DNA from: a virus | Length of the DNA stretch: 41,908 nucleotides | IMG/VR virus record: IMGVR_UViG_3300006028_000009 | Span: 1-41,908 of that record | Direction: 5' to 3' (one strand) | In this document: positions 1 through 41,908 of the stretch, in pieces | Layout: each line of letters begins with the position of its first letter | Position numbering within the stretch: the stretch's first letter is position 1 | Made by a program: the position numbers and the translations under genes | The notes under the pieces: generated by a model | Seen by the model: the letters and a program-made list of their open reading frames with translations, nothing else | Database searches by the model: none | What the model was told of the DNA's origin: nothing

Positions 1-120
1 ACAATCTGATCGAGCATCGAGGGACGCCACACGTCGACGTCCGCGCCCGCGGCGGCCAGCTTGCGCTGCCAGAACTTCTGGTGACGGCTGACCTGGCCAA
101 CCTCGGTTTTCAGCTCGCGG
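1..120. repeat. Left copy of the 120-bp direct terminal repeat
   Basis: Bases 1-120 are identical to bases 41789-41908 in the same orientation. The unit sequence is therefore 41,788 bp. The repeat lies inside the VRR-NUC gene, whose frame continues without a break when the two ends are joined. This means the repeat marks a circular or circularly permuted molecule rather than a special end sequence. The even length of about 120 bases could simply be an assembler overlap. Confidence 0.97.
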
Positions 121-353
121 TACTTGGGCGGATGCCCGTCCTTGACGAACACCCAGTCCGGCCACCCGTAGCCGTCCATGTGTCCGTCACGCACCAGCAG
201 ATGGATGCCGCGCGTGGTGGCGACCGAGAAGCGGACGTGGTACCCGCACCAGCCGTACAGCTTTGCCAGGCGCATGACCTTGACCTCAAAGCTGTCTTCG
301 GACTCGACACCGATCAGCTCACGCGCGGAACGTATGGAGCGACGGCTCGCCAC
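1..353 (-). CDS. VRR-NUC domain nuclease (3' end continues at 41788-41770)
   Basis: Small PD-(D/E)XK-fold nuclease of the VRR-NUC family, likely a structure-specific nuclease in phage replication or recombination. Reading from GTG at 353 across the join to a stop at 41770-41772 gives 123 residues. The family signature is complete: GWPDWVF with D66, then YRELKTE with E80 and K82, then RHQKFW with Q92, and the closing VWRPSMLDQI. GTG is chosen because GGTGAGG stands just upstream and it overlaps the end of the previous gene by 35 bases. The next gene in the operon is the PrimPol, so the two probably act together. The annotation is only visible if the molecule is closed. Confidence 0.9.
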   Translation of the reverse strand, partial: MASRRSIRSARELIGVESEDSFEVKVMRLAKLYGWCGYHVRFSVATTRGIHLLVRDGHMDGYGWPDWVFVKDGHPPKYRELKTEVGQVSRHQKFWQRKLAAAGADVDVWRPSMLDQI

Positions 354-621
354 TGTGCCTCACCAGCATCGGCTCGATCGCCGCGGAAAACGGCAACCAG
401 TGGTGCTCGTCCGGATCAAAGTCTTCGTCTTCTCGCTCGAGGTCGTGCATCGCCATGCGCAGGCACCGCTCGAGGTAACGGATCCGCCTGTGGAGCTCGT
501 CGGTCGATTCCATCGACTCGAGCAGGCGCTTGACCAGCGTGCACTCGGTGTGCACACACGAGCAGTCGAGTACGTCGCTGCGCAGCTGCCGTAACTCAAG
601 CTCGCTCAGCGTGGCGACCAT
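319..621 (-). CDS. Hypothetical early protein, 100 aa
   Basis: Unrecognised protein of the early operon. It starts at ATG 621 and overlaps both neighbours (the gene ending at 596 upstream, VRR-NUC downstream). The N-terminal part has three closely spaced cysteines (DCSCVHTEC, about residues 19-27). The middle is a strongly charged predicted helix (about 30-65), followed by an acidic stretch EREDEDFDPDE. The Cys cluster could bind metal, but no known family is evident. Reality is supported by operon position and overlaps, and by composition unlike the Arg-rich reading frames opposite. Confidence 0.75.
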   Translation of the reverse strand: MVATLSELELRQLRSDVLDCSCVHTECTLVKRLLESMESTDELHRRIRYLERCLRMAMHDLEREDEDFDPDEHHWLPFSAAIEPMLVRHSGEPSLHTFRA

Positions 622-829
622 GGCGCTTTCTCCCGGGAATAGCTCGAAAGGATTGCTCAGGCGGCAACAGCCACTCGTCCAACGTCTCGCGCGAGATCGC
701 CGACAGGCTGGTCACCGACTGCACGCCATTGACCTGACCGATCGCCAGCACCACTACGTTGTGCAGCGTGCCGCGCGAGGCCAGATCGTCGTGCAGCTTG
801 ACCGCCAGCCAGCTCTCAGTCATCGTCAT
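596..829 (-). CDS. Hypothetical early protein, 77 aa
   Basis: Unrecognised small protein. It starts at ATG 829, or possibly the second ATG at 823, and overlaps the upstream gene's acidic tail by 14 bases and the downstream gene by 26 bases. The sequence has an ordinary soluble composition with a hydrophobic strand LHNVVVLAIGQV near residues 22-33 and a basic C-terminus. No domain is recognised. It is kept because of its position in an unbroken chain of overlapping minus-strand genes. Confidence 0.65.
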   Translation of the reverse strand: MTMTESWLAVKLHDDLASRGTLHNVVVLAIGQVNGVQSVTSLSAISRETLDEWLLPPEQSFRAIPGRKRHGRHAERA

Positions 830-1316
830 CCGGATCCAGGTGACGACGGTTGCTCGAGGCTTTTTTCACGTACGGCTTCAGGCGCAGCAAGCGCAAGCGC
901 TGTGTCCCATCCGCCAGATCGGCCCATTCCACATCAGCAATGGCACGTTTGCCCAGCAACGACTTTTCCCAGCCACGCTCGAGCATTTCGAGAACTTCGT
1001 CGTCGCTCAAGCGGTGTCCAACCAGGGCATTTGCCAGCTCGCGACCGGGCGCAATTTTGCCGCTCGCGGGATTGTCGTATGTCAGGTCGTTGGTAATTTT
1101 CCAGAGTTCAAACAGTTCCCCGGTGTTGTCATCAATCACCGCTTCACCGGTGTCCATGTCCCACAGGTTGAAGCGGTAGGTGTCCATCATGGCGTCCTTG
1201 CGCTTGTCGCGGAATTGCGATGGCGCTTCGTCAACGCCGACGAGCTCGACGACAAACTTCTTCGAGTCGTCGACGCTGATCGCCGGTGCAAATGCGGAAG
1301 TTGGTTTCTGCGGCAC
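816..1316 (-). CDS. Early protein with OB/ssDNA-binding-like layout, 166 aa
   Basis: Conserved-looking phage protein of unknown function. GTG at 1316 is chosen over an earlier in-frame start at 1364 because AGGA lies seven bases upstream and the extra residues look non-natural (Cys/Ala-rich). The body begins with a beta-rich part (KKFVVELVGVDEAP; YRFNLWDMD), then a helical part with GRELANALVG, then GKRAIADVEW, and ends in a basic then polyacidic tail (DPDDDD). This order resembles small phage proteins thought to have an OB-like fold that sit beside replication genes, and an acidic C-terminal tip is typical of single-strand DNA-binding proteins. The function is inference; the gene call is firm. 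Confidence 0.75.
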   Translation of the reverse strand: MPQKPTSAFAPAISVDDSKKFVVELVGVDEAPSQFRDKRKDAMMDTYRFNLWDMDTGEAVIDDNTGELFELWKITNDLTYDNPASGKIAPGRELANALVGHRLSDDEVLEMLERGWEKSLLGKRAIADVEWADLADGTQRLRLLRLKPYVKKASSNRRHLDPDDDD

Positions 1317-1368
1317 TTGGGATTCCTGCCCACAACGCGCAGTACAAGGCGCCGCGCACGCCACTCTT

Positions 1369-1575
1369 TCAGCCGTTCAGCGCCCGAATAACAAACCTCA
1401 CGAGCCACACCAGGCCCACGCCGACTACACCCACCCAGACCGCCATCACCAGCAGCAGGCCGACGAAAGCAACCCACTCACCACGCGTCAGGCAATCCGC
1501 GCCGTAAAACTCATCGCGGTAATAGATCTTGTCGCGGACCTGCACGCCGTACCGGTGGCGCACTGGCATGCTCAT
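1369..1575 (-). CDS. Small membrane protein, 68 aa
   Basis: Starts at ATG 1575, overlapping the stop of the Rpf-like gene by ATGA, so it is translationally coupled to it. A hydrophilic N-terminal half of about 33 residues, rich in Tyr and Arg, is followed by one long hydrophobic segment (about residues 34-63) and a short basic end. The coupling to a cell-wall enzyme suggests a membrane partner, perhaps holin-like or an anchor, but no family is recognised. A longer upstream reading of the same frame is Arg-rich shadow of the Rpf gene and was discarded. Confidence 0.75.
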   Translation of the reverse strand: MSMPVRHRYGVQVRDKIYYRDEFYGADCLTRGEWVAFVGLLLVMAVWVGVVGVGLVWLVRFVIRALNG

Positions 1576-1972
1576 CGCCTCAACCCGAGGCGAAGGCTGC
1601 ACGCAGGCCAGGCAGACCACCCCTGCGCCGCGAGCGTGCGCTCGGCGACGGCGATCTGCTGGCCGCGCGTGGCGAAATCCGCCCGCCAGGCGTAGTCGAG
1701 GCCACCGTGCCGCGCCCAGGTCGCCGCATCGAATTGCAAGCCGCCCTTGTATTTCGGGTTCCTGGTGTTGTGCCAGTCGCCGCTCGCCCGCAATCAGCCA
1801 GCCTGTCCCAGACACCGACCGGCGGCTCGGGCGTGGCAGCCACAGGTGGATCTTCGACGGGCGCAGCGTCCGCGGCAGCGCCACCCTCGTCGAGGGCGTG
1901 CGCGCCAAGCGCCGCTCCGGCCACGACCGTCACCACGATGCCGAAGACGACGCCCACAGCCAGCCGCGCCAT
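1572..1972 (-). pseudogene. Frameshifted Rpf-like transglycosylase with signal peptide
   Basis: Resuscitation-promoting-factor-like (transglycosylase-like) wall hydrolase split between two frames. From ATG 1972 the first part encodes a signal peptide or membrane anchor (about residues 1-27), a Pro/Ala-rich linker, and the domain start VWDRLADC ending near 1790. The rest (SGDWHNTRNPKYKGG, then LQFDAATWARHGG, to a stop at 1572) lies in another frame, entered around 1783-1793. Family members read C-E-S-G at this point, where Glu is catalytic. Here the join region reads tgc ggg cga gc, so the Glu codon is absent from both usable frames. One missing base, one slip, or a four-for-two base replacement would explain it. 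The ribosome site AGGTGGG precedes the start, which overlaps the previous stop (TAATG). Confidence 0.8.
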
Positions 1973-2310
1973 TAGCTGCCCACCTGGGCGGGGCTCCCCA
2001 CCGTCGGGTCCGGTGCGGCATTGGCGGTCCGTCCACCCTGGCCGTTTCCGTCCACACCCGTCAGGTCGGCCCCGCCCATGTCCGCGGCGCGCTCGATGGC
2101 GGTCTCCACGAGGTAATCCAGCACGTCCTGGAGCAACGGCACGAGGCCGGACCACGACGCGGTGCGCTCGATGGCCAGTCGCTGGCCGATCTTCACCCCA
2201 AACTCGTAATTCGCTAGCGGATCCTCACGCTGGGACGATCGTGATCGCCAGGCGTACCAGGCAGCCCGCGGATCGGTGGACACAGCTTCGCCAGGCCTGG
2301 TCGACGGCAT
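1972..2310 (-). CDS. Hypothetical early protein, 112 aa
   Basis: Unrecognised soluble protein. ATG 2310 follows AGAGGTCG at reasonable spacing and lies just after the previous gene's stop. The N-terminal half is basic. The centre has a helical hydrophobic stretch VPLLQDVLDYLVETAIERA (about residues 57-75), and the last third is Gly/Asp/Ala-rich and probably disordered. Its stop overlaps the start of the Rpf-like gene. No function can be assigned. Confidence 0.7.
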   Translation of the reverse strand: MPSTRPGEAVSTDPRAAWYAWRSRSSQREDPLANYEFGVKIGQRLAIERTASWSGLVPLLQDVLDYLVETAIERAADMGGADLTGVDGNGQGGRTANAAPDPTVGSPAQVGS

Positions 2311-2313
2311 GGG

Positions 2314-2496
2314 CTAAGCGACCTCTTTGGCAGCTTTGGTTTCGTGCTGGGTAGCGATGCGCTCGAGCAACACCGCGGCGTGCTTGCGTGGGTCGCGCCG
2401 CTCAAGAGCTGCCAGGCGTTCGATTACCCACCAGCGATCGAGCGTAATCTCGAGGAGGACTCGCTTCTTGCGGTCGAAGGTGTCCGTACTGATCAC
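2314..2496 (-). CDS. Hypothetical protein, first gene of the early operon, 60 aa
   Basis: Small basic helical protein starting at GTG 2496, with no clear ribosome site. It is the first gene leftwards of the divergent control region and so probably the first one expressed when repression is lifted. That position fits a small regulator or anti-host protein, but no motif is recognised. It ends three bases before the next start. Confidence 0.6.
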   Translation of the reverse strand: MISTDTFDRKKRVLLEITLDRWWVIERLAALERRDPRKHAAVLLERIATQHETKAAKEVA

Positions 2497-2535
2497 GTCT
2501 GGTCAGTCTCGACGAGCCGTGTGCCAACAAAAAAC

Positions 2536-2590
2536 CCTCGCCGCCTCACAAAAAATTCCCCAATTTTTTCCTTGTGAGGCTGTGGCGAGG
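2536..2590. promoter_or_regulatory. Long imperfect inverted repeat in the divergent control region
   Basis: Between the leftward early operon (first gene at 2496) and the rightward XRE gene (2636) stands a large dyad. The left arm is CCTCGCCGCCTCACAA and the right arm is TTGTGAGGC, TGT, GGCGAGG. They pair fully apart from a three-base bulge, around an inner AAAATT-CCCC-AATTTT palindrome. The half-site GCCTCACAA/TTGTGAGGC is a plausible operator for the XRE protein. A cruciform or terminator role is also possible. No convincing -35/-10 pair was found for either side. Confidence 0.65.
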
Positions 2591-2635
2591 TACGCTGAGC
2601 ACAGCTTGAGATAGCAGCGTAAACTGGGACGCTAC

Positions 2636-2899
2636 ATGGACCTTAGTGAGGCTTCACTTACCGTCCCAGCAGACTTCATCTTTGGCGCAGTGCTGGTCCC
2701 AAGCCTGCGCTACTACCGCCTGAGCCGCGCTCTGTCCCAGGACACCCTGGCCGAACGCGCCGGCGTCAGCCCGAAGACAGTGATCCGTGGCGAAAAAGGC
2801 CTGGAGATCCGTCTGTCGAGTGTGCGAGCGCTGGCCTCGGCGTTACGCGTCAGTCCACGCCGGCTGCAACAGCCCATACCGCCGGCGTCCTCCCACTAG
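2636..2899 (+). CDS. XRE-family helix-turn-helix repressor-like protein
   Basis: 87-residue DNA-binding protein. The helix-turn-helix covers about residues 25-75 and reads as a standard XRE fold: RYYRLSRALSQDTLAERAG, then VSPKTVIRGEKG and LSSVRALASALRVSP. There is no ligand or cleavage domain, so it is a minimal Cro/CI-type regulator. It stands divergent from the early operon across a dyad that could be its operator, and is followed by an intrinsic terminator at 2927-2958. It is likely the lysogeny switch protein, though a Cro-like or excisionase-control role cannot be excluded. The ATG at 2636 is preceded by GGGA. Confidence 0.9.
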   Translation: MDLSEASLTVPADFIFGAVLVPSLRYYRLSRALSQDTLAERAGVSPKTVIRGEKGLEIRLSSVRALASALRVSPRRLQQPIPPASSH

Positions 2900-2926
2900 C
2901 ATCCGTCTATACTCCCAGCTACAACG

Positions 2927-2958
2927 TCACAGTTGCGTTAAGGCACTGTGATTTTTTT
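2927..2958 (+). terminator. Intrinsic terminator after the XRE gene
   Basis: TCACAGT (2927-2933) and ACTGTGA (2945-2951) form a seven-pair stem with an 11-base loop, followed directly by seven T. It lies 28 bases after the XRE stop codon and would end the plus-strand repressor transcript. Confidence 0.75.
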
Positions 2959-3106
2959 GACGTTTGGATGGGGGTTACAGTTGGCTATCGTCTGAGGAAA
3001 GGTTAAGGACAGCCGCACGGCAGGCGGCCAGCACAACTTCAAAAAAACACGGAGGCTGCCGCGGGGATAGGGGCCGCGGGAAGCAAGGTCCGGAAAGGGA
3101 ATTCTG

Positions 3107-4015
3107 TTGAGCAGTATTGGGCAGGTATTGTCTTCAGCGTCCGGCACAGCAGGGCGGCCACACGGTCCTAAAAAACCTCTCGAAGAGTTGCTCGACGCGT
3201 ACGTCAAGTACCGCGCCGAGCGGATTGGCCTTCATCAGCCCGCGGAAAAAGAATCCCGCGAGGGCTTTCGCAAGAAGGTAGGCCTGTCCGACCAGGGGCT
3301 GCGCGACTACCTGAAACACGCGAACTTGCCATTTCCGCTGCTGCCTATCGACAGAGACACCGGCAAGGAGCTGCTCGTCTGCACCATCTGGGGCCAGCCG
3401 CCGTACGACATCACCTGGATCATCCCGTCGGTTCGCGACGTCCTGAGTTGCGATCCCGCTGATCTGGTGGGTCACGGCTGCGCCCTGCCGCTACTCCGCG
3501 GAAACAGTGCTCGCCTCGAAGCTGAGCACACGACCATGATCCAGCGACTGCGCACCGATCCACAATTCGTCCAGGCTGAGTTCAGCACTACGCTGCACCG
3601 ACGCTCAGACAACGCGCAGCTACCCGTGGACGTCGTGGTGCGCTACACGGGCAAAACCCACGACAGGTTCTACTGCGTCGCGCAGATTACGGGTCCCGCG
3701 ATCGTCCCGCCAGTCGCTGAAACCTTCAACACGACGGGTGAGATTTTCCGCTTGCGCAAGGAGAGCAACACGTTCACGTACACACCTCCGTTGAACCTCA
3801 CGCCTCCTGACCTGCAGGCTCCCGGCCAGTTCGTGTTCAACCCGCCGTCCACAGGTCGGTACGTGCTGGCACCGATGCCGAGCATCGCGGTTGTTCCCCC
3901 CGGCTCGCCGATCCTCCTGCAAAACGGCCGCGGCTCGTACGCGGAACCACACCACACATGTTTGGGCTACGACTCGGGCAGAGCATGCAAAGCATGCGAA
4001 ATAAGGGCCAGGTAA
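3107..4015 (+). CDS. PAS-domain sensor/regulator with N-terminal HTH-like segment
   Basis: 302-residue protein in the lysogeny region. Residues about 88-196 read as a PAS domain: ITWIIPSVRDVLSCDPADL then VG matches the conserved front of the fold. The back half, TLHRRSDNAQLPVDVVVRY and FYCVAQITG, matches the beta-sheet end. Upstream, residues about 52-75 (EGFRKKVGLSDQGLRDYLK) look like a helix-turn-helix. The C-terminus carries His282/283, Cys285, Cys294 and Cys297, a possible metal site. The start is TTG at 3107, preceded by AAAGGGA. A phage-coded PAS protein next to the repressor suggests that a small ligand, redox state or light tunes the lysis/lysogeny choice. That role is inference; the PAS reading is reasonably firm. 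Confidence 0.75.
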   Translation: MSSIGQVLSSASGTAGRPHGPKKPLEELLDAYVKYRAERIGLHQPAEKESREGFRKKVGLSDQGLRDYLKHANLPFPLLPIDRDTGKELLVCTIWGQPPYDITWIIPSVRDVLSCDPADLVGHGCALPLLRGNSARLEAEHTTMIQRLRTDPQFVQAEFSTTLHRRSDNAQLPVDVVVRYTGKTHDRFYCVAQITGPAIVPPVAETFNTTGEIFRLRKESNTFTYTPPLNLTPPDLQAPGQFVFNPPSTGRYVLAPMPSIAVVPPGSPILLQNGRGSYAEPHHTCLGYDSGRACKACEIRAR

Positions 4016-4082
4016 CCAGCGGATATTTTTGGGGGCCGACTGGTCTTTTTGGTGGGGGCGTGGCCACCAGAGACTTAGCGCC

Positions 4083-4265
4083 ATGGTGTCGGACGCGAAG
4101 AAGCGGTCCCGCAGGACCGCTTCGCCAGAACTTCGCATCGTCGAAGAAACCTGCATCCCTGACCCGACCGCGCTCGGACGAGCCACAGAAGCGTTCGTAC
4201 GGGCGCTGCTAGCGGCTCGCCGCCACGAGACTGCCGATCAGGTGGATCGACGGTCTGCCGACTGA
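4083..4265 (+). CDS. 60-aa protein convergent with the serine integrase
   Basis: Small basic protein starting at ATG 4083. Its core reads PDPTALGRATEAFVRALL, a short helical pattern I associate with small genes beside serine recombinases in Gram-positive and Chloroflexota genomes. Its last 57 bases overlap the 3' end of the integrase on the other strand, so the two transcripts collide. An earlier TTG at 4029 in the same frame is less likely. It could be a recombination accessory or directionality factor, but this rests on position only. Confidence 0.55.
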   Translation: MVSDAKKRSRRTASPELRIVEETCIPDPTALGRATEAFVRALLAARRHETADQVDRRSAD

Positions 4266-5927
4266 GACGAAGTTGCACAACTTCGCTGAATCGACAGAGC
4301 GGTTATCAAACAAAATCGTCCACGCCACGGTGCGGTCCTTGCGGATCACCACCCGCTGAATCAGCGGCTTCAAGAAATCGCGCAGGGCAACCCGAGGATA
4401 GTCAGCGGCACGCACCCGTGGCCATTCCACCGTCAAAGTGGTCAGCAGTTGTTCGGCATCCCGAAGCTGGCCAAAGAGCGCCTCGGCCAGCGTGTCTTCG
4501 CTTTCCAGGAGCTCGAGCTCGCGGCGGACTTCGGCTGCCTCGCTGGCATTGGTGGCGGTCTTGGCGCGGAACTCGTCTGCTGTCAGATCGCCGCTGCTGA
4601 CAAGGTCAGCCAGACCGGCCCGACCGCGATCGAGCGCTGCCAGTCGCTGCCGCAGGGCTTTCTTCTGGGCTTCGTTCTGGCCGACTGAGCCGTGGCGCTC
4701 GAGTTGCTGTGCGCGGATCGACTCGAGCACGCGGTCTGGCCTGGCAACAATGTCGTCGATGCGCTCGAGGATCAACTCCTCGAGCTTGTCGCCCATCACG
4801 TACACCGGGCCGCTGCACACCTCGCCAGTACGCCGCGCATTGGTCCGACCTCTGGCGTGGCTGCACGCGTAGTACACGCGCCCTTCGTTGTGGTGCCCCT
4901 TGCGCGGCTTCTGGTAGTTACCGATCATGTTGAAGCCGCACGACCCGCACACCAGCTTGCCCGTGAGCAGGTACACATAGTCCTCGCTGCGGCGCGGCGA
5001 ATTGAAGTTCGAGATGTGCTTCTGGCGGGCTTCTTTGGCTCGTTCGAAGAGATCACGCGTGACGAGCGCGGGCACGATCTGGACGATGGGCGCCGGCGTC
5101 GACTTGTACTTGTTCGAGCCGACTTTGTTGTACTTCAGCACACGCTGGCCCATGTAGATCTCGTTGTTGACGATGTCCAGCAGGCGCGAGTGCTGCCAAC
5201 GCGGCCAGACGAGCTCTTTGTACTTCTCAGATTTCTTGTTGTAGTAGCGCTTGATCGACGGCACGCCAGCTGCTCGCAACCAGCGCATGATCGACAGCAG
5301 GCTCTCGCCGTTCGCGCAGCGCTCGTAGATCTCCACCACGAGGTCGGCTTCGGTGATCCCCAATTCCTTGATGATCCGCTCAGACCGCACCAGCACAGAA
5401 TTCTTCACGTCGTAACCGAAGGGAATCGGACCGTTGATGAACTCGCCATTCTGAGCATGCGTTTCGCGGCCAGCCATAGTGCGGTCGCGAATGATCTCGC
5501 GCTCGAAGTGACTGAAGGCGCACATGATCGCGAACTGCAGTCGGCCTGCGGGTGAAGTCAGGTCGATGTGCTCGTTCGGCGACTCGATGCGAATCTCGCG
5601 CCCCGAAAACTCTTCGGCGATCGCTTCGGCGACGCCACGATCGCGCGCCAGTCGATCGCTGCGAGACACGCACACGATGTCGATCTCGCCGCGGCGGATC
5701 ATGGCCATCATGCGCGAGCCATCAGGTCGCTGATCCATCGGGATAGTGCCCGAGACGCCATCGTCACGGAACGTGCCTGCGAACACCGATGACGTTTCAG
5801 CCTTCTCGTCAAAGCAGTGGTCGTACGTCTTGTGGAGCACTTTGTCCTGAGCACGAATCGTGTCGCGCTCAGACTGCTCGTCGGTCGATACACGCTCGTA
5901 GAAAGCCCGACGCTCACGACGAGTCAC
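4209..5927 (-). CDS. int: Large serine recombinase (phage integrase)
   Basis: 572-residue site-specific recombinase that would join attP and attB through a phosphoserine link. The resolvase domain (about 1-160) opens with YERVSTDEQ, giving nucleophile Ser14. It continues with DDGVSGT, SRSDRLARDR and the FSHFEREIIRDR helix leading to the recombinase domain (about 170-290). A zinc beta-ribbon (CGSCGFNM, YYACSHARG, GEVCSG; about 320-370) and a Leu/Glu-rich coiled coil (about 415-480) follow. Length and order are those of intact large serine integrases. ATG 5927 overlaps the 70-aa gene upstream by four bases. The gene makes this a temperate phage. attP should lie close by but was not identified. 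Confidence 0.95.
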   Translation of the reverse strand: MTRRERRAFYERVSTDEQSERDTIRAQDKVLHKTYDHCFDEKAETSSVFAGTFRDDGVSGTIPMDQRPDGSRMMAMIRRGEIDIVCVSRSDRLARDRGVAEAIAEEFSGREIRIESPNEHIDLTSPAGRLQFAIMCAFSHFEREIIRDRTMAGRETHAQNGEFINGPIPFGYDVKNSVLVRSERIIKELGITEADLVVEIYERCANGESLLSIMRWLRAAGVPSIKRYYNKKSEKYKELVWPRWQHSRLLDIVNNEIYMGQRVLKYNKVGSNKYKSTPAPIVQIVPALVTRDLFERAKEARQKHISNFNSPRRSEDYVYLLTGKLVCGSCGFNMIGNYQKPRKGHHNEGRVYYACSHARGRTNARRTGEVCSGPVYVMGDKLEELILERIDDIVARPDRVLESIRAQQLERHGSVGQNEAQKKALRQRLAALDRGRAGLADLVSSGDLTADEFRAKTATNASEAAEVRRELELLESEDTLAEALFGQLRDAEQLLTTLTVEWPRVRAADYPRVALRDFLKPLIQRVVIRKDRTVAWTILFDNRSVDSAKLCNFVSVGRPSIHLIGSLVAASR

Positions 5928-6136
5928 AGCTGGCCCGCTTTCGCACGGGCTACAAGCGCCTCGATATTAGTTGCCAGGCTCGTGAGCCACTGACGTTTGT
6001 CGAAAGTCGGATCTTCGAGAAGGCTCAGATTCGCGCTGATCCAGGTCTCTCGATCAATGACCGGGCCAACAACAAAGTAGATCGGGTCAGCGAGGATGTC
6101 AGTAACACCCGGGTCGCTGGGCGGTAAAGTAGTCAC
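5924..6136 (-). CDS. 70-aa protein coupled to the integrase
   Basis: Starts at GTG 6136 behind AGGAG at rather long spacing, and its stop overlaps the integrase start (ATGA), so the two are made together. The protein is acidic in the N-terminal half and helical at the end (TSLATNIEALVARAKAGQL). No family is recognised. Coupling to a serine integrase makes it a candidate accessory or directionality factor. Directionality factors of serine integrases share no common sequence, so homology cannot help here. Confidence 0.65.
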   Translation of the reverse strand: MTTLPPSDPGVTDILADPIYFVVGPVIDRETWISANLSLLEDPTFDKRQWLTSLATNIEALVARAKAGQL

Positions 6137-6170
6137 CGCGGGTCAGTCTCCTCATTAGGCTGATTTCGCT

Positions 6171-6200
6171 GGCCCCGCGTTGCTAACTAGACGCGGGGCC
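6171..6200. terminator. GC-rich perfect hairpin, terminator or attachment-site candidate
   Basis: GGCCCCGCGT (6171-6180) and ACGCGGGGCC (6191-6200) are perfect ten-base inverted arms around a ten-base spacer. There is only a weak T-run (TTCCT) on the plus side and none on the minus side. It stands upstream of the integrase gene pair, where an attP site could also lie. The role is undecided. Confidence 0.5.
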
Positions 6201-6232
6201 TTCCTATGCTATCCAAGCCGGCGACAGAAAAC

Positions 6233-6261
6233 TTGGAAAGATTCTGAGCGCTGGCTACACT
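6233..6261 (+). promoter_or_regulatory. Predicted sigma-70-type promoter
   Basis: TTGGAA (6233-6238), a 17-base spacer, then TACACT (6256-6261) make a good vegetative promoter on the plus strand. A transcript would start near 6268 and meet a hairpin-plus-T terminator at 6304-6332 before the gene at 6371. GCTACACTGG, which overlaps the -10, recurs at 6341-6350 without a matching -35. Confidence 0.5.
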
Positions 6262-6267
6262 GGCACT

Positions 6268-6335
6268 TGCAGGCGTTGTTGGGTGCCAATCCTCACGCTG
6301 CGGCCCCTGGTTCTCTGAATCAGGGGTCTTTTCTT
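6268..6335 (+). ncRNA. Candidate small RNA or attenuated leader
   Basis: The interval between the predicted promoter and the terminator is about 65 nt and has no open frame of note. It would be either a free small RNA or the leader of the 6371 gene with a built-in attenuator. This is inferred only from the signal layout. Confidence 0.3.
6304..6332 (+). terminator. Intrinsic terminator/attenuator
   Basis: CCCCTGGTTC (6304-6313) pairs with GAATCAGGGG (6317-6326), ten pairs including one G-T, across a three-base loop. TCTTTTCTTG follows. It acts on the plus strand and lies upstream of, not after, a plus-strand gene. Confidence 0.7.
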
Positions 6336-6370
6336 GTCCCGCTACACTGGAACTCTGCGGCCAGATAAAG

Positions 6371-6601
6371 ATGGATATGTCTAGCAAACTGGCGGAGATC
6401 CGGCGGCACTGGCTGGATGTAGAGCGCAGTCCACGACTCGTGGCTGGTGATGTGGATTGGCTCATCGAGCAGGCGGGCGAGGTCGAGCGGCTGCGGATCA
6501 ACCTACGCGACTACCGACAGAAGCATCCGTGCTCGCACGAAGTCATGTGCTGGGCAGACGAGGTCGCGTCGAAAGCACTTGCTAGAGATAAGTGCCGTTA
6601 G
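6371..6601 (+). CDS. Small phage protein, 76 aa, opposed to the late operon
   Basis: Starts at ATG 6371 (or ATG 6377) and ends one base before the stop of the last late gene on the other strand. It reads KLAEIRRHWLDVE, then DVDWLIEQAGEVERLRINLRDYR, a layout seen in many small actinophage-type proteins of unknown role (an Ile-Arg helix, a short linker, then a Leu-rich helix). Its transcription runs against the late operon, so late read-through would make antisense RNA to it. It may be expressed in the lysogen. Confidence 0.7.
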   Translation: MDMSSKLAEIRRHWLDVERSPRLVAGDVDWLIEQAGEVERLRINLRDYRQKHPCSHEVMCWADEVASKALARDKCR

Positions 6602-6602
6602 G

Positions 6603-7358
6603 TCACTCAGAGTCCGGTAGCTGAACAGGCACCTCTGGACGCTCGGGTGGCACTTCATCAGTTGAAGCAGGCGGGCTGATCTGCATGCGCTCGGGTGCTG
6701 GCGTTTCGGTCGGCTCGGGCGTGGGCGCGGACACAATGACCACGACCACCACCCGCGCCACATCCTGGTCTGGCGTGGGTGCCAGGAGCGGTGCTGGGCG
6801 GGCTGCCACATACTGAGTCGCCAGCGCCTCGGGCGTACCACCACAGCGCTGCTCGTTGGTCCAGCTAGCGTCCCGAACTCCAGGCAGGTCGGGCACCGCG
6901 GGCGGTGCCGACAAGCACTCGATCGACCTGGCTCGCTCCGGCCCGGGCGGCAACTGCGGTTTCGAGCGCGCGACCGCGGTCTGGCCAGCCGGCAGTTGGG
7001 GGGTCGGCAGTGGCGTGCGATCAGGGCGTGGCGTCGGCGTCTCGGTGATCACCACCACCGGCGGCAGCGGGTTGGGGACCTCGATTGGCACGCGCGTCGC
7101 TTCGGGTGTGGGCGTTTCACTCGGCACCGCCGTCGGCGTGTCGGTCGGTTCGAGGGTGGGCGTCGGCGTGGGCGTCTCGATGGGCTCGGGCGTGTCCGTC
7201 GGTAGCGGCGTGTTGGTGGGCGTCGGCTTGGGCTCGATGTCCGGCTTGGGGGTTGGCGTGTCGGTCGCGCACACGATGTCGCCGATGGTCACGTCCGGCT
7301 TGACGCACTGCCCCTGGATGACGCCTAGCATCACCAAGCCCACAACGGCGGCCAGCAC
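6603..7358 (-). CDS. Secreted Thr/Pro-rich protein, last late gene
   Basis: 251 residues. An N-terminal hydrophobic segment (about 1-16) looks like a signal peptide or anchor, with cysteines at residues 18 and 30. It is followed by a long run of Thr-Pro-Thr/Pro-Glu units (about residues 32-115), as in many Chloroflexota surface proteins. A short globular stretch with two cysteines (about 145-170) and a second Pro/Val-rich part complete it. No enzymatic motif is seen. Position at the end of the lysis cassette suggests a wall-spanning or spanin-like role or a cell-surface change, but this is inference. Proline stretches are low complexity, so searches will give false matches. Confidence 0.7.
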   Translation of the reverse strand: MLAAVVGLVMLGVIQGQCVKPDVTIGDIVCATDTPTPKPDIEPKPTPTNTPLPTDTPEPIETPTPTPTLEPTDTPTAVPSETPTPEATRVPIEVPNPLPPVVVITETPTPRPDRTPLPTPQLPAGQTAVARSKPQLPPGPERARSIECLSAPPAVPDLPGVRDASWTNEQRCGGTPEALATQYVAARPAPLLAPTPDQDVARVVVVVIVSAPTPEPTETPAPERMQISPPASTDEVPPERPEVPVQLPDSE

Positions 7359-7619
7359 TCAGTCCTCATCTTCATCCCTGCGACGGCGGCGACTGCGCCC
7401 CGCGCGGCTATGCGGTATCCCTGTGAACCAGCTGCCTAGCACCACGCCACACACCAGGGCGACCCCGGCGTTGTACTCAGGATGCGTCAAGACGAGGAGT
7501 ACAGAACAACCCAGAACGGTCAATGTCACGATCATCTGACAGGCCAGCCGCGTCACGGTGACCGACGCGGCTTCGTGATACTCCTGGGCGCTACCGTCCG
7601 AGACTGGTAGCTCGCTCAT
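7359..7619 (-). CDS. Putative holin, two membrane segments
   Basis: 86 residues starting at ATG 7619. A hydrophilic N-terminus is followed by two hydrophobic segments (about residues 27-45 and 50-67) and a highly charged tail of Arg then Asp/Glu. Size, two-helix topology and charged tail fit a class II holin, which would open the membrane at the end of infection. It sits between another two-helix protein (7622-7783) and the Thr/Pro-rich protein in the lysis cassette. No holin family is recognised by sequence. Confidence 0.6.
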   Translation of the reverse strand: MSELPVSDGSAQEYHEAASVTVTRLACQMIVTLTVLGCSVLLVLTHPEYNAGVALVCGVVLGSWFTGIPHSRAGRSRRRRRDEDED

Positions 7620-7621
7620 GG

Positions 7622-7783
7622 TCAGACCAATCGAGCTACCGCCAGCGCCGCGATCAGGCCAAAGAACACCGTCGCGCTCATGGGCAACACGCCAACCAGC
7701 CCCAGGATGGCCAGCAGTAACACGATCACGGCGATGATCGCCCCGATCGTCAGCCAGGGTGCCGAAGTACCACCTATCTGCAT
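7622..7783 (-). CDS. Small two-helix membrane protein (holin-like)
   Basis: 53 residues starting at ATG 7783 with AGGAG six bases upstream, a strong ribosome site. Almost the whole protein is hydrophobic: about residues 11-31 and 34-52 form two membrane helices joined by a Pro turn. It may be the holin or an antiholin partner of the next gene. The longer upstream reading of this frame overlaps another gene and was discarded. Confidence 0.65.
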   Translation of the reverse strand: MQIGGTSAPWLTIGAIIAVIVLLLAILGLVGVLPMSATVFFGLIAALAVARLV

Positions 7784-7794
7784 CAAATACTCCT

Positions 7795-8007
7795 CTACTG
7801 CGCTAGCAGGACGCCCGTGGCGATGCGCTGCTGAATCTCGGTCCACAGGGCCATCACGCCATCCACGGCATCGGCAGAAGCCTGGGCCCGCTCGTCGGCG
7901 GTCATCGTTGAGCGGGTGCGGAAGTCGATCAGCAGCAGGATGGCGCACGCGACCGTCAGCAGCGGCGCGTCAGCGCTCGTGGGCTGAGTCGTTGGCGGCT
8001 GGGTCAT
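7795..8007 (-). CDS. Small protein with one membrane segment, 70 aa
   Basis: Starts at ATG 8007, overlapping the stop of the peptidase-like gene (ATGA). A hydrophobic segment at about residues 18-30 (LLTVACAILLLID) is followed by a helical acidic part. It is in the lysis cassette between the C39-like enzyme and the holin-like genes. It could be an accessory lysis protein; no family is recognised. Confidence 0.6.
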   Translation of the reverse strand: MTQPPTTQPTSADAPLLTVACAILLLIDFRTRSTMTADERAQASADAVDGVMALWTEIQQRIATGVLLAQ

Positions 8008-8485
8008 ACAAGCCACACCACCGAGAAGCCGCCCAGCCTGGCGAAGTCGTCGCGCGAGACGTGGTCGACCACACCCTTGTAGTTAGGCGCTGAATTTGCC
8101 ACCCAGATGCAGCCGGCGTCCACGCCCCGGATGCCGACCCAGTGGTACCAGGCGGCGCCCGACATCATGCCTGGCGTTTCCTGGGCGATCGCGTAGGTCG
8201 TATCGAAGTCCAACCAGGCCTGCTCGCTGGGCTGCCCGTAGCCGTCCAACACCGCGCGCAGCGCCGAGCCGCTGGCGTCGTGCAGCCCAACGTCCGCTGA
8301 AATATTCGACGGGTAACCGATCTCGTACACCGTCGTCTCGCGGCTGCCGTAGATGTCGTCCACGACCACCAGCCCTACGGCACGCTTGAGCCAATCAAGC
8401 GAGCAGGCCGAACAGGTAAAGTCGTAAAGTTGGCCTGGTTGAGAAGTCCACGGGTCATAGAGAACTGGTGGCGCGGTGTTGTCAC
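8004..8485 (-). CDS. C39-like cysteine peptidase, putative endolysin, start unclear
   Basis: Cysteine-peptidase fold of the C39-like group, probably cutting peptidoglycan cross-links at lysis. The coding pattern FTCSACSLDWL holds the likely catalytic Cys, WYHWVGIRG the His, and VANSAPNYKG the third residue. The order Cys-His-Asn and the spacing fit the family. The frame that holds these residues is open up to 8557 but contains no ATG, GTG or TTG before GTG 8369, which would cut off the catalytic Cys. A GTG at 8485 overlapping the previous stop (GTGA) is in another frame, so one base may be missing nearby. Coordinates run to that GTG. It is followed by holin-like genes. Confidence 0.6.
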
Positions 8486-8667
8486 CGAAAGGGCAACCGG
8501 TTGACCCGGTTATCCTCCTCGTACCACCAGTACTGACCGTCGCGGGCCAGGGTGAGGCTCACTTTGTGGCCTTCGTCCAAAATTACGAAACGTTCGTCGC
8601 TGCGAGCCTCATCACCGTTGTCGGCAATCGCTTCGGCGACCCCGGGGCCCACGTTCCAATCTGTCAT
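8482..8667 (-). CDS. Hypothetical late protein, 61 aa
   Basis: Starts at ATG 8667, coupled by ATGA to the gene before it, and its stop overlaps the start region of the peptidase-like gene. Acidic N-terminal half, then a beta-rich end (FVILDEGHKVSLTL, QYWWYEED). Not recognised. Possibly a small tail or lysis accessory. Confidence 0.65.
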   Translation of the reverse strand: MTDWNVGPGVAEAIADNGDEARSDERFVILDEGHKVSLTLARDGQYWWYEEDNRVNRLPFR

Positions 8668-9032
8668 CGTGCCCTCGTTCCATCAGTCAGATAGTCGGTC
8701 ACTCCAACGTGCCCGTTCTGTGAGTCGGGCAGTTGTTCGGTGGCGCTGAATACGTCGTCGTGAAAGCGCACGATGCGACGGTCGACCATGGCCCACGGCA
8801 TGGCGTCGATCTTCTGCTTCAGGAAGCTCCAGTCGGCGTCCTCCAACTGGAGCACATCATCGGCCTCGTCCAGGGCGTCCAGGACGTGGATCGCTCTGCG
8901 CATCTCGTCGATGGTGGCGCCGCCTTGACGATCGAGCGGCACGCGCAGGACCTGCTCGATGACCTTGTGGTACTCGATGACCTGACTCGGGTCATTCGGA
9001 TCAGGCAGCACGCGGAGTGGAATGCGTTTCAT
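8664..9032 (-). CDS. Hypothetical late protein, 122 aa
   Basis: Starts at ATG 9032. Mostly helical, with PSQVIEYHKVIEQVLRVPL near the start, a central DEMRRAIHVLDALDEADDV helix, and WSFLKQKIDAMPW. There is no membrane segment or known motif. It lies between the tail-fibre genes and the lysis genes in the late operon, so a chaperone for fibre assembly is possible. That is a guess from position. Confidence 0.7.
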   Translation of the reverse strand: MKRIPLRVLPDPNDPSQVIEYHKVIEQVLRVPLDRQGGATIDEMRRAIHVLDALDEADDVLQLEDADWSFLKQKIDAMPWAMVDRRIVRFHDDVFSATEQLPDSQNGHVGVTDYLTDGTRAR

Positions 9033-9041
9033 GTGGCCCTC

Positions 9042-10232
9042 TCAGTTGTTGTAAATCGGGATCTTGCAAGTCCCCGTTCCGCTGATGTTGACCTGCAGGA
9101 AGCCTCGGCAAGTCGATGGAGTACCAACACTGCCACCTGAAGCACCGCCGGCAATGACCTGGCCCTGCTTCAGGTTGAAGTAGCCACTGCTATCAATCCA
9201 GACGCCGTAGTCGCTGCCGCCGCTCCACATGATCTGCGAGTTCGCCGTAAGGCGAATGGCCCCCGAGTTGGGCATCGTGCCGCCACCAGCCGTCAGATAA
9301 CTGGTGACCGCCAGGTTGGCGATGCTCAGACTGCCAGATACCGAGAGGGTTGACTGGAACGTGGCCGCACCGCTCACAACGAGAGCGCCCGACACCAGTA
9401 AGGCCCCGCTGGTGCTCAGCGAGTTGGCCCCATTGCGCGTCAAGTACGTGTCGCCGGCCGAACCGACATACATGGCTCCACCAGCCAGAAGGTTGCCAGT
9501 GGTAGAGAGTTGGCCCTGGACAGATACCGAGCCCAACGTGGCGCCAACCCAGCCAGCACCACTAGGACCCTGCAACAGCAGTTGGCCACCAGTATTGTTG
9601 AACCAGCAGTACAGGTTGCCGTTTTCGGCAAAAACACCGACGTCGTTACCGGCTGCTGCAGCGTGAAGATTGAGCCCGCCCTGGTTGGCGCCACGTGCCG
9701 AGTTGACGGTTATTCCGATCGGAGTGGTCAGCGTGCCGCCCGAATCGAGGACCATGTTGTGGCTGTTGGCTATCAGGGTGATCTGACTGGCATTGAGGAT
9801 CAGTGGCTTGAACGTGGAGCCCCCGCGATCGTAGACCTGCACCACGCCCTGGGTCGCGTCGTAATACAACTCCAACCCTGCTCCGGTAGTCGCGAACGCG
9901 CCAGTATTGTCTGCGGTGCTCCGGATCCAGCCAGCCAAGTCGATCGGCGACACCAACTTGGCCGAGGTCACGCTCCCGTTCGCCAGGTCTAACGAGGTAA
10001 TGGTGCCGTCAGCGATCTTCGCGCTGGTGATCGAGCCGTCGGGGATGGCCGAGGCGGGGATCGTGGTGATTGGCCCACCCTGATGCGCCGAACCGTGATT
10101 GTGTCCGGTCACATTGTTGAACAACGCATCCAGCGTCTGCAGGCCGTTCTTGAGGCCGATCGTCAGATAATCGGCGTTGTCGTCACCATCCACGGCCGTG
10201 GACATGCCCAGTTCGGTGGTTGATCCGCTCAT
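9042..10232 (-). CDS. Tail fibre/receptor-binding protein, 396 aa
   Basis: Likely a trimeric fibre. After a short N-terminal adaptor comes a run of near-repeats, PASAIPDGSITSAKIADG, ITSLDLANG and VTSAKLVSP (about residues 58-96), typical of phage fibres. A long Gly/Ser/Ala/Thr-rich beta body follows, with repeated units such as GALLVSGALVVSGAATFQS, and a C-terminal domain with two cysteines (TCRGFLQVNISGTGTCKI). There is no enzyme motif. It sits downstream of a collagen-like fibre and a beta-rich tail protein, so it is probably the distal receptor-binding part. Confidence 0.8.
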   Translation of the reverse strand: MSGSTTELGMSTAVDGDDNADYLTIGLKNGLQTLDALFNNVTGHNHGSAHQGGPITTIPASAIPDGSITSAKIADGTITSLDLANGSVTSAKLVSPIDLAGWIRSTADNTGAFATTGAGLELYYDATQGVVQVYDRGGSTFKPLILNASQITLIANSHNMVLDSGGTLTTPIGITVNSARGANQGGLNLHAAAAGNDVGVFAENGNLYCWFNNTGGQLLLQGPSGAGWVGATLGSVSVQGQLSTTGNLLAGGAMYVGSAGDTYLTRNGANSLSTSGALLVSGALVVSGAATFQSTLSVSGSLSIANLAVTSYLTAGGGTMPNSGAIRLTANSQIMWSGGSDYGVWIDSSGYFNLKQGQVIAGGASGGSVGTPSTCRGFLQVNISGTGTCKIPIYNN

Positions 10233-10242
10233 TGCTCCTCCC

Positions 10243-12288
10243 TCACATCAGCCGCATACGGTCGATGGTGAATCCGCGCGTGGCGCCGATCTGCGTACCG
10301 CGCGTGCGGCCGATCGTGCCGTAGATGCTCTTCAAGCCAAACTGGGTCACCTGGCAGTCGACCTGCCACGCCTGGCCGCCAAAGGCCGTGTGCACCACCT
10401 GGCGCTCGGTGTAGTCGAAAAACGCCACGTCCTGGACGGTCTCGTCGGGAAGCTCCAGCACCACGTTGGCGGGCTGCGAGGCGGCCTGGATGATCAGGTC
10501 CCGCAGCCAGCGGCCAGAGTGTCGCTCGGCGGCGCCGTCACGCCGCGCCACGTAGTCGCGACAGTCCACCGTGAACTGAAAGTCGCGACGGAAAGCGGGC
10601 ACCAGCTGCTCGTGCCAACCGATGCCCTCCAGGATGGGCGTGTCGGCGGGATTGGCCGAGGTCATACTGAGCTTGACCTCGATGGCCGCACCCGAAACTG
10701 GCGTGCTGAAGTCGTTGCGCTGACCATTGGTGTTGAACGGCGCAATGTCGGTGGTGATGAAGTCGTCGTCCGGCGTGGCTGGCGGCATGCCCGCCGAACC
10801 GCGCAACCGGTAGCTGATGTTCACCGCTCCGTCGGACGGGAAGTACGGCCCGAACACGCTCACGCCGATGAAGTGCTTCAGATCCGCCTGGAACATAGCG
10901 TGGTGCAGCGGCAGCACGATGTAGCCACCCGTGTTGAATTCGGCGCCACCGTTGGGGATGAGCGGGAACGGCACCAGCTTGATCCATGAGTAGCCGCCGT
11001 CCTCGAAGCCGATGTACAGCCGCGCGTCGGAAGGCACCGAGGAGACGAACAGCGCCGTGACCTTGCGGCCGACCCAGTGAGCGATCGCGCCGTCCCACTG
11101 ATCGGCAAACGTGAACTGGGTTCCTGTGCCGGTCTGGGACGGCTCCCAGTTGCCATACGTCAGCAGATAGCTGTTGTTCAGTTGCGAGTTGTAGATCGCG
11201 CCGAACGCCATCTGGCTATTCCAACCGGCGAACGCCTGCACCGGTCCGCGTACCTCGGACAGATTGGACAGGTTACGGCCTGGCCCCTGGGGGCTGAGCG
11301 TGTAGCCGCCCTGGACGTCCAGCTTCCAGAAGGCACGCCCCGTCCTGAACCACAGGCTGCCCTGCCAGGCGACCATGGTGCGGCAGTTGTCGGGGTCGGT
11401 GGTGTTGGCCAGACCCGGATACAGGTCGTTGTCCGACCCGTCGGCGTTGACCGTGAACAGGTCGCCGTCTGCCTTGGCGATCACCAACTGGTCGTTGGTC
11501 TGGCGCAGGGCGGTGATGCGGATGCTCGGGGTGCCGATCTGGATGGGGCCCGACCAAGAGCCGGCGACCTTGGGGTCGTTGGTGCACTTGCGGATCTGAC
11601 AGGTGACCGGATCGGCCGCCCATAGCTCGTCGCCCAGCCTGCACAGAAACTGCGGCGCGAAGCCCGCTGGCAGGACGCACGGCGTCCAGGCCGTGCCGTT
11701 GTATTCCTCAAGCACGCCGTCGTCCCAGGCCACGTACAGCGCGTCTGGAGCACCGCTGAACAGCCCCGCGTAACGCACCGCATCCATAGCGACGTGGCCC
11801 GCGCGCGTGTGCAGAGCACCCATGCCTGCCGCCGTGTCATCCGAGCGCAACAGGACGTTGGCGCCAGCCAGAGCGAACAGGCTCAGGGCTCGCCCGGCGG
11901 CTGGGCCAAGCGCCTCGACAAACAGGCGAATGCGGCCCGTCACCGGCGGGGTCAGGTCGTGGACCAACGGCCCCTGGCCAAATAGGCCACCGGTAACCCA
12001 CATGTCCATGGCGTAGTGGTAGCGGTGGTCTTGACCAGAACTCTGGATGCTCTCACCGAAACCCCCCGTAGGGCGAAACTCGAAGGTTCGCTCGCGGTAG
12101 GTCGGCGAGGAGCCGTAATCAGCAACGGGTGGGTAACTCTGAGACAGGTTCTGCTGCTTCTTGCCGATCATCAACCCGGTCTGCGGGTTGGGAACCAGCA
12201 TCAGGCCGTTGTCGGGGATGCCGATCGGGCTGATTGACAGGCGCGCGTCCCACGGCCACGGCCTGCGTCGGGAGGATTGGGTCGGCAT
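10243..12288 (-). CDS. Large beta-rich tail protein (hub/propeller-like), 681 aa
   Basis: Structural tail protein. The sequence is full of beta-strand blades with Trp and Gly turns (YVAWDDGVLEEYNGTAW, LGDELWAADP, WQGSLWFRTGRAFWKLD), suggesting a beta-propeller in about residues 160-460. The C-terminal part is a more ordinary mixed fold. The position between connector/fibre genes and the distal fibre fits a tail hub or nozzle. No known domain can be named with certainty. Confidence 0.7.
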   Translation of the reverse strand: MPTQSSRRRPWPWDARLSISPIGIPDNGLMLVPNPQTGLMIGKKQQNLSQSYPPVADYGSSPTYRERTFEFRPTGGFGESIQSSGQDHRYHYAMDMWVTGGLFGQGPLVHDLTPPVTGRIRLFVEALGPAAGRALSLFALAGANVLLRSDDTAAGMGALHTRAGHVAMDAVRYAGLFSGAPDALYVAWDDGVLEEYNGTAWTPCVLPAGFAPQFLCRLGDELWAADPVTCQIRKCTNDPKVAGSWSGPIQIGTPSIRITALRQTNDQLVIAKADGDLFTVNADGSDNDLYPGLANTTDPDNCRTMVAWQGSLWFRTGRAFWKLDVQGGYTLSPQGPGRNLSNLSEVRGPVQAFAGWNSQMAFGAIYNSQLNNSYLLTYGNWEPSQTGTGTQFTFADQWDGAIAHWVGRKVTALFVSSVPSDARLYIGFEDGGYSWIKLVPFPLIPNGGAEFNTGGYIVLPLHHAMFQADLKHFIGVSVFGPYFPSDGAVNISYRLRGSAGMPPATPDDDFITTDIAPFNTNGQRNDFSTPVSGAAIEVKLSMTSANPADTPILEGIGWHEQLVPAFRRDFQFTVDCRDYVARRDGAAERHSGRWLRDLIIQAASQPANVVLELPDETVQDVAFFDYTERQVVHTAFGGQAWQVDCQVTQFGLKSIYGTIGRTRGTQIGATRGFTIDRMRLM

Positions 12289-12302
12289 AGCTCAGGTCGG
12301 AT

Positions 12303-12587
12303 TCAGCCCATGCCCACGATTCGAGAAATGGTGGTCATGTCGACGGTGTCCAGGCTGGCGTCGAGGTCGCCGATGCCGCTCTTGAGCGAGTCCTCCTGGG
12401 CCTGGGTGAAGTTGTACGGCGGCACTTTCAGGTCGACGGTGACCAGCCAGTCGTGGTCCTGGCCGATGGCGTTCTTGTTGGCGATGAAACCGCGCAAGTG
12501 CGTGCCGACCAGCATGTTCACCTCGTCGGCGTTCTTGGGTTGGGTGCCGATTGTTTCTGGCGGCAACGGAGTTTCAGGTTGGGTCAT
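12303..12587 (-). CDS. Hypothetical tail-region protein, 94 aa
   Basis: Starts at ATG 12587 with GAGGAG six bases upstream. A Pro-rich N-terminus is followed by a soluble mixed domain (VGTHLRGFIANKNAIGQDH, VDLKVPPYNFTQAQEDSL). Not recognised. Small proteins between fibre genes are often fibre chaperones or joints. Confidence 0.7.
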   Translation of the reverse strand: MTQPETPLPPETIGTQPKNADEVNMLVGTHLRGFIANKNAIGQDHDWLVTVDLKVPPYNFTQAQEDSLKSGIGDLDASLDTVDMTTISRIVGMG

Positions 12588-12600
12588 CGTGTGCTCCTCA

Positions 12601-14106
12601 TCAGGTGAACTGGGCGTAATGCCACGCGCCGCCCTCATAGACCCATAAGCGGTGGGTGCTTGGGTCGTAGGTGAAGGGGTGAGCACCGCTGCCCGTACCG
12701 ACATTGACGCGAGCGGGCACGCCTGTCGGTGCGCTAACGATGCTGGGCAAATAGACAAACCCGGTCGTTGCAGCCGCCGCAATCTGAGCACCCGTCACCC
12801 CGCCAAGCCGACAATCACCTACCGCGTAAATGGCGGTGTTTTCTGTAGCCGCACCCGACTGCGCGCTGATGTAGATGCCGTAGGCATTGGTGACTCCGCT
12901 CGCGCCCTGGTTGGCGACATTGATGCCGTAGTTGTTGGTAATCGACGTGCCGGCCCCTACGTTGGGGATTTGCACGATCACGCCGTAGCCGCTAGCCATC
13001 GTATGTGTCGCCGCCTGCGTGGCAACCTGGACGTAGAGGCCGTAGCCCGCGCTGGTTGCGCCCGAAGAGAACGTCGGGATGAGCACGATGCCGAACTGAG
13101 ACGTGCCTGTCAGTAACCCGGCGGTGGGGTTGATCTGCAGGGCACGGTCGCTGGCGGCTGCCGACATGATGCCGACGCTGCCGCTCAGCGTGGCCTGGCC
13201 GGCGATGAACAGGTTGCGCGGTCGGTTGGCACCGCCGCTTGCACCGATGTCGTAGGTGTTGTCTGGAGAAAACAGCAGACCGCCCGTCAGCGTGCCGCCT
13301 GTTAGCGGCAGATACAGCGCAGCAGATTGCGCGGGCGTCTGGTAGCGTGCATCGGCCTGCGCCTGGGTCAGCTTGGTGTCGGCGTACTGCTTGGTGGCCG
13401 CCTGGAGATTCGTCGCCGGATCAGCGGCCAGCGTCAGCGCGCCAGTGAGCGTGCCGCCTGAAAATTGCAGGTAGCGCGCGTCGGCAAGCGCCTGAGTGAA
13501 CGGCGAGGTCCACTGAGTGCTGTAGTCGGTGGCGTCGATCTTCGAGAGCACCTGACCGGCCGTGCCCCCGGCCGCCACGCCTGGGCCGGCCGGGCCCTGG
13601 CTGCCGGTGGCTCCAGTTGGCCCCTGTGGACCAGTGTTACCGATCGGCCCCTGGGGACCAGTGGCGCCCGGATTGCCTTGCGGACCCTGTGGCCCAGTCG
13701 CACCAGTTGGTCCGGCCGGCCCCTGTGGCCCAGGCACCGTCGAGTCCGCACCGGGTGGCCCCTGAGGGCCTGGCGGGCCGCCCAGGTCGCCTGTCAGCGC
13801 CCAGTTGACTGTTGGGGAAGTACTGGTCAGCTGCCAGTACTTGTTCGTCCAGTCGTTGAACCAGAGCGTGCCGATGGGGTAGCCCACATCGCCGCTGGTC
13901 GGATCGCGCGTGCTACTGACCCAGCCTGGACCGTTCGGGCCAATCGGCCCCTGGTCACCCTCCGGCCCAGCGGGACCTGGCGAGCCAGTCGGGCCCATCG
14001 GGCCTGGCGGACCGGGCGGACCTGGCGGCCCCTGTGACCACGACGGCGGGCCGATCGGATCGGTGGTCAGGTTGAAGTTGACGCGCACGTCGTTGGTGCG
14101 AGTCAT
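12601..14106 (-). CDS. Collagen-like tail fibre, 501 aa
   Basis: Fibre protein with two collagen-like Gly-X-Y tracts, at about residues 26-61 and 109-176. They flank a globular segment with [19 protein letters not shown], a common phage fibre motif. After the second tract come triple-stranded fibre repeats ([30 protein letters not shown]) and a beta-rich C-terminal domain ending in [14 protein letters not shown]. The collagen tracts probably form a triple helix giving a thin rigid stalk. The start overlaps the upstream connector gene (ATGA). Confidence 0.9.
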
Positions 14107-15011
14107 CGGTTGACCCAGGTCTTGCCCCAGGCGCTGCTACTGGTGAACAGGTTCGAGAAGCCAACAGACTGCGAGCGCTGCGGACCGTGGATCAGCGCCT
14201 GACGAGTGAACTCCTGCGCGGCCATCTGCTGGCTCGCTTGCAGGCCGCCGGCTGAGGCCGCCACCATGCGTGACGGGAACAAATGCCAGGCCTCGATGTG
14301 GCCGGCAGCCGTGGCGTAGTCCAGGTCGACGTCGAAGGCGTCCCAGTCGGAGATCGGGCCGTCGGGCGCATCGGCACCGTTGACCCAGGACGCCGCCGGC
14401 CGCCAGTAGCTGACCCACACGGCGATCGGCGAGAAGTACCCGGTGGTGCCCTGCAGCCAGACATGGCCAGCCTGGCTGACCGCATCAAACGGCGCATCCG
14501 CCGAGGGGCTGAGCCAACCGTATTGCACGCGCGCGACCTGCCACGGCTCGGTGATCCACGGCGCCAGGGCGGTCAGGTCGATGCCGCCGTACTGGGCGTT
14601 CGGCTGGGCGTACAGCGAGTCTTCGAAGTAGCAGCGCCGCAGGCCGGCCAGGACCGCCTCGCCGAGCTCGTCGTCGGGCGCCAGGTGATGGAACTCGAAG
14701 ATCTCGCCGGGGATCGGGGCGTTGCCCCACGAGCGATCGACGTCGACCCGCCCTTCGGCCGAGGTGTAGTTGAACACCAGCCGATCGCGATCGGTGATGT
14801 CGACGTTGACCAGGCCGCCATCCATCACCTCACCGCGCCGCAGCAGATGCAGGTTGGTCACCTGGTCTAACTCGATGTTGCTACGCAGCAGCGGACAGAA
14901 AGCCGAGTCGAAGGTAGCCGTGCCCGGATCCTGGCGATCGTTGAACACCTGGCGATACGGGCCGCAGCGCCGCGCCACGGCCTGCTGGATCTGGGCCAAC
15001 GTGATGCTCAT
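14103..15011 (-). CDS. Probable head-tail connector/adaptor, 302 aa
   Basis: Follows the capsid genes and precedes the fibres, the usual place of the adaptor that joins the portal to the tail. It begins [19 protein letters not shown]. Its middle has paired beta-strand and helix stretches ([19 protein letters not shown]), and it ends in a helical domain with [18 protein letters not shown]. No family is named with confidence. Start and stop both overlap neighbours by four bases. Confidence 0.65.
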
Positions 15012-15229
15012 GCCGCTGGCGCGATGAACGGCTCCTGCACGGTTTCGGGAGTAGCCCCAGTTGGCAACCCGGTGGCGTCGATGATTTCGGCATTGCCCCG
15101 CACGCGCAACGCCAGCACGTACTCGTAGTCGGTTTCGTCGAAGTCGGTCTCGTGGCCGGGGCCGTAAACCGTGCCCTCCTTGCCGGGGCGCGGATCGTAG
15201 GACGCTGCCAGGAAGCGCACCCTGGCCAT
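15008..15229 (-). CDS. Small structural-region protein, 73 aa
   Basis: ATG 15229 overlaps the previous stop (TGATG); a GTG one codon earlier is less likely. A beta-rich start (ARVRFLAASYDPRPG) and YEYVLALRVRGNAEIIDA suggest a small compact head or connector protein. Not recognised. Confidence 0.7.
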   Translation of the reverse strand: MARVRFLAASYDPRPGKEGTVYGPGHETDFDETDYEYVLALRVRGNAEIIDATGLPTGATPETVQEPFIAPAA

Positions 15230-15519
15230 CACTTCTTGCCTTTTCTGGACCTGGGCTCGTCCTCCTCTTCGTCGTCAGCCTGCGGTCCTGGCGTGGCGCC
15301 GCCCGGGCTCAGTGGCGCGACATCCTCGCGCGTGGTCACGTCGGAGTAGTGGCCCTCGGTGGCCGCTGCTTCGTTAGCTTGCTCGGCGCTGACCAGCGAC
15401 GCCTTGCCCATGGCACGCCACGCCTCGGCCTGCTCCACGTCGACGTCGACGACTTCACCAGCCGGGTGCTCTTTGCCCTCGTTGTCCGTTACCTGAACCA
15501 GCAGTCGTACTTCGGGCAT
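15229..15519 (-). CDS. Small structural-region protein, 96 aa
   Basis: ATG 15519 overlaps the previous stop (TAATG). The first half is a beta domain (VRLLVQVTDNEGKEHPAGE, then VVDVDVEQAEAWRAMGKAS), a pattern found in small phage head genes. The second half is Gly/Pro then Asp/Glu-rich and basic at the tip (RSRKGKK), probably disordered. Unknown role. Confidence 0.7.
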   Translation of the reverse strand: MPEVRLLVQVTDNEGKEHPAGEVVDVDVEQAEAWRAMGKASLVSAEQANEAAATEGHYSDVTTREDVAPLSPGGATPGPQADDEEEDEPRSRKGKK

Positions 15520-15683
15520 TACTTCTTGCCTTTCTTGGCGGGCAGCTTCTTTTCGTTCACACCTTTGAGCTTCTTCTGCGCATCCTTGGGGTCGAAGCCG
15601 GGCACGTTGCCGCCGGCTGCAGCACCGAAGAAGCGCGCTTGCGCTTTCGAGACGGGCTTCTTGTAGGCGCGTCCACCGGGCAT
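15519..15683 (-). CDS. 54-aa basic head-region protein
   Basis: A very small gene, ATG 15683 to stop at 15519, overlapping both neighbours by one base (TAATG at each end). The protein is strongly basic (Lys-rich, ending in KKGKK) and contains VSKAQARFFGAAAGG, similar in style to the SEKQRRFMG motif of small conserved phage proteins near capsid genes. It may bind DNA or the inner shell. The chain of overlaps supports that it is translated. Confidence 0.75.
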   Translation of the reverse strand: MPGGRAYKKPVSKAQARFFGAAAGGNVPGFDPKDAQKKLKGVNEKKLPAKKGKK

Positions 15684-15865
15684 TACTTCATCTTTCTGAG
15701 GGTCAATGCGAGGCGTGCTCGCTGGCCCGTCTTACCGGATTTCTTGGCGGCGGCCTCCAACTTGGCGCGCGGGATCGGCTCGCCCTTTTTGGCGCCCAGC
15801 GTCTGACGCAGAGCACCCGGCTTGCTGATGGCGCCACTGATCCAGTTGCCTCCCTTACGGGCCAT
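15683..15865 (-). CDS. 60-aa basic conserved phage protein
   Basis: Starts at ATG 15865. It reads NWISGAISKPGALRQTLG and later GEPIPRAKLEAAAKKSGK, the pattern of a widespread small phage protein (KPGALR...LG...IP..KL..A). Strongly basic. The role is unknown. It lies between the capsid decoration gene and other small head genes and is probably DNA- or RNA-associated. Confidence 0.8.
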   Translation of the reverse strand: MARKGGNWISGAISKPGALRQTLGAKKGEPIPRAKLEAAAKKSGKTGQRARLALTLRKMK

Positions 15866-15873
15866 ACGCTCTC

Positions 15874-16287
15874 CTAGCTGGTCCTGAACGTCTGGTCGGT
15901 GGTCATCGTCACCGCGCCGTTACACGTCACCGACACGCGGTAGTGGTACGTGGTGGCCGTGGTCAGACCTGTCAGGTTGGCGACGATCGCGCCACTACCG
16001 GCGGCTGGAGTCGCGGCCTGCGAACTGCCGTACGCGGTCGTGGTGCCGTAGTCGACCTTCATCGCCGTGCACGCCTGGTCAACGGTCCAGTTGATCGTCG
16101 CCGTGGTGGTGCCGATCGGCGAGGCGCGCGGCTGACGGATCGCCGTACCGCGCAGAGCGGCCTTGCCCTGCAGGGTAAACGCCAGCACGGCCGCCTCGTC
16201 GGCCAGGGACATCTGATGCCCCTTGCCGTAGATCGTCGTTGCGGTGCTGGCGTCCTGCGTCTCGGCTAGGAAGATGACATCCGACAT
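15874..16287 (-). CDS. Capsid decoration protein with fibronectin-III-like domain
   Basis: 137 residues beginning exactly at the capsid gene's stop (overlap at 16287). Residues about 1-50 resemble a small capsid-linked domain. Residues about 55-137 form an FN3-like fold: ASPIGTTTATINWTVDQAC, VDYGTTTAYG, and LTGLTTATTYHYRVSVTC. Ig-like and FN3 domains on phage heads often hold weak contacts to surfaces or glycans. Position directly after the capsid gene supports a decoration role; the surface contact is inference. Confidence 0.75.
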   Translation of the reverse strand: MSDVIFLAETQDASTATTIYGKGHQMSLADEAAVLAFTLQGKAALRGTAIRQPRASPIGTTTATINWTVDQACTAMKVDYGTTTAYGSSQAATPAAGSGAIVANLTGLTTATTYHYRVSVTCNGAVTMTTDQTFRTS

Positions 16288-17294
16288 CAGCCCTCACCAC
16301 CGGTGGCGGCCTTTTGCTGCAGGGCAAAGAAGGGATACCTGGAGGCAGTCGTCTGCTGCTGACGGTTGACCGGGTTGGGCACGGCCCACGCGAAGCGGGC
16401 GATGACGCGCAGCGCCACCATATCTTGCTGCAGCAGGTTGAAGATGATCGCGTTGGTGTTGTCGCTGATGACGCCCGTGTCGAACATCTCCATACTGATG
16501 TCCTCGCGAATGGCCAGCATCGACTGATCCCACTCGCCGCCGATCATCGAGTAGCCGGTGGCACCCGTGTTGAACTCCACCAGGCCGGCGTTGCTGAAGA
16601 TGATCGGCTCGCCAAACAGGTTGCCGGTGTTCACCGCTGCCTGTGGTCCAGCGTCGTCGCCGAGCATGATGAAGGCGCCGGTGGTCGTGCGCAGGCCGCG
16701 CATCTTGGCCTTGACCTGCTTGCGGGCCCAGAAGCCTGAGACGTCGTAACCATCGGCTTCGACCAGGCCCATGCCAGCGCTCACGTCGCCCAGGAAGTCC
16801 TGGCCAGCCGTGGCGCCCACCACCAGCAGGTTGCCTGCGGCGGAGGCCGCCGTGACGATCGCCGTCGGGAACGTGGCCGGCGCGCCATTGCCGAAGAAGA
16901 TCGCCTCGTCCAGCGCGACACCGAAGGCCTCGGTGATCTTGGGTTTGACCTGGCTCCAGAAGTCGTAGTCCAGGTCGTCCAGCAGACTCTTGGCGATCGG
17001 CACGATGACTGCCATCTCTTCAGCGTTCAAATAGACGTTGTCCCACTGAAGGGAGGTGGTCTGCTTGAGACCGCGATCGCGGGCGTCCAGGCTGGCGCCC
17101 GTCAGCCAGTAGGCAATCGGCAGCTGCGTCAGTACCGGAATGCGCTGCTGCGCGCGCTTCATCGTTACATGCGGCATCAGGCGCAGGGCGGCTGACTTCT
17201 CTTCGACGGACTGGACGATCTCGCGCTGGACGTCCTCGGGAATAAGCGGTGAAGTACCTGGCGTGGTACGTCCCGCGACACTGTTGTACGGCGT
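16287..17294 (-). CDS. Major capsid protein, HK97-like, apparent ACG start
   Basis: HK97-fold capsid protein, 335 residues from 17294. The coding pattern upstream of the first ATG (17177) is clearly capsid: PYNSVAGRTTPGTSPLIP, then EDVQREIVQSVEEKSAALRL, the usual amino-terminal region. The later parts also fit (PIAKSLLDDLDYDFWSQVKP, EAFGVALDEAIFFGNG, RVIARFAWAVPNP). No ATG, GTG or TTG occurs between the in-frame TAG and 17177. GAGGG stands seven bases before an ACG codon at 17292-17294, exactly where homologues start with M-x-YN. So either ACG is used or one base (T to C) is changed. ATG 17177 has no ribosome site. The scaffold gene precedes it. Confidence 0.9.
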   Translation of the reverse strand, partial: TPYNSVAGRTTPGTSPLIPEDVQREIVQSVEEKSAALRLMPHVTMKRAQQRIPVLTQLPIAYWLTGASLDARDRGLKQTTSLQWDNVYLNAEEMAVIVPIAKSLLDDLDYDFWSQVKPKITEAFGVALDEAIFFGNGAPATFPTAIVTAASAAGNLLVVGATAGQDFLGDVSAGMGLVEADGYDVSGFWARKQVKAKMRGLRTTTGAFIMLGDDAGPQAAVNTGNLFGEPIIFSNAGLVEFNTGATGYSMIGGEWDQSMLAIREDISMEMFDTGVISDNTNAIIFNLLQQDMVALRVIARFAWAVPNPVNRQQQTTASRYPFFALQQKAATGGEG

Positions 17295-17351
17295 ATAGCT
17301 ACCCTCAAGTGGAGGTCGTGCCGTCTAGACGCGAGGAAGGATGGAAGGCAG

Positions 17352-18077
17352 CTAGTGGCGCGCCCGGATTTGGTTGCGCAGGATGTCGGAAACTTTCTCG
17401 CCTTCCACCGACGGTGGCCCGCCGCTGATGAACTCGGGCTCGCGGACGCCTCGGCGAAATTCAGAAAGGACTTGCTTGCGGAAGGCGGCGTTGCGGCGGA
17501 GTTTCTGCTCTGCCTCCGCGGCGCCTTCCTGTTTCCAGTGCTTCTCAAGTGCCTTCAAGCCCTCCGTCACGATGAGCTTGCGGCCGTCGAGCCCGACACC
17601 GGCGCCCTCGAGCGCGAGGATGCGCTGGCGCTCGGCTTCGGGAAGTTGGGTGACCAGGGGGTCCAGGGTGTAGCGGTCGTGCTCGGCGCCGACCTGGCTG
17701 AACAGGCCCGCGATCGAGCTGTCCGCGGTGGCTGCCTGCTCGGCATTCCGCTCCTGCTCGGCATACGCCCAGGGGTCTTCGTCGCGCAGTCGCCGCCGTT
17801 CGGCAGCACGTGCATCGGCCTGACGCTTGGCTTCTCGCCGATCGGTCTCGGCCTGGACCCGTCTATCTAACTCCTCCTGCGTCAGCGTGATCGCGGACGG
17901 GGTTTGCGTCGGTTCGGGCTCCTCGGGCTGTCGTTCAGGACTCCCGTCACGGTGCCACAGTCGTTGCCACCATGATCCTGAAGTCCCTTCCGCCGCGGGA
18001 GAAGCCTGTTCAACGCTCGCCGGGGCATCCGTCGGAGGCTGCTCGCTCGAAGGGTCTGGTTGTGTTGGCTGCATCAT
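17352..18077 (-). CDS. Scaffolding protein, 241 aa
   Basis: Typical capsid scaffold: Pro/Glu/Ser-rich N-terminus (about 1-60), long charged helices rich in Arg, Glu and Gln (about 65-215, including EELDRRVQAETDRREAKRQA), and a basic C-terminal end that would touch the capsid protein. It stands directly upstream of the capsid gene with a 57-base gap, the usual order. It would guide assembly of the procapsid and leave before DNA fills it. A serine protease is not encoded with it. Confidence 0.85.
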   Translation of the reverse strand: MMQPTQPDPSSEQPPTDAPASVEQASPAAEGTSGSWWQRLWHRDGSPERQPEEPEPTQTPSAITLTQEELDRRVQAETDRREAKRQADARAAERRRLRDEDPWAYAEQERNAEQAATADSSIAGLFSQVGAEHDRYTLDPLVTQLPEAERQRILALEGAGVGLDGRKLIVTEGLKALEKHWKQEGAAEAEQKLRRNAAFRKQVLSEFRRGVREPEFISGGPPSVEGEKVSDILRNQIRARH

Positions 18078-18092
18078 ACCCTGATCCGCAAT

Positions 18093-20066
18093 CTAGAAGG
18101 CTGGCGCCTGGTAGGGCGCCTGAGCGGCGGCCATCAGCGACGGCATCTGGCCGCTGAGCACGCCGTAGGTGGCTGGCTGGTTCGTCGCCGGACCAGTTGC
18201 CGGGTTCGCTCCCGAGAAGGCACCGAGATTGGTCACCTGGCCACCGGCTGCGTTCTGGTTAGCGAGTTGCTGCGGCGTCGGACCCGGAGGCGCCGCTGAC
18301 TGTGTCGGACCCCCACCGGTGTTGATGTGCGTCGTGCCGTCGGGGGTGATGGTGATCGTCGGCGAGTAGGTAGTCCTCTGGAGCTGCGAGCTGATGTCCT
18401 GCGACCCCATGCCAGCCGCTGCGCCGGCCATGCCCGGTTGCTGACCCGCGGGTGGTGCCTGCAGACCGCTGGCGCTCGGCCCCTGAGCCAGACCGCTCTG
18501 GGCTGTGGGGGAGATGTGCGCCAGCGCGGTGTTGACCGCCGCGTTCGACAGCGCCTGCATGTCCGGCAACTGGAAGCTCGTCGCGGCGCCGATGTCGATG
18601 TTGCCCGGCATCTTGCCGCTCGAGTACGCGCCGGCGATCTGGTTGACTGCGCCGCTCCAGCCGGGGCCGACCATGTACGGCAGCAACGCCTTCTGCGCTT
18701 CGATGGCATTCGAACCAGCAGTCAAGGCTGTGGCGTAGTTGGCGCGGTTCTGCTCCTGAGCCAGGCGCTGCTGCTCGGCGTTGGCCTGGTCCTGAGCTAC
18801 CTGCAGGGCTGCTTTCTGGGGCTCGACGTTCTGACCCCACCACTGATCGAAGGCGGCGGCGGCCTTCTGCTGGGCGTCCGCGCCGCTGCCGTACACGCCC
18901 GCTTGCAGTTGCTGGCTGATCTGATCGCGCTGGGCCTGCGCCGCCGCCTGCATCTGGCCGACGCGCGCGGCGACCTCGCCGGCAGTCTTGGGCACGTAGC
19001 CCTGGTTTAGCTGCGGGGTGAGCGCGCCCGTGTTCGGGTCACGCTGGTAGATGTACGGCGAGGTGGCGGCGATGTTCTCGACGGTGGGCGCGTTGCCCTG
19101 CTGGATCTGCTGTTGGGTGCGCTGGGTAGTGGCCGCCGTTCCCGCCGCGTTAGCCAGTTGCGCCTGGGTCTGCGCCTGAGTCTGCTGCAGCGTGGCGCCC
19201 TGCTGAGCCAGCTCGCCGGGCAGTTTCTGGCCGGCGATGTCGACGGCTTGCTGGGTCGCCTGTGTGCGCGCCTGGATCTCGGTGGTTGTCGCGCCCGACT
19301 GGGCAACATCGGCGGTAGTTTTGGCGACGTCCAGCGCTTGCTTCTGGTCGAACTCCTTCTGCTGCTGGGCGAACTTGGCCTTGTCCAGGTCGATCGACTG
19401 CTGAGACTGGTTCAGCCGGGTGCCGCCCTGCTGAATCGTGGCCGCCTCGGCGTCGGTCAGGTAGCCCTTGCCAGCGGCTTCGTTGGCCTGGCGCTCGTTG
19501 CGTTGCGCCTCCGCGACCTGGGTGTTGATCGCTTTCAGGCGGTCTTCGTCGGGGTTGCTGGGCTTGGTTACGCCAGCCTGGGGCGATACGACCTGCACCC
19601 AGGTGCCGTTCTGTTTCTCCCAGACACCGGTCTCGGGCGTGCCGACGCGGTTGGCGCTGGCTGCGGTGGTGTCGACCTTGGGTCCCGGCGTCTGCTTGAT
19701 GACCTCGCCGTTCGAACTGACGTCGACCGAATAGCCATCCGCGAAGGTGTAGTGCTGCGTCGGATTCGGGTTGGGAATCTTCTTCGGATCGCCAGGCGCC
19801 GCACTCGGATTGTCGATGTACGCATCTGTCACCGACGGCTCTGAGATGCGCTTGCCGTGCGCCTCCTCATACGCCGCGATCAACGCATCATTCGTCGCCT
19901 TACGCTGTGGCGCCGTGATCTGACGCTGCTGATCGGGCGTGAGCTCACTGGGCGCGACATAGGCTGTGCCCGGACCGCCCGGCTGCACCGCAGGCTCACC
20001 GGTGTTGGAATCAACCCAGATAAAGCCGCCCGGGTTATTCGGATCGGGGGCAACCTTGATCGGCAC
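18093..20066 (-). CDS. Gln/Ala-rich internal virion protein, 657 aa
   Basis: Starts at GTG 20066 with AGGAGG upstream. The N-terminus reads as a small folded part (about 1-130). Residues about 180-470 are a very long Gln/Ala/Thr-rich helix with many near-repeats (QQSIDLDKAKFAQQQKEFDQ, TQAQTQAQLANAAGTAATT), and the C-terminus is Gly/Pro/Gln-rich. It lies between the giant internal protein and the scaffold, and is probably ejected with the DNA or lines the head. No known family is named. Confidence 0.7.
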   Translation of the reverse strand: MPIKVAPDPNNPGGFIWVDSNTGEPAVQPGGPGTAYVAPSELTPDQQRQITAPQRKATNDALIAAYEEAHGKRISEPSVTDAYIDNPSAAPGDPKKIPNPNPTQHYTFADGYSVDVSSNGEVIKQTPGPKVDTTAASANRVGTPETGVWEKQNGTWVQVVSPQAGVTKPSNPDEDRLKAINTQVAEAQRNERQANEAAGKGYLTDAEAATIQQGGTRLNQSQQSIDLDKAKFAQQQKEFDQKQALDVAKTTADVAQSGATTTEIQARTQATQQAVDIAGQKLPGELAQQGATLQQTQAQTQAQLANAAGTAATTQRTQQQIQQGNAPTVENIAATSPYIYQRDPNTGALTPQLNQGYVPKTAGEVAARVGQMQAAAQAQRDQISQQLQAGVYGSGADAQQKAAAAFDQWWGQNVEPQKAALQVAQDQANAEQQRLAQEQNRANYATALTAGSNAIEAQKALLPYMVGPGWSGAVNQIAGAYSSGKMPGNIDIGAATSFQLPDMQALSNAAVNTALAHISPTAQSGLAQGPSASGLQAPPAGQQPGMAGAAAGMGSQDISSQLQRTTYSPTITITPDGTTHINTGGGPTQSAAPPGPTPQQLANQNAAGGQVTNLGAFSGANPATGPATNQPATYGVLSGQMPSLMAAAQAPYQAPAF

Positions 20067-20075
20067 GTGAACCTC

Positions 20076-23000
20076 CTATGCCGCCGTCCTGGCGGCCACC
20101 ACACGCTGACGACGCTCATCGGTTGGGATCTGGCGCAGGACCTCGGTGCCTGCTCTGTCGTGGGCGTTGCTCAATACTTCGGTGACGAGCGTCTTGCGCT
20201 GCTCGGCGTTGCTGCTCTTCCAGCCAGGCGTCTGCTCCAGGGCGCGCATGCCCTGGTCGAAGTACTGGTTCGCGCGGTTCTGGTAGTCGACCTGTTCGGC
20301 CTGCAGCAGTGGCACGCCCTGAGCGGTGGTGCCGACGGCAGCCGGCGCGTACGTCCCCAGGCCGCCCGAGCGCAGGATGCGCTGCGCCTCGGGGCTGGTC
20401 GCCTGGTTGCGGGCGTCCTCGAGCGACTGGCCGCCGTAGTTGCGCACGAACCGGCCGGCCAGTCCGCCGACCACTGGTACGCCGGTGACGCCAGTGCGCT
20501 GGAAGGTGCTCTGGCTGGGCGACAGGACGTCGCTGGCGCCCAGGATCGAATTGCCCACGCCAGCCAGCGTGTCGCGGATGGCGAAGTCCACCGCTGAAGG
20601 CCGCACGACCGTGCCGGAGGTAGGCGCCGCGGTGTCGACGACGGACTGCAGAAACGGCGTCAGGTTCTTGCTGAGCGCCGAAGCGTTCTGATCGTTGCGC
20701 TCCGTCACGATGGCGCGGTTGCGATACAGGTCATGGTTGAGCGCCAGTTGGGCCGCGCTGGTGGCGCCCGGCACCGGCAGTTGAAAGCTCGAGGCCAGGT
20801 CGGCCACGTTCGAGGCCTGGAACGGCGAGGCGCCGGCCGCGACACTGCCGAGCAGCTCCTGCCAGGTACGGTGCTGGTCGCCGGCCACCGTCTCGGCCGC
20901 GGTGCGGGCCATCACTGCCATGGGCGCGAAGTTCCTCAGGTTGATGAAGGCGTACTGCGGGTGGCGATTACCCTGCTTGTCCACCGGTGCCTGGCCCGGC
21001 AGCATCACCACGATGCCCTGGTCTTTGACGTTCTGCGGCACGTCTTTGTAGTCCCTGGCCCGCTGTGGATCCGAACGATTCCAGGCTTCGGCGGCGATCG
21101 TCGGCGCACCGATGAGCGAGAGCATCGTCTTGGCAAACGCCTGGGGGTTGCCCCTGAAGCTACGCGCGACCTGCGTCGGACCCTGGATGCCGACGTTGAA
21201 AAACGGGATGAGCTGGTTGATCAGCTTGGCCGCCTGGCCGCCCTGGTTGAAGTCCATGGTCACGTCGCGGCCCTCGAGGACGGACTGCACCGGGTTCTCT
21301 CCGCGCCGCTCGGCCAGGCGCATCGCTGCCACGCGCGGCCCGTACTCGACGCGCTCGCCGAGGGATTCGACCGGCTTGAGCGTGAGCAGGTTCTTGACCA
21401 TGTTCAGCGCATCCGACTTGTTGTTGATCTGGAAGACGTGCGACTTCGAGAGCTCGGCCGCGGTCTTCGCCCGCTGCTCCGCGGTCGCCGCCGAGAATGC
21501 GCCTGAGGCGCCGCCGCCACCTCTGATGAAGCGCTGCGTATTGGGTCCGAACTCGCCGCGGGCGATAGCCGCCGGGTTGAAGCCGGCGAAGGCGTCGGCG
21601 TAGCCCCTGCCCAGCTCGGCGAGCACGCGCGGCAGCGCCAGCGGGCCGCCCTCGCGCACGGTGGAGCGCAGGGTGTACTCGGGCACATCCAGCGCGGCGT
21701 TGCCCGCCAGGAAGACCGGGTTACGCGACGTAGCCAGGGCGCGGAAGGTCTTGCTCCACGACTGGGCCCAGTCCGGCAGCTGCGTCACGCCGGTGCCGTT
21801 GATCGCCTGCGCCAGGGCTTTGTTGTCCGTGACGTACTTCTGCTTCTGGCCGTTGACGAAGCCCGTCACGGTTTCCTGGCCTTTCGTCGGGGTGTACGAA
21901 TCGGCCACCGGGCGCAGCATGCGCTGACCTGGCGGCGCAGCCTGATCGAGCTCGAGCATGGCGTTGAACGTCTCGTTCTTGCGCGCCATGCGCTCCACCT
22001 GGTGGGTGTAACCGATCGTGGAGCCGATCGGATCTTCCCGTCCACGGACGGTGCCTTCAGGGTTATAGGCATGCACGTCGCGCGAGGTCAGGCCAATCTT
22101 CGTGCCGGTACCCTGGCCGCCAGCGGCGCCATCCTTTTCCATGTAGTCGAGGATGTGCGTCTTGACCCAGTCGGGGTACTTGGCCTCCATCTCCTGAGCT
22201 TGCTCCTGGCTGAGCACGCCGCTGTCGACCAGCCGATTGCGCAGGTCGCGCGAGTGCTGGTAGACCTGATCGGCCGCGTTCTGCACCTTCGCGAAACGCT
22301 GCGGTCCGAGCTGTTGCTCGATAGCCTGGAGTGCCTTGCGGCTATCCTCGGCGGTGAGGCCACCCGAGAACAGACGCTCGCGGTTCCCGAGCGCGGCGCT
22401 CACCTTGGTGTTGCTGTCAGCCACCAGGTAATCCCTGAGTGCCTGGGTGTCGCGGCCGACCTGACGCACCGCCGGACCGAGTCCGTTTTCGACCATCAAA
22501 CGTGCCGCCGGATCGGCCGCCAGACGGGCGTGGCCAGCCACCATTTCGTCAGACGTGAGCGGCCGCCCGAGGCGCTTGGCGGCTTCTTTCTGGAAGATAT
22601 TCAGGTCGACGCCGCGGTCGGTGAGCTGGCGCACCACGGCGCGGCGCGCGGACTCGAGAGCGCTTGGCGCATTCGCAGCGGCCGTCGGCTTCGTAGGTTG
22701 GTACACCCCCTCGGGCATGACCGAGGTGTAGTCGGGTCCAGAACCGCCTGGCGGCGCTCTGCGGCCTCCACCACCTGAACCGTCGCCACCACCTCCACCA
22801 ACTTCAACTGGTTGCGCCGCGGCAGGTTCGGCTCCAACTGGCGCCGCTCGCGCGCCCTCAGGTGCTTGTGCTGCAGCAGTGGGCGCTGAAGTCTCGACAG
22901 GATCAGTAGTGACTGAAGTGGTGACATGTTCCTGACCATCCGGGGTGCGGATACGAAAGTGATTGATGTCCGGCTGGTCAATGACCGTGCCCTGCACTGT

Positions 23001-25937
23001 GTCGCCTGTCGATAGACTCGTACCTCTGACCTCGTCGCCAAGCTGGATCTCCTGCAGTTGTTTGATGCGGATGGTCTGCAGGCCCGAAGTGTCCTTGGGT
23101 ACGCGCTCCAGTCCGGTACCGGTACTGACCACCCAGGCGTCGCCTCGTTCGCCGAGGATGGTGCCGAAGCCATGTGAACCGTCAGCCCGCGTCCAGCCGA
23201 CATCTGCACCAGTAGACACTGGTGCCTCAGTTGCTGCGGCAGCAGGAGCCGCTTCTACCGAGGGCTGGTATGGTCCACGCTCGAGCTCCGCGCGCGACCG
23301 CGCGCTCCACGGTATGTCGGCAATGCTCGTGCGCTCGGCAGGCGCCGCCGCTGCAGTTCCAATTCGTGCGGCATACGCTTCGGCGGTCTCGCCTGGCAGA
23401 CGCGTCGAGGCATACGCCACCTCCGGTGGACGCACCACGTCGAGTGCTCCCAGTGCTCGCCCACCCAGCTCACCCGCAGCTTCGCCGGCGACTCGGGTGG
23501 CCGCGCGTACCGCCGCTGGCCCACCCCGCTCGGCAGCCTCTACCGCGCTCGGCAGGAAACGCTCGAGGGCTGAGGGAGCCACGAAGTTGGCCGCCTGGCC
23601 GATGATGCGCGACGAATCGGGGTCCAGCCCAGCGGCGGTCAACGCGGCGGAGACCACCGGACTGATGTCGGCCTCCTTACCGCCCATAAACGGCTCAGTG
23701 GCGCGATTGGCCAGGTCAAGCGTGCCCGAAACAAAAGCGCCCCAGTCACGGTTGCGCACGGCGTCGACGTTGGCCTGCATCTGCTGGACTTCGGTCGGAC
23801 GGCTGACCAGTTCCTGGCGCTGCTGTTCAAAAGTGTTGAGCGCCGCCTGACCGCCGCGCGCGACGTCGCCGATGGTGCCACCGACGTTCATGGGTAACGG
23901 CGCATTGGCGACCGTCTGAGCAGCGCTGCTGCCGCCGACCTGATCAATGAAGTCCGAGAACGCGCTCTTGAGTCGGTCAACAGGACTCTGTTGAACCTCT
24001 GGCGCAGCAGGCGACAGAGTACTCAGATCGGCAGACGTTGGTGTGACTGCCTGCGTCACCGCTGAGGCGGCCTGCGTGCCGGCGCTCGAGGCGCTCTGGA
24101 CGGCCTGATCCAGACTGCTGACCGCCTGGTCCTTACCAATACCCAGCGTGCTCAGGATGTCCTGCCCGGTGGAGCCCAGGTTGCTGAACTGCTGCTGTGT
24201 CTGCGTTTTCCAGTCGTCGAACGTCGAGCCGATCGACTGCTTGGCGCGATCCAGGTAACTCGCTGGGCTCGAAGTCTGGTCGCTGGTGGAGGGCGCCGGA
24301 ACCTGGGGGTTGTCGGCGAACAGCGCACCCTGGATAGGCCCCATGCGGGCCTGCATCTGCGCCGGCGTCATCCACTCTGAGCCGCCCTTCAGGTCCAGGC
24401 CCGACTGCCCAACGTGAAACGCGCCGCTGTTGGGGTCGTAGCCGTCAGCGGTGAAGTAGTGGCCCTGGGTGCTGATGGTCACCGGGTTGCCAGTCTGAGC
24501 TTCGGTGGCTATTGCCTGGATGTCCGGGCCGACGACTCTGGTCGGCACACCCAGCTTGTCCATGAGGGCCTTCTCGGAGCCCAGGCCGGCCATGCCATTG
24601 GCGCTCGTCCAGCCCACGCTGGCAGCCAGGTCGGTGGCCTCCCTGAGCGTCGGGTTGCGGCCGTACATCTGGGCGAATCTGACCGCGGCGGCCGGACCGC
24701 ACGCGGCATACGCCTCGTCGTTAGACAGCTGCGGGTCGCCGAACTGCGAGACTTTGTCGGCAACCGCTCGAGCGGTGTCGGTGACGGCCTGTGCACCCTG
24801 GCTGACCAGGCCCTGAGCTCGCTGGCCGGCGCCCTGAATCGCCTGGCCGCCGGCCGCCAGCGTGCTCTGCACGTCGGGACCGACGCGGTTGCTGATGCCT
24901 TGCAGGATGCCGAGATACTCCGGCTCGGCAGCGGTGAAGTAGCCGCCCTGCTTCAAGCCATGCACGAAGGTCGGCAGGTCCTGTGCACCGACGGCGCCCT
25001 GATAGTGGTTCTTGATCAGGTTGACGTAGGCATCGACGGAATCCAGCGGCGTGTCATACGTGGCAAACGTCGCGTTCTGGGCCGTGCCGCCGTACTCGCC
25101 TTCATGGGTTGCCATCGACGTGCCTCTCTGACCAGGCAACGCCTTGATGCCGAACAACTCGTTGCCGCCAGCCTTGCCGTAGTTCGACTCGCTGGCCGCC
25201 ATGGCTGTGATCCAGGTGGGGTCAATGCCCAGTTGCGCAGAGGCGTACTGCGCATACGGAGCAAATGTGCGAGCGAACGCTGCTGGAGACGAGGAATCGA
25301 TCGGCCCCAGGTCTCCACCCTGCGGCGGGGGACCGGCTCCGGGAGGGGAGGTAGACGCCGCAGGGGGAGTCGGAAGCGGCGTGGGTGGTGGAGGCAGGTT
25401 ACTGGCAAACTGCTGTACGTTGGCGCCAGCCTTGTCGGCTGCGTTCAACGCCGAACCGTACATGTCTCCCGCGCCAGTGCTGAAATTCGAAGCGAATTGC
25501 TGAACGTCACCGCCAGCCTGCTCCACGGCGCCCAGGGCATTGCCGAACCAGTCGGTGAAGCCACCTGACGGAGTCGGCTGTGGAGTCGGTTCCGGTGTTG
25601 GTGTTGGATCTGGAGTGGGCTCCGGGGCCGGCGTTGGTGTTGGTTCTGCTGCCGGAGCCGGAGCTGGAGCTGGTGCAGGTTCAGGAGACGGGGCTGGCTC
25701 CGGCGGTGGAGGCGGAGGCGGAGGCGGAGGCGGAGGTGGAGGCGGGGCAGGACCGCCACCCAGGCGTGCGGCCAGGTCTGGATCAGGTGGAGGTGGAGGC
25801 GCCAGGCTGGCGATCTGGGTATCGGCGGCGCTCTCGAAGCCAATCGTGCCGATACGGTTCGATGCAGTCTGCTGGAACTGGTCGGCCTGATACTGCCGGT
25901 AGTCGTCCTCCGGGACGTCCGGCAGTTGCATAGTCAT
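20076..25937 (-). CDS. Giant internal virion protein with two wall-hydrolase domains and LPD38, 1953 aa
   Basis: Very large virion protein, probably ejected at infection to open the cell wall. Order: Pro-rich low-complexity part (about 40-130); glucosaminidase/lysozyme-like domain (about 218-370) with PTWITAMAASESNYG holding the likely Glu near 249, then FGIKALPGQRG; C39-like domain (about 400-545) with AYAACGPAAAVRFAQMYG (Cys near 413), the His in TQGHYFTADGY (near 491) and a closing DLKGGSEWM; a long helical central region; an SH3-like part (about 940-1080); and a C-terminal LPD38-type region (about 1390-1700) with NPVFLAGNAALDVPEYTL and NVGIQGPTQVARSF. Large polyvalent proteins of this style occur in podovirus-like phages. 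The domain calls are by pattern. Confidence 0.85.
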   Translation of the reverse strand: MTMQLPDVPEDDYRQYQADQFQQTASNRIGTIGFESAADTQIASLAPPPPPDPDLAARLGGGPAPPPPPPPPPPPPPPPEPAPSPEPAPAPAPAPAAEPTPTPAPEPTPDPTPTPEPTPQPTPSGGFTDWFGNALGAVEQAGGDVQQFASNFSTGAGDMYGSALNAADKAGANVQQFASNLPPPPTPLPTPPAASTSPPGAGPPPQGGDLGPIDSSSPAAFARTFAPYAQYASAQLGIDPTWITAMAASESNYGKAGGNELFGIKALPGQRGTSMATHEGEYGGTAQNATFATYDTPLDSVDAYVNLIKNHYQGAVGAQDLPTFVHGLKQGGYFTAAEPEYLGILQGISNRVGPDVQSTLAAGGQAIQGAGQRAQGLVSQGAQAVTDTARAVADKVSQFGDPQLSNDEAYAACGPAAAVRFAQMYGRNPTLREATDLAASVGWTSANGMAGLGSEKALMDKLGVPTRVVGPDIQAIATEAQTGNPVTISTQGHYFTADGYDPNSGAFHVGQSGLDLKGGSEWMTPAQMQARMGPIQGALFADNPQVPAPSTSDQTSSPASYLDRAKQSIGSTFDDWKTQTQQQFSNLGSTGQDILSTLGIGKDQAVSSLDQAVQSASSAGTQAASAVTQAVTPTSADLSTLSPAAPEVQQSPVDRLKSAFSDFIDQVGGSSAAQTVANAPLPMNVGGTIGDVARGGQAALNTFEQQRQELVSRPTEVQQMQANVDAVRNRDWGAFVSGTLDLANRATEPFMGGKEADISPVVSAALTAAGLDPDSSRIIGQAANFVAPSALERFLPSAVEAAERGGPAAVRAATRVAGEAAGELGGRALGALDVVRPPEVAYASTRLPGETAEAYAARIGTAAAAPAERTSIADIPWSARSRAELERGPYQPSVEAAPAAAATEAPVSTGADVGWTRADGSHGFGTILGERGDAWVVSTGTGLERVPKDTSGLQTIRIKQLQEIQLGDEVRGTSLSTGDTVQGTVIDQPDINHFRIRTPDGQEHVTTSVTTDPVETSAPTAAAQAPEGARAAPVGAEPAAAQPVEVGGGGGDGSGGGGRRAPPGGSGPDYTSVMPEGVYQPTKPTAAANAPSALESARRAVVRQLTDRGVDLNIFQKEAAKRLGRPLTSDEMVAGHARLAADPAARLMVENGLGPAVRQVGRDTQALRDYLVADSNTKVSAALGNRERLFSGGLTAEDSRKALQAIEQQLGPQRFAKVQNAADQVYQHSRDLRNRLVDSGVLSQEQAQEMEAKYPDWVKTHILDYMEKDGAAGGQGTGTKIGLTSRDVHAYNPEGTVRGREDPIGSTIGYTHQVERMARKNETFNAMLELDQAAPPGQRMLRPVADSYTPTKGQETVTGFVNGQKQKYVTDNKALAQAINGTGVTQLPDWAQSWSKTFRALATSRNPVFLAGNAALDVPEYTLRSTVREGGPLALPRVLAELGRGYADAFAGFNPAAIARGEFGPNTQRFIRGGGGASGAFSAATAEQRAKTAAELSKSHVFQINNKSDALNMVKNLLTLKPVESLGERVEYGPRVAAMRLAERRGENPVQSVLEGRDVTMDFNQGGQAAKLINQLIPFFNVGIQGPTQVARSFRGNPQAFAKTMLSLIGAPTIAAEAWNRSDPQRARDYKDVPQNVKDQGIVVMLPGQAPVDKQGNRHPQYAFINLRNFAPMAVMARTAAETVAGDQHRTWQELLGSVAAGASPFQASNVADLASSFQLPVPGATSAAQLALNHDLYRNRAIVTERNDQNASALSKNLTPFLQSVVDTAAPTSGTVVRPSAVDFAIRDTLAGVGNSILGASDVLSPSQSTFQRTGVTGVPVVGGLAGRFVRNYGGQSLEDARNQATSPEAQRILRSGGLGTYAPAAVGTTAQGVPLLQAEQVDYQNRANQYFDQGMRALEQTPGWKSSNAEQRKTLVTEVLSNAHDRAGTEVLRQIPTDERRQRVVAARTAA

Positions 25938-25940
25938 GAC

Positions 25941-27587
25941 TTACTGCAGTTTGAACGCGCCAGTCGTCGGGCTCGAGGCACCGTACTTCGGCAGACTCTG
26001 GTTGAACAGGTTCTGGGCGTCGTCCTTGTTGTAGCCTTGGGACTCCCAGATGCCGAGCAGCATCTGCTGCTGACTCGGCTGCAGGGCATTCCACGTCTGA
26101 GGCGCCATCTGGTTGGGCGCTACCAGCGTGCCCTGCATCTGCTGCAGTGCCTGCTGCTGCGAACCTGCGCCACCGGTCGCCTGCTGGTACAGGCTGTTCA
26201 GGTCGGCGGCCTGCGGCTGCACACCGGTGGTGGCTCCGCCGCCGGGGATGTACTGACCGGCTGCGGCGCGGACGAGGTCCTGCGTGCCACCCGGCGTGGC
26301 GCCCAGGACCTGCTGGTACTTGGCCCAGTCGGCTGGCCCGCGCAGGTTCGTCAGCATGGTCAGGTAGTTCTGGCTGGCGGTCTGCTGGGCGTTCCACTCG
26401 GCCAGGTTCTCCGCCCGGTTTTTCATGTACTGGTCGTAGTACTGCTGCTGCGCGGCGAGGGTCATCTGCGCGCCCTGGTTGCCAACTGGCCCGTACTGCT
26501 GACCCGTCGGGTAGCCACCCGCGCCACCCGACGTGAAGCCCTGGTAGCCACCCTGCGCCGACGGACCGGCCACCTGGCCAGGCTGCTGCTGCATCTGGGC
26601 CTGGTACTGCTGGGCGTACTGCTGCGCCGGCGTGCCGCCACCCTGCGTGTTCCAGAAGTTGGCCGCCGGCTGGCCGACGGACGTGCCCGCCCCGGCTGGC
26701 ACACCGCCAGCCGCCTGGATCTGGGCCATCTGCTGCGGGCTCAGGTTCTGCGCCTGGCCACCGTTGAAGTTCTGGGCGCTCATGCCCGTCGCCTGCTGGA
26801 AGGCAGCCTTGGCCGCCGCGTCGTTGTAGTTCGCCCCGGCGGCTGCCTGCAACTGCTGCGACACCTGGTTCCAGGACAGGTTGCCGCCGCTGCTGCCGCC
26901 CCCGCCCGGAATAGCCTGGCCAATCGTCGCCGAGGCGGGCAGGTTGGCCTGGCTCATCGGCCGCGTGAGGATGTTCGGGTCGCTGACGGTGGTGCCCGCT
27001 GGCCAGCTGGGGTCGGCCGGCACGCCGTACTGCGAACCCCAGCCCTGCTGACCGGTGCCCTGTGGGTCGCCGACGTGGATGCGCCCGTCGCCGCCGACGA
27101 AGTAGCCCGAGCCGGCGTTGATCGGATACCCGTACTGGTTGGGGTTGCCCTGGCCCGGGTAGCTGACGTTGGGCGGCGTGTACCAGCCGGTGGCGGCCGC
27201 CTGCTGGGTGGCCAGGTCGTACGCCTGCTTGATGGCCGCCTGCGTCGGCGCGCCGTTGTACATGCCCGTCACGCCAGCCTGGGCGATCGTGGTGGCGGCC
27301 TCCTGGGCGGCCTTCTGGTACGCCTCCTGGTCGGTCTCCATGTTCAGCCGCGCGTTCAGATACGCCTGGTACGCAGCCTGCTGGGCGGCGCCAAGCAGCA
27401 TCTGCGCGGCCGGCACGTTCGCGCCCATCACGCTCGACTGCGGGTTGCTGGAGGCGCCACCCCCGCCACCACTCGGGTAGGTGTTCGACCCGAAGGTGCC
27501 CATGCTGGGCGTCCAGCCCTGCGCAGCGGCCTCCTGATCGTTGGCGGCCTGCATCGTGCCGCCGGCCGGGTTGGGATACGTCGGCAT
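25941..27587 (-). CDS. Gln/Gly-rich internal virion protein, 548 aa
   Basis: Gln-, Gly-, Ala- and Tyr-rich protein with PNPAGGTMQAANDQEAAAQG at the start and many short QQ and AAQ repeats. It has no enzyme motif. A helical region covers about residues 55-120, and the middle is low complexity. It starts at ATG 27587 on the previous stop (TGATG) and ends four bases before the giant gene's start. Together with the 657-aa and 1953-aa proteins it makes an internal-core set between the portal and capsid genes. Confidence 0.7.
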   Translation of the reverse strand: MPTYPNPAGGTMQAANDQEAAAQGWTPSMGTFGSNTYPSGGGGGASSNPQSSVMGANVPAAQMLLGAAQQAAYQAYLNARLNMETDQEAYQKAAQEAATTIAQAGVTGMYNGAPTQAAIKQAYDLATQQAAATGWYTPPNVSYPGQGNPNQYGYPINAGSGYFVGGDGRIHVGDPQGTGQQGWGSQYGVPADPSWPAGTTVSDPNILTRPMSQANLPASATIGQAIPGGGGSSGGNLSWNQVSQQLQAAAGANYNDAAAKAAFQQATGMSAQNFNGGQAQNLSPQQMAQIQAAGGVPAGAGTSVGQPAANFWNTQGGGTPAQQYAQQYQAQMQQQPGQVAGPSAQGGYQGFTSGGAGGYPTGQQYGPVGNQGAQMTLAAQQQYYDQYMKNRAENLAEWNAQQTASQNYLTMLTNLRGPADWAKYQQVLGATPGGTQDLVRAAAGQYIPGGGATTGVQPQAADLNSLYQQATGGAGSQQQALQQMQGTLVAPNQMAPQTWNALQPSQQQMLLGIWESQGYNKDDAQNLFNQSLPKYGASSPTTGAFKLQ

Positions 27588-27961
27588 CAGACCTCAGGAC
27601 CTCCAATCGTGGTTGGCGCCACGGGGGCGCTCGGTGGCGGGCCAGCCTGCGGCACCAGCGCGCCCTCGGGCGGAGCGGGCACGCGCAACTGGGGATAGGC
27701 CTTGATGACGGCCTTGTAGACCTGGGTGAAGCCCTGCGGCCCGAGTCGCTGAATCTGCGCGTTTCTGCCCTGCAGGTTGGGGGCGCCGTCCGGGTTGAAC
27801 AACTGGTCGCGGTAGTACTCCAGCTTCTGGGTTTCGGAGATCGGCGCGGCGAACGGCGAGACGCCCTGCGGCGCCATGGCCAGGGCGATCTTGCTGGACT
27901 CCTGATCGAGCCAGAGCGCCAGGTCGGTGGCGACCTTGTCGAGCATCGTCTCGCCCGGCAT
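27587..27961 (-). CDS. Small head protein after the portal, 124 aa
   Basis: Starts at ATG 27961 on the portal stop (TGATG). The N-terminal half is helical (DKVATDLALWLDQESSKIAL), then SETQKLEYYRDQLFNPDG, and the C-terminus is Pro/Ala-rich. It may be an adaptor or a small internal protein. Not recognised. Confidence 0.7.
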   Translation of the reverse strand: MPGETMLDKVATDLALWLDQESSKIALAMAPQGVSPFAAPISETQKLEYYRDQLFNPDGAPNLQGRNAQIQRLGPQGFTQVYKAVIKAYPQLRVPAPPEGALVPQAGPPPSAPVAPTTIGGPEV

Positions 27962-30096
27962 CAGCGTCCCTGGCCTGGCGGCAGCATGTTGGGCGGCGGC
28001 ATGGGCACCACCGGCGTGCCGCCACCGGGAATACCACCGGGCGGCATGGGACCGCCGCCTGGTGGAGGAGGCGCCAGGGGCAGGCCCTGGCCCGGGGACG
28101 GCACCGGATTGCCTGGCATGCCGCCGACGGGTGCCCCCGGCGGGGTACCGGCCGTACCGGGAACGGCCGTCGGCGGCGCGATGGTCTGACCCGGCGGCCC
28201 ACCGGCCATCTCCTGCATGCTGGGCATCCCGGGCTGCGCCATTTTCTTGGCCTGGATCGTGCCCAGCTTCTGGAAGACGGAGTCCTTCAGCTGCTGCTGG
28301 ATCTCGGGCGACTGCTTCAGGTCATGCAGCAGCCAGCTGGCTTCGACCTCGTCTGGATTGCCACCGGCTTCGGTCACGGCGTCCTCGTAGGTGATCAGCT
28401 TCAACTGCATCTTCTCGCCGATCGCCCTGATCTCGATGATCTCGTTCGACGGCGTGCTGGGGCTGAGACGCACGGTGTACTTGTGGATACCGCCCAGGTC
28501 GTCCGGCTTGATCTGCAGCCAGGTGCCCTTGGTCTGGCCATTGCCGCCACGCTTGCCGGGCTTACCTTCCTGCTCGCCCCAGGCGTACACGTTCTCGGCG
28601 ATGCAGTTTTCGATCAGCCAGCTCTCGAAACCGGTGCGGTCGGCGAGAGCCACCTCGGCATTACTGACGATGGGATTGAACGCCAGACCGGCCAGGTAGG
28701 CGGCCTGGTTCAGGGCGTAGCCCGACTGGTCAGCGCCGACGGCGCCGGCGAAGGCGCTCGGCATGGCGCGCTCGAGGATCTGCTGGATGTTCTGCAGCAG
28801 CTTGTTCAGGTCGGCGCCACCCTGCGGCTGGTCGACCGGCGCGATATCGAACGGGTACAGCTTGCCGGGCTCGATCTTCTGCCCAGCCGCTGCCTCTCTG
28901 CCGTCAGAGCCATATGGCGGCTGAGGCAGACCCGGGATAGTCAAGCCGCTCTGCAACTGTTTCCAGGCCGGGAAGCCGGTCAGAAAGGCGCTGTTGCCCT
29001 GGATCGTCAGCAGTGAGTCCAGCAGCCTGAACAGGTTCAGGTAGCCGTACAGGATGCTCAGCCCGGCGTGCTCGGGCAGCCGACTGGCGGTGGTAACGCC
29101 CATGGCGTGGAAGTACGGACCCCTGAGTGTGCCGAGGTGCTCGTCGCCGTAATCGTGGTGCGTGACCCTGCACAGCGTCGCCCTGTCCAGACCTCTGGAG
29201 CGCTGGTTGGGTCCCTGCAAGCAGATGACCTGCACGTTCTCGTCCCACGCCTCGATGCACCTGAGCGTGTTCGTGCCGGCGCTCTTCATCGTGCGCGTCC
29301 ACTCGGCTCGAGCCAGGCCAGCCGCCCTGGGGTCAAGGCCCTCGTCCGGTGGCGTGACGTTGCCGCTCGAGTCGAGCCCGGCGCCAAACCGCTCCAGGGC
29401 GGTGTAGTACGGCACCTCCTTGATCTCGACCACCGCGGTAAAGCCGTTTTCGTTCCTGGCGTAGTAGAACGTCTCGGGCGGTACGTCGGTGGTGGCGATC
29501 GGGTACGGCAGAGCCAGCTTCAGGTTCTCGGTGTGCGAGTCGTAGGCCAGGTCTTCGGCGTGCTGGTCCAGCTTCTCGCCCCTGAGGTCCTCGAGGTACC
29601 TGTCGGCCTGGTCGGCGTACGTGCTCCACACCGCGCCGGCGCGCTCGCACGTCTTCAGCACTGCCTCGCCCTTGGTGGCCAGGCTCCACATGAACAGCCT
29701 GAACAACTGGCGCCTGGCTTCCTGTTCCTGGCGCAGCCATGAGGCCTCGAAAAAGCGCTCGCGGCGGGTGGAGTTTTCCTGGTAGGTGTCGCCGAAGCCG
29801 ATCGGCCGGAAGCCGACGGTGGGCGGGTTGACGCTAAGCGCCGCGGCAACGTTCGTGGCGATGTGCAGCGCCAGCGGAGCCCTGACTTCGACAGCCGTCT
29901 TGGCGTACGCCTCGGGGATCTCCACCGGCAACTCCTGGAACAGCGTCGCGTCGATGTCGGCGTACAGCAGGTCGCGGTAGTGGAAGTCACGCTGCAGTTG
30001 TTCTGCGAGCTCGCACGTCTGGCGCTCCATGACTTCTTCGTCAGACGCAGATTTGCCCCAGGCGGGCGGCGGCGTCTGGCGCTCTAGCGTGGCCAA
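27961..30096 (-). CDS. Portal protein, 711 aa
   Basis: Twelve-subunit DNA gate of the head. TTG at 30096 is chosen because the first 106 residues of the longer reading are a shadow of the gene at 30084-30296. ATG 30030 is an alternative start (689 aa). The body has the usual portal order: an N-terminal helix pair (ELAEQLQRDFHYRDLLYADI), a beta region, a central clip/stem part, and a C-terminal helix-rich and Pro/Gly-rich tail (GGGPMPPGGIPGG). It follows the terminase gene, and assignment rests on this order, length and pattern rather than a signature motif. Confidence 0.8.
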   Translation of the reverse strand: MATLERQTPPPAWGKSASDEEVMERQTCELAEQLQRDFHYRDLLYADIDATLFQELPVEIPEAYAKTAVEVRAPLALHIATNVAAALSVNPPTVGFRPIGFGDTYQENSTRRERFFEASWLRQEQEARRQLFRLFMWSLATKGEAVLKTCERAGAVWSTYADQADRYLEDLRGEKLDQHAEDLAYDSHTENLKLALPYPIATTDVPPETFYYARNENGFTAVVEIKEVPYYTALERFGAGLDSSGNVTPPDEGLDPRAAGLARAEWTRTMKSAGTNTLRCIEAWDENVQVICLQGPNQRSRGLDRATLCRVTHHDYGDEHLGTLRGPYFHAMGVTTASRLPEHAGLSILYGYLNLFRLLDSLLTIQGNSAFLTGFPAWKQLQSGLTIPGLPQPPYGSDGREAAAGQKIEPGKLYPFDIAPVDQPQGGADLNKLLQNIQQILERAMPSAFAGAVGADQSGYALNQAAYLAGLAFNPIVSNAEVALADRTGFESWLIENCIAENVYAWGEQEGKPGKRGGNGQTKGTWLQIKPDDLGGIHKYTVRLSPSTPSNEIIEIRAIGEKMQLKLITYEDAVTEAGGNPDEVEASWLLHDLKQSPEIQQQLKDSVFQKLGTIQAKKMAQPGMPSMQEMAGGPPGQTIAPPTAVPGTAGTPPGAPVGGMPGNPVPSPGQGLPLAPPPPGGGPMPPGGIPGGGTPVVPMPPPNMLPPGQGR

Positions 30097-30296
30097 TTGT
30101 TCACCCGCTCGAAGATGTCGTCGTACACGTACTGGTTGCCGCTTTTGTAGTGGAGGTACTCGAGCACGGCGATGGGGCGGCAGTCCTGGGGCGACTGCAT
30201 CACCTCGGCGAACAGCGGAATCTTGATGCTTTCGAACAGTGCCGGGGTTTGCAGCAACAGGCCGTCCATCGGCCCGCCGTACAGCACGACCTCCAC
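30084..30296 (-). CDS. Small protein between terminase and portal, 70 aa
   Basis: Starts at GTG 30296 sharing one base with the previous stop (TAGTG) and overlaps the portal start by 13 bases. It reads VLYGGPMDGLLLQTPALF and IAVLEYLHYKSGNQYVYDD, a pattern seen in small phage proteins. Acts as an unknown accessory. The overlaps at both ends make it a real gene. Confidence 0.7.
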   Translation of the reverse strand: MEVVLYGGPMDGLLLQTPALFESIKIPLFAEVMQSPQDCRPIAVLEYLHYKSGNQYVYDDIFERVNNWPR

Positions 30297-30472
30297 TAGC
30301 GCAGGTCCTCGCGGATAGCGTCCAGAGCTTTCTGCAATTCCCAGTTCCAGCCGGTGGCGCCGACGTGCCCGGCCAGCAACAGCACCGCACGCTCCAGGTG
30401 ATCGAGCCGCGCACTCAGCGCCGCGATCTGCTCGGCCTGGGTGAGCAGTTGGCTCAGTGATACGGCCGTCAT
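30296..30472 (-). CDS. 58-aa helical protein after the large terminase
   Basis: A very small gene: ATG 30472 overlaps the terminase stop (ATGA), and its stop shares a base with the next GTG. It is a single amphipathic helix run (LSQLLTQAEQIAALSARLDH, then LERAVLLLAGHVGATG). Coiled-coil character suggests an oligomeric accessory. Not recognised. Confidence 0.65.
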   Translation of the reverse strand: MTAVSLSQLLTQAEQIAALSARLDHLERAVLLLAGHVGATGWNWELQKALDAIREDLR

Positions 30473-31821
30473 CCGAACCTCAGCGGCACGACCTCAGTCG
30501 GCCGGGGCGGCTGCGCCTCGGCACACAGCCCATAGCGAAGGGCGTCCGGAGCGTGGTCCTCGGTTTTCTGGCCACGCAGGCTATCGGCGACGTCTTCGGG
30601 ATCGAGCGGGTCGACCACCATCGACGGCAGGGTTCTTGCGAGATTGGGTGCTGCTCCCGCCAGGAGTTGGAGGCGGGGTTGGGCCTGGTCGTGTGCCAAT
30701 GCACGTCGCACGATCGCCCAGCCCTGCTTGCGGTTATTCATGCCCGGCACCACCGGATTCACGCCGTGAGCCCAGTACACGGCGGCGATGCTGGGCCGCT
30801 GCTGCTCGGTCCTGAGGTTGAACATGCTCGGGTCCAGGACCCTGAGCACGAGGTTCTCGTCGGCGGTCTGCTCGACGATGCGCTGCGCCTGAATCTCGTC
30901 TCTGAGCCCGGCGGCGTACAGCTCCCTGTAGACGAAAATCCTGCGCGTCTCCGGCTCCCTGGCAAACCACAGGCAACAGAACGGTGCGGCGAAGCCGTAG
31001 TCGACGGCGATCCACCTGGGCCAGTGCTCCGGAATCTCGAAGCTGGGGCAGATGTGCAGCGCGGGGTCCCACTCGGTGAAGTACATGCCCTCGGCGGCCA
31101 CCCACTGCCCGAGCCTGAGTCGCTGGTACAGGAAGCCTTGCAGTGAATCCAGCGTGGCCATATAGCTGACGCCGAACTCGGTGTACTGCCCGGTGGCCGG
31201 GTCGACGAGCACCGGGTTGTCGTCGTGCTGTGACTCGAGCAACGTCGTCTCGCCGCGGTTGCAGCGCTGCTTCAACCAGTGATCCGGCGAGCTGGGGTTG
31301 CAGTCGGCGATGATCTGCTGATAGCTCAGCACACCGTTTCTGAGCCCGCGCAGGAGCATCGCCCAGTCGTCTTCTTCGAGCTCGGTGGCTTCCTGGCAAT
31401 AGACGACGTCGAACTCCGTCGAGCCGATCTTCTCCGGATCGTCCAGGCCAGCCACCATGATCCTGGCACCGGACGGGTAGCGGTACTCCTGGTCGCCCTC
31501 GTGAAACCTGACCTGATTCGGCCTGGGAAGGACCTTGTTCTCGAAGGTGGCCATGGCCGACTGCGTCAGAGATTTTCTGGTCTTCCTGACGATGGCGGCG
31601 CGAATCGGTAACTGCATGGCGATCAGGTTCAGCTTCTCGAGACACGCCCGGGACTTGCCCGTACCCGCTGGTCCAGCTAGCAACACCTCACGGCTCCTGT
31701 TCCTGAACAGGTCCAGGGCAGCCCCGTACGGCTGGTAGGGCGCCTCCTCGGGCTTCGTCTCGGTGCCGTGCTCCACCGTTGCGGGCACAGACGCCTGCGA
31801 GAGCTTGTTGCTAGGCGGCAT
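30469..31821 (-). CDS. Large terminase subunit (packaging ATPase-nuclease), 450 aa
   Basis: Motor that pumps DNA into the head and cuts it. Walker A is GPAGTGKS (residues 50-57). Walker B is FDVVYCQEAT (about 137-146), with catalytic Glu144. The C-terminal nuclease has an acidic triad at VDYGF (Asp274), VLDPSMF (Asp330) and DHAPDALRYGL (Asp426). Length and motif order are those of a complete enzyme. It is followed by the portal genes and preceded by a small accessory, an HNH nuclease and the small terminase. Confidence 0.95.
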   Translation of the reverse strand: MPPSNKLSQASVPATVEHGTETKPEEAPYQPYGAALDLFRNRSREVLLAGPAGTGKSRACLEKLNLIAMQLPIRAAIVRKTRKSLTQSAMATFENKVLPRPNQVRFHEGDQEYRYPSGARIMVAGLDDPEKIGSTEFDVVYCQEATELEEDDWAMLLRGLRNGVLSYQQIIADCNPSSPDHWLKQRCNRGETTLLESQHDDNPVLVDPATGQYTEFGVSYMATLDSLQGFLYQRLRLGQWVAAEGMYFTEWDPALHICPSFEIPEHWPRWIAVDYGFAAPFCCLWFAREPETRRIFVYRELYAAGLRDEIQAQRIVEQTADENLVLRVLDPSMFNLRTEQQRPSIAAVYWAHGVNPVVPGMNNRKQGWAIVRRALAHDQAQPRLQLLAGAAPNLARTLPSMVVDPLDPEDVADSLRGQKTEDHAPDALRYGLCAEAQPPRPTEVVPLRFG

Positions 31822-32005
31822 CTGTCTCGGACCGAGGCTGAACAGATTCAGGCTGCTCTCTGAGTTTGTCTGCCAGCAATTCGAGCGAGCGCCAGTCCTC
31901 GAGCAGGTGCAACCCCCAGTGCTTGCGCATCTGGTTCTGAGATTCAGACAGCTCGGTGCCGACGGCGTGCATGCTGGCGAGCAGCAGATCGAAGCTGGCG
32001 TTCAA
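31811..32005 (-). CDS. Small protein overlapping the terminase start, 64 aa
   Basis: Read from TTG 32005, with GGTGAG just upstream, to a stop inside the terminase start (11-base overlap). It is mostly helical (FDLLLASMHAVGTELSESQ, HLLEDWRSLELLADKLREQ). A longer reading from 32266 overlaps the HNH gene and looks like its shadow. It may assist the terminase; not recognised. Confidence 0.55.
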   Translation of the reverse strand: MNASFDLLLASMHAVGTELSESQNQMRKHWGLHLLEDWRSLELLADKLREQPESVQPRSETDAA

Positions 32006-32009
32006 CGGC

Positions 32010-32678
32010 TCACCAGCCCATGTGAATGAGGATGCGCTCGTACAGGGGCACACGATCGGGCGGCACGGGGCGTCCGAAGTGGCGGTCAGGTAATCCGTAC
32101 ACCACAGCTTCGCAACGCTGACGAAATTCTTCGAGCGTCCAGCGGTCCTTGAGACGATTGCACTGCCGACAGCACGGTCGAAGATTAGCGGCGTCTTCAC
32201 GCCCTCCAGCCATACGCGGAACAACATGATCCTTGCCTGATCCGGTCGTCGGCGCAATGACCCCACCGCACAGATAGCAGGCAGGCCCGTCCATGTCTGG
32301 AGTTGTATAAGCCACAGTTATGGTATTCAGCGCCTGCTTGCAATGCCGGCGACTCAGTTCGATAATTTCGGCGACCTGCGTAGCGCGCGCTGCCGTCCGA
32401 CACGCGGGTGAAGAGTGGCGAGTTCCTGTCCTGGGCTCGCCACTTCCAGCTCCAGTTTGCATGTGACGCGGCCAGCTGCCTGAACGTCGACGTTCGTCCT
32501 GCGCACGGCACCGAGAGCAGACCGCACCACAGTGCCACGTTCGACAGGCAGGGCACTGCTTCAGTTCAGCCATGAACTCAGGTTTTGCTTTTGCTCGATG
32601 TGCGGTGTACCGATTTTGCTCTATAGGATTTTTGGACTCACGCGCGCGCGGGGGCATGTGGTACTGCCACCCGGCCAT
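32010..32678 (-). CDS. HNH endonuclease, 222 aa
   Basis: Homing-type or packaging-associated nuclease. The C-terminal half holds the HNH site: CYLCGG (Cys134, Cys137), KDHVVPRMAGGRED (Asp150-His151), NLRPCCRQCNRLKDRW (Asn165, Cys170, Cys173, Asn174, Lys177). Near the N-terminus a second Cys pattern, CPACRTWHCGAVCSRC (residues 42-57), looks like a zinc ribbon. The middle is low-conservation. HNH enzymes next to terminase genes often nick DNA in packaging with the terminase. A stand-alone mobile endonuclease is the alternative. Confidence 0.85.
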   Translation of the reverse strand: MAGWQYHMPPRARESKNPIEQNRYTAHRAKAKPEFMAELKQCPACRTWHCGAVCSRCRAQDERRRSGSWPRHMQTGAGSGEPRTGTRHSSPACRTAARATQVAEIIELSRRHCKQALNTITVAYTTPDMDGPACYLCGGVIAPTTGSGKDHVVPRMAGGREDAANLRPCCRQCNRLKDRWTLEEFRQRCEAVVYGLPDRHFGRPVPPDRVPLYERILIHMGW

Positions 32679-32767
32679 TGTTCACGCCTACGTTTCACGG
32701 GTCGCTGTGACGGCTCGGAGACTAGCCGCTTGAGTCTAGTCCGAGGATTAGCCTCAACCGTTGTCTG

Positions 32768-33217
32768 TTACAGAACGCTCTGAGGATCTACGCCAGCGAT
32801 AGCCTTCACTACTTGAGCTACTGCAACGTCAAGGCGCTCTCGGTAAAGATCAGGTTTCCGAGCGCGCAAGAGCAACATGAGCAATTGATCCGAGTACTCA
32901 ATCTTTTCGTCGGTCCCAACCGGCTCACCATGCCAGTAAGACGTCCGTTTGTAGGGTGAGCCTTCAACGCCACGGCGCCATGCTTCGCGCTCAAGGCGTT
33001 CTGTTGCAGCCTGTTCTGCCACTTTGAAGGCTTTCTCAAACTCGGAATCGTGCTCTTGCCAGTAGTAAATGTTTGATCGGTTGACGTTCGCAGCTGCAGC
33101 CGCATAGCTCACGTTTGCCCACTGTGCATACGATTCCAGGAACGCACGTTTAGCTCGCGCAGACTGCCTGAAACTGTTCCGGGCGAGGCCTCGCGGCCGC
33201 CCGCGCTCGACTGGCAC
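32768..33217 (-). CDS. Small terminase subunit-like HTH protein, 149 aa
   Basis: Starts at GTG 33217. Residues about 20-60 form a helix-turn-helix in the style of phage small terminases (KRAFLESYAQWANVSYAAAA, NVNRSNIYYWQEHDSEF), then FEKAFKVAEQAATERLEREA, and an end with SDQLLMLLLRARKPDLYRER, matching the usual tail of these proteins. It binds the packaging site and feeds the large subunit. It heads the late operon and stands divergent from the GP88 operon. Confidence 0.85.
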   Translation of the reverse strand: MPVERGRPRGLARNSFRQSARAKRAFLESYAQWANVSYAAAAANVNRSNIYYWQEHDSEFEKAFKVAEQAATERLEREAWRRGVEGSPYKRTSYWHGEPVGTDEKIEYSDQLLMLLLRARKPDLYRERLDVAVAQVVKAIAGVDPQSVL

Positions 33218-33283
33218 AGCTTCGCTCTCTGCGCGTGATTCTGAAACGTTCAGCGCTCAACCGCAAGTCAACGCCGGTAATAC

Positions 33284-33312
33284 TTGCGCTCAATACATCG
33301 ATCCGATATATT
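33284..33312 (+). promoter_or_regulatory. Predicted promoter of the GP88 operon, leaderless type
   Basis: TTGCGC (33284-33289), exactly 17 bases, then TATATT (33307-33312). The expected start point is about seven bases on, at the A of ATG 33319. There is no ribosome site before that ATG, so the mRNA would be leaderless, which is common in Actinomycetota and Deinococcus and reported in other groups. Confidence 0.6.
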
Positions 33313-33318
33313 CTCGAC

Positions 33319-34209
33319 ATGGCACCCAACACCACGGCTCACACAGAGTCGCTCCCCATCATTGCGCCACGGTCGCAAACGATTCTCTCGGCCAGCGACA
33401 TGGCCATCGTCACGGCTACCGAGATTCTCTCGGGCAAAGCTGGCTACCGACAATTCGGTTTCGTCGAATTGCTCACGCCCGACGGCTACAACCCGAAGAC
33501 AAAGAAAGGCCGGGCGCGCGGCTATTCGACCGCAATCATGCATTTCGCTCCGGCCAACCTGTCCGGGTTTGACGTCTGCCAGTACGCAACCGACGGTTGC
33601 ACGGCCAGCTGTCTGAACACGGCCGGCCATGGCGGCATCGTCAAGGCCGGCGAAGTGACGAACGATGTGCAGCGCGCTCGTATCGCTCGTACGCGACTGT
33701 TCTTCCTCAACCGCTATCTGTTCAACATCTTGCTAGTGCGCGCCATTGAGACGCACATTCGCCGGGCGCGTGCGAAGGGATTGATTCCCGTAGTCAGGCT
33801 CAACGGTACGTCCGATCTGCCATGGGAAAAGCTTCGGCTGAATAACGGCCGGACGGTACTCGAAACCTTCCCCGATATTACGTTCTACGATTACACCAAA
33901 CACCCGAAGCGGGCGATCGCTAACGCCACCGGCCAGCACCCGGCCAACTATTCGCTCACATTCTCGCGCGCCGAATCGAATCACGCGGACGTCGACAGGG
34001 TGCTGGCCGCCGGCGGGAATGTGGCGGCTGTCTTCAAGAGCAAGCTTCACAGCCTGCCGGCCACGTATGCCGGACTGCCCGTCATCGATGGCGACAACGA
34101 TGACCTGCGTTTCCTTGACCCGGCCGGAGTCATTGTTGGATTGGCCGCCAAAGGCCGCGGCAAACGTGATACCTCCGGTTTCGTCATCATTCCAGCCCGG
34201 GCTGCCTGA
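33319..34209 (+). CDS. GP88-family protein
   Basis: 296-residue protein of the family named after mycobacteriophage L5 gene product 88, of unknown function. The conserved core is present: FGFVELLTPDGYNPKTKKG, a Cys cluster Cys87-x6-Cys94-x3-Cys98 followed by LNTAGHGG, DVQRARIARTRLFF, and VVRLNGTSDLPWEK. The Cys set and Asp/Trp motifs suggest metal binding. ATG 33319 is chosen over an upstream in-frame start at 33235 because it sits at the predicted transcription start. It heads a rightward operon divergent from the late genes. Confidence 0.85.
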   Translation: MAPNTTAHTESLPIIAPRSQTILSASDMAIVTATEILSGKAGYRQFGFVELLTPDGYNPKTKKGRARGYSTAIMHFAPANLSGFDVCQYATDGCTASCLNTAGHGGIVKAGEVTNDVQRARIARTRLFFLNRYLFNILLVRAIETHIRRARAKGLIPVVRLNGTSDLPWEKLRLNNGRTVLETFPDITFYDYTKHPKRAIANATGQHPANYSLTFSRAESNHADVDRVLAAGGNVAAVFKSKLHSLPATYAGLPVIDGDNDDLRFLDPAGVIVGLAAKGRGKRDTSGFVIIPARAA

Positions 34210-34232
34210 GCGGCCCGGAGCGTTCACTCACA

Positions 34233-34245
34233 AAGGATTGGCACC
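34233..34245 (+). repeat. Shared leader motif AAGGATTGGCACC, first copy
   Basis: An identical 13-base sequence occurs here and at 34706-34718, each shortly before a start codon (ATG 34251 and 34719). A shorter relative, GAAGGCACCC, precedes ATG 34948. It carries the ribosome site and suggests gene-with-leader duplication or shared translational control. Confidence 0.6.
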
Positions 34246-34250
34246 CGATC

Positions 34251-34703
34251 ATGTACACCCGAAGCAATACCTACGCTGACGCACCCGGCCGATGGCTCAC
34301 GAACGATGGCGAGTACGAGTTCACCCGTAGCAGGAATTCTTGGACAGCGCGCCGGCTCGATTCCGGCCGGATCATCGGTAGTGGCCGAACACTCGATTAC
34401 GTATTTCTTCTAGCCTCACGCCACTACGTCAACCCGGTTGTGCCGGTGGATCGTTGGGAATATCCGGCTGAGAGCCGTTATGTGTGCTCCGGCGACATCC
34501 CCGGTGGACATGTCGAGTGCACGTTCACCACAGACTCGTATGACGCGGCCAACGCGCACTTTGAGCGCACCGGCCACAACGTCGACAAACGTGAGGCATC
34601 CGCGCCGGACCATTTTGCAGTCAACGGTACGGCAGCCGACGGTACACCTATGGTCTACGGCCGGGGTGGCTGGCGCCGTCTCGCGCCGGCTGACACAGAC
34701 TGA
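34251..34703 (+). CDS. Hypothetical accessory protein, 150 aa
   Basis: Soluble, Tyr/Arg/Asp-rich protein with an N-terminal beta-like part (RWLTNDGEYEFTRSRNSW, ARRLDSGRIIGSG) and a central CTFTTDSYDAANAHFERTG stretch. It has two cysteines. No family is recognised. It is second in the GP88 operon; the ribosome site AAGGA is 14 bases before ATG 34251, longer than usual. Confidence 0.65.
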   Translation: MYTRSNTYADAPGRWLTNDGEYEFTRSRNSWTARRLDSGRIIGSGRTLDYVFLLASRHYVNPVVPVDRWEYPAESRYVCSGDIPGGHVECTFTTDSYDAANAHFERTGHNVDKREASAPDHFAVNGTAADGTPMVYGRGGWRRLAPADTD

Positions 34704-34705
34704 GC

Positions 34706-34718
34706 AAGGATTGGCACC
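34706..34718 (+). repeat. Shared leader motif AAGGATTGGCACC, second copy
   Basis: Second exact copy of the motif at 34233-34245. Here it directly abuts ATG 34719, with AAGGA at normal ribosome-site distance. Confidence 0.6.
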
Positions 34719-34931
34719 ATGATCACCCTGACACTCCGCGGCAATAGCTGGCTAGCGCGATGGGAAGGCGAAGAAGAAACGCTCGTACGCGAAGCGTTCG
34801 GGACCAACGAAATTCCAACACCCTACACCGCAGCATCGGATCCGGCGCTCGTGTTGCGCGCGATCGCCGGACGCAATCCGCGGCACGTAGTGCGCATCGC
34901 ACCCGGGCTCAACAGTCCGTCCAATTTCTGA
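34719..34931 (+). CDS. Small phage protein, 70 aa
   Basis: Reads ITLTLRGNSWLARWEGEEE, TNEIPTPYTAASDP, then VLRAIAGRNPRHVVRI, the pattern of a widespread small phage protein of unknown role (MxTLTLRGxxWxAxxxG). Compact beta-alpha domain. The ribosome site is in the shared leader motif. Confidence 0.75.
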   Translation: MITLTLRGNSWLARWEGEEETLVREAFGTNEIPTPYTAASDPALVLRAIAGRNPRHVVRIAPGLNSPSNF

Positions 34932-34947
34932 AAGAAGGCACCCAACT

Positions 34948-35142
34948 ATGAACACGTTTGAACTTCCCGCCTACGTCGACCCGGCCGTGCTCGTGCCGGG
35001 TCAAACCGTGACGTGCGTGCTTGATGGCGAGGAAACCGTGCTGACGGTAGTACGCGTTGAGCCAGCGCTGATCTGCAGCAAGCCGGACGGCACCGGCGTG
35101 ATGGTGCTGGCGCACACCGTCATACCAGTCGATAAGCCATGA
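34948..35142 (+). CDS. Small beta-rich protein, 64 aa
   Basis: Starts at ATG 34948 after GAAGGCACCC. The sequence is strand-rich (VLVPGQTVTCVLDGEETVL, GVMVLAHTVIPVD) with two cysteines, like an SH3/OB-style small barrel. Not recognised. Its stop overlaps the next start (ATGA). Confidence 0.65.
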   Translation: MNTFELPAYVDPAVLVPGQTVTCVLDGEETVLTVVRVEPALICSKPDGTGVMVLAHTVIPVDKP

Positions 35143-35495
35143 CCCTCGCACCGGCTCAACAGTACGCCCAGATTTACGTAGCCGAGCGCCGCGAGGGCGC
35201 CTGGCACGTCCTGGACGTGCGCTCAGGCTCAACTGTGGCCCAATTTGGCGCCGGCGCTGCCGGTGCCGAGCAGGCAGCGCGCGCAGCTGCAGCGCTGAAT
35301 GTCAGCGAACCACGGCGCGGCCCGGCGGCCCAGCTGCGGGCGTGGCGACGTGCTCATAAGCTCACGCTTAAAGGCCTGGCCAATTCTCTGGGTGTCAGCT
35401 GGATTACCGTCCAGCGCTGGGAAACTGGCGGCCAGGGCATCCCACCTTTTCTACATCTGGCGCTCGAAAGTCTCGAACGGAGAGTAGAGTTATGA
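35139..35495 (+). CDS. Helix-turn-helix regulator with N-terminal beta domain, 118 aa
   Basis: Residues about 65-112 form an XRE-type helix-turn-helix: LRAWRRAHKLTLKGLANSLG, VSWITVQRWETGG, LALESLERR. The N-terminal part (YAQIYVAERREGAWHVLD, VRSGSTVAQFG) is a small beta sheet of unknown role. Its stop overlaps the next start (ATGA). As the only regulator in this operon it may feed back on the 33284 promoter; that is inference. Confidence 0.8.
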   Translation: MTLAPAQQYAQIYVAERREGAWHVLDVRSGSTVAQFGAGAAGAEQAARAAAALNVSEPRRGPAAQLRAWRRAHKLTLKGLANSLGVSWITVQRWETGGQGIPPFLHLALESLERRVEL

Positions 35496-35731
35496 CCCTG
35501 AGCGAGCGCGTCGAACGCCTGGAAAACGCCTTCGCCCAGGTGGCCAGCATTCAACAGAATCAGGCGACTGCGCTAGCCGACCTGAATACCACGCTGGGGC
35601 AGCACACAACGCTACTCCAAGAACACCGCCAGCTCCTGCGCGACATCATCGTCCTGCTCGGCGACCAGGGCGAGCGCCTGGAACGCATCGAACGCGCCAT
35701 CCGCGAACGTGGACAGAACGGTCAGCCATGA
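35492..35731 (+). CDS. Coiled-coil protein, 79 aa
   Basis: Starts at ATG 35492 on the previous stop and ends on the next start. It is nearly all helix, with heptads (LSERVERLENAFAQVASIQ, LLQEHRQLLRDIIVLLG, RLERIERAIRE), no Cys and no membrane segment. It is coupled to the membrane protein that follows, so the pair may form a complex. Not recognised. Confidence 0.7.
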   Translation: MTLSERVERLENAFAQVASIQQNQATALADLNTTLGQHTTLLQEHRQLLRDIIVLLGDQGERLERIERAIRERGQNGQP

Positions 35732-35904
35732 CGCAATCACAATCCGCGGCCGTAGCCTTCACGGTAGTAGCGCTCCTGGCAGCTGTGCTGTTTATCCCGG
35801 CGCTGCAGAATCCGTTCGGCGGCGTGATCCTCGGCGGCCTGATCGTGCTGGTCATCGCCGGTGGGGCGCTGTACGCCGAATGGCAGGCGCGCCGCCAGCG
35901 CTAG
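35728..35904 (+). CDS. 58-aa two-helix membrane protein (holin-like)
   Basis: Very small gene, ATG 35728 (overlapping the previous stop) to TAG 35904. Two hydrophobic segments (about 8-25 and 30-50) with a Pro/Gly turn, and a basic end (EWQARRQR). Size and topology are holin-like, but it belongs to a plus-strand accessory operon far from the lysis cassette. An exclusion or membrane-sensor role is equally possible. Confidence 0.7.
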   Translation: MTQSQSAAVAFTVVALLAAVLFIPALQNPFGGVILGGLIVLVIAGGALYAEWQARRQR

Positions 35905-35942
35905 ACTAGCGCGCGGGTCTTCACAGCACCCGGCAGCCATAG

Positions 35943-35975
35943 AGCCCCCGGCAGGTCGACTTGCCGGGGGCTTTC
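35943..35975. terminator. Strong hairpin terminator between convergent operons
   Basis: AGCCCCCGGCA (35943-35953) pairs perfectly with TGCCGGGGGCT (35962-35972) over an eight-base loop, followed by TTTC on the plus side. It lies between the rightward GP88 operon (ends 35904) and the end of the leftward early operon (35980), and should stop at least the rightward transcript. Confidence 0.85.
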
Positions 35976-35979
35976 TGGT

Positions 35980-36072
35980 TCAGCGACGTGCGGCACACAG
36001 CACGCTCGCGAACAGCGCCCCGCTCAACGCTCCGACGAACAGTCCCGCCACGAACGGCACCAGCCAGTCCAC
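35980..36072 (-). CDS. 30-aa single-span membrane peptide
   Basis: Read from GTG 36072, just after the previous stop, to TGA at 35980. It has one hydrophobic helix (LVPFVAGLFVGALSGALFAS) and a short basic end. Very short phage proteins of this form, with VGLFVGAxxG, are common (DUF3789-like). It is the last gene of the early operon. The longer upstream frame is a shadow. Confidence 0.55.
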   Translation of the reverse strand: MDWLVPFVAGLFVGALSGALFASVLCAARR

Positions 36073-36074
36073 CG

Positions 36075-36401
36075 TTACGCGTTCCAGCCCAGCGCGCGCG
36101 CCATGCGCAGCACCGCGGTCTGCAGGCCGACGTCCTCGAGTTGCAGCCTGCGCTGCGACCAGAGACGGCCGCGCGACTGCAGGCGGAAGATCTGCATCGT
36201 TCCCACCCAGTGCTGCGGCAGATCGTCGGCGGCGCGCTCGAGGTCGGCGATCAGGCACGCCAGCGCGAGCCGATCGCGGTTGCCTCCGCCGCGGCCGTTA
36301 AGCGAACCGGTGCCACCTTCGGCGGCGCCCTGCAACTCGGCCCAGTGGCTCAGGTAGTACTCGATCCGCTCGGGGCTGTAGTCGTCGTCGGTGGTGGGCA
36401 T
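36075..36401 (-). CDS. Hypothetical protein near the end of the early operon, 108 aa
   Basis: ATG 36401 follows the previous stop by one base. It is helical throughout, with YSPERIEYYLSHWAELQ, then RDRLALACLIADLERAADDL, and a basic RLQSRGRLWSQRRLQLED stretch. The end (LQTAVLRMARALGW) could be a DNA-binding helix pair. Phages often place a late-gene activator here, so such a role is conceivable but unsupported by motif. Confidence 0.7.
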   Translation of the reverse strand: MPTTDDDYSPERIEYYLSHWAELQGAAEGGTGSLNGRGGGNRDRLALACLIADLERAADDLPQHWVGTMQIFRLQSRGRLWSQRRLQLEDVGLQTAVLRMARALGWNA

Positions 36402-36402
36402 G

Positions 36403-36672
36403 TCACTCGTACCTGAGCGAATCAGCCAGTCGCTTGCTCTTCTGCTGGCGTGCCTCGCGAGCATCTACCCGCCGCTCTTCTTCGGCAGCCTCCATTCGCT
36501 CCAGAACCGTCTGATAGCCACCGCTGCGCTCGAGCAGCGCACGAGCCTCGGCGACGGCACCCTGCAGGTAGGACGCCGCGCCATACGCCGCGTGCGGACA
36601 TAGCCACAGCTCGTCTGTCACCTGGATGAAGCGGCAGCCCTGCTTGCACTTGGGCTTCACATAGTGCTTCAT
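36403..36672 (-). CDS. Hypothetical early protein with Cys residues, 89 aa
   Basis: Starts at ATG 36672. The N-terminus has KPKCKQGCRFIQ and LWLCPH (three cysteines and a His, possibly one zinc). The rest is a long charged helix (AEARALLERSGGYQTVLERM, then EEERRVDAREARQQKSKR). Unknown role. Confidence 0.7.
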   Translation of the reverse strand: MKHYVKPKCKQGCRFIQVTDELWLCPHAAYGAASYLQGAVAEARALLERSGGYQTVLERMEAAEEERRVDAREARQQKSKRLADSLRYE

Positions 36673-36884
36673 CGCCGCCTCCGCAAGCGTAACTGGAATA
36701 ACTGCCGCAATACGTCAGACCGATGCTCGCGCACCTCTTCGCGCTGGTGGTGCAGCTCGCCGACGCGCTCGAAGCGCCGCCGACGGTAGGCTTCACGGGC
36801 CCACATCTCGAGCCTGACCATGTCGTGCGCCAGTGCCTGCGTCTCCATCCGCAGCTCCCCCTCGACATCACTGAGTGTTTGCAT
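36669..36884 (-). CDS. Basic helical early protein, 71 aa
   Basis: ATG 36884 is chosen inside the end of the nuclease gene (17-base overlap). The protein is Arg/Glu/His-rich and helical (LSDVEGELRMETQALAHDMV, then LEMWAREAYRRRRFERV), ending in five Arg. It may bind DNA or the nuclease upstream. Not recognised. Confidence 0.65.
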   Translation of the reverse strand: MQTLSDVEGELRMETQALAHDMVRLEMWAREAYRRRRFERVGELHHQREEVREHRSDVLRQLFQLRLRRRR

Positions 36885-37611
36885 GCACGCGGACCCTCCG
36901 TACTTGCGGCTCGCAGATATGCTCGTGCGACCAGCGTGCGCCGCACTCCGGACAGTAGCCATGGCTGCCGGTGCACTCGAAGCGGCCAGCGGCCACATCG
37001 GCTGAAATCGTGCGCATGCGGTCCCACAGCGCACTCATGGCCGCGACCCACTCATCCGCCGTCCACACGCGCCGGAAGCGGCTGAGCGTGCCGCTGACGC
37101 GATTTAGCACGATGTACTCGAACGTCGCCGTATAGGCCGGCTCCTGCTCCCAGCGCGCCCAGCTATACAGCAGCGGCTGCCAGACTTCTTTCTGCGCCCG
37201 CTCCTGCGACCAGGCCCCCTTCGTCGTCTTGAAGTCGTAGACGACGCCGTCGGCGCCCACCAGGTCGATGGCGCCGACGATTGGCGCGCCCAGCTCGTCG
37301 GCGGTGTCGAGGGAAAACGGCAATTCTGGGGTGCCGTCGAGCTCGAGCTCGTAGACACGATCCAGCAGGTTCAGCCCGGTGGCCGTCAGGTGTGAGCCGT
37401 CCGGACCGTACGCCTTCCATGCCTTCCTGAACGCCAGCCCGCCATCCTTGCCGCGGTAGTGCTCCTCGAGCCCCTGGTGAACCGCTGAGCCGAACGCCAT
37501 CGCTTCGGTCACCTCGAGCGGCTTGCCGTCGATGTAGCGCTCTTTGAAGAGACCAGGGCATTGCTCCCAGAGCATGAAGCGCGTCGCCGACCAGTGCTCC
37601 ATCACGGTCAT
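36868..37611 (-). CDS. PD-(D/E)XK nuclease, RecB/Cas4-like, 247 aa
   Basis: Exonuclease-type protein. The site is complete: FGSAVHQGLEEH with His45, VGAIDLVG with Asp116, VVYDFKTTKG with Asp126 and Lys128, and KEVWQPLLYSWA with Gln145. A lone Cys18 plus a C-terminal Cys set (FECTGSHGYCPECG and HICEP) recalls the iron-sulphur-clamped Cas4/AddB nucleases. It starts at ATG 37611, overlapping the previous stop (ATGA). It probably processes ends in phage recombination or replication. It is far from any CRISPR array, so a Cas4 role in spacer uptake is not suggested. Confidence 0.85.
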   Translation of the reverse strand: MTVMEHWSATRFMLWEQCPGLFKERYIDGKPLEVTEAMAFGSAVHQGLEEHYRGKDGGLAFRKAWKAYGPDGSHLTATGLNLLDRVYELELDGTPELPFSLDTADELGAPIVGAIDLVGADGVVYDFKTTKGAWSQERAQKEVWQPLLYSWARWEQEPAYTATFEYIVLNRVSGTLSRFRRVWTADEWVAAMSALWDRMRTISADVAAGRFECTGSHGYCPECGARWSHEHICEPQVRRVRVHANTQ

Positions 37612-38207
37612 AGCGCCATCTCCAGTTGACGTGAGCGCTGCGGTGGCTGCCACGTCGCGTCACCCCACTGCTCAGCCATCGCTCGGGCAATGCCCTCGAG
37701 CGTGCGGCTGCGCTCCTTCCAGCGTTGTGGACCCGGTGCTGCGTAGTGCACGCGCGGCACACGCCCGTCAACACGATGCGTCGCGCGCAGCCGAGGCAGG
37801 TTCTTGAGCCACAGACCGGTGGTCTTTACCTCGCCGTGCCCGAACTGCCATGGCTGGATGTACTGGTCGGCCGGCCGGATACGTGTCCCGATCGCGCCAG
37901 GTGGGTTCTCGAGCGCAATCCGCGGGATCGGCGCCTCGAGCAAGCACTGCACGAACTCGAGTGCAGCGTCCTGCGCGCCCTGGGGCAGATCTGGCCACCA
38001 GCGTGCACCAGAACGTGTCAGGTGCGTGCACGGTGGGTGCGCCACCATCAGATCCCAGCCGCGGTCCAGCACCAGGCGCACGTCGCCCTCGATGTGGTTG
38101 CCGTCAGTCTCCGATGGCAGCAAGTCGCACGACCACGCGTCGTGCCCGCGGGCGGCGAAAGCGTCGCGTACGACACCCGAAAACTCGCACGCCACCAGCA
38201 CCCTCAT
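37608..38207 (-). CDS. DNA cytosine-methylase-like protein, 199 aa
   Basis: Resembles the phage type of C5-cytosine methyltransferase. MRVLVACEFSGVVRDAF is the cofactor-site start, CDLLPSE follows, MVAHPPCTHLTRSGARWW holds the PPC motif (Cys60), and IALENPPG supplies the ENP motif. It is short and lacks an obvious target-recognition part. It could methylate phage DNA for defence evasion or alter another base. Overlaps of four bases link it to the genes before and after. Confidence 0.8.
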   Translation of the reverse strand: MRVLVACEFSGVVRDAFAARGHDAWSCDLLPSETDGNHIEGDVRLVLDRGWDLMVAHPPCTHLTRSGARWWPDLPQGAQDAALEFVQCLLEAPIPRIALENPPGAIGTRIRPADQYIQPWQFGHGEVKTTGLWLKNLPRLRATHRVDGRVPRVHYAAPGPQRWKERSRTLEGIARAMAEQWGDATWQPPQRSRQLEMAL

Positions 38208-38881
38208 CGCTCGCCAGGCGGCGGCAACTGCAGCGGATAAAACCGCTCAGGACCACTCAGCGACGGTGCCGTCCGCCAGCGCGTGACGGCGTCCGACGTC
38301 GTCTGGAAGGCGGCCGTCACCCCGGCCGGCGTCGGCGACCAGCTCAGCGTGTGGAACGGACCGATGCCCATGTCCTGGCCGGTGGGCGGCACGTGCCAGT
38401 TATCCAGATCGGTGCCCAGGTAGGCAAACGTCCAGTTGCCCAGCCGCCGCTTGGCCTCGATCCGCGCTCTGACGCTGGCCAGGGTGATGTGCTTCGGGCT
38501 GGCGTTTTCGAGTCCGTCGGTCTGGATGACCAGCAGTGCCCGATCCTGGCGCCGCACGAACTTCTCCATCCGCCCGATGGCGGCCATGACCGCGGCCAGC
38601 AGTGGCGTGTCGCCCCGCGGACGGTAGTCCAGCCGCTCGAGCGCACGCCCTGATTCAGTCCTGGGCGCCGCCGTGTCGAACAGCGTGGTCATCTCGAGCT
38701 CGCCACTGCGCGCCGCGGTGCCGAACTGCACCACGCTCAGACGCGTGTTCAAGTGGTCGCGATGCCCACGAATGAACGCCTGCAGGCCGCTCAGCGTCGG
38801 CTCCTGAATCGTCTCCATGCTGGCCGAACGGTCGACCAGCAACATCACCCACGCCAGCGACTCGAGCGCGAGCGTGCTCAT
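38204..38881 (-). CDS. VWA-domain protein with MIDAS motif, 225 aa
   Basis: Single von Willebrand A domain. The metal site is intact: LLVDRSASME gives Asp17-x-Ser19-x-Ser21, GDTPLLAAV gives Thr92, and VIQTDGLENAS gives Asp122. Divalent metal and a partner acidic residue normally bind here. Bacterial stand-alone VWA proteins often pair with AAA ATPases or act as adaptors; no AAA partner is encoded nearby, but the gene is coupled by ATGA to the J-domain gene. ATG 38881 follows GGAGG. Unknown function in a phage early operon. Confidence 0.85.
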   Translation of the reverse strand: MSTLALESLAWVMLLVDRSASMETIQEPTLSGLQAFIRGHRDHLNTRLSVVQFGTAARSGELEMTTLFDTAAPRTESGRALERLDYRPRGDTPLLAAVMAAIGRMEKFVRRQDRALLVIQTDGLENASPKHITLASVRARIEAKRRLGNWTFAYLGTDLDNWHVPPTGQDMGIGPFHTLSWSPTPAGVTAAFQTTSDAVTRWRTAPSLSGPERFYPLQLPPPGER

Positions 38882-39438
38882 ACCTCCACCTCCTCTGTCA
38901 GGCGTTGCTTGAGCTGGTCGTACGCCTGTCGGATGCGCACGAACTCCGACACCGTGCCGCCCATGTCCGGGTGGTGCGTGAGCGCCAGCCGACGAAACGC
39001 ATGGGTGGCGTCCGCGAGCGTGCACGGCCAGCTCAGGCCTAGCTCGGACAGCCACACCTCCGAGGGGCTGGCTAGCGGCTGGAGTTGTTGCTGGCGCGCC
39101 CAGGCCGCGTCGTATTCCTCGCCGCCAGCGCCGGGCGCCACGCCGACGCACGTGTCCAGGTGACAGGTCCACGTCGCGACGTCGCCCTCGACGTCCATCG
39201 GGCGCCGTTTGCCGGTGTACGTCGTCTCCCACCACACCCGCGCGTTGCAGGCGCGGCAGGCGCTCACACGGTGGCGAGTGCTGGCACTATCGGTGACCCA
39301 ATCCTGCGCCGCGCACGTCTCGAAGTGCGACTGCTGCTCGTCCGCGTCGTCGAATGGGAAGGCTCGACCCGTGCCGAAAGGACTGGTGCCCCACCAGATC
39401 CGACCCCCGCAGCGCTTGCAGCGACCCCAGCCAGCCAT
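38878..39438 (-). CDS. J-domain (DnaJ-like) protein with zinc ribbons, 186 aa
   Basis: Co-chaperone that would recruit host DnaK. The C-terminal third is a J domain: WLSELGLSWPCTLADATHAF, then FRRLALTHHPDMGG with the essential HPD (residues 156-158), and FVRIRQAYDQLKQRL. The first half has Cys pairs (Cys7/Cys10, Cys61/Cys64, Cys92/Cys97) and Trp-rich motifs, likely zinc ribbons that hold a client. The ATG abuts the 108-bp inverted-repeat element with no ribosome site. It overlaps the VWA gene. Lambda-type phages use DnaJ/DnaK at the origin; here the phage brings its own J protein. Confidence 0.85.
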   Translation of the reverse strand: MAGWGRCKRCGGRIWWGTSPFGTGRAFPFDDADEQQSHFETCAAQDWVTDSASTRHRVSACRACNARVWWETTYTGKRRPMDVEGDVATWTCHLDTCVGVAPGAGGEEYDAAWARQQQLQPLASPSEVWLSELGLSWPCTLADATHAFRRLALTHHPDMGGTVSEFVRIRQAYDQLKQRLTEEVEV

Positions 39439-39546
39439 TTATTTCGTGTTTTTTCTCGCGCGCGAGGGTTGTGAAATCGACTTTTTTGCAAAACGCCGGT
39501 TTTTGCGTGTTTTCAACCCTCGCGCGCGAGGAAAAACACGAAATAA
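39439..39546. repeat. 108-bp element with 33-bp inverted repeats
   Basis: Left arm 39439-39471 and right arm 39514-39546 are inverted copies with one mismatch over 33 bases. The 42-base middle is A/T-rich and has its own small dyad GCAAAAcgccgGTTTTTGC. Each arm holds the perfect palindrome CTCGCGCGCGAG. It fills the gap between the PrimPol stop and the ATG of the J-protein gene. It lacks a T-run, so it is not a simple terminator. A replication origin, a recombination substrate, an RNA control hairpin or a miniature inverted-repeat insertion are candidates. Confidence 0.9.
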
Positions 39547-39551
39547 TTCAG

Positions 39552-41741
39552 TCACACGGCCATCCATGTCTCTGCCGGGCGTCCGCGCCCGCTGGTTGAC
39601 GTCGAAACGCTTGCTAAACCGGCCCCCTGCAGCAGTGCCAGCGCACGGCTGATCGCCGCGCTGTTGACGTTTCTGCCCAGGTAGCGCGAGATCTCCGTCC
39701 GCGTCATCGGCCCCTCGGTGCGCAAGCCGAGCAGCAGGTCGTCGGCGTGCCGATCGCCGACGATATCGCCGAAGATCCAGCGACACGTACGCTCGACGTA
39801 CGCCCAGATGGCCATGGCTGCCTCGAGGTGTGCCGGACCGATGCGGTTGGTCCGATCGAGCGCGGCCAGGAGCTGGCTGATACGCAGTACCTGCGGCTCG
39901 CTGCGCGCGGTGACGGCGCCATGCATGCCCACACCACCCTGACCCAGGCTGTGGTAAGCCGCTTGCCATACCACCCGCGCCTCGGGCGCCCAGCTCATGT
40001 GGTGCCCGGCCTGCGTCCAGTCAGCCGTCTGGGCCACGACGCTGGCAAAGTTGCCCATCAGAATGGGGTCGACCTCCTCGCCGAAGGGCAGCTCCTGGTG
40101 ACGACGCGCGGCGAACCACAGGAAGCGGTTGGCGAAGCCGTTGACCAGCTCAGTCTGGTCGACGTAGTGCAGGAGCTCGTCGCGGGTCACGTGGCCAGCG
40201 ATGACGACGTGCGCCCCGGTGGCACGCGCCGGTGCCGTCTTGGTCAGCATGCGCAGCACACCCTTCGGCGGCAGGTCCCATGCGCGGCGTAAGACGGCTG
40301 ACAGGGTGTTGCCGTCACGCTGCAGCACCCGCAGCGCGCTGGCGAATTCGGACTCCACCACCAGCAGGCGTTTGTCGTCGATGCCCGGGTCTTCGGTAAT
40401 CCACGTCTGCTTGCGCAGGTCCCACTTCTGGATCGCATCGCGAATCGCCCAGATCACGCCCTCGCCCGAGCTGAGCCCCTCGACGATGTGGTCGACGAAG
40501 ATCGGATCGGCCAGGCGCGCGATCGCCTCGGCGATCTTGCTGGCGCTGCCCTTGCGACCCTTGGCCGTCGGCCCGACGATGACGCTCGACAGACGAATCG
40601 GATGCCACGCGTTGGCCGCGTAGCCGCCGGTCTTCGGATCCAGCGTGGCCGACGTCGCGGACATCGTCATCGCCAGGATGGCGGCCGGGTCGGCTTCGCT
40701 CTGCTGCGCCGCCGCCAACACAAATTCGCCGAGCGGCCCATAAAACGCCACATCCTCGAGTGGCTCTGGCCAGGGCGCATCGACTGGCACCGGTGGCGCC
40801 GCCGCCGTTGCCGCTGACGCGGTCGCGGCGTGGCCGTTCAGGTGGATACGCGGCAGAACGTTGGCTAGCTGGCGCTGGGCCGTCTCGCGATAGCGCCGGT
40901 CACGATCCTTGCGATTGGTGAATTTGGCCAGGCCGAGCGTCTCGTCGCGCTCGCGCAGCGCCTCGATGATGGTCGCTTCGTTGGCGCCGGCCTGGGCCAG
41001 CTCGCCAGCGATCGCCCACAGCGTGCCGCTGCGGTCGGTGGTACCGCGCCCGCCACCCTGCCAGACATACGCGTCGATATCCAGCGGCGGCTCGCCGTTC
41101 TGGCCCAGGATCGCTTCACCCGGCACGCTGAGAGTGGCCGCCGGTGTCCGCCCGTCGACATGATCGATGAGCAACTCGCACGCCCACAGCGGCGGGTCTG
41201 CCGCGGCCGTGTGCGAGTCGTAATTCAGCCAGGCGTAGCGGCCGCCGCTGTAGTGCAGCGTGGGCGGCGCGACGCAGTAGCCCGCCGACAGGATGTCGTA
41301 GTGCTGAGGCAGGCACAGGCGCGCGGCCGGGACGCCATCCAGCAGCCGATACAGGAAATGCTGGTGACCTTCGCCGCCGCCGCTCCGAAATGTCAGCGTC
41401 TCGGGCAGCCCGCGGGCGATGAAGTCCGCCAGGTCGTCCAGGTCGTCGGGCGCAATGTCGAGCAGATGACCGGCCTCCAGCGCGATCGCCACGCCGGCGT
41501 CCGGCCACATGCTCGGACCCCACCACAACCGCACGCGGTCCTCGTCCAGGGTGGCGTCCTTGACCCCGTTGTGCAGATTGCCGTACGGGTGCTTGCCGGG
41601 CGAACACTTCCACCTGGACGGGTCAGGCCCGACTTTGTAGATACGGTCCGGGCAGGAGCACGTGCCACCCACGATCGGGTACAGCGGCAGGACAGGCCAG
41701 CCGCGGCGCACGTACTCGAGCGCCCATTCAAGCGCCGTCAT
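39552..41741 (-). CDS. Bifunctional primase-polymerase/helicase, 729 aa
   Basis: Replication protein. The N-terminal PrimPol domain (about 1-215) has CSCPDRI, CSPGKHPYGNLHNGVKDATL, LLDIAPDD and the catalytic-loop SGGGEGHQHFLYR (His126). The central ATPase part (about 310-640, DUF3987-like) has a P-loop GPTAKGRKGSA near residues 388-398. The C-terminus is a winged helix (TRTEISRYLGRNVNSAAISR). ATG 41741 is chosen because it begins the conserved MTALEWALEYVRRGW; longer readings overlap VRR-NUC. Odd: the usual Asp-x-Asp at the metal site reads Asp95-Ile-Ala97. It is downstream of VRR-NUC and upstream of the J protein. Confidence 0.9.
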   Translation of the reverse strand: MTALEWALEYVRRGWPVLPLYPIVGGTCSCPDRIYKVGPDPSRWKCSPGKHPYGNLHNGVKDATLDEDRVRLWWGPSMWPDAGVAIALEAGHLLDIAPDDLDDLADFIARGLPETLTFRSGGGEGHQHFLYRLLDGVPAARLCLPQHYDILSAGYCVAPPTLHYSGGRYAWLNYDSHTAAADPPLWACELLIDHVDGRTPAATLSVPGEAILGQNGEPPLDIDAYVWQGGGRGTTDRSGTLWAIAGELAQAGANEATIIEALRERDETLGLAKFTNRKDRDRRYRETAQRQLANVLPRIHLNGHAATASAATAAAPPVPVDAPWPEPLEDVAFYGPLGEFVLAAAQQSEADPAAILAMTMSATSATLDPKTGGYAANAWHPIRLSSVIVGPTAKGRKGSASKIAEAIARLADPIFVDHIVEGLSSGEGVIWAIRDAIQKWDLRKQTWITEDPGIDDKRLLVVESEFASALRVLQRDGNTLSAVLRRAWDLPPKGVLRMLTKTAPARATGAHVVIAGHVTRDELLHYVDQTELVNGFANRFLWFAARRHQELPFGEEVDPILMGNFASVVAQTADWTQAGHHMSWAPEARVVWQAAYHSLGQGGVGMHGAVTARSEPQVLRISQLLAALDRTNRIGPAHLEAAMAIWAYVERTCRWIFGDIVGDRHADDLLLGLRTEGPMTRTEISRYLGRNVNSAAISRALALLQGAGLASVSTSTSGRGRPAETWMAV

Positions 41742-41769
41742 CACGGCGCACACAACTTCTGTTGGGGCC

Positions 41770-41908
41770 TCATGCTGCGAACTCCTGAACAATCTGATCG
41801 AGCATCGAGGGACGCCACACGTCGACGTCCGCGCCCGCGGCGGCCAGCTTGCGCTGCCAGAACTTCTGGTGACGGCTGACCTGGCCAACCTCGGTTTTCA
41901 GCTCGCGG
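41770..41908 (-). CDS. VRR-NUC nuclease, C-terminal part (second copy of the end repeat)
   Basis: This is the last 45 codons of the nuclease that begins at 353, seen again because of the terminal repeat. It ends at TGA 41770-41772, which defines the C-terminus IVQEFAA. It is not a separate gene. Confidence 0.9.
   Translation of the reverse strand, partial: RELKTEVGQVSRHQKFWQRKLAAAGADVDVWRPSMLDQIVQEFAA
41789..41908. repeat. Right copy of the 120-bp direct terminal repeat
   Basis: Exact repeat of bases 1-120. It should be trimmed to obtain the unit genome of 41,788 bp. Confidence 0.97.

Follow-up and report, generated by a model that had tools for sequence, protein, structure and literature searches.

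A 108-bp inverted repeat between the PrimPol and J-protein genes of a phage as a probable replication origin, and 9-bp units that covary with initiator residues

The Sulfolobus plasmids pRN1 and pRN2 use a stem-loop type of origin, which has also been proposed for Bordetella phage BIP-1 (PMC4234260, PMC3869888). These two reports describe the pRN1 origin as a 100-bp stem-loop immediately 3' of the PrimPol gene, on which replication depends and which remains functional after being moved. The PICI origins are located just 3' of the initiator gene, where two iteron sets flank an A+T-rich region (PMC6092414), and the C-terminal domain of SaPI Rep recognises iterons (PMC7581432).

The stretch of DNA analysed here, called the window, is the whole 41,908-nucleotide virus record IMGVR_UViG_3300006028_000009 (positions 1 to 41,908). 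It carries a 108-bp inverted repeat between a PrimPol gene and the gene for a J-domain protein. The computation covered the repeat and the conservation of its place, a winged-helix fold predicted for the PrimPol, the inverted 9-bp units found across the PrimPol/DUF3987 family and the covariation between protein residues and unit bases. The 108-bp element is probably the replication origin of the phage, with the adjoining PrimPol as its initiator, and this reading is the most likely because of the precedents in pRN1, PICI and SaPI. The features are listed below by window coordinates and strand.

39439-39546, no strand: inverted-repeat element, 108 bp, proposed replication origin (basis: the repeat and a homologous element in relative L003)
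39439-39471, plus: left arm, 33 nt
39514-39546, minus: right arm, 33 nt, complementary to the left arm at 32/33 positions
39439-39447, plus: 9-bp unit TTATTTCGT, proposed site of the PrimPol winged helix
39538-39546, minus: 9-bp unit TTATTTCGT, inverted partner
39455-39466, no strand: CTCGCGCGCGAG, left arm
39519-39530, no strand: CTCGCGCGCGAG, right arm
39472-39513, no strand: A+T-rich core, G+C 0.38, proposed melting region
38878-39438, minus: J-domain protein gene, directly after the element
39436-39438, minus: ATG of the J gene
39552-41888, minus: PrimPol gene (MCM-like helicase and winged helix, TTG start), proposed initiator
39552-39554, minus: PrimPol stop codon
41184-41723, minus: Prim-Pol (AEP) domain, residues 56-235 (Pfam PF09250)
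39768-40739, minus: MCM-like AAA+ helicase domain, residues 384-707 (structure model)
39555-39752, minus: C-terminal winged helix, residues 713-778 (structure model)
39669-39671, minus: Asn740 codon, covarying with unit base 9 (Asn with T, His with C)
39687-39689, minus: Ser734 codon, covarying with unit base 5

The inverted repeat and its neighbouring genes

The arms were 97% complementary across a 42-nt spacer and formed by far the best inverted repeat of the window; the runner-up was 25 nt at 80%, and the chance expectation for such repeats in a sequence of the same length and composition was about 1.7e-10. The first-pass annotation had described these 33-bp arms and a copy of CTCGCGCGCGAG in each, and both descriptions were borne out, with no other exact copy of CTCGCGCGCGAG in the window. 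As single-stranded DNA the element gave a fold z of -7.6, beating 200/200 shuffles, and its minus-strand RNA gave a fold z of -7.8. In a folding-energy scan the raw RNA energy of the element was unexceptional for this G+C-rich genome; it stands out as an inverted repeat. The core has a G+C content of 0.38 versus 0.65 for the genome. A separate inverted repeat of 21 nt, with no spacer and 86% complementarity, was seen at window positions 35937-35978 and is possibly a terminator.

Both flanking genes are on the minus strand. The element begins 5 nt past the PrimPol stop codon, occupies most of 39439-39551 and directly abuts the J start (39438). It had been noted at the outset that the element fills this gap and meets a J ATG with no ribosome site; this holds for the window, and no Shine-Dalgarno sequence precedes the J gene in the window or in its closest relative, L003. 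A strong G+C-rich stem after a gene suggests a transcription terminator, but on both strands the T tracts lie before the arms and the A tracts behind them, opposite to the order in an intrinsic terminator, and the stem sits within a run of genes that share one direction. We regard a terminator as very improbable.

The place of the element between co-transcribed genes also suits an RNA stem, acting through RNase III cutting, message protection or translational coupling of the PrimPol stop to the J start. The minus-strand RNA fold, the covariation of the arms and the ending of the stem at the J ATG fit such a role, and the first-pass annotation had offered an RNA switch on J as its second reading. 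In two phages the stem does adjoin the J ATG; in a third and more distant one, L016, the stem is kept despite an ordinary ribosome site for J outside it. The sole mismatch of the arms is a C-A on the message strand, and a G-U pair forms on the other strand only. No Rfam family reached its gathering score (best 36.4 bits against a threshold of 117, for a miRNA hairpin model), and the conserved words correspond to DNA units in which the sequence tracks a protein residue, as described below. An RNA stem as the main function of the element is therefore improbable; as a second function, though not needed, it could coexist with an origin, because in both the window and L003 the stem runs up to a J ATG that has no ribosome site.

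The J proteins of the window and five relatives have Cys-rich, zinc-finger-like stretches and a C-terminal J domain, which contains an HHPD motif and scores below the Pfam cut-off. Relatives of the J gene are located after differing replication genes, and none were found in the GTDB genomes searched.

The PrimPol was modelled with AlphaFold2 from a 34-sequence alignment (mean pLDDT 81.8); confidence was low for the first ~47 residues, which may not be part of the protein. The top-ranked Foldseek matches of the model were MCM chains, and the helicase domain matched MCM helicases with Z 18.5 and an rmsd of 4.0 over 274 residues at 10% identity. A search of solved structures by sequence gave no match. 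The C-terminal winged helix was confidently modelled; Ser734 sits in the second of its helices, and Asn740 immediately precedes the third. At residues ~143-150 of the window protein, motif I of the primase domain is LLDIAPDD; the L003 protein has LVDIAPDS, and most of the domain-bearing relatives have LDxD. The second catalytic Asp appears to be replaced by Ala in the window and L003, and primase activity may be lost or altered; priming activity is uncertain because motif I is DIAPD and not the usual DxD, a point against the origin reading.

The element in related loci

The closest relative of the locus, L003 (IMGVR_UViG_3300017528_000368), has a PrimPol 67-68% identical and a J protein 82% identical to those of the window. 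The gap between its two genes holds a homologous element of equal size at the same position. The arms have changed together, from TTATTTCG/CGAAATAA in the window to TTAATTCG/CGAATTAA in L003, a compensatory change of T-A to A-T. Within the CTCGCGCGCGAG words the halves that pair across the arms were kept in L003 and the local palindromes were lost. The core words GAAAA(A)CACGCAA and GTCGATTTC (minus strand) were conserved between the two; the innermost 7 bp of each arm and the dyad inside the core were not. Of the A/T-rich core with its own dyad, as first annotated, the base composition and the dyad are thus present in the window, and the dyad is not kept in L003. GTG was tried as a conserved priming motif and rejected, the GTG of the window arms being GTA or lost in L003.

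A more distant locus, L016/L028 (IMGVR_UViG_3300049734_000489), is placed by the tree as a well-supported (starred) sister to the pair of window and L003. At the same place it has a 44-nt inverted repeat, 89% complementary, that shares TTCGT..TTTTTCC/GGAAAAA..ACGAA and holds several TTCGT units and repeated AATTCGT words. Its PrimPol-like frame (L028 5204-7141, L016 1869-3806) has no in-frame N-terminal primase domain, through either a frameshift or a real loss.

Other J loci lack the element. It was absent at the J loci of L004, L017 and L026, and L005, which has a different PrimPol-DUF3987 gene, carries CTTCTGTCA repeats before the J gene. Because J loci with other upstream genes do not have the element, it goes with the initiator gene and not with J. 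In L005 we also observed, at 3818-3990 before the J gene, CCTTCTGTCACA repeats and a 19-nt inverted pair 105 nt apart, possibly a different iteron set. No comparable long inverted repeat lay directly after the gene in known phages with related helicases (Thermobifida P318 and Streptomyces Ibantik, Success and Ponzi) or in a PrimPol phage of Arthrobacter.

These absences, together with the compact inverted-repeat shape, might indicate a MITE-like mobile inverted repeat inserted between the two genes. However, the virus record of 41,908 bases holds the element once, and no dispersed copies were found in that record or in the viral contigs, where the only other copy lies at the same place in L003; the remaining matches to the pattern CTCGCGCGCGA..TCGCGCGCGAG in viral contigs resembled coding sequence or a direct repeat. 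The element has diverged along with its neighbours, and the L016 counterpart differs in length and sequence with its place kept. A mobile insertion has scarcely any likelihood, and the copy-number check suggested in the first-pass annotation came out in favour of an origin.

Nine-bp units and residue-base covariation across the family

Searching with the PrimPol alignment yielded 22 viral and 80 genomic loci, from which 94 distinct regions directly 3' of the stop codon formed the test set. In the first 60 nt the identity at a lag of 9 was 0.372; a lag of 18, twice as long, gave 0.305, and the remaining lags 0.25-0.29. Past the stop, 43.6% of the 94 loci had a 9-bp tandem triplet (z at least 3.5), versus 1.3% of 374 control windows taken from the same loci, and the signal peaked in the first 50 nt. 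More than half of the relatives had no clear array directly after the stop, and in a few the words lay elsewhere. In L113 and L115, TTWWTTCGT arrays were seen upstream of the initiator gene and not after it (L115: 739-765 and 813-843), so array position can vary. In BPP-1 the 200 nt that follow the gene showed no clear array of 9-bp units.

The units were mostly in inverted arrays, with at least three units per side at 18 loci. Two classes were distinguished: in one, units pointing one way come first and the gap between arrays is 61-123 nt; in the other, the opposite orientation comes first and the gap is mostly 17-19 nt (123 at one locus). The similarity of mirrored units was 0.82, compared to 0.78 for non-mirrored pairs. 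Since mirrored units are barely more alike than others, the behaviour of the units is closer to that of binding sites than to that of a perfectly paired hairpin, which also counts against the RNA stem considered above.

The base at the end of the unit followed one residue of the winged helix. Of 95 proteins aligned over the C-terminus, 44 have Asn and 48 have His in the residue-740 column. Units were called blind to the protein, by a caller that takes words ending in CG followed by C or T; at loci with a unit z of at least 4, the Asn proteins had CGT units at 24 of 25 loci and the His proteins CGC units at 29 of 30 (53/55 overall; Fisher p = 2.4e-13). Among 162 alignment columns, residue 740 scored z 48 against base 9, and the second-ranked column scored 4.0. 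For residue 734 (Ser/Arg/His) the z values were 8.2 with base 5 and 6.0 with base 6. A tree built from the helicase part, with the winged helix left out, required at least 17 changes of residue 740 and at least 16 of base 9. Independent pairs on well-supported branches alone gave 5 changes in the same direction, 0 opposite and 2 without difference (p = 0.0625), which is not significant because the pairs are too few; with all branches, including poorly supported ones, the counts were 15, 0 and 2. A held-out set of 19 further loci from other genomes was also scored, and all 8 that reached a unit z of at least 3 followed the Asn/His rule (p = 0.029).

In detail, Asn740 goes with T and His740 with C at base 9, and Ser734 goes with T and Arg734 mostly with G or C at base 5. 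Asn commonly contacts adenine and His guanine in protein-DNA complexes, which fits the A or G opposite the last base of the unit. We lean towards the view that a two-residue recognition code links the winged helix of MCM-like initiators of phages and mobile elements to their 9-bp origin units across many bacterial phyla, and that stem-loop origins such as those of the window and pRN1 are inverted arrays reduced to a palindrome. To our knowledge, the origins of nearly all uncultivated phages are unknown. If the code holds, the origins of phages, prophages and islands with DUF3987/MCM-like initiators could be predicted from the initiator sequence, and origin compatibility and exchange could be studied in silico.

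For the window protein, with Ser734 and Asn740, the predicted unit has T at base 5 and a CGT end. The form TTWWTTCGT, found in several Asn/Ser members of the family, occurred exactly twice in the 41,908 bp, at the outer 9 bp of each arm (0.09 expected); it was picked after the arms had been seen, and the count is therefore a consistency test and not a blind prediction. Each L003 locus examined had the two words as well, and no others. In the window and in L003 the two words are 90 nt apart and oriented like the class with the long gap (61-123 nt). The blind unit caller missed both TTATTTCGT in the window and TTAATTCGT in L003. Three tandem units per arm were not found in the window or L003, which have one exact unit per arm, and the second 9-mer of the window arm, GTTTTTCCT, agrees with the first at just 6/9 bases; the L016/L028 repeat does have repeated units. 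Because of the single exact unit per arm, the miss by the blind caller and the lack of a clear array in over half of the family, the window element is a divergent member of the inverted 9-bp array pattern and not a textbook one.

The proposed origin and its relation to known systems

The covariation suggests that the winged helix of the window PrimPol binds the element, and origin activity would follow by analogy with the precedents. The C-terminal winged helix would read TTATTTCGT at the outer end of each arm, and the inverted arrangement would seat two helicase rings face to face over the A+T-rich core. The core would then melt, directly or as a cruciform, and priming could start.

The origin reading of the first-pass annotation was strengthened by the conservation of the element 3' of the initiator gene, the inverted 9-bp units in relatives and the residue-base covariation. 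The GC-skew check suggested with it showed nothing clear, the skew having no distinct turn at 39.5 kb. That lack of a turn would suit a PrimPol binding site with another job (operon autoregulation, copy control or partition) and an origin elsewhere, as would the words located away from the 3' end of the gene in some relatives; moreover, the covariation argues for binding by the winged helix and not for initiation itself. However, the sites come after and not before the initiator gene and flank an A+T-rich core, and this layout is that of proven origins (PMC4234260, PMC6092414). A binding site with another job is unlikely, less so than an RNA stem, and an origin remains the preferred reading.

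Among systems set beside the window by description only, the alpha protein of phage P4, which acts with origin repeats, likewise combines priming, helicase and winged-helix origin binding in one protein (PMC4234260); unlike that of the window, its primase is of the bacterial Toprim type. Phage NrS-1 also has a PrimPol, and this enzyme starts at the template motifs GTG and TTTGGTTA; the accessible part of that report describes no inverted iteron array (PMC8718748).

The closest likeness in form is to pRN1. In both, a gene for a PrimPol with helicase and winged helix (in the window by PF09250 and the structure model) lies directly upstream, and a stem-loop of ~100 nt lies within ~60 nt past the stop, its structure kept in the window, L003 and L016 as the sequence diverges. 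The pRN1 stem is 21 nt with a 58-nt loop, compared to the 33-nt arms and 42-nt loop of the window, and the helicase of the archaeal plasmid is described as SF3, whereas the window model matches MCM AAA+ proteins (Z up to 18.5; a match to an unlisted family is possible). The arm sequences differ, and PMC4234260 reported no iterons. The stem arms of pRN1 and pRN2 (L129, L133) each contain two 9-bp direct repeats around GTCC with 7/9 matches, which as a match to the family units is suggestive but weak. The available portions of PMC4234260 and PMC3869888 do not mention these repeats.

The likeness to SaPI and PICI lies in the position of the origin, proposed for the window, immediately 3' of the initiator helicase gene, in the iteron sets around an A+T-rich region, seen in many relatives of the window, and in the reading of iterons by a C-terminal domain, which the residue-base covariation suggests for the window and its family. 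Unlike these satellite islands, with iterons compared by description only, the window has a near-perfect palindrome in which each arm holds a single exact unit. If the proposal is true, the stem-loop view of origins drawn from pRN1 and the iteron-array view drawn from SaPI and PICI would be reconciled as one system.
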